This document shows, in pieces, positions 1-64,000 of a DNA stretch of 64,000 nucleotides. The DNA lies in contig MKWI01000023.1 in the NCBI GenBank assembly GCA_001899715.1, forward strand, positions 1-64,000. The letters run 5' to 3'. The position numbers were made by a program, and so were the translations under genes. The notes under the pieces are model-generated. The model worked only from the letters and a program-made list of their open reading frames with translations, ran no database searches and had not been told where the DNA came from. The stretch's first letter is position 1. Each line of letters starts with the position of its first letter. The DNA is from Sphingobium sp. 66-54. Its GTDB lineage: Bacteria > Pseudomonadota > Alphaproteobacteria > Sphingomonadales > Sphingomonadaceae.

Positions 1-248
1 ATCAAAGCCTCCCGCTCAACGCAGGAGCCTTGAATCAATGTCACCGCTTGCGCGCAACCTTATTGAGTACAGAGCCTAGTCCAGACCAGTTCTTACATGA
101 AATGTATATCGGCGCCTTGCGCCTTGAGAAGGAGTGAGTTGGTTTCGGTGCCGCGTCTAAGGAGGGGAGCAGCTTTCGGGCCGCCAGCTTCGCATAGTCG
201 CCGAGAGCAACGTTTCGAGCAATAATCCTTGGCGAACGCAGCACGGTT

Positions 249-1031
249 CTAATGCCGGATCGTCGCTAACGCGCCGCCGTCCACGCCCCAGGCTGAGCCA
301 TTAACGAACGATGCCCGGTCAGAGAGCAGGAAGGCGACCACCTCGCCAATCTCGGCGGGTTGGGCGATGCGGTTCATGGTCGCGACCTTGCCGAGTGCGC
401 GCTGTCCTTCCTCCACGCCGCCTGGGAACATCTGCACCAGCATCGCGTTGAGCAGCGGCGTCTCGACCACGCCGGGCATCACGCAGTTGACACGCACGCC
501 CTGCCCGCCATGTTCGCTCGCCGCCGTGCGGGTAAGGCCGACCACGCCGTGCTTGGTGGCATTGTAGGCGCAGGCCCCGGCCAGCCCGCGCTCGCTGGCG
601 ATAGAGGCGGTGTTGACGATAGCGCCGCCCCCCTGCCCCAGCATCACCGGCAGGCTGAAGCGCAGCCCCAGGAACATCGAGCGCAGGTTGATGCGGATGA
701 TCCGGTCGAACTCCTCGACCTCATAGTCCGCCGTCGGCGCCAGCTTCCCTTCGGTCCCTGCGTTGCTGTGCAGCCCATCGAGCCGGCCAAAGCGCTTCAG
801 CGTAGCATCGACATAGCGTCGCACATCCGCCTCCGCTGAGCAATCGGCCTCCACCGCTTCCACTTGCGCGCCGGTTGCCGCAAGCTCCGCCGCCTTCACC
901 CGCAGCGCCTCGCCGTTGATGTCGACCAGCGTCAGCTGCGCGCCCTCGCGCGCCAGGATCCGCGCGGTGGCAAAGCCGATCGCCCCCGCCCCGCCGGTCA
1001 CGATTACCACCTTGTCAGCCAGCATGGTCAT
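249..1031 (-). CDS. SDR family NAD(P)-dependent oxidoreductase (start trimmed to MTMLADKVVIVTGG)
   Basis: Rossmann motif VTGGAGAIGFA, YNATKHG active-site motif, C-terminal VDGGALAT; ATGA overlap with the upstream gene supports the 1031 start. Confidence 0.9.
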   Translation of the reverse strand: MTMLADKVVIVTGGAGAIGFATARILAREGAQLTLVDINGEALRVKAAELAATGAQVEAVEADCSAEADVRRYVDATLKRFGRLDGLHSNAGTEGKLAPTADYEVEEFDRIIRINLRSMFLGLRFSLPVMLGQGGGAIVNTASIASERGLAGACAYNATKHGVVGLTRTAASEHGGQGVRVNCVMPGVVETPLLNAMLVQMFPGGVEEGQRALGKVATMNRIAQPAEIGEVVAFLLSDRASFVNGSAWGVDGGALATIRH

Positions 1032-1249
1032 TTGCCCGTCTCCCTTGATTTGCGGAACGGCAGCGTGAGGAGAAAGAGGATCAGCGAGGGCGTCAGCAGC
1101 TTGAGCGCCGCGCGTGCTTCCTCGGGGCGCAGCCGGGCATTGAGCGGCATGGTGCCGAATGCCTTGCCCTTGAGCACCAGTTCGTTGCCCTTCCGCTCGA
1201 TCTTGCTGATCGTCATCAGCTCGCCGCCATCGGCCGAATGAATCTTCAT
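1028..1249 (-). CDS. small conserved-looking hypothetical protein (73 aa)
   Basis: ORF with 4-nt ATGA overlaps to both neighbours, at 1246-1249 and 1028-1031. Confidence 0.7.
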   Translation of the reverse strand: MKIHSADGGELMTISKIERKGNELVLKGKAFGTMPLNARLRPEEARAALKLLTPSLILFLLTLPFRKSRETGK

Positions 1250-2808
1250 GAGACGCGCACATCCTCGAAGTCGACATCGAGATCCTCAAACATCACCTGC
1301 GCGGTGGCACGGCCGGCGCCGAACACCCCGCCGCCCGGATGCTGGAACGGCCCGACCAGATAGAGCCGGTCCACGCCGGGCACGCGATACTGGCCAAGCT
1401 CGGGCGTTGGACGATGCGCGCCGGACTGATAGGTCGTCGTGGCAATGCCATGCAGGTCGCCGCGCATGAAGCTGGGTGAGGTCCGCTCCATGTCCACCGG
1501 CGAATCGATATGCGCTTCCAGGATGATGTCGCGGATATTGGGGATGAAATCCGCCATGCGGCCGATCATCACATCGGCATAATCCGGCTTGGCCTCGTCC
1601 CAGCTCCGTCCATCCGGCCGGTTGTAGGGCACATAGTCCCAGGCGTGGAGGATCGCCTTGCCCTCCGGCACGCGGCTCGGATCAAATTGCGAAAGCGAGC
1701 CGATGCCGATGAGCGGCGTGCGGACGAAGCCGCCATAGCGCAGATCGTCGAACGCGCGGCGCAGCGTCTCGTAGCTGTCCGGCATCAGCTCGATCATCAC
1801 CGCGTCCACGTCCGGCGCCTTGAACTGCAACGGCGCGTCCAGCGCGGCGTGGATGGTGATGCAGGCGGCATCGGTGATCTGGGTGCGCAGCGCATCCTGC
1901 GCGGCCTGCGGGGCCATGGCCGGCACCATCTCGGGTAGCAGATGCGGATGGATGGCGCCGATGACAGCATCGCGCGCGCTGTGGCGCGTGCCGTCATCCA
2001 GCACCACGCCGGTCGCACGGCCGCCCGCCGCCGTCACCTCCCGCACGGGCGCGCAGGCGATCACCGCGCCGCCATGATCCTCGATGCAGCGGATCAGCGA
2101 GGCCGTCAGGCTGCCGCTGCCGCCGCGCGCGACGCCAAAGCCGAATTTCTCCAAAAAGCCCAGAAACACATACATGCCGATGCCAGTCGCCTTCTCATCG
2201 GGCGAGACGAGATTCTCGCCGGCGACACGGGCGAAATGCATGCGCACCTCATCGCTCTCGAACAATTCGCACAGATGATCGTGGCTGCTCATCTGCATGA
2301 CGCGCCACAATTCGCGGCCCTCATAGCTGGAATCCAGCATGGCGTTGCCGGCGCCAACCGGCATGGGCGGCGTGTAGAGCGACGCCTGGATCATCGGCAG
2401 CCACGCGGCCGCCTGCGCCGAGACCTTGCGGAACGCCTCGGCATCCTTCTGCGAGAATCGCGCGATGCTGGCGGCCGACTTCTCGCTATCGCGATAGAGC
2501 TTGAGTGTGCGGCCGTCCTCGAACACCGACATCATCGGCACCTCAGGGAACAAATACTCAAGGCCGTATTTCGATTTCAGCCCCAGCTCGTCGTTCACTA
2601 GCATGGGATTGCCCTGGATGAAGATGTGACTCATCGAATGCTGGTCATGGCGGAAGCCCGGTAGGGTCAGTTCGCGGGTAACTACGCCGCCGCCGAACCA
2701 GGCGTTGCGCTCCAGCACCAGTACGCGCTTGCCCGCCACGGCGGCATAAGCAGCGGCGACCAGCCCATTATGGCCGGAGCCGATGGCGATGACGTCATAA
2801 TCGCTCAT
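1246..2808 (-). CDS. phytoene-desaturase-like FAD/NAD(P)-binding oxidoreductase
   Basis: N-terminal DVIAIGSGHNGLVAAAYAAVAGKRVLVLER dinucleotide-binding motif; C-terminal GPFQHPGGGVFGAGRATA. Confidence 0.88.
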   Translation of the reverse strand: MSDYDVIAIGSGHNGLVAAAYAAVAGKRVLVLERNAWFGGGVVTRELTLPGFRHDQHSMSHIFIQGNPMLVNDELGLKSKYGLEYLFPEVPMMSVFEDGRTLKLYRDSEKSAASIARFSQKDAEAFRKVSAQAAAWLPMIQASLYTPPMPVGAGNAMLDSSYEGRELWRVMQMSSHDHLCELFESDEVRMHFARVAGENLVSPDEKATGIGMYVFLGFLEKFGFGVARGGSGSLTASLIRCIEDHGGAVIACAPVREVTAAGGRATGVVLDDGTRHSARDAVIGAIHPHLLPEMVPAMAPQAAQDALRTQITDAACITIHAALDAPLQFKAPDVDAVMIELMPDSYETLRRAFDDLRYGGFVRTPLIGIGSLSQFDPSRVPEGKAILHAWDYVPYNRPDGRSWDEAKPDYADVMIGRMADFIPNIRDIILEAHIDSPVDMERTSPSFMRGDLHGIATTTYQSGAHRPTPELGQYRVPGVDRLYLVGPFQHPGGGVFGAGRATAQVMFEDLDVDFEDVRVS

Positions 2809-2818
2809 GAATAATCCT

Positions 2819-3964
2819 CTAGATACAGGCGGATACGACAATATCCGAGAGTTTCTGGAAACGGGCGATATTGGCGGCCTGCGTCATCACGCCGGCGGTG
2901 AGGCAGGCAAAACTCACCTCCAGCCGGGGATCAACCCAGAACAAAGCGCTGCCCGCGCCATAATTGCCGAACGTCTCCGGGCTGGTCAGCGTGCCGAGTT
3001 GGTGCGGGCCGATCTGCGTGCCGCGCACGTTGAAGCCGAGGCCCATATAGGCCGGCATCTCCGCCCAGCCCGCGCGCAGATGCACGGTGCGATAGAGTTC
3101 GTTAGGGAAATCCTTGGTCCACACCTGCCGCGCCATCTCGATGATGCGGGGCGAGAGGATGCGCACGCCGTCCAACTCACCGCCGCGCCGCAGCATCTCG
3201 GCGAAGCGCGAGAGATCGGGCACAGTCGAGGCGCAGCCGACATGCGGCGCCTCCACGTCCGGATCCTCGAACAGCGCATGGTCGCCAGGGATCGTGCGCG
3301 AGAGGTGCTTGATCGGCACCGTGCCGCGCATGTCCGGCCGCACATGCCGCGCGTTGAGATCGGCACGCAGCCCCATGCTGGTGTCCTTCATGCCCAGCGG
3401 CTCGAACAGATCCTCGCGCAAAATATCGCGGTAGCGCCGTCCCTTGGGATCGGTGCGGCGCAGCGCCTCGCCCATCAGCACATGGTTGGCGAGCGGTGAA
3501 TAGTCGCAACGCGTGCCGGGCTCGACCACGCCGTGGACATTTTCGATCACTGCCTCGAACAGTTCGTCGAGTCGGTCCAGATACATGCCGGGCCTGGGCA
3601 TCCATACGCCGGGCAGGCCGGAGGTATGCGAGAGCAGGTGAAAGAAGGTCGCGCGGTTGCGCGGCTCGCCGGCGAACTCCGGCAGCACCTCCGAGACACG
3701 GGTGGTGAGCGCGAACCTGCCTTGCTCGATGGCGCGCAGGATCAGGATGTTGGTGAACGCCTTGCTCGTCGAGAAGATCGAGAAGACGCTATCGCGCGCC
3801 AGCAGCTTCATCCCCTCCCCATCCGCGGAGCCGATCGCCTCGTCGAACCCCACCACGCCGTGCCGCGCTACCCGCAGCACCGCGCCGAAATAGGCGCCCG
3901 CCGCGACATCGGCTGCGATTACGGCCTTGAGATGGTCGAGCCTGTCCTGCCAGAAGCCGCTCAT
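2819..3964 (-). CDS. serine hydrolase, class C beta-lactamase/EstB-like
   Basis: SxxK motif STSK in FSIFSTSKAFTN; beta-lactamase-related fold features. Confidence 0.85.
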   Translation of the reverse strand: MSGFWQDRLDHLKAVIAADVAAGAYFGAVLRVARHGVVGFDEAIGSADGEGMKLLARDSVFSIFSTSKAFTNILILRAIEQGRFALTTRVSEVLPEFAGEPRNRATFFHLLSHTSGLPGVWMPRPGMYLDRLDELFEAVIENVHGVVEPGTRCDYSPLANHVLMGEALRRTDPKGRRYRDILREDLFEPLGMKDTSMGLRADLNARHVRPDMRGTVPIKHLSRTIPGDHALFEDPDVEAPHVGCASTVPDLSRFAEMLRRGGELDGVRILSPRIIEMARQVWTKDFPNELYRTVHLRAGWAEMPAYMGLGFNVRGTQIGPHQLGTLTSPETFGNYGAGSALFWVDPRLEVSFACLTAGVMTQAANIARFQKLSDIVVSACI

Positions 3965-3978
3965 CGTCTTTCTCCCGT

Positions 3979-4734
3979 TCAGCCCGCCGCGATGATGCCG
4001 CCGTCGATCGCCAGCATGGCGCCGTTGATGAACTCAGCCTCGTCACTGAGCAGAAAAGCCACCGCCTTCGAGACATCGTCCGGCCGGCCGTTGCGCCGCA
4101 GCGGAATGTTCTTCGCGCGCCGCTCATAATCCTCGGCGCTGACGAAGCCCGCCGTCGCCGGCGTCGGCACCGAGCCGGGCGCGATGGCGTTGACGCGGAT
4201 ACCGCGCGGGCCAAGCTCGCCGGCGAGCACATTGGTCAGTGCCGCCACCGCGCCCTTGATCGCCGTATAAGCGCCGGTATTGGGCCGGCCGCGATAGGCG
4301 ACGGGCGAGGAATAATTGATGATATGGCCGACGGGCGCGGCGGGATCGCGATGCTCCAGAAACGCCTGCACGCCCCAGAACACCGCCTTGAGGCCGCTGG
4401 CGATCATCCGATCCAGCGTCTCCTCCGTCACCTTCTCAATCGGTTCATAGACCAGATAGGAGGCGTTATTGATGAGCACGTCCACCGGACCATAGGCGCG
4501 CGCAAAGGCAGCCATGACATCATGAAAGACCTGCCGGCTGCCTAGATCGCCGCCATAGGCCACGGCATTGCCGCCCGCCTCGATGATCCGCGCGGCGACG
4601 ACCTGCGCGCTCTCCTCGTTGAGATCGCACACCGCCACCACCGCGCCGAGGCTGGCCAGATGCTCCGCAATCGCCTCGCCCAATCCCCGACCCGCGCCAG
4701 AGATGAGGACCTTCTTGCCCGCCAGCCCGCTCAT
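3979..4734 (-). CDS. SDR family oxidoreductase
   Basis: KKVLISGAGRGLGEAIAEHLA, YTAIKGAV, IDGGIIAAG motifs. Confidence 0.9.
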   Translation of the reverse strand: MSGLAGKKVLISGAGRGLGEAIAEHLASLGAVVAVCDLNEESAQVVAARIIEAGGNAVAYGGDLGSRQVFHDVMAAFARAYGPVDVLINNASYLVYEPIEKVTEETLDRMIASGLKAVFWGVQAFLEHRDPAAPVGHIINYSSPVAYRGRPNTGAYTAIKGAVAALTNVLAGELGPRGIRVNAIAPGSVPTPATAGFVSAEDYERRAKNIPLRRNGRPDDVSKAVAFLLSDEAEFINGAMLAIDGGIIAAG

Positions 4735-5141
4735 AGCCCGAACAGCCGTGCGACATAGTGGCTGTCCATATATTCATGGAGCGAGCCGATCTTGCCGTTG
4801 TTCATGCGGAACACCCAGCTATAGCGGTTGTAATAGGACCGTCCGTCCTGGAGCTTACCGTCGCTGTAGCTCTCCACCGCGACATAGTCGCCGTCCGAGA
4901 AGATGGTTTGCGGATGCACCTTGGGATCACCCGGTGCGAACATGCCGCGCACTGGGCCGAGAAACTCGTCAATGATCGCGTTGCCCTTATAGGCTCCGGC
5001 GCCGGGAATATCCTTGACCATCGGTTCCCAGACGCTGTTCTCGTCGAGGAAGGGGCGAAGCTTTTCGAGATCGCCCGTGCTGAGCGCTTCGAAGAAATCG
5101 AGCGCAAGCTGCTCGTTGGCGTTCTTGGCCTTGACGGTCAT
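4731..5141 (-). CDS. nuclear transport factor 2 / SnoaL-like protein
   Basis: SnoaL-like sequence pattern (ALDFFEALSTGDLEKLRPFLDENSVWE); ATGA overlaps. Confidence 0.8.
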   Translation of the reverse strand: MTVKAKNANEQLALDFFEALSTGDLEKLRPFLDENSVWEPMVKDIPGAGAYKGNAIIDEFLGPVRGMFAPGDPKVHPQTIFSDGDYVAVESYSDGKLQDGRSYYNRYSWVFRMNNGKIGSLHEYMDSHYVARLFGL

Positions 5142-5626
5142 TTAGGCGCTCCCGTTTCTGCGGTCGTGGGGATGGGCAGGACCGGCACATGGCCGCCCTG
5201 ATACAGCGCGACGTTGCCGGTACGGGATTTGAACTTCCAGCCGGAGTCGGTCTTGACGAACACGTCATCGAACGCACCGATGAAAATGCCCTCCCCCTCG
5301 CGCGGCCATTTGGCCTCCGGGTCCGGCGCGGACATCATCGTCACATAGCTGTTGCCGCGCGCCCGCGTGGGCGACTCCACGGTTATCAGGATGTTAGTCA
5401 TGACGTGGCGGGTCAGCCGCGCCTTGCGGTCACGGAAGATCGCGTGGACCTTGTCCTTGCCGTAATAGGGATGCTCGGGATCGAGCGGCCGGGCAAAGGT
5501 GCAATCCTCGACGAACAGGTCGGCCAGCGCCTGATGGTCGAGATCGTCGTTGAACTTGGCGAATTCGAGCACCAGCCGGGCGCAGGCTCGCTCGATCCCG
5601 GCAATCTCTGCCTCGGTCATCCCCAT
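5138..5626 (-). CDS. SnoaL-like/NTF2-like protein
   Basis: MGMTEAEIAGIERACARLVLEFAKFNDDLDHQALADLFVEDC; start trimmed from the longer ORF. Confidence 0.8.
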   Translation of the reverse strand: MGMTEAEIAGIERACARLVLEFAKFNDDLDHQALADLFVEDCTFARPLDPEHPYYGKDKVHAIFRDRKARLTRHVMTNILITVESPTRARGNSYVTMMSAPDPEAKWPREGEGIFIGAFDDVFVKTDSGWKFKSRTGNVALYQGGHVPVLPIPTTAETGAPK

Positions 5627-5633
5627 CCTCCTC

Positions 5634-6020
5634 TTATTTCTGTTCAGCGTCGATATCGGCCAGTGCCTCGTTGGCGGCGCGGAAGCTGTCGACCGCGGCC
5701 GGCACGCCACCATAGATGGCGACCTGGAGCAACACCTCGCGGATTTCCTCGCGGCTGAGGCCGTTGTTGAGCGCGCCACGCACATGGGCCTTGAGTTCGT
5801 GCGGGCGGTTGAGCACGGAGATCATCGCCAGATTGATGAGGCTACGGTCGCGCCGCGCCAGCCCTTCCCGGCCCCAGACCTCGCCCCAGCAATATTGGGT
5901 GACGAGTTCCTGCAACGGCTGATTGAACGGGTTCGCGTTGGCGAGCGCGTGGTCGACATAGGCATCGCCCAGCACCGCCCGGCGAATCTCCAATCCCTTG
6001 TCGAACATGGCTTTATCCAT
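5634..6020 (-). CDS. carboxymuconolactone decarboxylase family protein
   Basis: RDRSLINLAMISVLNRPHELKAHVRGALNNGLSREEIREVLLQVAIYGGVPAA is characteristic of the CMD family. Confidence 0.9.
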   Translation of the reverse strand: MDKAMFDKGLEIRRAVLGDAYVDHALANANPFNQPLQELVTQYCWGEVWGREGLARRDRSLINLAMISVLNRPHELKAHVRGALNNGLSREEIREVLLQVAIYGGVPAAVDSFRAANEALADIDAEQK

Positions 6021-6032
6021 ATGTTTTATCCT

Positions 6033-7244
6033 TCAGATCACGGAGTAAAGAGCGTCGATCAGGCGGCGGGCGCGCGGCCCATTGTCGCCCACCGAATGAA
6101 GCTTGTTGCAGCTATAGGAGAAACCGATCCGCGCATCCGGATCGCCGAAGCCGATTGAGCCGCCAATGCCATGATGACCGAAGCTGCGCGGATTGGGGCC
6201 CATATAGACCGCCTCCGCCGTGTTGAGCAGCACGCCCAATGCCTGATGATAGGGCCGCTCCTGCATCAGCTCGATCTGATTGTGCTGCTCGGTAATCATC
6301 CGCTCGACACCCTCCTGCGATAGCAACGTCACCGCATTGATCGAGACCGGGCTGACGACCGAGCCATAGATGCGCGCCACGCCGCGCGCATTGCCGTGGC
6401 CGCTGCCGCTGGCAATCTCCACCTCGCGCCAGAGCGGCTTGTTGAGCGTGGTGTGCCACGGCTCGTCCGGGTTCTGGCGGAAGGCGAGTGGGCGCAGTGT
6501 CTCACCGGTCCACGCCTTGTCGGCCGGCATCTCCACGTCCTTGGCTGCAAACAGCCGCGCGTTCATGTTGGGCATGATCTCGGCAACGGTCTCCTGCTCC
6601 TTCGCGCCCATCCCGCCGATCCAATATTCCGCGCCGAGCGGCCCGGTGATCTCCTGCTTGATGAACGGTCCGACGGTGAGCCCCGTCACTCGCCGCATCA
6701 CCTCGCCCAGCAGATAGCCCTGATTGTGGACATGATAGGCCGCGCGCGTCCCTGGCTCCCACAAAGGCTCCTGCACCTCCAGCGCCTTCACATAGGCTTC
6801 CCGGTCGAACATGCCGCCCGGATACATCGGGTCGTTGGTCAGCACCGGGATGGCGGCGCGATGATCCAGCAGCCAGCGGACGAGGATGCCTTCCTTGCCA
6901 TTCTGTGCGAATTCCGGCCAGTAAGCTACGACAGGTTGGTCGATATCAATCAGGCCACGATCCACCAACATATTGAAGGCGATACCGGTCACGCCCTTGG
7001 CCACGCTCATCATGCAGACGGTGGTGTGCGCATCCCACGGCGTGGTCATCGCGCCGTCGCGCCAGCCGCCCCAGAGGTCCACCACCGTCTTGCCATCCAC
7101 CACCACGGAGCAAGCCGCGCCGACTTCATCCTCCTGCCGGAAATTCTCGGCGAATGCCTCCAGCACCGGCGCGAAGCGATCGTCCACCGAGCCTTGCAGG
7201 GCATACCAGTTGCCGCGCGCGTTGATCCTCTCGCTGACGTTCAC
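6033..7244 (-). CDS. serine hydrolase, EstB/beta-lactamase family
   Basis: SxxK motif SVAK in TVCMMSVAKGVTG; GTG start VNVSERINARGNW chosen to avoid overlapping the 7345-8238 gene. Confidence 0.82.
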   Translation of the reverse strand: MNVSERINARGNWYALQGSVDDRFAPVLEAFAENFRQEDEVGAACSVVVDGKTVVDLWGGWRDGAMTTPWDAHTTVCMMSVAKGVTGIAFNMLVDRGLIDIDQPVVAYWPEFAQNGKEGILVRWLLDHRAAIPVLTNDPMYPGGMFDREAYVKALEVQEPLWEPGTRAAYHVHNQGYLLGEVMRRVTGLTVGPFIKQEITGPLGAEYWIGGMGAKEQETVAEIMPNMNARLFAAKDVEMPADKAWTGETLRPLAFRQNPDEPWHTTLNKPLWREVEIASGSGHGNARGVARIYGSVVSPVSINAVTLLSQEGVERMITEQHNQIELMQERPYHQALGVLLNTAEAVYMGPNPRSFGHHGIGGSIGFGDPDARIGFSYSCNKLHSVGDNGPRARRLIDALYSVI

Positions 7245-7344
7245 GATGCTCTCCTCTCCCGGACCTCCGGGCATTCTATGGCTGTTGCCGCCTCCTGTCG
7301 CTTGGTCACGGGCGAAGCGTGCTTGGCGGGGCGCGAAGCGGCGT

Positions 7345-8238
7345 TCATGCCGGCCGGTCGGGGTCGAGTCCCGCATCGGCCTCGACCACCTTGGCCATGG
7401 CGGTGAAGTCGGCATCCTCGCCCACTTCCTCCAGGGTGCGGCGGAGCAGGTCGCGGACATGGGTGCCTAGCATAAGGTGAACGCCGAGCGCCTCTGCCTC
7501 ATCCACGCACAACCGCATGTCCTTGTAGCTGAGCGCGGCGGCAAAGCCGAAATCGAAGGTGCGCGGCAGCACCGAGCGCGGCCATTTGTCCTTGGTCGCG
7601 GCGTTGACGCCGGTGGACTGGTTCAGCACCTCGATCATCTTGGCCGGGTCCAGCCCTGCCTTGATACCCATGGTCATGCCCTCCGCCGTCACCGCGATGG
7701 CGACCGCGCCGAGTAGATTGTTGACCAGCTTCATCGTCTGGCCGGCACCGGGCGTCTCACCCATGAAGAACGCCTTGCCGAAATGCTGGAGGATCGGCTC
7801 CACCTGCGGCCACAGCGCCGCCGGGCCGCTCGCCATCAGCGAGAGACGCCCCTCCCGCGCGCCCTTGACGCCACCCGAGACCGGGGCATCGAAGCTGGCG
7901 ATCCCGTGCTTTGCCAGCCCATCGGCCAGCCGCTGCGCCAGTTGCGGACCGGACGTGGAGAGATCGACCGCGATCTTCACCGCCTTACCCTGCGCCACGC
8001 CATCCGGGCCGAGCAATACCTGCTCGACGATATCCGGCATCGGCAGGCTGACCAGCAAGATTTCGGACGCATCCGCCACGGCCCGCGCACTCTGCGCCGC
8101 CTGCGCGCCTGCTTCCGCCAGCCGCGCGACTGCTTCATGCGACACATCATGGACGATGACGGGCAGCCCGGCTGCGCGCAGCCGCAGCGCCATGCCCGAA
8201 CCCATGCGGCCCAGGCCGATAAAACCGATATTACTCAA
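7345..8238 (-). CDS. 3-hydroxyisobutyrate dehydrogenase family NAD(P)-dependent oxidoreductase
   Basis: N-terminal IGFIGLGRMGSGMALRL, DAPVSGGVKGA, KLVNNLLGAVAI motifs; TTG start. Confidence 0.9.
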   Translation of the reverse strand: MSNIGFIGLGRMGSGMALRLRAAGLPVIVHDVSHEAVARLAEAGAQAAQSARAVADASEILLVSLPMPDIVEQVLLGPDGVAQGKAVKIAVDLSTSGPQLAQRLADGLAKHGIASFDAPVSGGVKGAREGRLSLMASGPAALWPQVEPILQHFGKAFFMGETPGAGQTMKLVNNLLGAVAIAVTAEGMTMGIKAGLDPAKMIEVLNQSTGVNAATKDKWPRSVLPRTFDFGFAAALSYKDMRLCVDEAEALGVHLMLGTHVRDLLRRTLEEVGEDADFTAMAKVVEADAGLDPDRPA

Positions 8239-9047
8239 ATCAGGTCTCCAATGGGGTGCAGCGGGGGTAGATCGACCCGTGCCACGTCCGGCGCCGTGCC
8301 GGGGGGGAACGCGGTCAGCACGAGCGGATCGTGCCCCGGAATGATATGATCGAGCCCGCCCGCCAACGCGAACAGCCGGCGATGGGCATCGAGATAGGCC
8401 GGCACGTCGACGACGATGGGGAACGGCGTCTCGCGCACAAGATTGGCATAGAGGTGGCAGGCATCCGAGGCGAGCAGCACCGGGCCGCGCGCGGTGGCGA
8501 CTTCCACCCCTTGCAGCCCGGCGGTGTGGCCGGCAAGCAGGCGCAGGGTGATGCCGGGCGCAAATGGTTCGTCACCATCATGAAAGATCAGCCGGTCGCC
8601 GAACAGCAGATGCACCATCTCGGCGACCGGTCCAGCGTCGAAGGGCGCGCGCACCGTCTTGTGGGTCATGGCGCGGCTGGTGGCGAAGGCCAGCTCATCG
8701 TCCTGCACATGGAAGCGCGCATTGGGAAAAAGCGCGAGGCTGCCGGCATGATCGTAGTGCAGGTGGGTGAGAATCACGTCCGCGATTGTTTCCGGCTCGA
8801 TGCCGATGGCGCGCAGCCCCGCCTCCACCGGGCGGATCATCGTGCGCCCGCGCCGCGCCGCCGCCTCCACGCCGAAGCCGGTATCGACCAGCACCGGCGC
8901 CATGCCATCCCGCTCGATCACCCACACGAAATAATCGAGCGGCATCGGCGCGGCATGATCGTCCCCGCCGATGAAATTCTCCGCCGCCACCCGCTCGTGC
9001 CGGGCGTAGCGGATGGCATGGATACAGTGGGCCGGCGCGTCGCTCAT
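8235..9047 (-). CDS. MBL-fold metallo-hydrolase (N-acyl homoserine lactonase-like)
   Basis: HLHYDHAGS metal-binding motif, ASDACH and IPGHDP motifs. Confidence 0.85.
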   Translation of the reverse strand: MSDAPAHCIHAIRYARHERVAAENFIGGDDHAAPMPLDYFVWVIERDGMAPVLVDTGFGVEAAARRGRTMIRPVEAGLRAIGIEPETIADVILTHLHYDHAGSLALFPNARFHVQDDELAFATSRAMTHKTVRAPFDAGPVAEMVHLLFGDRLIFHDGDEPFAPGITLRLLAGHTAGLQGVEVATARGPVLLASDACHLYANLVRETPFPIVVDVPAYLDAHRRLFALAGGLDHIIPGHDPLVLTAFPPGTAPDVARVDLPPLHPIGDLI

Positions 9048-10225
9048 TTGAAGTGCAGGCGCACCGGCAGCCTGGCCGGACCATGACCGACCGTGGTCAT
9101 CCAGGGTTCGATCTCGCCAGCCAGTTCGACCCGGTCCAGCTCGCGGACCAGTGCGCCGAGCAACGCGTCCGCCTCCATATAGGCGAGCGTGCGGCCGACG
9201 CAGGCGTGGACGCCGTAGCCGAAGCCGAGGCTATGCTTGAGGTCGCGTCCGACCTTGTAGCGCTCCGGTTCGTCCCAGAAGCGCGGATCGCGATTGGCGG
9301 CTGCGAACATCAGGCCGACGCGGGTGCCGGCCGGCACGACCATGTCGTCGATCGGCACGTCGACCGTGGTGATCCGCCCGGCCATGCGCGAGGGGCTGTC
9401 CCACCGCAGCGTCTCGTCGAACGCGTTACGCAGAAGCTTGGGGTTGGCCTTGACCTTCTCGAACTCCTCGGGGAATTCCGCCCATGCCCGCAGCGCATTG
9501 GCCATGGTGATATAGGTGGTGTCCGCCCCGGCCGAGAGGATGGTCTGGAGCAGCAGCTTGGCCTCAGCCAGCGTGATCTTGCCCTCATCAGCGGCCTTGA
9601 ACATCAGCGCGCCGAACCCGTCCGGATCGAGCCCGTCGCGCTCGCAGACCGTATTCAGCCATGCGATGACCGGCTCGAAATCCTCGACCATCGCCTCGCG
9701 GAACAGCTCGTTCTCTGGCCCCATCGTCGCCCAGACCATATGCGAGAAGCCGTGCATATGGGTGCGGTCGCCCGGCGGCAGGCCGAGCGCATCGGGGAAG
9801 ACGGTATAGACATATTTGCGCGTCACCTCCTCCACCGCGTCGAGCACCCCGCCGCCGCGCGCGCGCAACGCCGCGACATGACGATCCGCGCCGGTGGTGA
9901 AGATGTCACGCATCGAGTCGAGCGTACGCGGCGAGAGGGCATCGCCGATCACCCGGCGCACGCGGGTATGCTCGGGCGGATCGTCCGTCAGCAGGATCTC
10001 CGGCCGTAGCGACTTGGGATCGTGCCATGGACGCGAAGTGGAGGAGAAGCTCTTCCAGTCCATCAAACCCGCGGCGACATGCTCGTGCCGGCCAATCATC
10101 ACCACGCCATCGGCGAGCCGCACCGCCGGAGCAAACTCGCGCAGCGCATCGTCCACGTTGCGGGCGTCACGCACCGCCTCACGAGTGAAGATATCCAGCG
10201 GATAATCGGGAATCTCGCGTGCCAT
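9044..10225 (-). CDS. cytochrome P450
   Basis: Heme-thiolate motif FGYGVHACVGRTLA; I-helix AGADTT; ETLRW (ExxR). Confidence 0.95.
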   Translation of the reverse strand: MAREIPDYPLDIFTREAVRDARNVDDALREFAPAVRLADGVVMIGRHEHVAAGLMDWKSFSSTSRPWHDPKSLRPEILLTDDPPEHTRVRRVIGDALSPRTLDSMRDIFTTGADRHVAALRARGGGVLDAVEEVTRKYVYTVFPDALGLPPGDRTHMHGFSHMVWATMGPENELFREAMVEDFEPVIAWLNTVCERDGLDPDGFGALMFKAADEGKITLAEAKLLLQTILSAGADTTYITMANALRAWAEFPEEFEKVKANPKLLRNAFDETLRWDSPSRMAGRITTVDVPIDDMVVPAGTRVGLMFAAANRDPRFWDEPERYKVGRDLKHSLGFGYGVHACVGRTLAYMEADALLGALVRELDRVELAGEIEPWMTTVGHGPARLPVRLHFK

Positions 10226-11124
10226 CAGCTTCCCTCCAGCCCGATGCCGAAGAAGCGGGTGCCCTCGCCCTCGGTCCTGATCCACCCGGCGGTGGGGTCG
10301 GCAAAATGCGCGCCGATTACCAGCACTCCGGAATCCTTGTATTTATCGACGAAATCCATGCGGGTCTTCTTGCCGGCGGGCGGGTTCATATCGAACCGCG
10401 CCGGGCGATGCGGCAGCGCCGTCTGGATCGGATGGTGCATGAGGTCGCCGGTGATGACCCCGCGCTCGCCCTTCGATTCGATGCAGAGGTGGATATGGCC
10501 CGGCGTGTGGCCATGGCTCGGCTCCACCCACAATTCCTCGCTGATCCGGTGATCGGTATCGATCAGGTCGGCAAGACCGCGCTCCATGATCGGGTCCACC
10601 GAGTCGGCGAAATGGCGCACATCGTGCAGCCCATGGTCCTCATGGCTGCGCATCTCCGCCCAGGCGTCGAACTCCTTGCGGCCGAACAGATAGCGTGCAT
10701 TGGGGAAGGTCGGCGCCCATTGCGTGCCGTCCCAATAGGTGTTCCAGCCGACATGGTCGAAGTGGAGATGAGTGCAGAGCACCACGTCGATATCCTCGGG
10801 CTTGAGGCCGAGCGAGCCGAGGTCCTCCAGAAAGCTGGTGTTGAGATTGGTGAACACATCGAAAGCGCGGTCGCGGCCATTGCCGATGCAGGTATCCAGC
10901 ATGACGTTCAGCGTCGGCGTCTGCACGACGAATCCCTGGAAGTTCATGATCTGCTCGCCCTGCGGCGTCGCGTAATGCGGGTGGAGCCAGCGCATCGCGA
11001 TCACCTCCTCGGGCGTCGCGTCGGCGATGGTCATGTTGATGTGATCGGAGAATTTCCACACCTCGACGAGCCGGCTGACGGTCACGTCGCCGATCTGCCA
11101 GCTCCTGATATGTTCCTTCGCCAT
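10225..11124 (-). CDS. MBL-fold metallo-hydrolase
   Basis: THLHFDHVGWN metal-binding motif, GHTPGH, TGDLMHHP. Confidence 0.88.
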   Translation of the reverse strand: MAKEHIRSWQIGDVTVSRLVEVWKFSDHINMTIADATPEEVIAMRWLHPHYATPQGEQIMNFQGFVVQTPTLNVMLDTCIGNGRDRAFDVFTNLNTSFLEDLGSLGLKPEDIDVVLCTHLHFDHVGWNTYWDGTQWAPTFPNARYLFGRKEFDAWAEMRSHEDHGLHDVRHFADSVDPIMERGLADLIDTDHRISEELWVEPSHGHTPGHIHLCIESKGERGVITGDLMHHPIQTALPHRPARFDMNPPAGKKTRMDFVDKYKDSGVLVIGAHFADPTAGWIRTEGEGTRFFGIGLEGS

Positions 11125-11155
11125 GAGCCTCTCCTCAGGGGATTTTTTGTCTCGT

Positions 11156-12796
11156 TCACACCTTGCGCGCGGGCGATTCCGGCGGCAGATCGACCGGCGG
11201 CAGCGGCGCCTTACCGAGTAGCTTGTCCGCCCCGCGCTCACCGACCATCACCGCCGGCGCATTGGTGTTGCCGCCAACCAGCATCGGGAAGACCGAGGCA
11301 TCAGCCACGCGCAAACCTTCGATGCCATGCACCTTGAGATCGGGATCGACCACCGCATCCTTGTCCACGCCCATCTTGCAGGTGCCGCACGGGTGATGAA
11401 CAGTATAGCCGTTCTGGCGGATGAATGCCTTGATATCCTCATCGCTCTGTACCGCTGGTCCCGGTGCCACCTCAACACCGCTATACTTTGCGAACGAGGG
11501 CGCGGCGAAGGCCTGGCGCGCGATCTTCACCGCGCGCACCAAGGGCTCGATATCCTCTTCCACGGCCAGCAATTGCGGGTCGATCAACGGCGCCTCGCGC
11601 ACATCCGCCGAGGCGAGGCGCAGCGTACCCCGGCTCCTGGGATAGAGACCGACCGGGCTGATCGCATAGCCATGGCCGACCGGCAGCGGCAGCTTCGTCG
11701 TCAGGCGCTTGGCCGGCTGGAACACGAACTGCACGTCCGGCTTGGTGAGCGACGGATCGGTGCGCAGGAACGCCACCGACTCGAATACATTGCCGGCGAG
11801 CGGCCCGGTGCGGTTGTAGAGATATTGCAGCACGTTCCACAGGCCGCGCGGCAGCGCCTTCAGGCTGATGCCGTAGGAGGTGGCGACATCGGTCTCCATA
11901 TGCACCGGACAGGCGACGTGATCGTGATAATTACCGCCTACGCCAGGAAGATCGTGCAGCACCTCGATGCCCAGCTCGCGCAAATGCGCTGCCGGGCCTA
12001 TGCCCGAGGCCATCAGCACCTGCGGCGATTGCACCGTGCCGGCGCACAGCACCACCTCGGCGCGCGCGGCGATTACGCGGCCGTCCGTCAGCGTCACGCC
12101 GGTGGCACGCCTGCCTTCCAGATTGATCCGCGCGACCTGCGCCTGTGTCAGCACGGTAAGGTTGCGGCGCTTCTTGGCCGGGTGGAGCATCGAGCGCGCG
12201 GTGGACTCGCGCTGGCCATCGCGGATCAATCCCTGGCGGAAGCCGTAACCTTCGGAATTGGGGCCGTTGAAATCGTCGCAGCGCGGAAATTGCAGCGAGG
12301 CGAGCGCATCCATGTAATCATAGTTGAGCTGGTTGGGGTTGCGGATCAGCTTGACATTGACCGGCCCGTCCTTGCCGTGAAAAACGGAGGCGGGGTAATC
12401 CTCATTATGCTCGTTGCGGGTGAAATAGGGCAGCACTTCGCGGTAGCTCCAGCCCTTGGCGCCCATGTCCGCCCATGTGTCGAAGTCAGTCGGATGGCCG
12501 CGAAAATAGACCATGCCGTTGATCTGCCCGGAGCCGCCGATCACCTTGCCGCGCGGCACTCCGATACGCCGTCCCGCCATGCCCGGCTGTGGCACCGTCT
12601 CGAACCGCCAGTTGATCGACTTGGTGCCGATCGCCGCCGCGACCCCCGCCGGGATGTGGATGAACGGATGGCTGTCGTTGCCGCCGGCCTCCAGCACCGC
12701 CACGGTGATATCCTCGCGCTCGCTCAGGCGCGCCGCCAGCGCCGCGCCGGACGAGCCGGCGCCGACCACGACATAATCGAACTCCAGATCCGCCAT
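11156..12796 (-). CDS. GMC family oxidoreductase (choline dehydrogenase-like)
   Basis: FDYVVVGAGSSGAALAARLSE N-terminal FAD motif; C-terminal VHHPCGTCKMG and NTNAPAVMVGERGAD. Confidence 0.93.
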   Translation of the reverse strand: MADLEFDYVVVGAGSSGAALAARLSEREDITVAVLEAGGNDSHPFIHIPAGVAAAIGTKSINWRFETVPQPGMAGRRIGVPRGKVIGGSGQINGMVYFRGHPTDFDTWADMGAKGWSYREVLPYFTRNEHNEDYPASVFHGKDGPVNVKLIRNPNQLNYDYMDALASLQFPRCDDFNGPNSEGYGFRQGLIRDGQRESTARSMLHPAKKRRNLTVLTQAQVARINLEGRRATGVTLTDGRVIAARAEVVLCAGTVQSPQVLMASGIGPAAHLRELGIEVLHDLPGVGGNYHDHVACPVHMETDVATSYGISLKALPRGLWNVLQYLYNRTGPLAGNVFESVAFLRTDPSLTKPDVQFVFQPAKRLTTKLPLPVGHGYAISPVGLYPRSRGTLRLASADVREAPLIDPQLLAVEEDIEPLVRAVKIARQAFAAPSFAKYSGVEVAPGPAVQSDEDIKAFIRQNGYTVHHPCGTCKMGVDKDAVVDPDLKVHGIEGLRVADASVFPMLVGGNTNAPAVMVGERGADKLLGKAPLPPVDLPPESPARKV

Positions 12797-12903
12797 CGGC
12801 TTTCCTCTCCCTTGGCGCGAAGCTTAGGAAGCGAGCGATCGGCTGGCTTGGCCGAGAGCGAAACCGTATTGAGCGGACGCGAACGGCGGGCGCTTCCGTT
12901 TCG

Positions 12904-13080
12904 CTAGCCCTGCCCCGTCGCCAATCGCACCGCCAGCCATGCAACTGTGAAAATACCGATCCACAGCAGCACCAGCCCCGTCAGCCGCCCACGCGGCAAG
13001 CGGCGCAGGGCGAGGCTGCTGCCGACCAGCACCAGTGCCATGACAATCCAGAGCGTATTCCCCGCGATATCGAGCAGGAT
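12904..13080 (-). CDS. putative small membrane protein with non-ATG/GTG/TTG start (58 aa); absent from the supplied ORF track
   Basis: Manual translation of the minus strand gives an open frame (I/L)LLDIAGNTLWIVMALVLVGSSLALRRLPRGRLTGLVLLWIGIFTVAWLAVRLATGQG*; GGAGGA lies immediately upstream; two hydrophobic segments. Confidence 0.45.
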   Translation of the reverse strand: MLLDIAGNTLWIVMALVLVGSSLALRRLPRGRLTGLVLLWIGIFTVAWLAVRLATGQG

Positions 13081-13110
13081 GCGTCCTCCGCTTAACCCGG
13101 TCGGCTGGGA

Positions 13111-13884
13111 TTAGAGCCTTACCACCTGCCCATCATAGCCCGGCTCGACGCCATCGGGAAGCGCGGCGGCCAGCGTCGCGTAATCCATGCTCCAGTCCAT
13201 ATGGGTGAGAATGGCCCGCGTCGGCGCAATCATGGCGATCGCCTCCAGCGTCCGGTCGAGATGGAGGTGCGTGGGGTGCGGCTTCCTGCGCAGCGCGTCG
13301 ATGACGAGGCAATCGACACCCTGATAGAGCGCGACCATGTCCGGCGTAACCGCATGGCAATCGGTGGCGTAGGCGACCGACTTGCCATCGAGATCAAAGC
13401 GGAAACCGCTGGAGTAGATGCTGCCGTGCGGCTGGTCCACGGTGCGCACGGTGATGTCACCGATGATGAGGGGTCCGTCTGGCAGATTATGCGGCATCAC
13501 GGTGGGACGATAGCCTTGCCCGCCGGCGAACACATAATCGAACCGCCCCTTGAGGCGCGCCATCGTCGCGCGGTGCCCGTAGCCCGGCACCGGCGTGCCG
13601 CGATGGTGCATGACCTGCCGCAGATCGTCGATGCCGTGGGTATGGTCGGCATGATCGTGCGTCCACAGCACCGCATCGAGATGGATCACACCGGCGGCGA
13701 GAAGTTGGGCGCGCATATCCGGCGAGGTATCGACCAGGAGGCGCGTCGTCGCGCTCTCGACCAGGATGGAAACGCGCGTGCGGCGGTTGCGCGGATCGGC
13801 AGGATCGCATGCGCCCCAATCGCCGCCGATGCGCGGCACGCCGGACGAGGTGCCGCATCCAAGGATCGTCAGCGTGAGCGTCAC
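13111..13884 (-). CDS. MBL-fold metallo-hydrolase, PhnP-like cyclic phosphodiesterase family
   Basis: VTLTLTILGCGTSSGVPRIG N-terminus, WTHDHADHTHGIDDLR; GTG start. Confidence 0.88.
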   Translation of the reverse strand: MTLTLTILGCGTSSGVPRIGGDWGACDPADPRNRRTRVSILVESATTRLLVDTSPDMRAQLLAAGVIHLDAVLWTHDHADHTHGIDDLRQVMHHRGTPVPGYGHRATMARLKGRFDYVFAGGQGYRPTVMPHNLPDGPLIIGDITVRTVDQPHGSIYSSGFRFDLDGKSVAYATDCHAVTPDMVALYQGVDCLVIDALRRKPHPTHLHLDRTLEAIAMIAPTRAILTHMDWSMDYATLAAALPDGVEPGYDGQVVRL

Positions 13885-13888
13885 GACG

Positions 13889-14674
13889 TCACGCTGCGAC
13901 CGGACGGGCCTTGCCGAACAAAGCGAAGAAATTACGGCTGGTCGCAGCGGCCAACGTCTCCAGATCCTCACCGCGCAGGTTGGCAAGGAAGCGGGCTGTA
14001 TCCGCGACAAAAGCCGGCTCGCACGGCTTCCCCCGATGCGGCACGGGAGCAAGGAACGGCGAGTCCGTTTCGATCAGCAGCTTCTCCAGCGGCAGACGGC
14101 GCGCCGTCTCCTGCAACGCTTTGGCATTCTTGAAGGTCACGATACCGGAAATGCTGATGTAGAAGCCGAGGTCCAGCGCGATGTCCGCAAAGGCATCGCT
14201 GGCGGTAAAGCAGTGGATGACGCCGGTGAAGGCGCCCTGCTCCATCTCATCGCGCAGGATGGCGGCGGTATCCTCCTCGGCATCGCGCGTGTGGACGATC
14301 AGCGGCAGGCCGGTCTCGCGCGCGGCAGCAATATGCGCACGGAAGCCGCGCTGCTGCTGGGCGCGATCGCTATGGTCGTAATAATAATCGAGGCCGGTCT
14401 CACCGATCCCGATAACGCGCGGGTGCTGCGCGGCCCTAACCAGACGGGCGGTACCGACATGGACATGCTCGTCCGCCTCGTGCGGGTGGATGCCGACGCT
14501 GGCCCACACGTCGCTTTCTCGTTCAGCCACGCTGACAACGGCATCCCACTCGCGCTCGCGGGTGGAGATGTTGAGCATGGTGTCGACGCCGGCTGCACGG
14601 GCGCGCGCGAGGACGGCAGGCTGATCCTCAACCAATCCCTCATAATTGAGATGGCAGTGGCTATCGACCAGCAT
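13889..14674 (-). CDS. tatD: TatD family metal-dependent hydrolase
   Basis: LVDSHCHLNYEGL, GIGETGLDYYYD, ETDSPFLAP motifs. Confidence 0.93.
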   Translation of the reverse strand: MLVDSHCHLNYEGLVEDQPAVLARARAAGVDTMLNISTREREWDAVVSVAERESDVWASVGIHPHEADEHVHVGTARLVRAAQHPRVIGIGETGLDYYYDHSDRAQQQRGFRAHIAAARETGLPLIVHTRDAEEDTAAILRDEMEQGAFTGVIHCFTASDAFADIALDLGFYISISGIVTFKNAKALQETARRLPLEKLLIETDSPFLAPVPHRGKPCEPAFVADTARFLANLRGEDLETLAAATSRNFFALFGKARPVAA

Positions 14675-16239
14675 CAGGCCGTCTCCACCGGCAATTCAAG
14701 ACGTGGAAACAATGGCTTGGGAGGCGTTATGATAAAATCGCCGGAGCGCAGCGGACTATACCAGTCATCCGCCAGCGCGGTGTAGCCGCGCGCCGATGAA
14801 GGCACGCCCATCTGATCAAGCAACGCCGTAGCACTGGCCGGGATAACCGGCAGGATCGCGACGGCCAGTTCGCCGATCGCCACATAGAGCGTCGCCAGCA
14901 CCGCCTCCATCCGCGCCGGATCGGTCTTGCGCAATGCCCAGGGCGCCTGCGCGTCGATATAGGCGTTGCAGGCGAAGCAGGCGTGCAGCCATGCCTGGAT
15001 GGCATCGGATGGCGCGAATGCCTCGAACGCGCGCGGCACCTCATGCTGTGCGGCCTCCCGCACGGCGGCGAGCAGCGCTTCGTCTTCAGGCAACGGCGCG
15101 GGCGCCGGGAGTCGACCGTCGAGATTCTTGGCGATGAAGCTCAAGGTGCGCTGGGCGAGATTGCCGAACGCATTGCCCAGATCGCTATTGGTTTTCTGAA
15201 CAATCGCTTCCGCGCTATAGCTGCCGTCATTTCCGAAGCTGACCTCGGCCAGCAGGAAGTAACGCAGCGGGTCCGCGCCGAAGGTCTCGGCGAGCACCAT
15301 CGGGTCGACGACATTGCCGAGCGACTTGGACATTTTCTCCCCGCGATTAAGCAGGAAGCCGTGGCCGAACACGGTGCGCGGCAGCGGCAGCTTCGCGCTC
15401 ATCAGGAAGGCCGGCCAATAAACGGTGTGGAAGCGCACGATATCCTTGCCGATGATGTGGACGATATCGCCCCCTTCGGCCCAGTAATGCGCCATGCGTG
15501 CCGCATCGTCCGGATAGCCGCAGCCGGTGAGATAGTTGGTCAGCGCGTCGACCCAGACATACATGACATGTTCGGGCGAGCCGGGCACCTTGACGCCCCA
15601 ATCGAAGCTGGTGCGCGAGACGGAGAGATCGCGCAGCCCGCCTTCGACGAAACGCAATATCTCGTTGCGGCGGCTCTCTGGCTGGATGAAGTCCGGCCGC
15701 TCGGCATAGAGCGCCAGCAGCCGGTCCTGATAGGCGGACAGGCGGAAGAACCAACTCTCCTCCACCGTCCACTCGACCGGCGTGCCCTGCGGAGAAAGCT
15801 TCTGCCCGTCCTCGCCGGGGGTCAGTTCGCTCTCGTCGTAATAGGCTTCGTCGCGGACCGAATACCAACCCTCATAGCGATCCAGATAAAGGTCGCCATT
15901 GGCGGCCATCGCTTCCCATATCGCCTGGCTGGCGCGGTGATGATCCGACTCGCTGGTGCGGATGAACCGATCGTAGGAGATATTCAACTTGTCATCCATC
16001 GCTTTGAAATAGGATGACAATTCATCGACGAACTGTTGCGGCTCGATACCACGCGCCCGCGATGCCTGCGCGACCTTGAGGCCATGCTCGTCCGTGCCGG
16101 TCTGGAAATAGACGTCACGCCCCATCATCCGCGCCGCCCGCGCGAAAGCGTCGGTGGCGATCGCCTCATAGGCATGGCCGATGTGCGGACGGCCATTGGG
16201 ATAATTGATGGCGGTCGTAATGGTGAGCGGCGTCGGCAT
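14674..16239 (-). CDS. metG: methionine--tRNA ligase
   Basis: HIGH motif PHIGHAYEA and KMSKS motif EKMSKSLGN. Confidence 0.97.
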   Translation of the reverse strand: MPTPLTITTAINYPNGRPHIGHAYEAIATDAFARAARMMGRDVYFQTGTDEHGLKVAQASRARGIEPQQFVDELSSYFKAMDDKLNISYDRFIRTSESDHHRASQAIWEAMAANGDLYLDRYEGWYSVRDEAYYDESELTPGEDGQKLSPQGTPVEWTVEESWFFRLSAYQDRLLALYAERPDFIQPESRRNEILRFVEGGLRDLSVSRTSFDWGVKVPGSPEHVMYVWVDALTNYLTGCGYPDDAARMAHYWAEGGDIVHIIGKDIVRFHTVYWPAFLMSAKLPLPRTVFGHGFLLNRGEKMSKSLGNVVDPMVLAETFGADPLRYFLLAEVSFGNDGSYSAEAIVQKTNSDLGNAFGNLAQRTLSFIAKNLDGRLPAPAPLPEDEALLAAVREAAQHEVPRAFEAFAPSDAIQAWLHACFACNAYIDAQAPWALRKTDPARMEAVLATLYVAIGELAVAILPVIPASATALLDQMGVPSSARGYTALADDWYSPLRSGDFIITPPKPLFPRLELPVETA

Positions 16240-16496
16240 GGATCCTGCTGATCTGTCTGGAGGCCGCCCCGGTCGCGGCCGTTGGAGGCCCTCTCTCTAG
16301 CGGGAGGACGGCGATATGCCTAGGGGTTGCGCTTGTGGGATCGAGAGAAGTGAGGAAAGTGGCAGGATCAAAAAGCTTGGAAACGTCGCAGCTTCAAGCA
16401 CGCAGGCCAAACTCCCGCACGCTGGCACAAGCATGGCCTAGCCTCGCCTGCCCCTTCAACGCGTCGCTCGACCATTCTCTCCCGCCGGAGAGCAGG

Positions 16497-16604
16497 TCAG
16501 CGGCTGGTCGGTGCCGCCCGGTGGTCTTGCGCCTGCCCTAGCCCAACGGCCATGGCGGCGCTGCCGATCGCGCCAAGCACCAGAATCCAGAAGACTTTCT
16601 TCAT
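16497..16604 (-). CDS. tiny putative exported/membrane peptide (35 aa)
   Basis: Manual translation MKKVFWILVLGAIGSAAMAVGLGQAQDHRAAPTSR*, just downstream of leuC; below the ORF-track length cutoff. Confidence 0.45.
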   Translation of the reverse strand: MKKVFWILVLGAIGSAAMAVGLGQAQDHRAAPTSR

Positions 16605-16614
16605 GCGGCCCCTT

Positions 16615-18057
16615 TTAAGCTCGTTCATTTCCCATTAGGTCACGAACGTCCGCAAGTCGACCCCTGATCGCAGCGGCGGCCGCCATCACCGGCGAGACAA
16701 GGTGCGTGCGTGCACCCGGCCCTTGCCGCCCCATGAAGTTGCGGTTGCTGGTCGAAGCGCAACGCTCGCCGCTCGGCACGCGGTCCGGGTTCATGCCCAG
16801 ACACATGGAGCAGCCCGGCTCGCGCCACTCGAAGCCGGCCTCGATGAAGACGCGGTCCAGCCCTTCCGCCTCAGCCTGTCGCTTGACCAGGCCCGAGCCG
16901 GGCACGACCAGCGCCTGCTTGATGCCGTCAGCTACATGGCGCCCGCGCAGCACGGCGGCAGCGGCACGCAGGTCCTCGATGCGGCTGTTGGTGCAACTGC
17001 CGATGAAGATATGCTCGACGCTCACGTCTTCCATGCGCTGGCCCGCCGTCAGCCCCATATAATCGAGCGACTTGGCGGCGGCGGCGCGCTTGGAGGGGTC
17101 CTCAAAGCTATCCGGATCGGGCACGGCGCCAGTGATCGGCACCACGTCCTCCGGGCTGGTGCCCCAGGTGACGTTGGGCGCGATGTCGGTCGCATCCAGA
17201 CGCAGGCTCTTGTCGAACCGCGCGCCTTCGTCCGTCACCAGCGTCTTCCACCACGCCACAGCTTTCTCCCAATCCGCGCCATGCGGCGCCATGGGCCGGC
17301 CCTTGATGTAGGCGAAAGTCTTTTCATCCGGCGCGAACAGCCCCGAGCGCGCTCCGCCCTCAATCGCCATGTTGGCGACGGTCAGCCGGCCCTCGATGCT
17401 CATGTCGCGGAAGGTCGAGCCACGATATTCGACGACATGGCCCGTGCCGCCCGCCGTACCGGTGCGGCCGATGATTGCCAGCACCACGTCCTTGGCGGTG
17501 ACGCCATAGCCGAGCGCCCCCTCCACCTCGATGGCGAAGGTTTTTGAGGGTTTGAGCAGCAGCGTCTGCGTCGCCAGCACATGCTCCACCTCGCTGGTGC
17601 CGATGCCGAAGGCCAGCGCGCCCAGCGCGCCATGCGCCGCCGTGTGGCTGTCCCCGCACACCAGAGTCGTGCCCGGCAGCGTGAAGCCCTGCTCCGGCCC
17701 GACGACATGGACGATGCCCTGCTCGGCCGCCACCGCATCGAAATATTTGATGCCGAACTCAGGCGCGTTGCGCTCCAGCGCGGCAAGCTGCTGCGCACTC
17801 TGCGCATTTGCGATGGGGATGCGCCGGCCCTGCGCGTCGAGGCGCGGCGTGGTCGGCACGTTATGGTCCGGCACTGCCAGCGTCAGGTCCGGCCGGCGGA
17901 CCCTGCGCCCGGCAAGACGAAGGCCCTCAAACGCCTGCGGACTGGTGACTTCATGCACCAGATGGCGGTCGATATAGACGAGGCAGGTGCCGTCATCGCG
18001 CTTCTCGACGACGTGCGCGTCCCAGATCTTTTCGTAGAGTGTACGGGCTTTGCTCAT
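16615..18057 (-). CDS. leuC: 3-isopropylmalate dehydratase large subunit
   Basis: Aconitase-family cysteine motifs ([38 protein letters not shown]). Confidence 0.96.
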
Positions 18058-18098
18058 ATCAGGTCGCCCCTAGCGCCGCGCGGCGCAAGGTGAAAGCC

Positions 18099-19373
18099 TT
18101 ATATTGGGCGCCGATAGTCCGCTTCAATGCTGTGCGAGGCGCGCCAGTAATGAAAAGCCGCCCACAGATAGAAGGCACACAGGCTTGCCATGGCAAGGCC
18201 CAGCGCCAGCGCCGGCTCGATGCCCTTGGCCGCATAGCTATCGCTCACCAACCCGAGCAGTAACGGACCGAAACCGCCGCCGACCAGCGTGTAGATCATT
18301 GAGGTGAACGCCGTCCCCGTTGCCCGCATCCGTGCACTCAGCATGTTCTGGAACGTGCCCTGCGTCGGCCCAAGATAGGTATATTGAAAGAGGCCGCACA
18401 GGCCGACCAGCGCGATCAGCAGTGCCGGCTGATCGCGGGTGATCGCAAAGGCATAGAGCGGCGCGGAGACGAGTAGGCCAATCGCCGGCATCAGCGCATA
18501 GCCGCGTCGATTGCCGCGCGCCGCCAGCCGGTCCGAGAGCCAGCCTGCGCCCAGAATACTGAGCGTGGATGGCAGGCTCGCTACCAGTCCCGCCACGAGG
18601 CCCGCCTCGACCAGCGAGAAGCCGAAGCGGCGGATGAGATAAGCGGCCAGGAACGCGTTGAGGCCGAAGCCGACCATGCTGGCAATGGTCGATCCTGCGA
18701 GCATGTGTCGCATCGTCGGCCATGTGAAATAGCGGCCGAGCACCGCGCCGAGCGAGGGGATCGTGGCATTATCGCTCTGCACGTCATGCTGGCCGCGCTT
18801 GGGTTCGGCCACGAACAAGGTCAGCAGGATCGCAAGCACGATTCCCGGCACCGCCGCCACGAACAGCGCGGCCCGCCAGCCATAGATCTGCGCCACCAGC
18901 GCGCCGCCGCTGGCGCCGAGGAACGCGCCGATCGGCGGAGCGAGGTTGAGCGCGGACATCATCGTCGCACGCTTGTGCGGCGGGAAATAATCGGACACGA
19001 CCGAGTAAGTGGAAGGCAGCCCCACCGCCTCGCCCACGCCCACCCCGATCCGCGCCAGCAGCAGCTGCACGAAGTTGTTGGCAAGGCCGCAGGCCGCCGT
19101 CGCGATCGACCAGAAAACGGTGCCGATCGAGATCAACGTCAGCCGCCGCTTGCGCTCAGCCAGTCGCGCGACAAACAGCCCCAACCCGACATTGAGCACG
19201 GCAAAGGCAAGGCCGTTGACGATGCCGATCTGCGTATCGCTGAGCGAGAACTCGATCTTCAGCGGCTCGACCAGTACGTTCATGATGATCCGGTCGACAA
19301 ACCCGATCACACCGATGGACGTCAGCAGCACGAGCGCCAGCCGCGGACGCTCCTTAACAAGATTGAAGGCCAT
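18099..19373 (-). CDS. MFS transporter
   Basis: 12-TM pattern; GVGVGEAVGLPSTYSVVSDYFPPHKRATMMS. Confidence 0.88.
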   Translation of the reverse strand: MAFNLVKERPRLALVLLTSIGVIGFVDRIIMNVLVEPLKIEFSLSDTQIGIVNGLAFAVLNVGLGLFVARLAERKRRLTLISIGTVFWSIATAACGLANNFVQLLLARIGVGVGEAVGLPSTYSVVSDYFPPHKRATMMSALNLAPPIGAFLGASGGALVAQIYGWRAALFVAAVPGIVLAILLTLFVAEPKRGQHDVQSDNATIPSLGAVLGRYFTWPTMRHMLAGSTIASMVGFGLNAFLAAYLIRRFGFSLVEAGLVAGLVASLPSTLSILGAGWLSDRLAARGNRRGYALMPAIGLLVSAPLYAFAITRDQPALLIALVGLCGLFQYTYLGPTQGTFQNMLSARMRATGTAFTSMIYTLVGGGFGPLLLGLVSDSYAAKGIEPALALGLAMASLCAFYLWAAFHYWRASHSIEADYRRPI

Positions 19374-19470
19374 GCCCCTCCCCTGATGGTCTTGCCACCC
19401 TGTTTGCCCGAGGCTGCGGCAAAGGCCAACGGAAAATGAGGGGGTTATCGGCGGATTATGCTGATCGCGG

Positions 19471-20196
19471 TCATGCGATCGCTTCCGGCGGTGCGGATAT
19501 GAGCGCCGTATCGCCACCATCCGCCTCGTCCGGCCAGCTTGACCGCCGGGGCACGCGACGGTTGAGGAAAATCGCCGGCAGGCGGACGAACATCAGCTCG
19601 CGGTGAATGCGCAGGTCGGTCAGCCGCTCGCGCCAGCGTGGTTGTGGGCGGCGGTTGCGGGTAAGCCAGTCGCGATAGGGCATCCAGTGGCTCGGCTCGT
19701 CGCGCTCGACCACCTTGAAGATGTCCTTGAGCGCCGGGTCGGCCAGCACGACCTTCGAGCGCAGCAGGATGTCGACCTGTCGCATGCCGCGCTGCTCGGT
19801 GAGCATGATGACGCGGCACAGCCGTTCGAACAGCGCGCCGTCCGCTACCACTGCGCGTGTATCCAATTCCTCGATCGAGCGGCCGAAGGCGATGCGGATG
19901 AAATGGTCGATATGGCCGCAACTCCTATCGACCGCGAGCGGCATGCGCCCTTCCCGCTCAAAATAGCGCCGGAACATGAGGTAATGCTTGCGCTCGTCGG
20001 CGCGGTGCTTCTCCACCGCCGCGATGAACGCGGTATCGTCCGGGCAGCGCGCCCGCACCGCCTCCAGCACCCGGTCGAGGCTCGTATAACCGCGATGCTC
20101 GTTATAGAGGTAGATGGAGGCCAGCACGTCGCGGTAGCGCTCCGCGAAGCGCCGGCGCGGCGGTGCCATCGAGTCTCCAGCCCGACCGTGCGTCAT
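19471..20196 (-). CDS. ferritin-like-domain hypothetical protein
   Basis: Helical protein with ExxH-type spacing (EKHRADERKHYLMFRRYFE; DEPSHW). Confidence 0.55.
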   Translation of the reverse strand: MTHGRAGDSMAPPRRRFAERYRDVLASIYLYNEHRGYTSLDRVLEAVRARCPDDTAFIAAVEKHRADERKHYLMFRRYFEREGRMPLAVDRSCGHIDHFIRIAFGRSIEELDTRAVVADGALFERLCRVIMLTEQRGMRQVDILLRSKVVLADPALKDIFKVVERDEPSHWMPYRDWLTRNRRPQPRWRERLTDLRIHRELMFVRLPAIFLNRRVPRRSSWPDEADGGDTALISAPPEAIA

Positions 20197-20290
20197 GAAG
20201 ATGAACCATGCGCCGCCAATCCGGCAGAATTAGGGCGGTCCCGCGCTCGACAAGCAGAGCCCCCCGGCCCCGATCAGATCGCTTGTTGCG

Positions 20291-21070
20291 TCACGCCCTG
20301 CGTTCCAGCATCGCCCTCTCGTCCCGGCGCAAGGTCAGCACCTCGACGCCGGCTCCCGTGACCGCGACCGTATGCTCGAACTGGGCGGAGAGCTTCCGGT
20401 CGTCGGTCATGACCGTCCATCCGTCACCTTGGGTCGAGACCTTATGGGTGCCCTGGTTGACCATCGGCTCTATGGTGAACACCATGCCCTCGCGCAGCTT
20501 CAGGCCCGTCCCCGGCCGTCCGAAATTGAGCACCTGCGGTTCCTCGTGCATCTCACGGCCGATGCCGTGCCCGCAATAATCCCGCACGACCGAATAGCCG
20601 TTCCGTTTCGCATGGCGTTCGATCGCGAAACCGATATCGCCCAGATGCGCGCCCGGCCGCACCTGCCTGATGCCCTGCCACATCGCCTCCTGGGCGACCC
20701 GCACCAGCCGCCGCGCGGCGGGCGGGGCGTTGCCGACCAGATAGGTCTTGCTGGAATCTGCAATAAAACCATTCTTTTCCAGTGTGATATCGAGATTGAT
20801 GATATCGCCATCGCGGATGATCTTGTGCGCATCGGGCACGCCATGGCAGACGACATGATTGATTGAGCAATTCAGCACATATTTGAAGCCATATTGGCCC
20901 TTGCTCGCCGGACGCGCGGCGAGGTCCACGGTGATGAAGCGATCCACCAGATCGTTCACTTCCATCGTCGACATGCCGGCGAGGTCCAGGTCATCCAGCA
21001 TCTCGAAAACGGAGGCCAACAGCCTGCCCGACAGACGCATGAGCGCCAGCTCGTCCGGGGTCTTCACCAT
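20291..21070 (-). CDS. map: type I methionyl aminopeptidase
   Basis: Metal ligands intact: NLDITL...IADSSK, CGHGIGREMHE, FTIEPMV, QFEHTV. Confidence 0.94.
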   Translation of the reverse strand: MVKTPDELALMRLSGRLLASVFEMLDDLDLAGMSTMEVNDLVDRFITVDLAARPASKGQYGFKYVLNCSINHVVCHGVPDAHKIIRDGDIINLDITLEKNGFIADSSKTYLVGNAPPAARRLVRVAQEAMWQGIRQVRPGAHLGDIGFAIERHAKRNGYSVVRDYCGHGIGREMHEEPQVLNFGRPGTGLKLREGMVFTIEPMVNQGTHKVSTQGDGWTVMTDDRKLSAQFEHTVAVTGAGVEVLTLRRDERAMLERRA

Positions 21071-21071
21071 C

Positions 21072-21278
21072 TCAGGCGGCTGCGACCTCCGCGAGGCGCA
21101 CATGCGCCACCTCGAATTGCTGTTTCATGATCTCGTTGAACGATAGCGCCGGATTGGCCTCGGCCAGCATGCCGATCTTCATCCAGAACTCAGCCTGCGC
21201 ATTGATGGAGCGGCACATCACCGCGCTGGCGCGGCGCGCTTCCTCATGCAGCTCGTCGGCAATTTTCACGATACCCAT
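21072..21278 (-). CDS. ParD-like antitoxin family protein
   Basis: MGIVKIADELHEEARRASAVMCRSINAQAEFWMKIGMLAE; resembles the ParD-like family. Confidence 0.75.
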   Translation of the reverse strand: MGIVKIADELHEEARRASAVMCRSINAQAEFWMKIGMLAEANPALSFNEIMKQQFEVAHVRLAEVAAA

Positions 21279-21302
21279 GGAGAGGTCCCTACGGTTAATA
21301 AA

Positions 21303-21328
21303 TATACGATTCGTATATGAATCGTATA
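21303..21328. promoter_or_regulatory. inverted repeat TATACGATTC-N6-GAATCGTATA, candidate operator of the parD-like/map operon
   Basis: Perfect 10-bp arms with 6-bp spacer, directly upstream of the ParD-like start codon. Confidence 0.6.
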
Positions 21329-21384
21329 GTCATCCGTCAATAGGACGCTTGGACATTGCGCGAGCGACTGGGTCGAGTAGCGGT

Positions 21385-21453
21385 TTCCTTATCGCCGTCG
21401 GGTAACGTTCCTTATCGCCGTCGGGTAACGTTCCTTATCGCCGTCGGGTAACG
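21385..21453. repeat. perfect tandem repeat, 3 x 23 bp (TTCCTTATCGCCGTCGGGTAACG)
   Basis: Three identical consecutive copies: 21385-21407, 21408-21430, 21431-21453. Confidence 0.95.
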
Positions 21454-21566
21454 AAAGACTCTGGGCCGTGACTCGCGACATGCTTTCGCGAACGACCCGC
21501 CAATGGATGCAGATGTTCTCATGTGCGGGCGGGCATAAACGTCCCCACATCTCAACTGCCCTCGAC

Positions 21567-21582
21567 TCCTGCCTTCGCAGGA
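21567..21582. repeat. short palindromic intergenic repeat (TCCTGCCTTCGCAGGA)
   Basis: 6-bp stem, 4-nt loop; related copies elsewhere in the window. Confidence 0.6.
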
Positions 21583-21618
21583 ACATGGTCTCGCTTTACG
21601 GGCAGGCGGTGACGTCCC

Positions 21619-22269
21619 TCAGGCCGTCGCCAGCGCCACCTCATATTTGGCGGTCGTCCTGGCGGCCACTTCCTCCGCCGTCACGCCGGGCGCCAACTCG
21701 ACGAGGCGGAAGGGCGACTGGTGATCGGCGCGCTGGAACACGCACAGGTCGGTCACGATCATGTCGACCACATTCTTGCCGGTCAGTGGCAGCGTGCAGG
21801 CGGGGATGAACTTGGCGCTTCCATTCTTGGAGACGTGCTCCATCACCACGATGATCTTCTTGACGCCGGCCACGAGATCCATCGCGCCGCCCATGCCCTT
21901 GATCATCTTGCCGGGGATCATCCAGTTGGCGATGTCACCCGCCTCGCTCACTTCCATCGCACCGAGCACGGCGAGGTCGATATGGCCGCCGCGGATCATC
22001 GCGAAGCTGTCCGCGCTGGAGAAATAGGCCGAGTTGGGCGCCTCACTCACCGTCTGTTTGCCGGCGTTGATGAGGTCCGCATCCTCCTCACCCTCATAAG
22101 GGAACGGGCCGATGCCGAGCAGGCCGTTCTCGGATTGCAGCGTTACCTCCACGCCGGCCGGCACATGGTTGGCCACCAGCGTCGGGATGCCGATGCCGAG
22201 GTTCACATAGAAACCGTCTTGCAGTTCACGCGCCGCGCGGGCGGCCATTTCATCACGATTCCAGGGCAT
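21619..22269 (-). CDS. CoA transferase subunit B (3-oxoacid CoA-transferase)
   Basis: [27 protein letters not shown] motif. Confidence 0.92.
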
Positions 22270-22976
22270 TATGCGGCCTCCCTCTGGCGAACGGTACGGA
22301 ACTCGATCTTCTTCTCATAAGGTGCGCCGAGGATCAGGCGATTGACGTAAATGCCGGGCAGATGGATCGAATCCGGGTCGAGGCTGCCGGTCGGCACCAC
22401 TTCTTCCACCTCGGCCACGCAGACCTTACCGGCGGTCGCCATTGGATGGTTGAAGTTGCGCGCGGTCTTGCGGAAGATGAGGTTGCCGCTCTCGTCCGCC
22501 TTCCAGCCCTTGATGATCGCGATGTCGGCGACGATGCCGCGCTCCAGCACATATTCCTGCCCGTCGAAGACCTTGGTTTCCTTGCCCTCGGCGACCAGCG
22601 TGCCCACGCCGGTTTTGGTATAGAAGCCGGGGATGCCCGCGCCGCCGGCCCGGCAGCGCTCCGCCAGCGTGCCCTGCGGGCAGAACTCCACCTCCAGCTC
22701 GCCCGCCAGATACTGCCGCTCGAACTCCTTGTTCTCGCCGACATAGGAGGAGATCATCTTCCTGATTTGCCGCGTGCGCAGCAACTTGCCCAACCCCTCA
22801 TTGTCGATGCCGGCATTGTTGGAGGCGACGGTGAGGTCCTTCACGCCGGAGTCGCGGATGGCGTCGATCAGCCGCTCGGGAATGCCGCACAGGCCAAAGC
22901 CGCCGCAGCAGATGGTCATGCCGTCGAACAGCAGGCCGTCGAGCGCGGCACGGGCATCGGGATAGAGTTTCTTCAT
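22269..22976 (-). CDS. CoA transferase subunit A (3-oxoacid CoA-transferase)
   Basis: [43 protein letters not shown]. Confidence 0.93.
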
Positions 22977-23198
22977 GAACGACTCCCTGCACGGATAAGC
23001 AATGATGGAGCCGGCCATAGGAGGCGTCCGCCTTCCGGTCAAACCCGCAGCCTTGCCGAAAACGGCAGAAAGAAGCGGTATCCGCCATGCGAAATTCAAC
23101 GCTGCAACGCGAGCGCTTCTCCCACAAGGATCGGGCTGCCCCGCATAGCCGGACAGCCCGATCCCCACGATATATGCACGGCTTATCGCCGGTACACG

Positions 23199-23381
23199 TC
23201 AGATCTTGTCGTCAAGTGCTCCCTTTATGGCACCCTTGACCTTTTGAGCCTTGCCTTTCAGCTCCTGCCCCAGCCCTTCTGTCTTCTTGTCCGGATTGTT
23301 CGTCGCATCGCCCTGCGCCTGCTTGAATTTGCCGGCGGCTTCATTGGCAATACCCTTGGCCTTGTCGGTGAATTCACCCAT
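23199..23381 (-). CDS. CsbD family protein
   Basis: MGEFTDKAKGIANEAAGKFKQAQGDATNNP is typical CsbD. Confidence 0.9.
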   Translation of the reverse strand: MGEFTDKAKGIANEAAGKFKQAQGDATNNPDKKTEGLGQELKGKAQKVKGAIKGALDDKI

Positions 23382-23487
23382 CATTCTCTCCATCTGCGGC
23401 AGCCGAACCCACCGGCCGCGTCATGGGAAGAGAACGAGCGGCCGCGCAAGGCGTTCCGGGCAGTGCGGCGAACCGAGCGGGCGGGGC

Positions 23488-24492
23488 TCAGATCAGCCCA
23501 GCGAGCGGACTGGACGGATCGGCATACATGCGCCGTCCCATCCGCCCGGCGCGATAGGCCATGCGCCCGCTCTCGACAGCGGCACGCATCGCGGCGGCCA
23601 TCAACACCGGATCCTTCGCCTCGGCGATGGCGGTGTTCATCAGCACGCCGGTGCTGCCCAATTCCATGGCAATGGCGGCATCGGAGGCGGTGCCGACGCC
23701 CGCGTCGACGATCACCGGCAGCTTGGTGCCCTCCACGATCAGGCGGATTGTCACGCGATTCTGGATACCAAGCCCCGAGCCGATCGGCGCGCCAAGCGGC
23801 ATGATCGCCACCGCGCCGGCATCCTCCAGCCGCTTGGCGGCGATGGGATCGTCGACGCAATAAACCATCGGCTTGAAGCCTTCCTTGGCGAGAATCTCCG
23901 TCGCACGGATCGTCTCCACCATGTCCGGGTAGAGCGTGCGCGCCTCGCCCAGCACCTCCAGCTTGACCAGCTCCCAACCGCCCGCCTCGCGCGCGAGGCG
24001 CAGCGTACGGATCGCCTCCTCGGCGGTGAAGCAGCCGGCGGTGTTGGGCAGGTAGGTGATCCGCTTGGGGTCGATATAATCGGTCAGCATCGGCGCATTG
24101 GGATCGGTCACGTTCACCCGGCGCACCGCCACCGTCACCATCTCCGCGCCGGAGGCTTCCACCGCCGCCGCGTTCTGGGCGTAATCCTTATATTTGCCGG
24201 TCCCGACGATCAGCCGCGAGCGGAACGTCTTCCCCGCCACCGTCCAGCTATCGTCCGCCAGCGCCGCCGCACCATCGCCGCCGCCGACGAAATGGACGAT
24301 CTCCAACTGGTCGCCATCCTCCACCGTCACGCTGGCGAGCTGCGCGCGCGGCACCACCGTCAGGTTGCGCTCCACCGCCACCTTCTCTGGCGCCAGACCC
24401 AGCTCATTGGCGAGATCGGCGATGGTGAGCCCCGCGCGCACGCGGCGATGCTCGCCGTTCACATGGATGCCGATGGTCCCGTCCACGCTCAT
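23488..24492 (-). CDS. thiG: fused sulfur carrier protein ThiS - thiazole synthase ThiG
   Basis: N-terminal ThiS-like domain ([25 protein letters not shown]...VHFVGGG) continuous with ThiG ([14 protein letters not shown]... [20 protein letters not shown]). Confidence 0.92.
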
Positions 24493-24580
24493 CGCCTGTC
24501 TGCGCCTTTCGCTTTGAGAGCCGTCCCGCCCGCCATATAGGGAGGGCACCAAGCCTCGCAACCAAAAGGACGGACGGCCG

Positions 24581-25024
24581 ATGGCGTCTCCCCGGAAAAT
24601 CTTCGTGCTCAACGGCCCCAATCTCAACCTGCTCGGCACGCGCGAGCCGGAGATTTACGGCTTCGAGACGCTCGACGATATCGCCGAGCGCATGGAGGAT
24701 GAAGCACGCCGCGCCAATGTGGAGGTCGATTTCCGCCAATCCAACCATGAAGGGCATCTGATCGACTGGCTGCACGAGGCCAATGGCGAGAGCGCGCTAG
24801 CCGTCATCCTCAACGCGGGCGCCTACACCCATACGTCACTGGCGCTACATGACGCGATCAAGGCCATCACCGTGCCGGTGATCGAGGTGCACATCTCCAA
24901 CCCGGCGGCACGCGAAAGCTTCCGCCACCACAGCTATGTCGGCATGGCCGCGCGCGGCTCCATCGCCGGCTTCGGCACGCTCGGCTATATGCTGGCGCTA
25001 GAAGCCGCGCTGGAAATGGATTGA
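24581..25024 (+). CDS. aroQ: type II 3-dehydroquinate dehydratase
   Basis: [44 protein letters not shown]. Confidence 0.96.
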
Positions 25025-25030
25025 GATCAA

Positions 25031-25255
25031 ATGAAGCCGCCTTCCATTCCACTACCGGCTCTCATTCTCTGGGCGGTTTGTTCCCTGCTGGTTTTCGCTC
25101 TTGGAGTCGGATTTGCCGGTAGTATCGTTGATGTCTTTTCGGTTCCGGTTGGGGCCGATCTTTTAAGCATAGGGTTCTGGGGAATAGCATGGCTTTTGAT
25201 AGTGACTCCGTTCCCTCTGCTCCTCTTGCACTTTGCGCGAAAGCCCAGAAATTGA
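25031..25255 (+). CDS. small putative membrane protein
   Basis: Two hydrophobic segments; follows aroQ by a few bases. Confidence 0.5.
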   Translation: MKPPSIPLPALILWAVCSLLVFALGVGFAGSIVDVFSVPVGADLLSIGFWGIAWLLIVTPFPLLLLHFARKPRN

Positions 25256-25363
25256 TGAAATAAGCCGCACTCTATCTTCCGAGATAGGTTGCCTTCTGGC
25301 ACGAAGGGCAATAGGCCCGTCCGCCAAATCGACAAGAAAAACGGCTCCACGTAAGGGGACACA

Positions 25364-25843
25364 ATGGCCGACAAAACTGAACAGGGCGCAATGCATATAG
25401 ACGTCAAACTCGTGCGTGAGCTTGCCGAAATGCTCGATGCGACCAACCTCACCGAAATCGAGGTGGAGGATGGCGATCGCAAGATCCGCGTGGCACGCAC
25501 CCAGCAAGTGCAAGCCGCCAGCTACGCCGCGCCGGTCATGGCTCCCGCCGCCGCGCCGGCCCCGGCAGCGACTCCGGTCGAGTCTTCCGCGCCCGCTGCA
25601 CCGGACACTGCCGGCGCGATCAAGTCGCCGATGGTCGGCACCTGCTATCTTAAGCCCGAGCCGGACGCGCCGCTCTTCGTCAAGGTCGGAGACAGCGTCA
25701 AGGCGGGGCAGACGCTCCTGATCGTCGAGGCGATGAAGGTGATGAATCCGATCACCGCGCCCGCCGCCGGTACGGTGAAGGCGCTGCTCGTCGAGAACGG
25801 CCAGCCGGTCGAGTATGACCAGCCGCTGATCGTGATCGGCTGA
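25364..25843 (+). CDS. accB: acetyl-CoA carboxylase biotin carboxyl carrier protein
   Basis: Biotinylation motif EAMKVMN and C-terminal biotinyl domain. Confidence 0.95.
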
Positions 25844-25856
25844 GGGGCCGCACGTC

Positions 25857-27209
<1,353 letters not shown>

Positions 27210-27242
27210 GCCGCTACCCGGCGACCGGACTGGAGAAAGACC

Positions 27243-27581
27243 ATGAAAGCGACCATCTGGCATAATCCGCGCTGCTCGAAATCACGCGAGACGCTGGCGA
27301 TCCTGCAAGCGACGCCGGACGTCGAGATCGAGGTAGTCGATTATCTCAAGACCCCGCCGAGCCGCGAGCAGTTAGCCGCCCTCTATGCCCGTGCCGGCCT
27401 GACCCCGCGCGAGGCGCTCCGCAGGGGTGAGGAAGGCGCCAGGCCCCTCAAGGACGCGGGCGACGACGCGATCCTCGACGCCATGATCGCCGACCCCATC
27501 CTGATCGAGCGCCCGCTGGTCGAGACCGAAAAAGGTGTCCGCCTCGGCCGCCCGCCCGAACGGGTGAAGGAGATATTATAG
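27243..27581 (+). CDS. arsC: ArsC family (arsenate reductase-like) protein
   Basis: MKATIWHNPRCSKSRETL; IERPLVETEKGVRLGRPPE. Confidence 0.92.
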   Translation: MKATIWHNPRCSKSRETLAILQATPDVEIEVVDYLKTPPSREQLAALYARAGLTPREALRRGEEGARPLKDAGDDAILDAMIADPILIERPLVETEKGVRLGRPPERVKEIL

Positions 27582-27742
27582 GCGGATGGAGCGTAGAGCG
27601 CGGGCCCGAGTAGACCGCACGCTTAAGGGATTTGTTGGCTACAGAGCGGATTGTGACCGGACGGAGTCATACGCTTCCGTTCGCCTGATCGCGTCGAAGA
27701 GCCGTTCTTGACCCAACCGCAGTTGGCCAGAAGAAAAAATAA

Positions 27743-27772
27743 CCCTTCGACAAGCCCAAGACGAACGGGCCT
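27743..27772. repeat. dispersed intergenic repeat copy (CCCTTCGACAAGCCCAAGACGAACGGG)
   Basis: Similar to 34911-34941, 34971-35013, 44767-44796. Confidence 0.5.
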
Positions 27773-28007
27773 GTTTGGTCGCAATCCACTCTGGCAGCAG
27801 TGTGTATCTGGCCTCGCACACCGCTCTTACTGTCCATTCGTGTCGAGCGAAGTCGGGATGCCCAAGGCACGGCCGCCCACATCTTCAGCCACTGTGCTTC
27901 CGCGAAGTGGGAGCCTTAGGGCCTAACCGCAGTGTCTTGCCGCCGTGGACTCCCGCTTTCGCAAGAGCATAAGGTGAGAACGATCGAGGGACAGCTCATT
28001 TCACCGC

Positions 28008-30206
28008 TCAAACGAGCTGTGACGGCACTACTGGCAATGAACGGATACGCTTGCCGGTCGCCGCGAAAATCGCATTGGCGACGGCCGGGATGATCGGTGG
28101 CAGCGCAGGTTCGCCCAGCCCCGTCGGCGGGTTGTCGCTGCGCACGAACTCAACCACGATATCCTGAGGCGCCGCATTGATCCGCGCCAACGGGAAATCG
28201 TGGAAATTAGTGCGGTTCGCCGCACCATTCACGATCTCGATCTTCTGCCCGATGATCGTCTGCGCGATTCCGTCGATCACCGATCCCTGCGCCTGATGCA
28301 CGGCATTGATCGGGTTGATGATGTGGCTGCCCACGTCGCCCGCCACCCACACCTTGTCAACCTGAACGCCGCCGCCGCTGTTCACCGCAATGTCGGCGAT
28401 CTCGGCAAAATAACCGCGATGGCTGAAGTAGAAGGCGAAGCCGCGCCCCTTGCCATTGCCGCCAGAGCGACCCTGCCAGTTTGCCATGGCGCAAACCTTG
28501 TCGATCACCGCGCGGGCGCGGCCGGTCTGGAAATCCACCGCCTGCGGCCCTTCGCCGCCCTTGATCGTGCGCATCTCGCCGAGCGTGCGGCGCAGGAATT
28601 CCGGCAGGTCCAGCCCCGCCGCCAGCGCCACCTCGTCGAGAAAACTCTGGAAGGCGTAGGAAAGCCCGTTGGACATGGGCGCGCGCAGGAAGCCGGTCGG
28701 CACATTATTGTCGAGAAAGGTAGCGCCATAGGAGACATCCGCGATCAGCGGCGCGGGCAGCTCGGTCGGGTTCATCGTCGCGCCCTGCGCGGGCTTGCCA
28801 TCGCGATTGAGGCTGACGAAATGATCCTTGAAGGCGATCAGCCTGCCCTGCGCGTCCAGCCCCGCCTCAAAGCTGTGCCAACCGGCCGGGCGAAAGAAAT
28901 CGTGCCGCAGGTCGTCAGTACGGGTATAGATTAGCTTTACCGGCCGTCCGGGCAGCGCCTTCGCGATCTGCGCGACCATCACCATATAATCGTTGCTCAG
29001 CCGCCGACCGAAGCCGCCGCCGATCCGGGTCAGGTTGATGGTGATCGCCTCCAGCGGAATGCCGAGCGCGGCAGCCACCAGCATCCGGCCGGGCTGCGGC
29101 AACTGTGTCGGCGCCCAGATCTCGATCTGGCCGTCCTTGAACAGCGCGGTGCAGTTCTGCGGCTCCAGCGTGCCGTGGGCGAGGAACGGATAATGGTAGC
29201 GCGCATTCACTGTTTTGGCCGCCCCGACCAGCGCCTTGTCCGCATCACCCTTATTGACGATGGAGGTCTCCGGCCCCTTCCCGAACGCCGCGTCCGCGCC
29301 TGCTTCGAACCCCGCCGAGGAATATGTCCGCGCCGCCTCGTCGTCCCACACGATCTTGAGGTCCGCGCGCGCCTTGTCCGCCGCCCACCAGCTCTGCGCG
29401 ACGATAGCGACCGCATCGTTGGCGCCCTTGGGATTATAGCCGCTATTGATCGGCACCACGGCGATGATGCCGGGCTTCCCCTTCACCGCCGAATCATCGA
29501 AGCTGCGGACCGTACCCCCATAAGCCGGGCACATCTCCACCGCGGCATGGATCAGCCCCGGCATCGTTACGTCGATGCCGAACAGCGGCTTGCCCGCCAC
29601 GATCGCCGGTGTATCGACGCCGATTTGCGATTTGCCGATGATGGTGAATTTCGCCGCATCCTTGAGCGCCACCTTGGCCAGATCCGGTGCAGGCTGTTTC
29701 GCTGCTTCGGCGGCAAGCTCGGCATAAGTGACGGCATGCTTGCCCCCCACCTGCATTACCCGACCGCCGCCTGTAGTCAGGCTCGCCGGGTCCACGCCCC
29801 AGCGCGCCGCGGCCGCCTGTACCAGCATCTGCCGCGCCGCCGCGCCCGCCTGCCGCATCGGCAGCCAGTTCATCGGCGTCGCGAAGCTGCCGCCGGCAAG
29901 TTGTGGCCCGTAACGCTTCTCATCCGCGATGGTCTGCTCGACATGGACCTGCGCCCAGTCGACATCCAGCTCCTCGGCGATCAGCATCGGCAGCATCGTC
30001 TTGACGCCCTGGCCAATCTCCGGGTTCTTGGCGCCGATGGTCACGCTGTTGTCCGCGTTGATGCGAATGAAGGCGTTGATGACCGTGGCCACTTCCCCCG
30101 GCTTGGTTGCCGCGAAGGCCATGCGTGCATCGAACGCCAGCACCGCGCCACCGATCAGCGTCGCCTTGATGAGCGAGCGGCGGTCCATGTCCAGCACGGC
30201 GCTCAT
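28008..30206 (-). CDS. xanthine dehydrogenase family molybdopterin-binding subunit (IorB-like), Tat-type leader
   Basis: N-terminal [51 protein letters not shown]. Confidence 0.93.
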
Positions 30207-30676
30207 GCCTCCACAACCTCGGCAATGCCGGCTGCCTGTTTGATGGCGGCGCGGATGCGCAGATAGGTGGCGCAACGGCAGATATTGCCGCTCATCGCCG
30301 CGTCGATCTCCTTGTCGCTCGGCTTTGGCGTCTTGGTAAGCAGCGCCGTCGCGGACATGATCTGGCCCGCCTGGCAATAGCCGCACTGCGGCACATCAAG
30401 CGCGATCCACGCCTCGCTCACCTTCTTGCCTTCCGGCAGCGTGGCGACATGCTCGATGGTGGTGATCGCCTTGCCGGCCGCCGCGCTGATCGGCGTGATG
30501 CAGGAGCGCACCGCGTTGCCGTCGATATGCACGGTGCAGGCCCCACATAGCCCCATGCCGCAGCCGAACTTGGTGCCGGGCATGTCGAGATCCTCGCGCA
30601 GGGCCCATAGCAGCGGTTTGGTGGGATCGGCGTCGACGCGCCGCTCCTTGCCATTGATCGAAAGGGTGGTCGCCAC
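30203..30676 (-). CDS. (2Fe-2S)-binding protein, small subunit of Mo hydroxylase (IorA-like)
   Basis: [18 protein letters not shown] and [10 protein letters not shown]...GNICRCATY motifs; GTG start. Confidence 0.94.
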
Positions 30677-30831
30677 GTCCGTCTCTCCCCGCCCAAAACC
30701 CGCTGGAACGGTGTGAGCATGCCGAGCCGATCGCCCTGTTGTCAATGTCCACGGCGCTCTCCTAAACAAGACTGGCGCTTTCTGACGCAAGAATGATAAA
30801 GTCCCATATTCCGTGAGTTACAGGAGAGGCT

Positions 30832-31749
30832 TTGGACGACATTGAAGACATCATCACGGCCGCCCGCGCCTGGATCGGGCAGCCCATGGCGCTGGCCACG
30901 GTGGTCGCGGCGGCGGGCTCCGCGCCCCGTCCGCGCGGGGGCCATATGCTCGTCGCGGCGGACGGACGCTTTGCCGGTTCCATCTCCGGCGGCTGCGTCG
31001 AATATGATGTATTCGCGCTCGCCGAACAGGTCATCGCGGGCGCCCCGGCCGGCGTCACCCGCTACGGCGCCGGCGATCCGGGCGAATGGCTGCCTGGCTT
31101 GCCCTGCGGCGGTGAAATCGGCGTGCTGGTCCAGCCCGTTTCCCCGGCCGGATTCGCGCCCGCCCTGTTCGACGAGATCGCAGCGGCACGCGCGACCGGC
31201 ACGCCCCTCGCTCTCTCGACCGACCTGGCCACCGGCGTCACCGTCAAGGGCGCGCATGAGGGGCAGTTCGTCAACGTTTACGAGCCGGCGCGACGACTGC
31301 TCATCGTCGGCGCGGTGCAGATCGCGCAGGCGCTCGCCGCCATCGCGCGGACCATCGGTTTTTCCGTCACCGTCAACGATCCGCGCGAGCGTTTCCTAAG
31401 TGCCGACCGCTTCCCCGATACCACACTGAGCGATGCGTGGCCGGACGCGGCCGTCGCTGCCTTCGCGCCCGACGCGCAGGCGGCGGTTGTCACGCTCAGC
31501 CATGACGTCAAGATCGACGACCCCGCGCTGGCCGCCGCCCTCGCCGCGCCGACCGGTTACATCGGCGCGCTCGGTTCACGCGGCAACCAGCGTCGGCGCC
31601 TTGATAGACTCGCCGCGCTGGGCTTCGGCCCGGCCGATCTTGCCCGGATCGACGGGCCGGCTGGTGTTCCCATTGGCGGCCTCGGCCCGCAAGAGATTGC
31701 CCTCTCCATCGCGGCCGGCATGGTAGCGAGGTTCCGTGGCGCACGCTGA
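30832..31749 (+). CDS. XdhC family protein (Mo-cofactor maturation)
   Basis: SAPRPRGGHMLVAADGRFAGSISGGCVE; YIGALGSRGNQRRR; TTG start with GGAGAG RBS. Confidence 0.92.
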   Translation: MDDIEDIITAARAWIGQPMALATVVAAAGSAPRPRGGHMLVAADGRFAGSISGGCVEYDVFALAEQVIAGAPAGVTRYGAGDPGEWLPGLPCGGEIGVLVQPVSPAGFAPALFDEIAAARATGTPLALSTDLATGVTVKGAHEGQFVNVYEPARRLLIVGAVQIAQALAAIARTIGFSVTVNDPRERFLSADRFPDTTLSDAWPDAAVAAFAPDAQAAVVTLSHDVKIDDPALAAALAAPTGYIGALGSRGNQRRRLDRLAALGFGPADLARIDGPAGVPIGGLGPQEIALSIAAGMVARFRGAR

Positions 31750-32341
31750 CCCCCTCGCCCTCGCGCTGCTCGGCGCCGGTCGCTCGATGCGCTTCGGCAA
31801 CGCCGACAAGCTAATGACACCGCTCTGCGGCCGCCCGCTTATCGCCTGGGCGGCGGATGCCGGGCGGATGCTGCCGGCGGAATGGCATCTGCTGGTGGCG
31901 GGCGCGGACGCTTCGCTGGCCGCCGCCGCGCCGGGCTATCGACTGCTCACCAATCCAGTGCCGGAGCGGGGCCTTTCCACCTCGCTACGGATCGCGGCGG
32001 AGGAAGCGGAGCGCCTGGGCGCCGCCGCACTCATCGTCATGCTGGGCGATATGCCCTTCGTCCAGCCGACGCATTTGCACCAGTTGGTCGCCGCGTTCGG
32101 CGCGGATGAAACGCGGCCGGTTTTTTCCAACCCGCCGCAAGGCGCGCCCTCTCCGCCAGCGCTGTTCCCCGCCGCCTGCTTCGCCGCGCTCAAGCGGTTG
32201 GAGGGAGACAAGGGCGCCCGCGCGCTCGCACCCGGCGCGCGGCTCGTCCCGGTCGACAGCGAAGCGCTGCTGGATATTGATACGCCCGACGACATCACCC
32301 GTGCCGAGGCGATCTGGCGCGCACCCGGCGCAGAGAGCTGA
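31736..32341 (+). CDS. nucleotidyltransferase family protein (MobA/MocA-like)
   Basis: LALLGAGRSMRFGNADKLMTPLCGRPLI; IVMLGDMPFV. Confidence 0.88.
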   Translation: MAHADPLALALLGAGRSMRFGNADKLMTPLCGRPLIAWAADAGRMLPAEWHLLVAGADASLAAAAPGYRLLTNPVPERGLSTSLRIAAEEAERLGAAALIVMLGDMPFVQPTHLHQLVAAFGADETRPVFSNPPQGAPSPPALFPAACFAALKRLEGDKGARALAPGARLVPVDSEALLDIDTPDDITRAEAIWRAPGAES

Positions 32342-32377
32342 CGTGTGTTCCCCAACCAACACAGAGAGGATGAACTG

Positions 32378-33367
32378 ATGGATAAGCTGACCACCGAGCG
32401 GATCGGCCGTACGGACCTGACCCGGCACATGGACGCCTTCCTCGCTGCCCTTGTCGGCCGCGATCCCGGCAAGGCAGCGCTGGCCGCCGATGTGCGTTAT
32501 ACCGAGAACGGCCAGCACCTGCCGGTCGGCGAAGGCGCCTGGGCGAGCGCGGACCAGCTCGGCGGCTATCGCCACGATTTCGCGGACACGGTCAGCGGCA
32601 CCATCGCGACCATGGCGACGATCGTGGAAGGCCAGAGCGACGCCATCCTTGTTGTCCGGCTCAAGGTGGATGCAGGCCGCATTACCGAAATCGAGACGAT
32701 GGTGGCGCGCGGCGATCTCGGGCGCGGCGGCGGCGTGTGGGCGGAAGGACCGAATAAGCTCAACGCGGCAGGTTCGGCCGACGCCCGCTGGTTTGAGCCT
32801 ACCCCCGAAAACGAACGGATGAGCCGCGCCGAGTTGCGCCGCGTCGCCAACCTCTATTTCACCGCCATCGAGAAGAACGACGGCAAGGGCATCTACCCCT
32901 TCTCGGATGACTGCATCCGCATCGAAAACGGTTCGCGCACGACCGGGATCAAGGAGGCAGCAGCCGGTGGCGAGGCACCCCAACCGGCCGCCCCGATGCC
33001 GGGCGAGGCGCGTGCGGGCGATTCGCCCTACACGCTCAACTTCATGGCGATGAGCGCGAGGGAGCAGCTCGAAACAGGCTTCTTCGCCTTTGTCGACCGC
33101 ATCCGCCATCGTCGCTTCCCGGTGATCGACGAGGAGCTTGGTGTCGTCTTTTCCTTCGGCTTCTTCGACCACAGCGGCACGGTGCGCTCCTACAAGCTCG
33201 CCGACGGCCGCACGATCCCCGCCTCGATCGACCGTCCCTTCACCTGGGAGATCGGCGAAGCGTTCAAAATCGAGAACGGCCTCATCACCCGTATCGAAGC
33301 GGTGATGACGCCCTGCCCCTATGGCATGCCGCCCAACTGGCCACTGCTCGACGGCGATATTCTATAG
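32378..33367 (+). CDS. hypothetical protein, NTF2/SnoaL-like
   Basis: Two NTF2-like segments by inspection; start trimmed to MDKLTTERIGRTDL. Confidence 0.6.
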   Translation: MDKLTTERIGRTDLTRHMDAFLAALVGRDPGKAALAADVRYTENGQHLPVGEGAWASADQLGGYRHDFADTVSGTIATMATIVEGQSDAILVVRLKVDAGRITEIETMVARGDLGRGGGVWAEGPNKLNAAGSADARWFEPTPENERMSRAELRRVANLYFTAIEKNDGKGIYPFSDDCIRIENGSRTTGIKEAAAGGEAPQPAAPMPGEARAGDSPYTLNFMAMSAREQLETGFFAFVDRIRHRRFPVIDEELGVVFSFGFFDHSGTVRSYKLADGRTIPASIDRPFTWEIGEAFKIENGLITRIEAVMTPCPYGMPPNWPLLDGDIL

Positions 33368-33385
33368 GGCTCGTGTGCGGACTCT

Positions 33386-33409
33386 GTGCTCCTGCGAAAG
33401 CGGGAGCAC
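33386..33409. terminator. hairpin GTGCTCCTGC-GAAA-GCGGGAGCAC between convergent genes
   Basis: 10-bp stem (one G-T) with GAAA loop, between stops at 33367 (+) and 33424 (-); also a member of the dispersed repeat family. Confidence 0.5.
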
Positions 33410-33423
33410 ACCATGGCTCACCC

Positions 33424-34782
33424 TCACCGTGCCGGCAGGATATGCCGGTTCGCGATCAGTACGCCGGCCAGGATCGCCCCGGTCAGCGCGAGCAGGATGA
33501 GGAAGAACGGCCACGTCTGGTCGCCGGCAAGGCTCAGCAGCACGCCACCGCCCAGTCCCACGATTACGCCGCCGACTCTCCCGATCATCACGCCCACGCC
33601 GATCCCGGTCGAGCGGATCGCCTCGCTGTAGCCCAGCGTCAGCAGCGCATAACCCATGGCAATGACGATACTGATGAAAATACCCACACCGGCCACAGCG
33701 AGCATGACGATCCAGTAGGTTGCTCCGTCCGGCGCCCCTGCCGCGCCGTGCAGGCGCAGGCCGAGGATGAGGACGCAGAAGCCAGTCAGCACGCCCGCGA
33801 CAAGCCCGACCGACCGCGAACCGAAACGGTGGACGAGAAAGCCGGTGACGATTGCCGCGATCAACGCGAGCAGGTTGAACAAGGCGCTGGCCTGTAACGC
33901 CTGCCGCATGGGGAATTGCACCATGGTGAGGAAGGTCGGCATCCAATTGATGAAGGCATAGGCGATGAACTGCGCCGAGAAGAACAGCATCCATCCGCCG
34001 ATATTGAGCAGTCGATAGCGGCGCGCAAACATGCTGTCCCGCAGTGCTTCATCCGCGCGACCGGTATCGGCAACAGGCGCGACGAACGCCCGTTCATCCA
34101 TCTCGACACCGGCATATCGGCGCAGCAGATCGGCCGCCCGCCGAGTCTTGCCCCGGCCGGCAAGGTAAGCCGGCGATTCGGGCAGGCCGACCAGCACCGT
34201 CACCGCGACGATCAGCGTCAGCGCGCCGCACAGGATGAAGCAGCCGCGCCAGCCCAGCATCGGCAGCAGCGTCTGCAACGCCAGCGAGCCGGCCAGCCCA
34301 CCCACCGGCGTACCCACGGTGAGGAAGGAGATCGCCTTGGCCTGCGCACGGCGTGGCAGCCACTCCGTCACCAGCGTGATCGACGAAGGCGTCGCCGCGC
34401 CGAACCCCAGCCCGCTGATGAAGCGAATGAGGGTCATCTCGGTCACGCTATAGGTAAAGGCAGCCACCACGGTGGCAAAGCCGAACAGGACGGTCGCTAC
34501 GCAGAGCACGCGCTTACGGCCGAACATATCCCCCAGTCGCCCGCCCACTCCTGCACCGATGGCGAGTCCGAACAGCGAGGCCCCCAGCGCCGGGCCGAAA
34601 TTGGCACGCGACACGCCCCATTCCTCCAGCACCACCGGCGTCACCAGCCCGAGAAGCTGGATGTCCAGCCCGTCAATCATCAGGATGAGTTGGACCAGCG
34701 CCAGCACCCAAAGCTGCCGCGCAGAAATCGGCCGCTCGTCCAGCCGCGCCGCGATGCCGTCCATCGTCGAATGGCTTGCCAT
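33424..34782 (-). CDS. MFS transporter, aromatic acid:H+ symporter-like
   Basis: LILMIDGLDIQLLGLVTPVVLEEWGVSRANFGPALGASLFGLAIGAGVGGRLGDMFGRKRVL. Confidence 0.9.
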   Translation of the reverse strand: MASHSTMDGIAARLDERPISARQLWVLALVQLILMIDGLDIQLLGLVTPVVLEEWGVSRANFGPALGASLFGLAIGAGVGGRLGDMFGRKRVLCVATVLFGFATVVAAFTYSVTEMTLIRFISGLGFGAATPSSITLVTEWLPRRAQAKAISFLTVGTPVGGLAGSLALQTLLPMLGWRGCFILCGALTLIVAVTVLVGLPESPAYLAGRGKTRRAADLLRRYAGVEMDERAFVAPVADTGRADEALRDSMFARRYRLLNIGGWMLFFSAQFIAYAFINWMPTFLTMVQFPMRQALQASALFNLLALIAAIVTGFLVHRFGSRSVGLVAGVLTGFCVLILGLRLHGAAGAPDGATYWIVMLAVAGVGIFISIVIAMGYALLTLGYSEAIRSTGIGVGVMIGRVGGVIVGLGGGVLLSLAGDQTWPFFLILLALTGAILAGVLIANRHILPAR

Positions 34783-34910
34783 GGCCCTCCCCATGCGCCG
34801 CGCTTGGCTGGCGTGCCCCTCGTCGCCAATGTGACAGCAGGGCGGAAGGCTGGCTAGCCGCTAACGATAGGGCGCTAGAGTGGATCTTGAACGGACGGCA
34901 TCAACCCTCT

Positions 34911-34941
34911 CCGTTGGCCTGAGCTTGTCGAAAGGCTGCCC
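34911..34941. repeat. dispersed intergenic repeat copy (CCGTTGGCCTGAGCTTGTCGAAAGG)
   Basis: Inverse orientation of the TTCGACAAGCTCAG-type unit. Confidence 0.5.
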
Positions 34942-34970
34942 TTCACACCCGGCGAGTCGAAAATGCGGCC

Positions 34971-35013
34971 TCCTTCGACTGCCCGTCTGCGGCAGTCGCT
35001 CAGGGCGAACGGG
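34971..35013. repeat. dispersed intergenic repeat copy (TCCTTCGACTGCCCGTCTGCGGCAGTCGCTCAGGGCGAACGGG)
   Basis: Variant with an internal palindrome GACTGCC..GGCAGTC. Confidence 0.5.
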
Positions 35014-35034
35014 TCAATTTGACCACGATCCGTT

Positions 35035-36969
35035 CTAGATTTCGACCTGGCTGCCCAGTTCGATCACGCGGTTGGTCGGCAGGCGGAAGAACTCCATCGC
35101 GCTTTCCGCGTTGCGCAGCATCCAGGCGAACAGTTTCTCACGCCAGATACGCATACCGGGGCGGGACGAGGGCAGCAGCGTCTGCCGCGCGAGAAAGAAG
35201 CTGGTCTCCATCATCTTGAAGGTCTGGCCGCAATCCTTCACCCGCGCCAACGCGGCCGGCACGTCCGCCTCCTCCATGAAGCCGTAGCGCAGGATCAGGC
35301 GGAAGAATCCACGCCCGAGATCCTCAAGCTCGTAGCGCTTGTCCGGGTCCACCACCGGCACGTCGGCGATTTTCACGGTGAGCAGCACCACCCGCTCGTG
35401 CAGCACCTTGTTGTGCTTGAGATTGTGGAGCAGCGCGTGCGGCACGCCGTCCGGCGTGGAGGTCATGAATACGGCGGTGCCGGGCACGCGCACCGCGCTG
35501 TTGGAGGCGGAGGCGATGAACACCGGGATCGGCATCGCCGATTCGCGCAGCCGGTCCATCATCAGCTTGCGACCCTTGGCCCAGGTGGTGAGCAGGGTGA
35601 AGGCGAGAAAACCGATGAACAGCGGGAACCACCCACCATCCGGTATCTTGGTGAGATTGGCGGCAAAATAGGCGCCGTCGATCAGGTAGAAGACCGCCAG
35701 CAGCGGCACCGCGATCCAGCGGTTCCACTTCCACAGCTTGAGGAGCAGCACGGTGAGCAGCGCACTATCGATGAACATCGCGCCCGTCACCGCGATGCCG
35801 TAGGCCGCCGAGAGGTTGGACGAGGTCTGGAAGCTCAGCACCAGAAGGATCACCGCCACCATCAAGCCCCAGTTGATGAGCGGTATATAGATCTGCCCCG
35901 CCATCGAGGCGCTGGTATGGGCGATCCGCAGACGCGGGATGAAACCGAGCTGGATCGCCTGCCGGGTGATCGAGAAGGCACCTGTGATGACAGCCTGCGA
36001 GGCGATGATCGCCGCCAGCGTGGCGATGCCGACCAGCGGCAGGCGGAACCAGTCGGGAGCGAGATTGTAGAAGGGACTGTCCAGCGCCGCAGCTCCTTCG
36101 CGCAGCAACAGCGAGCCTTGCCCCATATAATTGAGCGTCAGGGCCGGCAGCACGAACCACAGCCACGAAACGCGGATGGGCTTCCGGCCAAAATGGCCCA
36201 TGTCGGCATAGAGCGCCTCGGCGCCCGTCACCGCGAGCACCACCGAGCCGAGCGCCAGGAACGCCTGTACCGGCGTCAACAGGAAAAAGTTGATCGCATA
36301 CCAGGGGTTGATCGCCAGCAGCACCCCCGGCCTCTCGACGATACTGACCACGCCGAGCAGCGAGATGCACAGGAAATAGAGCAGCATGATGGGGCCGAAC
36401 AGCGTCGCCACCCGGTTGGTCCCGGCGCGCTGGATCGAAAAGAGGAAGATGAGGATCGCCAGCGCCAACGGCACGACCAGCTTGCCGAATGCGGGGTTGA
36501 CCACCTCCAACCCTTCCACCGCGCTCAGCACGGTGACGGCCGGGGTTATCATGCTGTCGCCGTAGAACAAGGCCGTCGCGAACACGCCGAGCAGGACGAT
36601 GCCCGTCGACCAGCGCTGCGAGGGGATGGTGCGGCTGACCAGTGCCAGCAGGGCGAGGCTGCCGCCCTCCCCCTTATTGTCCGCGCGCATCAGGATGGAG
36701 ACGTATTTGACCGTCACCACCACAATCATCGACCAGAAGATGAGGCTGATCGCGCCCATGATGTGGGCATCGTCCAGCGTCAGGACATGATGGCCGGCGA
36801 ATGTTTCGCGAAAGGCGTAGAGCGGGCTGGTGCCGATATCACCGAAGACGACGCCGATGGCGCCGACGGCGAGCTTGACCATGCCCTCATGCTGATGGCC
36901 GTGCGCAGCCTCGCCAGCATGGGCAGGCATGCCGGCAGCTTCGCTTGCTGACCCTTTATCGGGCATCAC
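35035..36969 (-). CDS. kup: KUP family potassium transporter
   Basis: [41 protein letters not shown]. Confidence 0.95.
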
Positions 36970-37071
36970 GCGCCCGCCGGAACCGCTGTCATCGGCTGCA
37001 CTTCCCCTGCTCAGGCTATCGCCTGGACGCGCGGCGCCCTAGCACTTCACCCCCCATGGTGCAACGCACAA

Positions 37072-37749
37072 TCATGGGGCTGGATTTCCACTCTGTGCCG
37101 TACCTTCGGGCTGCGCGCCGGCATCCCGTCGCCGGATCAACGCATTGAGCAGCGCAACGTTGCGAATCAGCTCCTCGCGCAAGCCCGCATCTTCCGGCAG
37201 ACTCGCGGCGAGCTTGAGCCAGACCGCCCGCGCACCGTCGAAATCGCCCGATTCGGCCAACGCCAGACCATAGAAATAATTGGGTGAAACACCCTCCGGT
37301 TGCACGGCCAGCGCCTGACGGAACGCGTAGTTGGCCGCCGGTGTCATCACGCCGTTGGTATGGGCCATCAGCGCATTACCGAGGCCGACCCAGAGGTGCG
37401 GATCGTCAGGATATTTGCGCAGGCCCGGCAGCAGCACATTGGCGGCGTCCCGCGTCTCGCCCCGGCTGGCATAGCTGTCCGACATCACCAGGAAAGGCGT
37501 CGCCCGGCTGATCTGCTCGCCAATCTCGCGGCGCTTCTTCGCCAGCTCCTCGTCGAAGCGGATCTGCGCGACGCCGGCCTTCACCGGCTTGCCGGGCATC
37601 GCCGGACTACCCTGCCAAGCATAGCCGGCGAGGCCAAACATCAAGGCGGCGGCGAGCGGCGCAGCATGGCGCACGCTCATCCGCGCGCCGAGCAGCACGG
37701 CCGCACCCGTAACCAGCGCCAGCAGCAGGGCGATCACGATCCCGGTCAT
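37072..37749 (-). CDS. ccmI: cytochrome c biogenesis TPR protein (CcmI-like)
   Basis: N-terminal TM plus TPR-like region; end of the ccm operon; 4-nt overlap with ccmH. Confidence 0.75.
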   Translation of the reverse strand: MTGIVIALLLALVTGAAVLLGARMSVRHAAPLAAALMFGLAGYAWQGSPAMPGKPVKAGVAQIRFDEELAKKRREIGEQISRATPFLVMSDSYASRGETRDAANVLLPGLRKYPDDPHLWVGLGNALMAHTNGVMTPAANYAFRQALAVQPEGVSPNYFYGLALAESGDFDGARAVWLKLAASLPEDAGLREELIRNVALLNALIRRRDAGAQPEGTAQSGNPAP

Positions 37750-38168
37750 GCGCTCCCCTTCCGGTGCTTGCGAATCCGCCGGAAGGCCAGCGCACCTCCC
37801 ACGCCGAGCAGCAGCACCGGCGCGCCCCACAAGGGCCACAGGATCGGCTCGGCAGTCGGCTTGTAGCTGATCCAGTCGCCGTAACGCTCGATCAACCATG
37901 CCCGGATCGCCTCCGGGTCCTCTCCACGCGCGATCCGCTCGCGAATCTCCGAGCGCATGTCGGAGGCCATGGAAGCATTGCTGTCGGCGATCGACTGGCT
38001 CTGGCAGGTAAGACAGCGGATGGTGTGCATCAGCGCCGTCGCCTTGGCTTCCAGCGCCGGATCATCGAGCTGGCGGTCGGCATAAGGCGCGGGCGGCAGC
38101 GCGGTCTGCGCATGGATCGGTGCGGCCAGCGCGACGGCAAGCAGCAGGAACGGCAGCGCGCGCCTCAT
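37746..38168 (-). CDS. ccmH: cytochrome c-type biogenesis protein CcmH/CcmL
   Basis: IRCLTCQSQSIADSNASMASDMR; YGDWISYKP. Confidence 0.93.
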   Translation of the reverse strand: MRRALPFLLLAVALAAPIHAQTALPPAPYADRQLDDPALEAKATALMHTIRCLTCQSQSIADSNASMASDMRSEIRERIARGEDPEAIRAWLIERYGDWISYKPTAEPILWPLWGAPVLLLGVGGALAFRRIRKHRKGSA

Positions 38169-38698
38169 ATCTCAGCCTCACGCAGCTTAGCAAGAATGGT
38201 ATCGACATCCTGCGGGCCGATGGCGCCGATGTGCTGGTAGCGGATCACGCCCTTGCCATCGACGACGAACGTTTCCGGCACGCCCGAGGAGCCAAGGTAG
38301 AATTGCAGCGTGCTGCGCGCGTCCAGCCCGATACGCTGGAATGGGTCGCCATGGCGAGCGAGGAAGGCATCCACATCGGCGCGGGCATCGCGAATAGCCA
38401 CGCCGTCGATGCGCACACCCTCCCGGGCGAGCTGCGCCAGCACCGGTGCCTCCGCCGCGCAGGGCACGCACCAGCTCGCGAAGACATTGAGCAGGCGCGG
38501 CTTGCCGTCCGCCATCTCCTTCGTCGAGAGCGCCGGATTGCTGGAGGAGGCGGCCGGCAGTTCAATGCCAGGCACCGGCTTACCGATCATCCGCGACTGG
38601 ATGGTCGTCTGCTGATCGCGGTTCAGCCCCAGCGAGGCGATCCCCAGGAAGATGAGATAGCCAACGAGCGGGATCCACAGGATGAGCGAGCGCTTCAT
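38165..38698 (-). CDS. ccmG: thiol:disulfide interchange protein DsbE/CcmG
   Basis: Thioredoxin-like motif FASWCVPCAAEAP; GVPETFVVDGKG. Confidence 0.93.
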   Translation of the reverse strand: MKRSLILWIPLVGYLIFLGIASLGLNRDQQTTIQSRMIGKPVPGIELPAASSSNPALSTKEMADGKPRLLNVFASWCVPCAAEAPVLAQLAREGVRIDGVAIRDARADVDAFLARHGDPFQRIGLDARSTLQFYLGSSGVPETFVVDGKGVIRYQHIGAIGPQDVDTILAKLREAEI

Positions 38699-40659
38699 GC
38701 CGTCGCTCCCGCGGGGATAGCCGCGCCCGGCTCAGCCATGGTCGCTGCCGCGCGACCCTGCTTGCGTCCGCGCCGCACGCGGCCGACCAGAGCCAGCGCG
38801 CCGCCAAACGCAATCAACCCACCACCAAACCAGATCAGCGTAACGAACGGCTTCCACCAGATGCGCAACTGCCAGCGGCCGTCCTCCAGCGCATCGCCGA
38901 GCACCAGATAGAGCTGCCCGTTCCAGCGCGTCATCTGCACCGATTCGGTGGTCGGCGTCGGCGGATCGGTGAAGAAGCGCGCCTGCGGCTTGGCGACACC
39001 GATCACGTGGCCGTTCCGGCTGACCGTCAGCGTCGCCTGCATCGCGGTCCAGTTGGGTCCAGCGATGGGCATCACGGAATCGAAGGCAACGGTCGTGCCG
39101 GCAATCTCGAAGCGGTCGCCCGGCCGCGCCGCCGCCAGCCTCTCCTGCGAGAAGGCGCTTTCCGATGCCATGCCGGCGAGACTCACCGCGCAGCCGAGAT
39201 GCGCGAGCACCATGCCATAGGTGAACAAGGGTGTGCGGCGCAGGTTGCGTTTCCAGAGCGGCGCGATGCTCGCCACCGCTACGCCCGCCGCCGCCGCGAA
39301 ACCGAACGCCGTCAACCATCCGACCGGGCGCGGCGCGAAAGCGATCACCGCCCCCAGCGCGAGCACGACGGCGATCAGCGCCGGCGCGGCGCGGCGCAAG
39401 ACCGCGCCCGTCTCATCTCGTCGCCAGCGCAGCAGCGGCCCGAAGATCAGCGCGGCCATCAACGCGATCGCCAACGGGCCGATGATCGCGTTGAAATAAG
39501 GCGGCCCCACCGAGACGCGCACGCCCATCATCTCGGTTAGCAGCGGATAGAGTGTGCCGACGAACACCAGCCCCAGGATCACGCAAAGCAGCAGGTTGTT
39601 GACGACCAGCATCGCCTCCCGGCTCACCGCGTCGAACCGCGCACCCTCGTTCACCGTGTGGACACGCAGCGCGAACAGCGCCAACGCTCCGCCGATATAG
39701 ATGCCGAGCAGCGCGAGGATAAAGCTGCCCCGCGTCGGATCGACCGCGAAGGCATGGACGCTGGTCAATATGCCCGAGCGCACGAGGAAGGTGCCGATCA
39801 TCGACATGGCGAAGGCGATCACCGAGAGCATGATCGTCCACGCTCGCAGCGCATCGCGCGTCGCCAGCACCGTTGCGCTGTGCAGCAGCGCGGTCGCCGC
39901 CAGCCACGGCATGAGCGAGGCGTTTTCGACCGGGTCCCAGAACCACCAGCCGCCCCAGCCCAGCTCATAATAAGCCCAATAGGAGCCGGCGGTGATGCCG
40001 ATGGTGAGCATGATCCACGCCGCCAGCACCCATGGCCGGATCGCGCGGGCGAAGCGGGCATCGACCGCTCGGGTCAGCAGCGCGCCGACCGCGAAGGAGA
40101 AAGCGACCGAGAGGCCGACATAGCCGAGGTAGAGCGTCGGCGGATGGAAGGCGAGGCCGGGGTCCTGCAACAGCGGGTTCAGCCCCTGCCCGTCCACCGC
40201 CGGCGGATCGAGGCGTTTGAACGGGTTGGAGGCGAACAGCAAGAAGGCATAGAAGCCCAGGCTGATCGCCGCCTGCGCGCCCAGCGTGGCAATATGCGTG
40301 CGCCGGTCCAGCTCGCGCTCGAACAGCGCCACCGCCGCGCCCGCCACGCTCATCACCGCCACCCAGAGCAGCATCGAGCCTTCGTGATTACCCCAGGCAC
40401 CGGCGAATTTGTAGATGAACGGCTTGGCCGAATGACTGTTCGCCGCGACCAGATAGACCGACATGTCCGAGCGGATAAACAGCAGGATGAGCAGCGCCAT
40501 GGCAAGGCCGGTGAGCACGCCTTGCGCAATCGCGACGGGTCGGATCAGCCGCCGTGCATCGTCATTGCCCTGCGCCACCGCCGACCATGCGAGCAGCAGT
40601 TGCAGGCCAGCCAGCATGGCGGCCAGCCACAAGGCGGCGAGTCCGGTTTCGGCGATCAT
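38695..40659 (-). CDS. ccmF: heme lyase CcmF
   Basis: GWGGWWFWDPVENASLMPWL; AGAWGNHEGSMLLWV. Confidence 0.97.
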   Translation of the reverse strand: MIAETGLAALWLAAMLAGLQLLLAWSAVAQGNDDARRLIRPVAIAQGVLTGLAMALLILLFIRSDMSVYLVAANSHSAKPFIYKFAGAWGNHEGSMLLWVAVMSVAGAAVALFERELDRRTHIATLGAQAAISLGFYAFLLFASNPFKRLDPPAVDGQGLNPLLQDPGLAFHPPTLYLGYVGLSVAFSFAVGALLTRAVDARFARAIRPWVLAAWIMLTIGITAGSYWAYYELGWGGWWFWDPVENASLMPWLAATALLHSATVLATRDALRAWTIMLSVIAFAMSMIGTFLVRSGILTSVHAFAVDPTRGSFILALLGIYIGGALALFALRVHTVNEGARFDAVSREAMLVVNNLLLCVILGLVFVGTLYPLLTEMMGVRVSVGPPYFNAIIGPLAIALMAALIFGPLLRWRRDETGAVLRRAAPALIAVVLALGAVIAFAPRPVGWLTAFGFAAAAGVAVASIAPLWKRNLRRTPLFTYGMVLAHLGCAVSLAGMASESAFSQERLAAARPGDRFEIAGTTVAFDSVMPIAGPNWTAMQATLTVSRNGHVIGVAKPQARFFTDPPTPTTESVQMTRWNGQLYLVLGDALEDGRWQLRIWWKPFVTLIWFGGGLIAFGGALALVGRVRRGRKQGRAAATMAEPGAAIPAGATA

Positions 40660-41135
40660 GGCTGGTCCGCTTTGACCTTGTGGGTCTCGGGGTCGTACTG
40701 GATGCCTTCCATCTCGCGCGGCATGTAGCGCTCGTCATGCTTGGCGAGGATGTTGGTGGCGCGGAAGGTGCCGTCGGCGTCGAATGCCCCCTCGGCAATG
40801 GCACCGGAGCCTTCCTTGAACAGGTCCGGCGTAATGCCGCTGAAGGTGGCCGGCACCGTGCCCTTGCCGTCGGTCAGGTCGAAGCTGATCGTCACGCCAT
40901 TGGCGCCCCGCTTGAGGCTGCCGAGCGCTACCATGCCGCCCAGCCGCACTGCCTTGCCCGGTTCGATATGGGCCGCCTTGGCCTCGGCCGGTGTGTAGAA
41001 ATAAGCCGCCTGATCGCGCAGGGCGGACATGGCGAGCAGCACGCCGCCGATCAGCGCGGCCAGTGCCAGCAGCACCAGCACGAGGCGCTGATGCTTGCGC
41101 TTGGGGCCTTGCCGGCGTGAGGCGATGGCAACCAT
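40656..41135 (-). CDS. ccmE: cytochrome c maturation protein CcmE
   Basis: Heme-binding AKHDERYMP motif; RLGGMV. Confidence 0.95.
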   Translation of the reverse strand: MVAIASRRQGPKRKHQRLVLVLLALAALIGGVLLAMSALRDQAAYFYTPAEAKAAHIEPGKAVRLGGMVALGSLKRGANGVTISFDLTDGKGTVPATFSGITPDLFKEGSGAIAEGAFDADGTFRATNILAKHDERYMPREMEGIQYDPETHKVKADQP

Positions 41136-41139
41136 GGCG

Positions 41140-41271
41140 TCAGTCCCGGCTTAGAAGCTGCGCCGCGCGGGCTTCCGCGCGGGCAGCGCCGCGCCACGCC
41201 CACAGGCTCGTCGCCACGGTGGCGAGCGCCGTCAGCCCGTAGGCGGCAATCACGAAAGGCCAGGGGTTCAC
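41140..41271 (-). CDS. ccmD: heme exporter protein CcmD
   Basis: VNPWPFVIAAYGLTALATVATSLWAWRGAARAE; GTG start; position between ccmC and ccmE. Confidence 0.8.
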   Translation of the reverse strand: MNPWPFVIAAYGLTALATVATSLWAWRGAARAEARAAQLLSRD

Positions 41272-41275
41272 GATA

Positions 41276-42001
41276 TCATCCTCGCGACATGCGGCGCAGG
41301 CGCGCCTCGATACGGTTTTCGGCCAGGATCGCGCGCATCCGCAGCAGCACGATGGCAACGAACCAGAAGGTGAAGCCGAGCACGGTCAGCCCCAGCGGCC
41401 AGAGCATCGAGCTGTCGATGCTGCTGCTGGTCAGCGTGATCGAGCGCCCCTGATGCAGGCTGTTCCACCACACAACCGAATAATGGATGACCGGCAGGTT
41501 GAGCGCGCCAACCAGCGCATAGATCGCCGTCACGCGGCTCACGCCGCCGGTCTCGGCGCGGTCGGCGCTGGAGCGGCCCAGTGCGATATAGCCCAGATAG
41601 AGGAACAGCAGCAGGAGCATGGAGGTCATCCGCCCATCCCACTCCCACCAGGTGCCCCAGGTGGGCCGCCCCCAGATCGAGCCGCTGGCGAGGCAGATGG
41701 CGGTGAACACCGCGCCCGGCACGGCAGTCGCCCGGCCCGCCACGGCGGCGAGCGGATGGCGCCAGACGAGCTGTGCGATGGCAGCCGCTGTCAGCCCGCT
41801 CCACCCGCCCATGCCAAGCCAGGCGGCCGGCACGTGGATATAGAGAATGCGGAAGCTCTCGCCTTGCAGATAGTCGGCCGGAGCAACGAACAGTCCCGCC
41901 CAGCAACCGAGCAGAATCAACGCGATACCGCCCCAGAAGAACCAGGTGGTGACGGGCACGGCGATCGACAGGAATCGGCGCGGATTCGCGAGGGCATGCA
42001 T
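41276..42001 (-). CDS. ccmC: heme ABC transporter permease CcmC
   Basis: ILYIHVPAAWLGMGGW; GRPTWGTWWEWDGRMTSMLLL. Confidence 0.95.
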   Translation of the reverse strand: MHALANPRRFLSIAVPVTTWFFWGGIALILLGCWAGLFVAPADYLQGESFRILYIHVPAAWLGMGGWSGLTAAAIAQLVWRHPLAAVAGRATAVPGAVFTAICLASGSIWGRPTWGTWWEWDGRMTSMLLLLFLYLGYIALGRSSADRAETGGVSRVTAIYALVGALNLPVIHYSVVWWNSLHQGRSITLTSSSIDSSMLWPLGLTVLGFTFWFVAIVLLRMRAILAENRIEARLRRMSRG

Positions 42002-42188
42002 GCGGCCTCCTTTAGTGCGAGGCGCGCGGACATGCCAGTCCGTTGATTCGGTCCGGAGGGGTCAATGCAGCAGACTGCGCATTATTTTGTGACGATGGGG
42101 CGACAAAGCCGTTTTCCCCTCCTATATGGCCGGCAAATACAGCGTGCATGGAGAGTCTCACCCCTCTCGCCTGCTTCGAGTATAACCG

Positions 42189-43652
42189 ATGCTGACCACC
42201 AATCCGTTTGACGATGACAAGCTGCGCGAGGAGTGCGGCATTTTCGGCGTTCATGGCGCCGCGACAGCCTCTGCCATGGTCGCCCTCGGGCTGCACGCCT
42301 TGCAGCATCGCGGGCAGGAAGCCGCAGGAATCACCAGTTGGGACGGCAAGGAGTTCCACACGCACCGGGCGATGGGCCATGTCGCCGGCAATTTCGACAA
42401 TGACGAGATCATCCGCATGCTATCAGGCAGCGTCGCCTGTGGCCATGTGCGTTACTCGACGACCGGTGAGACGGCGCTGCGCAATGTGCAGCCGCTCTAT
42501 GCCGATCTCTCTTCCGGCGGCTTCGCCATTGCCCACAACGGCAACATCTCCAACGCGCTCAACCTGCGCAAGCGGCTGGTACGCGATGGGGCAATCTTCC
42601 AGTCGACCAGCGACACGGAAGTCATCATCCACCTGCTCGCCAAGTCGCGCTACCGCACCCTGCTGGATCGGTTCATCGACGCGCTGAAGCAGGTCGAGGG
42701 CGCCTATTCGCTCATCTGTCTCACCCCTGAAGGGCTGATCGCCTGCCGCGATCCGCTCGGCATCCGCCCGCTCGTTATGGGAAGGATCGGCGACGCGATC
42801 ATCTTTGCGTCGGAAACCGTCGCGTTCGATGTAGTCGGCGCGGAATATATCCGCTCGGTCGAGCCGGGTGAGTTGATCGTGGTAGCGCAGGACGGCGAGA
42901 TCCGTTCGCACCGCCCCTTCGGCGACACACCGCACCCCCGCCCGTGTATCTTCGAGCATGTCTATTTCTCGCGGCCCGATTCAATCGTCGACGGCCACAG
43001 CGTCTATCAGGTGCGCAAGGCGATCGGCGCCCAGCTCGCCATTGAAGGGCCGGTCGAGGCCGATCTCGTCATCCCGGTGCCGGACAGCGGTGTGCCCGCC
43101 GCCATCGGCTTCGCCCAGCAATCGGGCACGCCGTTCGAGTTGGGTATCATCCGCTCGCATTATGTCGGCCGCACCTTCATCCAGCCCGGCGACAAGGTTC
43201 GCCACCTCGGCGTCAAATTAAAGCACAACGCCAACCGCGCGCTGATTGCCGGCAAGAAGGTCGTGCTGATCGACGATTCGATCGTCCGCGGCACCACCTC
43301 GCTCAAGATCGTGCAGATGATGCGCGACGCCGGCGCTAAGGAGGTGCACATGCGCATCGCCAGTCCGCCGACGCGGCATAGCTGCTTCTACGGGGTCGAC
43401 ACGCCCGAGCGCGGCAAGCTGCTCGCCCACAAGATGGACGTCGCGCAGATGTGCGCGTTTATTCATGCCGACAGCCTCTCCTTCGTTTCCATCGAGGGGC
43501 TCTACAAGGCCATCGGCGAGAGCCGCCGCAACGACGGCATTCCGCAATATTGCGATGCCTGCTTTACTGGCGACTACCCAACCACCCTCACCGATTTCGA
43601 CGACACGGCGCAGGTGAACCAGCTCGAACTGCTGCACGAGCGCGTCGTCTGA
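42189..43652 (+). CDS. purF: amidophosphoribosyltransferase
   Basis: REECGIFGVHGA Ntn Cys; VVLIDDSIVRGTTS PRPP motif. Confidence 0.97.
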   Translation: MLTTNPFDDDKLREECGIFGVHGAATASAMVALGLHALQHRGQEAAGITSWDGKEFHTHRAMGHVAGNFDNDEIIRMLSGSVACGHVRYSTTGETALRNVQPLYADLSSGGFAIAHNGNISNALNLRKRLVRDGAIFQSTSDTEVIIHLLAKSRYRTLLDRFIDALKQVEGAYSLICLTPEGLIACRDPLGIRPLVMGRIGDAIIFASETVAFDVVGAEYIRSVEPGELIVVAQDGEIRSHRPFGDTPHPRPCIFEHVYFSRPDSIVDGHSVYQVRKAIGAQLAIEGPVEADLVIPVPDSGVPAAIGFAQQSGTPFELGIIRSHYVGRTFIQPGDKVRHLGVKLKHNANRALIAGKKVVLIDDSIVRGTTSLKIVQMMRDAGAKEVHMRIASPPTRHSCFYGVDTPERGKLLAHKMDVAQMCAFIHADSLSFVSIEGLYKAIGESRRNDGIPQYCDACFTGDYPTTLTDFDDTAQVNQLELLHERVV

Positions 43653-43668
43653 CCTAAAACGGACATCC

Positions 43669-44400
43669 ATGACCAATCAGGACAACAAGGCCCGGCCGCT
43701 CGCCGGACGGATCGCCCTCGTGACCGGCGCCAGTCGTGGTATCGGCGCGGCCACGGCCCAGGCGCTGGCGCAGGACGGCGCACATGTCGTGCTTGTCGCC
43801 CGCACCGTGCCCGATCTCGAAGCGGTGGAGGACGCCATCCACACCGCCGGCGGCAGCGCGACCATCGCCCCGCTCGATCTGACCGACGGCGAGAGCATCG
43901 GCCGGCTCGCGCAGGCCATCGGCGGCCGGTGGAACGCGCTTGATATCCTGGTGCTCAACGCCGCCACGCTCGGCACGCTGGCCGCCGTGCCGGCCATCGA
44001 TAGCAAGGAGTTCGCCCGCCTTCTCACGCTGAACATCGCGGCCCCGCAAGCGCTGATCGCGGCGTTCGATCCGATGCTGCGGGCCAGCAAGGATGCGCGC
44101 GTGGTGGCGCTCACCAGCGGCGTAGCGGCGGCCAACCCGCGTGCTTATTGGGGTGCCTATGGCGCCTCCAAGGCCGCGCTGGAGGTGCTCGTTGCCGCCT
44201 ATGGCCAGGAAGTACGCAATGTGAGCGCGATCCGCACCCACATCGTCGAGCCCGGCGCCACCCGCACCACCATGCGCGCCCGCGCCTATCCGGGCGAGGA
44301 CCCGGCCACGCTCAAGACGCCGGACATCGTCGGCCGCGCCATCGCCGACCTGATCGTCCGCGACGTCCCCGACGGCGAACGGCTGGTGCTGCCGAAGTAA
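43669..44400 (+). CDS. SDR family NAD(P)-dependent oxidoreductase
   Basis: IALVTGASRGIGAATAQALA; YGASKAAL. Confidence 0.92.
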   Translation: MTNQDNKARPLAGRIALVTGASRGIGAATAQALAQDGAHVVLVARTVPDLEAVEDAIHTAGGSATIAPLDLTDGESIGRLAQAIGGRWNALDILVLNAATLGTLAAVPAIDSKEFARLLTLNIAAPQALIAAFDPMLRASKDARVVALTSGVAAANPRAYWGAYGASKAALEVLVAAYGQEVRNVSAIRTHIVEPGATRTTMRARAYPGEDPATLKTPDIVGRAIADLIVRDVPDGERLVLPK

Positions 44401-44563
44401 TGCAAGGGCGCGCTGGTCCGGACTTGGGGCCACCCGATGAGTAGATAAGCAGCCCGTCCGGCCAGAAAGCCAAAACACGAAGCATACTCGGTATCATCAG
44501 CGCACATCGCCGCTGAAACAATCGCCGATCAAAAGGACCAACTCCGCCTATTTGGAAGCCAGT

Positions 44564-44583
44564 GCTCCTGCGCAGGCAGGAGC
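44564..44583. repeat. short palindromic intergenic repeat (GCTCCTGC-GCAG-GCAGGAGC)
   Basis: Perfect 8-bp stem. Confidence 0.6.
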
Positions 44584-44672
44584 CCTAAGCGGCGAGGCCC
44601 GGCGGCTGGCCCCCGGACTCCTGCCTTCGCAAGAGAACATATTTCCCCAAAAGGACAGTTCCCGCCCTCTCG

Positions 44673-44702
44673 TTCATATCGAGCAAAGTCGAGACACGGC
44701 TA
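44673..44702. repeat. dispersed intergenic repeat copy (TCATATCGAGCAAAGTCGAGACAC)
   Basis: Similar to TTCGTGTCGAGCGAAGTCGGGATGCC at 27837-27862. Confidence 0.45.
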
Positions 44703-44766
44703 GAGCAGATCGAGATCAAACTAACCCGAGGGACCAAGTTTTCTTCGATCTACAGGAAAATAAGGA

Positions 44767-44796
44767 CGGCCCATCGACAAGCTCAGAGCAAACGAG
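44767..44796. repeat. dispersed intergenic repeat copy (GACGGCCCATCGACAAGCTCAGAGCAAACGAG)
   Basis: Same family as 27743-27772. Confidence 0.45.
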
Positions 44797-44929
44797 CGAG
44801 AGTGTGTCCGTCCGTCCAAAACCCACCTCGAGGAGCCCCGGTCGTGACGATTCGAGGCAGGCGCATCGCCTAGCTCGGCGAGCGCCCATACGGAAAAGAA
44901 AGACCCACCCCCCGAACCTAAACCTCAGG

Positions 44930-46054
44930 TCAATCCTTCAAGCCGTCCCACATTTCCTTGATCTTACCGAAGAAACCGCTCGACGCCGGGCACTCCTCCC
45001 CCGTCTCGGTGGCACGGAATTCCTCCAGTAACTCGCGCTGGCGGGCGCTGAGCCGCGTGGGCGTCTCCACCTCGATCTGGATCACCAGATCGCCCTTCCC
45101 ACGCCCGTTGAGCACCGGCATGCCGGCGGCGCGCTGGCGCAACTGCTTGCCCGACTGGATACCGGAAGGGATACGGATTTCATGCCCTGCCCCGTCGAGG
45201 CCCGGCACGTTGATCGTCCCACCCAAAGCCGCCAGCGTAAAGCTGATCGGCACGCGGCAGAACAGGTTGGTACCCTCGCGCTCAAAGAGCGCATGCCGCC
45301 GCACGTGCAGAAAAATGTAAAGGTCGCCCGCCGGCGCGCCGCGCGGTCCTGCCTCACCCTGTCCGCTCAACCGGATGCGCGTACCCTCGTCCACCCCCGG
45401 CGGGATAGAGACGTCGAGCGAGCGCTCCTTGTCGACGCGCCCTTCGCCCCTGCACGCGCGGCACGGCGACTTGATGCGCTGGCCGGCGCCATGGCAGCTC
45501 GGGCAGGTCCGCTCGATAACGAAGAAGCCCTGCTGCGCCCGCACCTTGCCATGACCGGCGCAGGTCGGGCATGTCTCGACTGTCGTCCCCGGCTCCGCGC
45601 CGCTGCCGTCGCAGCTTTCGCACGGTGCCGCGACGTCGATGCGGATCGTCGTCTCGCGGCCGTGGAAGGCGTCCTCCAGGCTGATTTCCAGATCATAGCG
45701 CAGGTCGGCGCCGCGCTGGGCCTGTTGCTGCCCGCCACCGGCAAAGCCGCCGCCGAAAATGGTCTCGAAAATATCGCTGAAGTCGGAGAAACCCGCGCCA
45801 CCTGCCCCACCACCATTCATCCCCTGCTGGAAAGCGGCGTGGCCATAGCGGTCATAGGCCGCGCGCTTCTGCGGGTCCTTCAGGCAGTCATAGGCTTCGC
45901 TGACCGATTTGAACCTGGCCTCGCTCTCCTTGCAACCCGGATTACGGTCCGGGTGGTAGCGCATGGCCATGCGGCGATAGGCGGATTTGATGGTGTTCGC
46001 GTCAGCCGTCCGCTCGATTTCGAGCAACTCGTAATAGTCTGTCTGGCTACTCAT
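44930..46054 (-). CDS. dnaJ: molecular chaperone DnaJ
   Basis: J domain YHPDRNPG; four CxxCxGxG-type zinc motifs. Confidence 0.97.
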   Translation of the reverse strand: MSSQTDYYELLEIERTADANTIKSAYRRMAMRYHPDRNPGCKESEARFKSVSEAYDCLKDPQKRAAYDRYGHAAFQQGMNGGGAGGAGFSDFSDIFETIFGGGFAGGGQQQAQRGADLRYDLEISLEDAFHGRETTIRIDVAAPCESCDGSGAEPGTTVETCPTCAGHGKVRAQQGFFVIERTCPSCHGAGQRIKSPCRACRGEGRVDKERSLDVSIPPGVDEGTRIRLSGQGEAGPRGAPAGDLYIFLHVRRHALFEREGTNLFCRVPISFTLAALGGTINVPGLDGAGHEIRIPSGIQSGKQLRQRAAGMPVLNGRGKGDLVIQIEVETPTRLSARQRELLEEFRATETGEECPASSGFFGKIKEMWDGLKD

Positions 46055-46074
46055 GCCCCGCAGCAGCTCCCCGT

Positions 46075-46110
46075 CCGGGTCCGGTCAGGCGCTCGCCCGG
46101 CCGGACCCGG
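46075..46110 (-). promoter_or_regulatory. intercistronic dnaK-dnaJ stem-loop
   Basis: Perfect 10-bp arms CCGGGTCCGG / CCGGACCCGG with GGCG/CGCC inside the loop; no T-run, so not a classical terminator. Confidence 0.6.
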
Positions 46111-46121
46111 CTTTCCCGTTC

Positions 46122-48026
<1,905 letters not shown>

Positions 48027-48114
48027 CATAATCGTCCTCTTCAACCCCAGATAAGTTCAGCAGGTCCACCCTCCGGGCCGCGTTTGACGCCGACCCGGAA
48101 TGATGTGTCGCTGG

Positions 48115-48145
48115 CGGATATAAGACGGCTTTCGCTTGGCACAAG
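48115..48145 (-). promoter_or_regulatory. RpoH-type heat-shock promoter upstream of dnaK
   Basis: Minus strand CTTG-N17-CTTATATCCG matches the alphaproteobacterial heat-shock consensus CTTG-N17/18-CYTATNTNNG. Confidence 0.65.
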
Positions 48146-48202
48146 TCAAAGCGGGGCCTAGAAAGTGGGAGATTTGATGACGTTCGAGACGGGAGGGTCT
48201 CC

Positions 48203-48700
48203 ATGCACCTGGCATTTCCCCTCGCCGCGTCCACTGCGGCGCTGCTGGCACTCGCGGGATGCGGCGATCCCCAGCCGCTCTATGTGGACGGCGGCTATGT
48301 GCGTCTCAACGCCAATCCGTCCGGCCCTTCAGCGGCTTATTTCACCATTCACGGCGGCGACAAACCCGTGGTCCTGCGCGACATCACCACCGATGCCGCC
48401 GTCCGGCTGGAGATGCATGAGAGCAAGACGCAGAACGGCATGGCGTCGATGGAGGAGATCGACACGGTCGACGTGCCGGCAGGCGAAAAAATCACCTTCG
48501 CACCGGGCGGCAAGCACATCATGCTCTGGCAGATCAATCCCCAGGCCGTGGCGGCGGGCAAGATGACCTTCACCTTCATCTTCTCCAACGGCGACCGCAT
48601 CCTCGCCGACGCCGTGATCGAAAATCCGGACGGCAGCGCATCCGCCGCCGGCAATACAACGGCCGCCAACGCCGCCGCGGACGAGCACGCGGGACATTAG
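48203..48700 (+). CDS. copper chaperone PCu(A)C family protein
   Basis: Lipoprotein-like leader; MHESKTQNGMASMEEID... ; GGKHIMLWQIN. Confidence 0.9.
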   Translation: MHLAFPLAASTAALLALAGCGDPQPLYVDGGYVRLNANPSGPSAAYFTIHGGDKPVVLRDITTDAAVRLEMHESKTQNGMASMEEIDTVDVPAGEKITFAPGGKHIMLWQINPQAVAAGKMTFTFIFSNGDRILADAVIENPDGSASAAGNTTAANAAADEHAGH

Positions 48701-48943
48701 GCCCCACAGTATTGGACGGCGCCGCGACAGGCCGGCATGCTTGGCCGCATCAGCGCTTCGCCCTGCCGACACGGACAGGCGCGGGCCGATAATCTGCCCA
48801 CCTCCAATGCCGGCACCGGCAAGGGGCTGGAAGTAGTCCCCTCATCACCCGCCAAGTCTTCTGGAGAAACGGCGCATCATTTATTATTGACGATCCCGCT
48901 CAATCATTCGACGATGCTCACCAGGCTTGCGAAGGGGTGCGCC

Positions 48944-51229
48944 ATGCCGACGAAGATGAGGACGGGGCCTGTCGAAAACCTGTCGCATTGGTGGCGCCGG
49001 GCAGTGATTATCACCATGGTGCTGGGCTTCAGCGTGCTCGGCCTGCTGATGGTAAAGACCTACACCAACGCGCCGCCCGTCCCTGAGCGAGTCGTCGACT
49101 CGGGTGGGCAGTCCGTTTTCAGCGGTGCCGATATTCGCGGCGGCCAACAGGTTTTCCTCAAATACGGCCTCATGAACAACGGCTCCATCTGGGGGCACGG
49201 CGGCTATCTCGGGCCGGATTTCAGCGCATCCTATCTCCACGCCTGGGCGCTCGCTGTCGCGGACGAACGCGCCCAGGCCCGCTTCGGCAAGACCTACGAG
49301 GCGCTAACACCGGCCGACCGTGCCGCCATCGACGGCGAGGTGGCGCTACAACTGCGCGTCAACCGCTACGATCCGGCGACGGCCACCCTCGCCCTACCGC
49401 CAGCCGGCGTCGCCGCCTTCGAGCAGCAGCAGCGCCGCTGGGCCAGCTATTTCGAGCATCCGGAGCGTAACGGCGGTCTCGCCCCCGGCCTCATCACCGA
49501 CAAGGGCGAACTGCGCCAGTTGACCGCCTTCTTCGCCTGGGCGGCCTGGGCTTCGGTTGCGGAACGGCCGGGCACGGGCCACTCCTACACGAACAATTTC
49601 CCCTATGATCCGCTTGCGGGCAATCGCCCGACCGGCGCGGCGCTCATCTGGAGCGCGCTCAGCTTTATCGCCCTGCTCGGCGGCACCGCGCTGGCGCTGC
49701 TCGCTTTCGGCCGGTTCGATTATCTGGGATGGCATGGGACGCCCGAGCCCATGGAGAAGTGGGTCATCAGCGACGCGCAGCGCGCCACGGTCAAATATAT
49801 GGGCGTGGCCGCCCTCCTCCTGCTCGGCCAGGTGTTCTTCGGCGCGGCGATCGCCCATTATCGGGCGGATCCCGGTGATTTCTACGGCTTCGACCTCGCC
49901 TCCTGGTTCCCCAGCAACCTGCTGCGGACCTGGCATCTGCAATCGGCGCTGTTCTGGATCGCCACCAGCTTCGTCGCGGGCGCCCTGTTCGTCGCGGAGT
50001 TGATCGGCGGCAAGACGCCGCCCCACCAGCGCCTCGCCATCCACCTGCTGTTCGGCGCCTTTGCGATCGTCATCGTGGGCAGCATGCTGGGCGAGTGGGT
50101 GGGCATCCTGCAATGGCTGCCGCGCTCGTGGTTCTGGTTCGGCAATCAGGGCTGGGAATTTCTTGAGTTGGGCCGGTTCTGGCAATTGCTGATGATCGTC
50201 GGCCTGTGCATCTGGTTCGGCCTCTTGTGGCGAGCCGTAGCCCCCGCGTTGCGTAATCCCGAGCGCAAGTCCTTCGCCCGGTTCTTCCTGCTAGCCGGCT
50301 TCGCCATCCCGATGTTTTATCTGCCGGCGCTCTTCTTCGGGTCCGAGACCAATTACACCATTGTCGACGCGTGGCGCTTCTGGATCATCCATCTGTGGGT
50401 GGAAGGTTTCTTCGAATTCTTCGTCACCGTCATCGTCGCCATCCTGTTCTTCAAGATGGGGCTCGTGCATCGGCTGACCGCACTGCGGACCATCTACCTC
50501 GACGCCATTCTCTATTTCGGCGGCGGCCTGATCGGCACCGGCCACCATTGGTATTGGACCGGCCAGACCGAGGCCAATATGGCGCTCTCGGCAGTTTTCT
50601 CAGCGTTGGAAGTCGTACCGTTGACGATGATTACGCTGGATGCCTGGTCGTTCGTCCGCACGACGAAAGGCAAGGAATCCATCGTCGAGCGCCACCGCTG
50701 GACCTTCCTGTTCATCATGGCGGTCGGCTTCTGGAACTTCCTCGGCGCCGGGGTGTTCGGCTTCCTCATCAACACGCCCATCGTCAGCTATTACGAGGTG
50801 GGGACAATCCTCACGCCCAATCACGGCCACGCCGCGCTGATGGGCGTGTTCGGCATGCTCGGCATCGGGCTGATGGTGTTCGTCCTGCGGGAGTCTGTCC
50901 AGGAGGCGGTCTGGCAAAGAATCTCGCGGTTGATCGCCATTGCCTTCTGGGGCTTGAATATCGGCCTCGCCCTGATGATCCTGCTCAGCCTGCTGCCGGG
51001 CGGCCTGCTCCAACTGCACGCTGTGATCGAGAACGGATACTGGTATGCGCGCGAGTTGGACTTCACCGGCCAGCGGCTACCGCGCCTGCTGGAATGGCTG
51101 CGCATGCCGGGCGATCTCATCTTCATGTTCGCGGGCGTCCTGCCCCTGGTCGTGGCGGTAGCGTGGGGCTATGCCAGCCTCTGGCGCGGTCCCTCGCCCC
51201 AAACGGACCTGGCGGCCGGGCAACGCTGA
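48944..51229 (+). CDS. norZ: quinol-dependent nitric oxide reductase, single-subunit (qNOR)
   Basis: N-terminal GGQQVFLKYGLMNNGSIWGHGGYLGPDFSA; GTGHHWYWTGQ heme-copper oxidase-type motif; exact start ambiguous (48914 also possible). Confidence 0.93.
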   Translation: MPTKMRTGPVENLSHWWRRAVIITMVLGFSVLGLLMVKTYTNAPPVPERVVDSGGQSVFSGADIRGGQQVFLKYGLMNNGSIWGHGGYLGPDFSASYLHAWALAVADERAQARFGKTYEALTPADRAAIDGEVALQLRVNRYDPATATLALPPAGVAAFEQQQRRWASYFEHPERNGGLAPGLITDKGELRQLTAFFAWAAWASVAERPGTGHSYTNNFPYDPLAGNRPTGAALIWSALSFIALLGGTALALLAFGRFDYLGWHGTPEPMEKWVISDAQRATVKYMGVAALLLLGQVFFGAAIAHYRADPGDFYGFDLASWFPSNLLRTWHLQSALFWIATSFVAGALFVAELIGGKTPPHQRLAIHLLFGAFAIVIVGSMLGEWVGILQWLPRSWFWFGNQGWEFLELGRFWQLLMIVGLCIWFGLLWRAVAPALRNPERKSFARFFLLAGFAIPMFYLPALFFGSETNYTIVDAWRFWIIHLWVEGFFEFFVTVIVAILFFKMGLVHRLTALRTIYLDAILYFGGGLIGTGHHWYWTGQTEANMALSAVFSALEVVPLTMITLDAWSFVRTTKGKESIVERHRWTFLFIMAVGFWNFLGAGVFGFLINTPIVSYYEVGTILTPNHGHAALMGVFGMLGIGLMVFVLRESVQEAVWQRISRLIAIAFWGLNIGLALMILLSLLPGGLLQLHAVIENGYWYARELDFTGQRLPRLLEWLRMPGDLIFMFAGVLPLVVAVAWGYASLWRGPSPQTDLAAGQR

Positions 51230-51357
51230 GAGGGGCTCATGACGACGTGCCCATCCGTAGGCGCCGGGGGCTTTGTTGAAGCGTTTGTCGTGCAAACCGA
51301 AATTTAACGCAGTTTAACTCAGAATATCCGCCAGTCTGAAATCGAACGGGGGCCATA

Positions 51358-52053
51358 ATGGGCGGCGTTGTTAATATCATTCTCTACGGACTTATCGGCG
51401 CTCTGGCTATCGGAAGTCTTTGGGGGATATTTCCGTTCGCTGTTTTGGCATTTTTCACCTTCTACGGTGCGGCAGCGCGGGTCGCGAAGGCATCGGATCG
51501 CTTGTCGTCCACATTGATGGAAGATGAAGACCTGCAAGCCGAAGCATTGCAGCATCGCGTATTTGCTCTGTTCCACCGTCGCGCCATCGTCGGAATCACC
51601 AACAGCCGCGTGGTCGTAGTGCAGCGTGGACTCTTGGGCGGGTTCAAGATGCTCGATATTCAATGGAAAGACCTTGAAGACGTGACGCTTGAGGAAAACG
51701 TTCTTCCGTCGCTCTGTGGGTCAAATCTGAAATTCAAGCATTCCAACAAGGGCACAGCGCAAATCGAAGTGAAAGGCGTCGAAAGTGACGTGGCTTCGGT
51801 CATCTATTCCAAGTCGCAATCGCAGGAACAGGCTTGGGAGGAAAAGCGCCGCATTCGTCGTATCGAAGAAGTCCGCGCCGCTGCCGGTGGCGTCGTGGTC
51901 AACAGCGGCCCCGTGCCCGTCGCCGCCTCACAGGGCGCAGGCGGCAACCGCATGTTGGAGGAAATCACAAAGGCGAAGGCTTTGCTCGACGCGGGCGCGA
52001 TCAGCGATGCAGAGTTTCAGGAAATGAAGGCAAAAATCCTCGCCGCAGCTTAA
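51358..52053 (+). CDS. PH-domain-like protein with C-terminal SHOCT domain
   Basis: C-terminal EEITKAKALLDAGAISDAEFQEMKAKILA is SHOCT-like; N-terminal TM helices. Confidence 0.75.
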   Translation: MGGVVNIILYGLIGALAIGSLWGIFPFAVLAFFTFYGAAARVAKASDRLSSTLMEDEDLQAEALQHRVFALFHRRAIVGITNSRVVVVQRGLLGGFKMLDIQWKDLEDVTLEENVLPSLCGSNLKFKHSNKGTAQIEVKGVESDVASVIYSKSQSQEQAWEEKRRIRRIEEVRAAAGGVVVNSGPVPVAASQGAGGNRMLEEITKAKALLDAGAISDAEFQEMKAKILAAA

Positions 52054-52238
52054 CCGCGATCATCGAACCGGCGCATCCTGCACGTCGGTGCGACGACCAT
52101 CGGTGCGGTCATCATTCCCACATGCGGGCACGGTCCTGTTTTCGCCGCGTCCTTTGCAGGCCCTTGTTTTGGAACCAGCCCAACACGGCAAAAGCGCCGC
52201 GCCACTGTTTCAACAGATCAATTTGTCAGGAGAAAAAG

Positions 52239-52313
52239 TGGTGGGCGCGGTAGGGATTGAACCTACGACCCCACCCGTGTGAAGGGTGTGCTCTACCACT
52301 GAGCTACGCGCCC
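52239..52313 (-). tRNA. tRNA-Val(CAC), CCA encoded
   Basis: Cloverleaf GGGCGCG..GAGC..CACCC-TTCACAC-GGGTG..GTAGGTTCAATCCCTAC-CGCGCCC-A-CCA followed by TTTTT. Confidence 0.95.
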
Positions 52314-52458
52314 CGGCGACATGTCGCGGGAGGGAGCGCTTTGGCGAGAGACGCCTCGCCTGTCAAGCCGCTCCCGGCCTCAAATTCGCTCCGGCATGGT
52401 GATCGCCGGAAAAGGTATCGGGGCCGGATCGCGCCGGCCCCGATCATCGGTTCATGAA

Positions 52459-53454
52459 TCAGAAGATGCGGACGGCAACCTCGGCCGGAGCCGCCAGATA
52501 GGCTTCCAGCTCGCTGTCCAGCTTGAGCAGCGTCAGCGAGGCGCCCGCCATTTCGAGCGACGTGCAATATTCGCCGACATAGTTGCGCACCACCGTGTAG
52601 CCGGCCTGCTCGCAGCGTTCGTGCGCATGGGCGTAGAGCACATACAGCTCGCTGATCGGCGTGCCGCCCAGGCCGTTGACCATCAGCGCCACGCGGTCGC
52701 CGGACTTGTAGGGAATGTCCTGCGCCACCGCATCGAACAACTCGTCGACGATCTGGTTGGCGGGATGGATCTTCTCGCGGCGGCGACCCGGCTCGCCATG
52801 GATACCCACGCCGACTTCCATCTCGTCGTCGCCCAGGTCGAAGATCGTCGTACCCTTGGCCGGCGGGATGCAGCTCGTCAGCGCGACGCCCATGGTGCGG
52901 ACGTTGTTGTTCACCTTCTCGGCGATAGCGAGGATCTCGTCGAGGCTCTTGCCCTGCGCGGCGGCCGCGCCGCACGCCTTGATGACGAAGAAGTTGCCCG
53001 CCACGCCGCGACGGCCGACGGTGTAGAGGCTGTCCTTCACCGCCACGTCGTCATTGATGATGAACGACTTGACCTTGATGTCCTCGGCCTCGGCCAGCTC
53101 GATGGCGGTTTCCCACGCCATGCGGTCGCCCTGATAGTTGTTGACGAGCACCAGCACGCCGGCATCGGAGGCGAGCGCCTTGATCGTCTCGTAGCAGGCA
53201 TCGACCGGCGGCGCGGCGAACACCGCACCCTGGCAGGCGCCATCCAGCATGCCCGGCCCCACCGCCATGACGTGCGCGGGCTCATGACCCGAGCCGGAGC
53301 CCTGGATCACCGAGACCTTGTCGGCGACCGGGCGGTCCTTGCGCTTGATCATCTGGAATTCGGGCACGAACTCCAGCAGGTCCGGGTTGGCCAGCACCAC
53401 GCCCTTCATGAACTCAGGCACGAAATTGGCGGGATCGTTGACGAACTTCTTCAT
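52459..53454 (-). CDS. dhaK: dihydroxyacetone kinase subunit DhaK
   Basis: GSGSGHEPAH; substrate-binding His motif MEVGVGIHGEPG. Confidence 0.95.
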   Translation of the reverse strand: MKKFVNDPANFVPEFMKGVVLANPDLLEFVPEFQMIKRKDRPVADKVSVIQGSGSGHEPAHVMAVGPGMLDGACQGAVFAAPPVDACYETIKALASDAGVLVLVNNYQGDRMAWETAIELAEAEDIKVKSFIINDDVAVKDSLYTVGRRGVAGNFFVIKACGAAAAQGKSLDEILAIAEKVNNNVRTMGVALTSCIPPAKGTTIFDLGDDEMEVGVGIHGEPGRRREKIHPANQIVDELFDAVAQDIPYKSGDRVALMVNGLGGTPISELYVLYAHAHERCEQAGYTVVRNYVGEYCTSLEMAGASLTLLKLDSELEAYLAAPAEVAVRIF

Positions 53455-53476
53455 TGGGTTTCCTCCCCTGATGTGT

Positions 53477-54157
53477 TCAGACGGTTTGCTTGAGCAGTTC
53501 GGGCACGGTCGGCGTCCGCTCTACCCCGAATTCGGTGCACCAATCCTGCAAAATGGTGGCGATGGCGACGATGCCGGGATCGGGCGTGCCGGCGCTGCGA
53601 TCACCGACCTGCGAGGCGCGGCCGCGATGGGCGACCAGCCCACGGGTTGCGTCGATGGCATTCTCGGCCTCGTCCGCGCACTCCTTGAGCACGAGGCCGA
53701 GATCGGCCGTGCCGGCGGCGGCATGCGCCTTGAGCTTCTCCGTCACCGGGATCAGCGCATCGAGCAGGGTCTTGTCGCCGAGCTGGGCGCCACCGCGCGC
53801 CATGATGCCTTCCACGGCCGTGTTCACCATGTCGGCGAGCTCGACCAGCGTGACCGTCTCCTTGCCCTTGCTGACCATAGCCGCCTTCATGAAGCCGGTG
53901 CCCCAGATCGGGCCGGAGCTGCCGCCGACATGCTTGCTGACCAGCATGCTGATCTTGAGCAGCATCGCGCCGATTGCGCTCTTGTCGATCCCCGGCAGCT
54001 CGGCGTCGATGACGCGGAAGCCTGTCGCCAGCGACGTACCGAAGTCGCCGTCACCGGCCAGCCCGTCGAGGTCCGAGAAATAATGTTCGTTCCTGAGCAC
54101 CGTCGTCGCGGTGGTCTTCACCGCGCGCTCGACGTCTCCAATCGTGATATCGGCCAT
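53477..54157 (-). CDS. dhaL: dihydroxyacetone kinase subunit DhaL
   Basis: LDGLAGDGDFGTSLATG; KHVGGSSGPIWGTGFMKAA; DAL(I/L)P. Confidence 0.92.
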   Translation of the reverse strand: MADITIGDVERAVKTTATTVLRNEHYFSDLDGLAGDGDFGTSLATGFRVIDAELPGIDKSAIGAMLLKISMLVSKHVGGSSGPIWGTGFMKAAMVSKGKETVTLVELADMVNTAVEGIMARGGAQLGDKTLLDALIPVTEKLKAHAAAGTADLGLVLKECADEAENAIDATRGLVAHRGRASQVGDRSAGTPDPGIVAIATILQDWCTEFGVERTPTVPELLKQTV

Positions 54158-54193
54158 GTCAAAATCCTCCCAATAGCGTTGCTGGTGCCGCTC

Positions 54194-54922
54194 TCAGCCG
54201 ACGCTCGCGGAGGCCAGCTCCGCAAGATCGGCCAGGCGCACAGTCACCGTCGGCTCATCCCCAAGCTCGGGGACGACCCGCGCGGCTTCGCGGAAATCCT
54301 CGTCCACTGTGTAGGTGCTGGTGGTGATGAGCGTCGGCAGCCCCGCGCCCACTGCGGCGAGCAGGCCGTTGCGACTGTCCTCGATCACGATGCACTCGTG
54401 GACCGGCAGCCCGAGCGACTGCTTGGCCAGCTCGTAGATCTCCGGGTCCGGCTTCTTTTTCTTTACCACGTCGCCAGCGTGGACGAACGCGAACTTCGCC
54501 TTGCGCTCCGGCCCCATCAGGTCGAGCACGGCGTCGATGAACTTCGGGTTGGAGGTAGTGCACACGCCGAGTGTCACGCCGCCGGCAATCGCCTCATCCA
54601 CGATCCGCAGGATGCCCGGCCGCAGCGGTAGGCCGCCTTCGGCCACCAGCCCGGCGGTGATCTCCGTCTTTTTCTTGTGCAGCGCGAGGATCAGCTCGTC
54701 CTTTCCCGCATCCGCGGCGGCATCGGCCGGCCAGCCATATTCATCGAAATAGGCCCGCATCCGCTCCTTGCCGCCCGCCACAAGCAGCAGCTTGGCATAG
54801 AGCGCCACATCCCACTCCGCGTCGATACCGAATTGCGCAAACGCCCGGTTGAAGCCCACGCGGTGCCCGTCTCGCTCGGTATCCACGAGCACGCCGTCAC
54901 AGTCGAAAATGATTGCCTTCAC
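54194..54922 (-). CDS. HAD family hydrolase (CbbY/PGMB-like)
   Basis: KAIIFDCDGVLVDTERDGHR; VIEDSRNGLLAAVGAG; GTG start. Confidence 0.9.
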   Translation of the reverse strand: MKAIIFDCDGVLVDTERDGHRVGFNRAFAQFGIDAEWDVALYAKLLLVAGGKERMRAYFDEYGWPADAAADAGKDELILALHKKKTEITAGLVAEGGLPLRPGILRIVDEAIAGGVTLGVCTTSNPKFIDAVLDLMGPERKAKFAFVHAGDVVKKKKPDPEIYELAKQSLGLPVHECIVIEDSRNGLLAAVGAGLPTLITTSTYTVDEDFREAARVVPELGDEPTVTVRLADLAELASASVG

Positions 54923-54936
54923 CACAGCGCCGCCCC

Positions 54937-55824
54937 TCAAGCCGCCCTGGAGAGCGAATTAAGGAAGGCCGGGCCGCGATCCTTGCCGCCGAACTTCTCG
55001 ATGAAGCCCGCAAACATCGCCTTGCACGCCTGATACTGCGCATCCATCACCCGCAGGGGCTCGAAGTCGGTCGGCTTCTCCTTATGATAATTGACGAAGC
55101 TCTCGACGAACACATGCTTGAGATTGGTCGAGATGTTCACCTTGGCCGCCCCGCGTGCGATTGCCTTGGCGAAGGTCTCGTCAGAGAGGCCGGTGCCGCC
55201 GTGCAGCGCCATCGGGGTGCGGGTCAGCTTGTTGATCTTCTCGATCCGATCGAAATCGACCTTCGGCTCGCCCTTATAGTAGCCATGCGCCGTGCCGACC
55301 GCGCAGGCGAAGGCGGAGAGATCGAGCGCATCGCAGAAGCGCCTGGCGTCTTGCGGGTCGGTCAGCACCGAATCCTCCTCGGCAACGTGCATGTCGTCCT
55401 CGACGCCCATGATCTGGCCCAGCTCGGCCTCCATGCCGACGCCGTATTTCTCGGCAATCTCGCGCACCTTGAGCGATTCGGCGAGGTTCTGCTCGAACGG
55501 CAGCTCGGAGGCGTCGATCATGATCGAGGTCCAGCCCGCTCTGGCGCACGCCTCGATCATCGCGAGGTCCTTGCAGTGGTCGAGATGGAGGACCACCGGT
55601 ACCGGCGAATCCTCGGCCACGGTGCGCACCCAGCTCACAATCTCCTTGTGGCTGAAATATTTGATGGTCTTGGCGGACGTCTGGCAGATCACCGGGGCAT
55701 TCAGCTCCTCGGCCGCCTTCACCATCGCCTTGGTGGTGTTGTAGTCGACCAGGTTGAACGCGGCCACGGCGTAGCCGTTGTCCATTGCGTCACGAAGCAG
55801 CGGCTTCATGTTGACCAACGGCAT
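54937..55824 (-). CDS. class II fructose-bisphosphate aldolase-like
   Basis: VVLHLDHCKDL zinc-binding; MALHGGTGLSDE; KVNISTN. Confidence 0.92.
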   Translation of the reverse strand: MPLVNMKPLLRDAMDNGYAVAAFNLVDYNTTKAMVKAAEELNAPVICQTSAKTIKYFSHKEIVSWVRTVAEDSPVPVVLHLDHCKDLAMIEACARAGWTSIMIDASELPFEQNLAESLKVREIAEKYGVGMEAELGQIMGVEDDMHVAEEDSVLTDPQDARRFCDALDLSAFACAVGTAHGYYKGEPKVDFDRIEKINKLTRTPMALHGGTGLSDETFAKAIARGAAKVNISTNLKHVFVESFVNYHKEKPTDFEPLRVMDAQYQACKAMFAGFIEKFGGKDRGPAFLNSLSRAA

Positions 55825-56098
55825 TGCAGCAATCTCCTCCAAATTACCAAATTACAGCGCGCTCCAGGCACGCTCGAATCACCAGTTCGCTGCACGCACC
55901 TAGATAGCATGCGCAGCGATGTCATGACCGATTTTCAGGCGTCCGCCCGCAAACCGAACGGCCCGTGCATCCGCCCAACCTACCCGAGCCTAGATGACAA
56001 TGTCCAGTCTCCCCGCGCGGGCCGAACCGGAGTGGGACATGGGCACGGGAGCGTCCTCCCGCTTGCGTCCGCACGCGGCGCGACCCATATGGCCGGCC

Positions 56099-56665
56099 AT
56101 GGACGCACGCAACCAGAGCAGCATGCCGGTCTGGCATGGCACCACCATCCTCTCCATCCGCGCTTCGGGCAAGGTCGTCGTCATCGGCGACGGCCAGGTC
56201 TCCATGGGGCAGACGGTCATGAAGCCGAACGCCCGCAAGGTCCGCCGCCTGCATGACGGCAGCGTGATCGGCGGATTTGCCGGCGCCACGGCGGATGCCT
56301 TCACCCTGTTCGAGCGGCTGGAGGCCAAGCTGGAGCGGCACGGCGGCCAGCTCATGCGTGCCGCCGTCGAGCTGGCCAAGGATTGGCGGACGGACAAATA
56401 TCTGCGTAATCTGGAAGCGATGATGATCGTCGCCGACAAGGAGACGACACTCATCCTTACCGGCAATGGCGACGTGCTGGAGCCGCTGGACGGCATCGCG
56501 GCAATCGGCTCGGGCGGCAACTACGCCCTCTCCGCCGCTCGCGCGCTCAAGGATTACGAGAAGGACGCCGAGACGCTGGCCCGCAAGGCCATGACGATCG
56601 CGGCCGAGATCTGCGTCTATACCAACGACCAGGTAACGATCGAGACACTGGATTCGACGGCTTGA
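56099..56665 (+). CDS. hslV: ATP-dependent protease subunit HslV
   Basis: Catalytic Thr region [41 protein letters not shown]. Confidence 0.96.
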
Positions 56666-56747
56666 GCCTGGCCTCTCCTGCAAACGACTGGCCGCTTGGC
56701 CGCACCCACCCCCTGCCCCTCCCCTGAACGGGAGGGGGGAGTCAAAG

Positions 56748-58049
56748 ATGAACGAGACCCTCACCCCCAAAGCCATCGTCACCGCACTGGATGCACACAT
56801 CATCGGTCAGGCCGAGGCCAAACGCGCCGTCGCCGTCGCGCTGCGCAACCGTTGGCGCCGGCAGAAGCTAGCGCCCGAACTGCGCGATGAGGTAACACCC
56901 AAGAATATCCTGATGATCGGGCCCACCGGCTGCGGCAAGACCGAGATCAGCCGCCGGCTTGCGAAGCTCGCCGATGCACCGTTCATCAAGGTGGAGGCGA
57001 CCAAGTTCACCGAGGTCGGCTATGTCGGCCGCGACGTGGAGCAGATTGTGCGGGATCTGGTCGAGGAAGCGGTGCGGCTGGAGCGCGAGCGCCGGCGCGA
57101 GGCGGTGCGGGAGGCTGCATCGGACTCCGCCATGGCCCGCCTGCTCGACGCGCTCACCGGCAAGGAAGCCAGCGAGGCGACCCGCCTCTCCTTCCGCCAG
57201 CGGATCGAGAACAACCAGATGAACGACGTCGAGGTTGAGGTCGAGGTGGCCGACAGCCCCTCCATGCCGATGGAGATCCCCGGCATGGGCGGCAATATTG
57301 GCATGATAAATCTCTCGGACATGATGTCCAAGGCGCTCGGCCAGCAGCAGAAAAAGCGCCGCAAGATGCGCGTGGCCGATGCGTGGGACAAGCTGGTCGA
57401 GGAAGAGCAGGACAAGCGGCTCGATCAGGATGATGTCGCCCGCGTCGCCATCCAGTCGGCCGAGCAGAACGGCATCGTCTTTCTCGACGAGATCGACAAG
57501 ATCGCGGTTAGCGACGTGCGGGGCGGCTCGGTCAGCCGCGAGGGCGTCCAGCGCGACCTCTTGCCGCTGATCGAGGGCACCACCGTCGCCACCAAATACG
57601 GCCCGCTCAAGACCGACCATATCCTGTTCATCGCCAGCGGCGCCTTCCACGTCGCCAAGCCGAGCGACCTACTGCCCGAGTTGCAGGGCCGCCTTCCGAT
57701 CCGCGTGGAACTCAAGGGCCTCACCGAGGAGGATTTCGTCGCCATCCTGTCGGACACCAAGGCGTCGCTGCCCGAGCAATATGCCGCGCTGCTCGCCACC
57801 GAGGGCGTCACGATCACGCTGGAGCCGGACGGCATCCGCGCCATCGCGAAGATCGCCGCCAGCGTCAACGAGCAGATCGAGAATATCGGCGCGCGCCGGT
57901 TGCAGACCGTCATGGAAAAGCTGCTGGAGGATGTGAGCTTTGAGGCGGACACCCGCGCCGGCGAGACCATCCGCATCGACGCCGCCTATGTCGATCGTCA
58001 GCTTTCGGGTATCGCCAAGGATACCGATCTCAGCAAATATATCCTTTGA
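56748..58049 (+). CDS. hslU: ATP-dependent protease ATPase subunit HslU
   Basis: [19 protein letters not shown] Walker A; FLDEIDKI Walker B. Confidence 0.97.
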
Positions 58050-58244
58050 GCGCCAAGACTTGGCATCCATCCAACGCTGGGAAGCGCAAAGCTGCCGCTC
58101 CGCCGCCGTTACCCCGGGCTTGACCCGAGGCCCCGCTTTCTGATTCCATAGGACTTTTTTCTCCGGCCCGGACCGCTCCGGAAAAGGGCTGCGTCGCCGC
58201 GATGGATCGGCTAGGCCAACGCGAGCGGCAAAGGGAGCAAGGCG

Positions 58245-59021
58245 ATGGCTTACGAGACGATCCTGGTGGAGCTGCGCGGCGCAGTCACGCTGGTCACGCT
58301 CAATCGCCCACAGGCTCTCAACGCGCTGAATAGCCGGGTGCTCGCCGATCTGGTAGCGGCGATGGCGGCCTATGATGCCGACGAGCACCAGCGCTGCCTC
58401 GTCATTACCGGCAGCGAGAAGGCGTTCGCCGCCGGCGCCGACATCAAGGAAATGGCGGACAAGTCGGCGGCGGACATGTTCCTCGCCGATCTCTACTCCG
58501 AGTGGTCGACCCGCGTGTGCGCTACCCGTAAGCCGTGGATCGCCGCCGTCGCCGGCTTCGCCTTGGGCGGAGGGTGCGAACTGGCGATGATGGCGGATTT
58601 CATCATCGCCGCCGATAGCGCACGTTTCGGCCAGCCCGAGATCAAGCTTGGCGTCGTCCCCGGCATGGGCGGATCCCAGCGCCTTACCCGCGCCGTCGGC
58701 AAGGCCAAGGCGATGGAGATGTGCCTGACCGGCCGGATGATGGACGCGGCCGAGGCAGAGCGCGCCGGCCTCGTCGCCCGCGTCGTCCCGGCCGACCGGC
58801 TGCTCGATGAAGCGCTTGCCGCCGCCGAGGCTATCGCCGCCATGCCGCCGATGGCAGCCCTCGTCGCCAAGGAACTGGTGAACCTCGCCGCCGAAACCAC
58901 GCTGGCGCAGGGGCTGGTGAGCGAACGTCGGCTATTCCAGCTCCTCGCCTCGACCGAGGACAAGGTAGAAGGCATGGCCGCCTTCATCGAGAAGCGGGCG
59001 CCCGTCTGGAAGGGGCGTTAG
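58245..59021 (+). CDS. enoyl-CoA hydratase/isomerase family protein
   Basis: [41 protein letters not shown]. Confidence 0.93.
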
Positions 59022-59767
59022 ACCTTCGCCTTGAAGGGTGTGAAGTCGGTGCCCTCGTCGAACACGTCCACTCCTTCACGCCGCTTCAATGTGCCAACCA
59101 CGATATAGGTGACAGGAGTCAGCACCGCCTCCCACAGCGTCTTGATGAGCCATTGCGAGAGGACAACTTGCATCAACTGCTCGGGCGGCCACCCGGCGAG
59201 CCCGTAAAAGGCGAGCGGATAGAAGATCAGGCTATCGAGCCCCTGCCCCACTACGGTCGATCCGATCGTGCGCATCCACAGGAACCGCCCGCCGGTCCAC
59301 AGCTTCATCCGCGCCAGCACATAGCTATTGGCGAACTCGCCCGCCCAGAAGGCGGTCATGGAAGCGATGACGATCCGCCAGCTATTGCCGAACACGAATT
59401 CGTAGGAAGATTGCCCCGGCCATCCGTCGGCCGGCGGTAGTGCCACCACCACCCACGCCATGAACGCCATGAAGGCGAGCGCGGCAAACCCCGTCCAGAT
59501 CACCCGCCGCGCCCGCGCATAACCGTAAACCTCGGTCAGCACGTCGCCGATAATGTAGCTGATCGGGAAAAACAGCACGCCGGCGCCGAACGCCCACTGG
59601 CTGCCATCCGGCATCGGCAGGTAGGAGGGTTTCGACGCACCGATGATATTGCTGAGCAACAGGATGGCGACAAAAGCCGCCATGATGAGGTCATAATAAC
59701 GGAAGTGCTGCACGCTTGCGGCACTAACGGCCGCCGGTCGAGCGGGGAGTTTGGCAGACTCGGACAT
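59018..59767 (-). CDS. yhhQ: queuosine precursor transporter (YhhQ/DUF165 family)
   Basis: [39 protein letters not shown]. Confidence 0.9.
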
Positions 59768-59837
59768 CGGCACGCTGCTTAACCCGCTTTGCCCCGCGCG
59801 CAAACCACGCTATTCGCGCCCAACCGGCCACGGTCGC

Positions 59838-59892
59838 GCGCCCGTAGCTCAGCTGGATAGAGCATTCGCCTTCTAAGCTGAGGGTCTGCGTG
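59838..59892 (+). pseudogene. truncated tRNA-Arg (5' ~55 nt only; T-arm and 3' acceptor missing)
   Basis: GCGCCCGTAGCTCAGCTGGATAGAGCATTCGCCTTCTAAGCTGAGGGTCTGCGTG diverges before any TTCGAATC; anticodon loop CTTCTAA intact. Confidence 0.75.
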
Positions 59893-59964
59893 GCAGAACA
59901 TGTGGGAGGACTGTAGTTTAGGCATTGCTGGCCGGGAAGCGAACCGTCTAGCGAACCGTGTTGT

Positions 59965-60041
59965 GGCCCCGTAGCTCAGCTGGATAGAGCATCGGTCTTC
60001 TAAACCGATTGTCGCGTGTTCGAATCACGCCGGGGTCACCA
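59965..60041 (+). tRNA. tRNA-Arg(TCT), CCA encoded
   Basis: GGCCCCG..GAGC..CTTCTAA loop..GCGTGTTCGAATCACGC-CGGGGTC-A-CCA. Confidence 0.93.
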
Positions 60042-60147
60042 TCCACGGAGCCGATAAGAAGGATGTGGGATTGCCGCTACAAAATTTGCCGATAGAAACC
60101 ATATGTAAGAGATTCGTCGTTACGCTGTTTGGATTGTGAGGATAGGA

Positions 60148-60879
60148 ATGGAGTTTCACGCAGACAGCATTCAGGCAGTGCTGTTCCTTGCGCCCAGTCA
60201 GCGCCAAGACGACGCGCTAAAGCTATGGGGTGAGTTGTTTCCGAATGATTCCCCCGACGGGTTCCAGCGTTTTAATGCATCACCAGCTCTAAATTCATCA
60301 GCACATGGGGACCGGCAAGGATTTCAGATAACAGTCAATGCCCAGGTTGGCCGGATTGACGTAATACTCGCTCATTCACCGCAGGCGCTACCCAGTGACG
60401 CCGGGCCTCCCCGCATCGCAGACGTTGCAGGAGCTTCTGCAAAGGCTGTCGAATTGCTCAAGCGGCTCGCCTCTGGGCTAAGGGTTGTCCGAGCAGCTAT
60501 CGTTTTTGAGTTAGCAAAAACCGTTTCCAAAGGTAGCGAATCATCCGAGATTTTGAAAAATCTTCCGGGTTATCCGCTTCCTGAAAATGCGACAGACGTC
60601 AACGTCCAATTTAACTCGCGTAAGAATTTTGCCTTTTCGGAAGACAGGGAAATGAACCGTCTCTGCGCTTGGTCGTCTGGGCAAGTTGGCTTTATCATGA
60701 ACCCGCAACTTCAAGGCAGCAACGTCATGATGATGACCCCGTTCGTAGGCTTCAAAATTGACGTAAACAGTGCGCCTCAAATGCCATTACCGCCTGATGG
60801 GGTACATCAAGCTATCGATGAGCTTGCGGCGGAAGCCTTAGCGATCGCAAGCGAAGGGATAACAAGGTTTCAGTCATGA
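60148..60879 (+). CDS. hypothetical protein, island operon gene 1
   Basis: Open frame with RBS-like AGGATAGGA; overlaps gene 2 by 4 nt; no family recognised. Confidence 0.75.
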   Translation: MEFHADSIQAVLFLAPSQRQDDALKLWGELFPNDSPDGFQRFNASPALNSSAHGDRQGFQITVNAQVGRIDVILAHSPQALPSDAGPPRIADVAGASAKAVELLKRLASGLRVVRAAIVFELAKTVSKGSESSEILKNLPGYPLPENATDVNVQFNSRKNFAFSEDREMNRLCAWSSGQVGFIMNPQLQGSNVMMMTPFVGFKIDVNSAPQMPLPPDGVHQAIDELAAEALAIASEGITRFQS

Positions 60880-61478
60880 CTCAAACCGTTTTAGGTAACC
60901 CGCTTGAAGATGTGTGGTGGAACAGTAGTTCTAGCTCCAGCGAAACTATTGAGAAGTATCGCAGCCATATTCATGATATCATGCTGAATACGCAGCTTGA
61001 TGTTGAGAATTTTGTAAGTAGCTTCACCACTCACAAGAAAATTGTAACCGAGGGCACAAGTACATCCGAAAATATTCGGCCTTTATACTATGTTAAATTT
61101 CCACGATCTTTTTCGTTTTCATCACCAAATTCATCGAGCAACATGCTCGGCACCGTTGAAGAATATTACAATAAGGTAGAGGTTCAATTGAACCTTCTTT
61201 CCGCTTCTGATGAGGCCGATGATGATGGAGTGGAACAGGGGGCGATAGATTCCGCATTAGTCTTAGTGGAGCAATTGAAGCGACATAATCTGGCTCCCCC
61301 CGCTTTGTCTTGGCACGGTGGAGATGCCGTAGTAATGCTATGGGCACTCGGTGATACTACATATGCTATTACCGTAACCGACGGCGAAATTGGATATGTA
61401 GTTAGACGAAACCGTAAGGCTATCAGAATGGCTGATTCAATTAAGCTAGACACGTTCAAATTGGCTGACCTTCGCTGA
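60876..61478 (+). CDS. hypothetical protein, island operon gene 2
   Basis: ATGA overlap with gene 1; Ser-rich N-terminal third; no family recognised. Confidence 0.75.
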   Translation: MTQTVLGNPLEDVWWNSSSSSSETIEKYRSHIHDIMLNTQLDVENFVSSFTTHKKIVTEGTSTSENIRPLYYVKFPRSFSFSSPNSSSNMLGTVEEYYNKVEVQLNLLSASDEADDDGVEQGAIDSALVLVEQLKRHNLAPPALSWHGGDAVVMLWALGDTTYAITVTDGEIGYVVRRNRKAIRMADSIKLDTFKLADLR

Positions 61479-61481
61479 TCC

Positions 61482-62108
61482 ATGCCTGTTGAAATAACGG
61501 ACGCAGACGAAATCTCTCGCTGCATTATTTTTGATCGTGCGTTCGATCAAGATTTGCACGTCGATGAAATGTTGTGGCGCTTTGGCCAAACCCAGGCGGA
61601 TGGTGCTTCGCACGAATCAGCGGTCCTCAGACGGCTAGCTCCCCTCGCAGAGGACGTACACCGAATAGGTTGTGCTATCGCTGCCAAGCAAAACGCAAGA
61701 AAGAACGAACCACAGCCTGGCCCAAATCGTCGATATTACTGCGGTTTTCGAACAGCATCTTATGCCTCACTGCCAAAGGACGGGGAAGGTTATTTGATTA
61801 GCTTCACAAACGACGGAGAAGACGGAGAAGAGGCGCACGTGGACGTAGCTTTGACCGTTACGGTTGATGGCAAAAGCGCTAAGGCTAATACTCGTACGAA
61901 TGCTGGCTTAGCATTAGCTGAACATTTTGGTCCTCCTGCGCCGCATCGCTGCGCCTGCGATGAAGTGGACGAATGTCATCCATTTTCTCTTTGGGGCGAA
62001 CAATGTTTGTTTACTGGTTTACGGGACCGATGGCCGAGCCTTCAATTGCTAGAGGTTCCAAACCAAATTGCCCCAGACGAGGGTGATCAACCTCGTCTGT
62101 TGCAGTGA
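61482..62108 (+). CDS. hypothetical protein, island operon gene 3, Cys cluster near C-terminus
   Basis: Starts 3 nt after gene 2; HRCACDEVDECHPFSLWGEQC segment; no family recognised. Confidence 0.75.
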   Translation: MPVEITDADEISRCIIFDRAFDQDLHVDEMLWRFGQTQADGASHESAVLRRLAPLAEDVHRIGCAIAAKQNARKNEPQPGPNRRYYCGFRTASYASLPKDGEGYLISFTNDGEDGEEAHVDVALTVTVDGKSAKANTRTNAGLALAEHFGPPAPHRCACDEVDECHPFSLWGEQCLFTGLRDRWPSLQLLEVPNQIAPDEGDQPRLLQ

Positions 62109-62139
62109 AGTTCAGGCTCCGCGTTTAAGCGCTCAACTA

Positions 62140-62505
62140 TCACGGCTCGAACGGGCTAACACTTCGGCCCCGGCACCCGTCGCACAGGCGGTTGCCGGGG
62201 CCTTCGCTATGGAAAGGCTGGCGGCAGCGCAGACACGGCCGAACCTTGGGTTGCCGGGGCGGCTCCTCAGCGCCCCGGCCGGTGTCCACGTCAGATATGT
62301 CAGACTGGTGCACCGTTCGCTGTGGCAGCGGCAGATCGAAGACGATGCTGCCCCGATACACGCGGTCGTAGATATTGCTCCGGTCATTGTGGCGACCGCC
62401 CAGCGCGGTGACCGCCTCTTCCAACGTCATGCCGACGCGCAGAGAGGCCCAGCGACTACCGCCGGTAGGCTTGAACCGGAGCTGGGTAATGCGCGTGTCG
62501 ATCAT
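62140..62505 (-). CDS. phage-like hypothetical protein with C-terminal zinc ribbon
   Basis: CLRCRQPFHSEGPGNRLCDGCRG (CxxC-N13-CxxC). Confidence 0.7.
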   Translation of the reverse strand: MIDTRITQLRFKPTGGSRWASLRVGMTLEEAVTALGGRHNDRSNIYDRVYRGSIVFDLPLPQRTVHQSDISDVDTGRGAEEPPRQPKVRPCLRCRQPFHSEGPGNRLCDGCRGRSVSPFEP

Positions 62506-62639
62506 CGCGGCGGCCGGGGATTGGTGCCCTTCGCCGGGGGAGTGCCAGTCTTGCGGGGCGGCGGCACCGTTCCCGGCCCCTGTGGCGATTTCACCTGGCG
62601 GGGTGGCGTATAGCGCTGTGGTCGCGGGGGACGCATCAT
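62502..62639 (-). CDS. small proline-rich hypothetical protein
   Basis: MMRPPRPQRYTPPRQVKSPQGPGTVPPPRKTGTPPAKGTNPRPPR; 4-nt overlaps on both sides. Confidence 0.5.
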   Translation of the reverse strand: MMRPPRPQRYTPPRQVKSPQGPGTVPPPRKTGTPPAKGTNPRPPR

Positions 62640-62851
62640 GGCTGTCCTTCCTCCCGCCGCTGTTCCTTCGCCGCTGCCAGCGCCGTCCGGTATTCCGCCA
62701 TGTCGCCGGGCAACAGGCGCTTCAACGCCCATTGCGGCGGGTCGAACTTGCCCCGGATGGACAACATGCACATGCGGAATGCATCGTCGCGCTGCTTCTT
62801 GGCGGCAGAGCGCCGGGCGTTGGCGCTCATCCTCGCGTGATAGCTACTCAC
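62636..62851 (-). CDS. small basic hypothetical protein
   Basis: 4-nt overlap with 62848 gene; same-strand phage-like block. Confidence 0.6.
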   Translation of the reverse strand: MSSYHARMSANARRSAAKKQRDDAFRMCMLSIRGKFDPPQWALKRLLPGDMAEYRTALAAAKEQRREEGQP

Positions 62852-63675
62852 CGGCCCGTTCCTTCCAGCGCCTTGATGCTCTTGGCGGCCTTCGCCGCCG
62901 GGGCGTTCCGCAACGCGATCACATCGCCGTAGCGCTTCACCAAGGCGGAGCCGGACGCGGTGACGTGCCTGATCGCCGCATCGGTTGCCGAAAGCTGGGC
63001 ATCATCGACCGGGGCGAACTTGGCGGCCGCGCGCGCCCGGAGCGTGGTGTGGGCTTCGGGGGCAAACCCAGAGAGGAACGGCTGGGCATGGAGCACCGCC
63101 GCCACGGTCGGGATATCGCCCGTGTCGATAGCCTGCGCCACGAACTTCATCCGCTCGTCGGGCTTCTTCATGGCCTTGATATGCGAGCGCACCTCAGCCG
63201 CCAGGGCGAGCCCTTCGGGCGTCTTGCGCGCCGGGTGGTCGAGCGCCGTTGCGACGCGCTGTTCCAGCGTGGTGCGGTAGCCTTCGAGCTCCTTCAACCG
63301 CCGGTCGATGGCCGGGCCGACGCGGGCGAACGCCTGTTCGGCGGCGACGATGAACTCTTCCGCATCCACGACGCGGGTGGGCTTGCCGTTCTTCATCCGC
63401 ACATTGTCGCTGTAGTCGGTACGACCGCCCTTTTCGGCGGCATACTGGCGACGGCGGGCGGGATCGGCGATTGCCTGCAAGTCGCGCTCGGCATCGTTCA
63501 TGCGGCCGAACAGGTCGTAGCAGAGGCGCAAGCTCTCCCGCGCGGCGGCAAGGACGTTGGTGCCCAGGGTGCCCTCCACGTCGAGCGGCTCTCCGATACC
63601 CAGCAGGCTGTCGGGGTGGAGGCCGAGCGGCACATCGGGCCGGATCGGGGTGCTGTCATCAATCAAACGGGGCAT
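62848..63675 (-). CDS. phage-associated hypothetical protein (275 aa)
   Basis: Directly downstream of the terminase; helical, Ala-rich. Confidence 0.7.
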   Translation of the reverse strand: MPRLIDDSTPIRPDVPLGLHPDSLLGIGEPLDVEGTLGTNVLAAARESLRLCYDLFGRMNDAERDLQAIADPARRRQYAAEKGGRTDYSDNVRMKNGKPTRVVDAEEFIVAAEQAFARVGPAIDRRLKELEGYRTTLEQRVATALDHPARKTPEGLALAAEVRSHIKAMKKPDERMKFVAQAIDTGDIPTVAAVLHAQPFLSGFAPEAHTTLRARAAAKFAPVDDAQLSATDAAIRHVTASGSALVKRYGDVIALRNAPAAKAAKSIKALEGTGR

Positions 63676-63685
63676 GGTTGGTCTC

Positions 63686-64000
63686 CTAGAAATGGCCAGC
63701 GGTGATCCGCCCGGACGTTGCCAGCATCACGGGGGAATTGACGAGGTATCGGATGGCGTCGGCCGCATGGTCGGCGGCGGTCGTGTCCACGTCCTCAAGG
63801 CGCACATCGTCGCGCGGGAGGAGCGGCAGGGTTTCGAGGGCGTAGCGGCACCGCTCGGACAGCCAGAGGCCGGGCGTGTCGGGGTCGCCGTCGCGGGCGG
63901 CGGCCATCATGGCCTTCACCTTCACCCAGCCGGAAATTCGGTCCTTGCGAGGCTTCACCAGGTGCAGGCCGTATTTCGCAAGCTGCTCAATCAGCGTGTC
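63686..64000 (-). CDS. phage terminase large subunit, C-terminal part (5' end beyond window)
   Basis: WLSERCRYALETLPLLPRDDVRLEDVDTTAADHAADAIRYLV is the conserved TerL C-terminal nuclease segment; frame stays open to base 64000 (DTLIEQLAKYGLHLVKPRKDR). Confidence 0.85.
   Translation of the reverse strand, partial: DTLIEQLAKYGLHLVKPRKDRISGWVKVKAMMAAARDGDPDTPGLWLSERCRYALETLPLLPRDDVRLEDVDTTAADHAADAIRYLVNSPVMLATSGRITAGHF

Follow-up and report, generated by a model that had tools for sequence, protein, structure and literature searches.

A three-gene operon carried by a tRNA-Arg(UCU) satellite-like element of Sphingobium sp. 66-54 most likely represents a diverged branch of the TIGR04255-led operons

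Introduction

TIGR04255 is an NCBIfam family that has a name ("sporadic") without a described function, and no mention of it was found in the open-access literature that we searched. In public records, it is annotated in Pseudomonadota, Actinomycetota, Cyanobacteriota, and Deinococcota, and on plasmids of Mycobacterium, Crinalium, Vibrio, and Thermus the annotated TIGR04255 genes are followed by at least one small hypothetical gene. Many of the TIGR04255 loci that we extracted are three-gene operons with near-zero spacing. Another system to be considered is PDC-M32, a candidate of the PADLOC collection; the name PDC-M32A also appears in Sinorhizobium prophages (PMC12429752).

With regard to mobile elements, a PICI-like gene set comprises an integrase, an AlpA-type regulator, a primase-helicase, and a small terminase, without capsid or tail genes. 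Among islands inserted in tRNA genes, restoration of the split tRNA gene from the island's own sequence is the norm (PMC4383910).

Here, we analyze an operon of three short genes found at positions 60148–62108 of a 64-kb window from Sphingobium sp. 66-54 (the window being the whole stretch of DNA that was analyzed), and compare it with these systems.

Results

Gene 1 (60148..60879; 243 aa), gene 2 (60876..61478; 200 aa), and gene 3 (61482..62108; 208 aa) lie in a row on the plus strand, with an ATGA overlap of 4 nt between the first two and a gap of 3 nt between the last two. This is the arrangement given in the preliminary description of the locus, in which the 244 residues stated for protein 1 had included the stop codon. 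The base composition, reported there to be unlike that of the flanks, is indeed so: GC contents of genes 1, 2, and 3 are 0.516, 0.436, and 0.510, respectively, versus 0.64 for the 64-kb window, and GC3 is 0.41–0.50 in the trio versus 0.85–0.86 in flanking genes. Promoter- and terminator-like sites were found only in the number expected by chance.

A single frame of such length is within the reach of chance (the longest frame in 500 Markov-1 shuffles had 234 codons, with a mean of 131), but the tandem of three frames, taken together with their conservation, goes beyond it. Among 301 sampled genomes of the same family, a homolog of protein 1 was found in one other genome (G127), which belongs to a different genus. 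In this genome, an intact trio occurs in the same gene order, with identities to the window of 46% for protein 1, 47% for protein 2, and 65–66% for protein 3; the C-terminal half of protein 2 is near-invariant between both trios. About 67–69% of third codon positions differ between the window and G127, versus 23–42% of first and second positions, so that all three genes are under purifying selection. The trio is a real operon, and its coding status follows from the intact homologous trio in another genus and from nucleotide differences that fall mostly at third codon positions. It is also conserved as a unit, and the question whether it recurs in other islands, raised previously, can be answered: the G127 trio also lies in an island, with a tRNA-Lys upstream, a tyrosine integrase, and a 22-bp repeat of the tRNA-Lys 3' end 9 kb downstream.

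In Sphingobium sp. 66-54, the native tRNA-Arg(UCU) gene is split. Its 5' half (59838..59878, plus strand) is cut at the anticodon loop, marks the left end of an element, and matches the intact tRNA-Arg of the congener G1220 at 100% over 41 bp, and the 3' half starts at contig position 70558 (L002:12559), 10,688 bp away and outside the window. A 9-bp crossover core, CTTCTAAGC (59870–59878, plus strand), is common to both halves and lies in the anticodon loop. In congeners, the gene is intact at the corresponding site. The element occupies 59879..64000 of the window and continues to contig position 70557, having the split tRNA at both ends and GCGAACCGT repeats near them. Two of these repeats are located at 59939..59959 (starting at 59939 and 59951, plus strand) and the matching pair at 70407 and 70429, whereas a direct search of the 16-kb stretch gave one inverse copy, at 65519; the paired repeats may be arm sites of the integrase. 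The element also brings a complete replacement tRNA-Arg(TCT) gene (59965..60041, plus strand), detected by ARAGORN, which is the only intact one in the assembly by pattern search. To our knowledge, it is less usual for an island to carry a whole substitute tRNA gene.

As described before, the trio stands between this tRNA-Arg and an opposite-strand block, beyond 62140, with small and large terminase genes. Within the window, the minus strand of the element contains two ORFs without a Pfam match, of 121 aa (62140..62505) and 275 aa (62848..63675), followed by the C-terminal part of the large terminase subunit (63686..64000; Terminase_6N, E=5.5e-11), whose gene runs beyond the window (L002:5687-7072). 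Taken as a whole, the element encodes a tyrosine integrase, an AlpA-type HTH protein, a RepB-primase/DUF5906/VapE-like protein, a small terminase (called from weak Pfam matches), the large terminase, and unmatched ORFs; no capsid or tail genes were recognized among the element ORFs examined. The PICI-like gene set is thus present. A full prophage was rejected because of the size of 10.7 kb and the lack of recognized structural genes. Judging from its ends and gene content, we regard the element as satellite-like, apparently inserted into tRNA-Arg(UCU), at the anticodon loop, by tyrosine recombination and together with its substitute tRNA. The earlier placement of the trio at the edge of a phage therefore holds in that an integrated phage-like element carries the operon as cargo at its edge, but this element is not a full prophage.

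In two congeners (L080:391-595 and L081:19018-19122), the replacement tRNA-Arg is retained with similar flanks, in one of them along with the native 5' fragment, and no recognizable element genes are found beside it. These sites suggest relics of similar elements, as if the substitute tRNA had outlived the element.

Searches of Pfam, NCBIfam, PADLOC, and PHROGs placed none of the three window proteins in a family, which upholds the previous statement that they show no recognized motif. No PADLOC 2.0.0 model matched the window proteins up to E=10, and the trios of G127 and of a further genome (G497, see below) gave nothing above chance (E=1). Matches of the window proteins to DUF5462, MarC, and a terminase small subunit (all with E>0.04) were dismissed as chance. 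In the plasmid and phage collections, window proteins 1 and 3 had no relatives and the DNA of the trio had no match, the plasmid collection contained no relative of window protein 2, and the one completed scan of the genome-contig collection was empty. For proteins 1 and 3, AlphaFold single-sequence modeling gave a mean pLDDT of 35, and searches against solved structures returned chance-level matches only.

When 387 genomes of the class sample were searched with a profile of protein 3, one weak relative was found, in G497 (25.4 bits, E=1.3e-5 for that genome), a score that is moderate if taken alone. This relative is precisely the third gene of an operon of three that begins with TIGR04255 (79.9 bits; cut-off 30), and phmmer directly connects the third proteins of the window, G127, and G497 (24.5 bits). 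Another match, to a LysR-type protein of G424 (L006), covered only 49 positions of the profile and was set aside as a different kind of protein. TIGR04255 itself was present in 6 of 151 genomes of the same family and in 28 of 349 genomes of the phylum. The same search of the genome of Sphingobium sp. 66-54 gave nothing, and neither protein 1 nor its G127 homolog matched the TIGR04255 model at its cut-off of 30 bits.

Alignments of the window and G127 proteins were then compared with the three positional families of TIGR04255 operons by profile–profile comparison (hhalign). For the same position, P was 0.0058 (1 vs. 1), 5.5e-7 (2 vs. 2), and 4.1e-4 (3 vs. 3), whereas all six mismatched pairs of positions gave P of 0.08 or above. 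A broader family set gave 0.0086, 1.6e-4, and 0.0048 for positions 1, 2, and 3, respectively. The observed score was not reached at any position in 150 column shuffles, with a tiny margin at position 1 (24.1 vs. 23.6). For the latter position, a third alignment gave no support (P=0.19), and the support for protein 1 is alignment-dependent. Since support is weak at position 1 and stronger at positions 2 and 3, we hold protein 3, on the basis of these scores, to be related to the third gene of TIGR04255 operons; protein 2 is probably related, less directly, to their middle protein; and protein 1 is positionally equivalent to TIGR04255, its homology being suggestive and unproven.

The trio shares several features with these operons. 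Its three genes are on one strand in the order 1-2-3, overlapping or nearly so, and the third protein is of the R ... H-motif kind. The "GWDGYGA ... LEW" domain of the middle proteins is shared by protein 2 at the profile level, with the WDGY motif missing and the later P...W segment kept. The link to the TIGR04255 operon family is fairly firm, and a three-gene operon of wide but sporadic occurrence is most likely the type from which the trio has diverged as a branch. What had been proposed as an undescribed system is therefore, as far as the operon type is concerned, still undescribed, but it is not isolated, given the relationships of protein 3 and, less directly, of protein 2.

In protein 3, the candidate effector, R13 and H119 are, along with the start Met, the invariant positions among 11 sequences. 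The Cys cluster of this protein (HRCACDEVDEC), for which a metal-binding role had been suggested, is only partly kept in the G127 homolog (HQCEVDYEDAQ), and metal binding was rejected as unsupported because the cluster is not conserved.

The third genes of TIGR04255 operons cluster separately in phmmer comparisons, with at least four kinds after a constant first gene. The H-motif kind comprises several subclusters, one of which holds the window, G127, and G497. Besides it, there are a short kind with SxxCD, a long kind with SxxC, in some members of which the second gene looks by eye like a helix-turn-helix protein, and a GLTCATF kind with the motif CHLAWH (L011, L018, and L052), reminiscent of a cysteine peptidase on visual inspection. 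Such a pattern, in which the first gene stays constant and the third is exchanged, would be expected of a sensor plus effectors.

On the Vibrio parahaemolyticus plasmid CP063527.1 (L084:158-2105), TIGR04255 is followed by a hypothetical gene and then by one with a zeta toxin family annotation. At another locus (L021:1483-3721), the TIGR04255 gene precedes a short ORF and a MazF/PemK-like ORF, after which a large DNA-methyltransferase-like ORF begins, as judged by eye.

In 6 of 20 TIGR04255 operon neighborhoods (L051, L052, L054, L059, L062, and L064), the operon was found at most 2 kb downstream of a tRNA on the same strand. Approximately 0.25–0.5 cases were expected (P of 1e-7 to 7e-6, or 2e-4 when the tRNA density of the sampled regions is used), P values that are indicative, since the distance of 2 kb was picked after seeing the data. 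In two of these neighborhoods (L051 and L059), a duplicated tRNA 3' end bounds an island. TIGR04255 operons are often found shortly after a tRNA gene or near an integrase, and several stand alone among housekeeping genes. The PADLOC families among 94 neighbor proteins, in a raw tally without a matched control, included AbiEi/AbiEii, MADS, type I specificity, and DISARM DrmD. In 5 of 13 genomes tested, the middle-protein domain matches the C-terminal part of PDC-M32A; no PDC-M32B partner was found among 49 operon proteins scanned.

A pattern like split-and-replace was seen in another genome, at L065:8352-8560, where an extra copy of the first 38 nt of a tRNA-Thr, ending in the anticodon loop, lies ~100 bp upstream of the gene. 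It was not counted as the same integration mode, because the operon there lies upstream of the tRNA.

Discussion

The operon that we describe here is best read as mobile cargo, probably of an anti-phage or toxin–antitoxin-like nature. Our preferred reading, which we hold tentatively and at slightly less than an even chance, is that of a far-diverged TIGR04255-type operon, carried as cargo by the satellite-like element in tRNA-Arg(UCU), with a function in intracellular immunity against phages or rival elements. Protein 1 would sense or bind a trigger, protein 2 would couple or restrain, and protein 3 would act as the effector; sensing, coupling, effector action, and defense are all roles that we infer. 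Defense is the leading reading because of the mobility of these operons, their sporadic spread, the exchangeable third genes, and the neighbors. It is possible, if doubtful, that operons with TIGR04255 in the first position constitute an undescribed modular immune system, in which the constant first protein recognizes the invader and at least four unrelated third-gene effectors are plugged in, the window trio being too diverged for current annotation and defense finders.

The main rival of the defense reading is a toxin–antitoxin-like stabilization, in which protein 3 would be toxic, protein 1 and/or protein 2 would neutralize it, and the module would maintain the element rather than fight phages. 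The tight translational coupling of the trio and its presence on a mobile element agree with such a role, as does the zeta toxin family gene that stands second after TIGR04255 on the Vibrio plasmid, but that gene may have its own antitoxin just upstream and the trio has three genes, not two; we consider this explanation unlikely. Because it adjoins the terminase genes at the edge of the element, the trio might instead serve the satellite-like element itself, for instance by hampering a helper phage in such a way that packaging favors the element. This seems quite improbable, considering that related operons are also found in many places that lack such elements, among them plasmids and isolated sites between housekeeping genes, and that the strand and composition of the trio differ from those of the rest of the element. 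Finally, none of the three proteins has a known function, which would be in line with an accessory role, in stress response or metabolism for example, that has nothing to do with mobile elements and travels on islands by chance. Such a role is improbable as well: the sporadic spread (this branch in 2 of 301 genomes of the same family, TIGR04255 in 6 of 151 and 28 of 349), the repeated location in islands, and the exchange of third genes would all be unusual for metabolic genes.

Given the operon architecture, the third-gene exchange, and the location in tRNA islands, TIGR04255 becomes a system that can be tested rather than a bare family name, and the window trio is evidence of further members beyond the present models. 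If the immunity reading is true, a modular class has been missed.

Compared with known systems, the similarity to PDC-M32 is restricted to the middle protein of several TIGR04255 operons, which matches approximately positions 257–363 of the 375-position PDC-M32A model, whereas window protein 2 has no match to any PADLOC model. The host element resembles satellites of the PICI kind in its small size, tyrosine integrase, AlpA-type regulator, primase-helicase, and small terminase, as well as in having cargo near one end and integrating at a tRNA. It differs from them in also carrying a large terminase and in its tRNA site, where the crossover falls in the anticodon loop and a whole replacement tRNA is supplied, rather than the 3' end being restored. 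The trio, in turn, differs from the TIGR04255-led operons in that window protein 1 is under the model threshold, window protein 2 is without the WDGY motif, and the proteins are longer or rearranged. These operons have in common with it three short genes, their order and near-zero spacing, a sporadic and mobile occurrence, and a relationship, position by position, of proteins 3 and 2.
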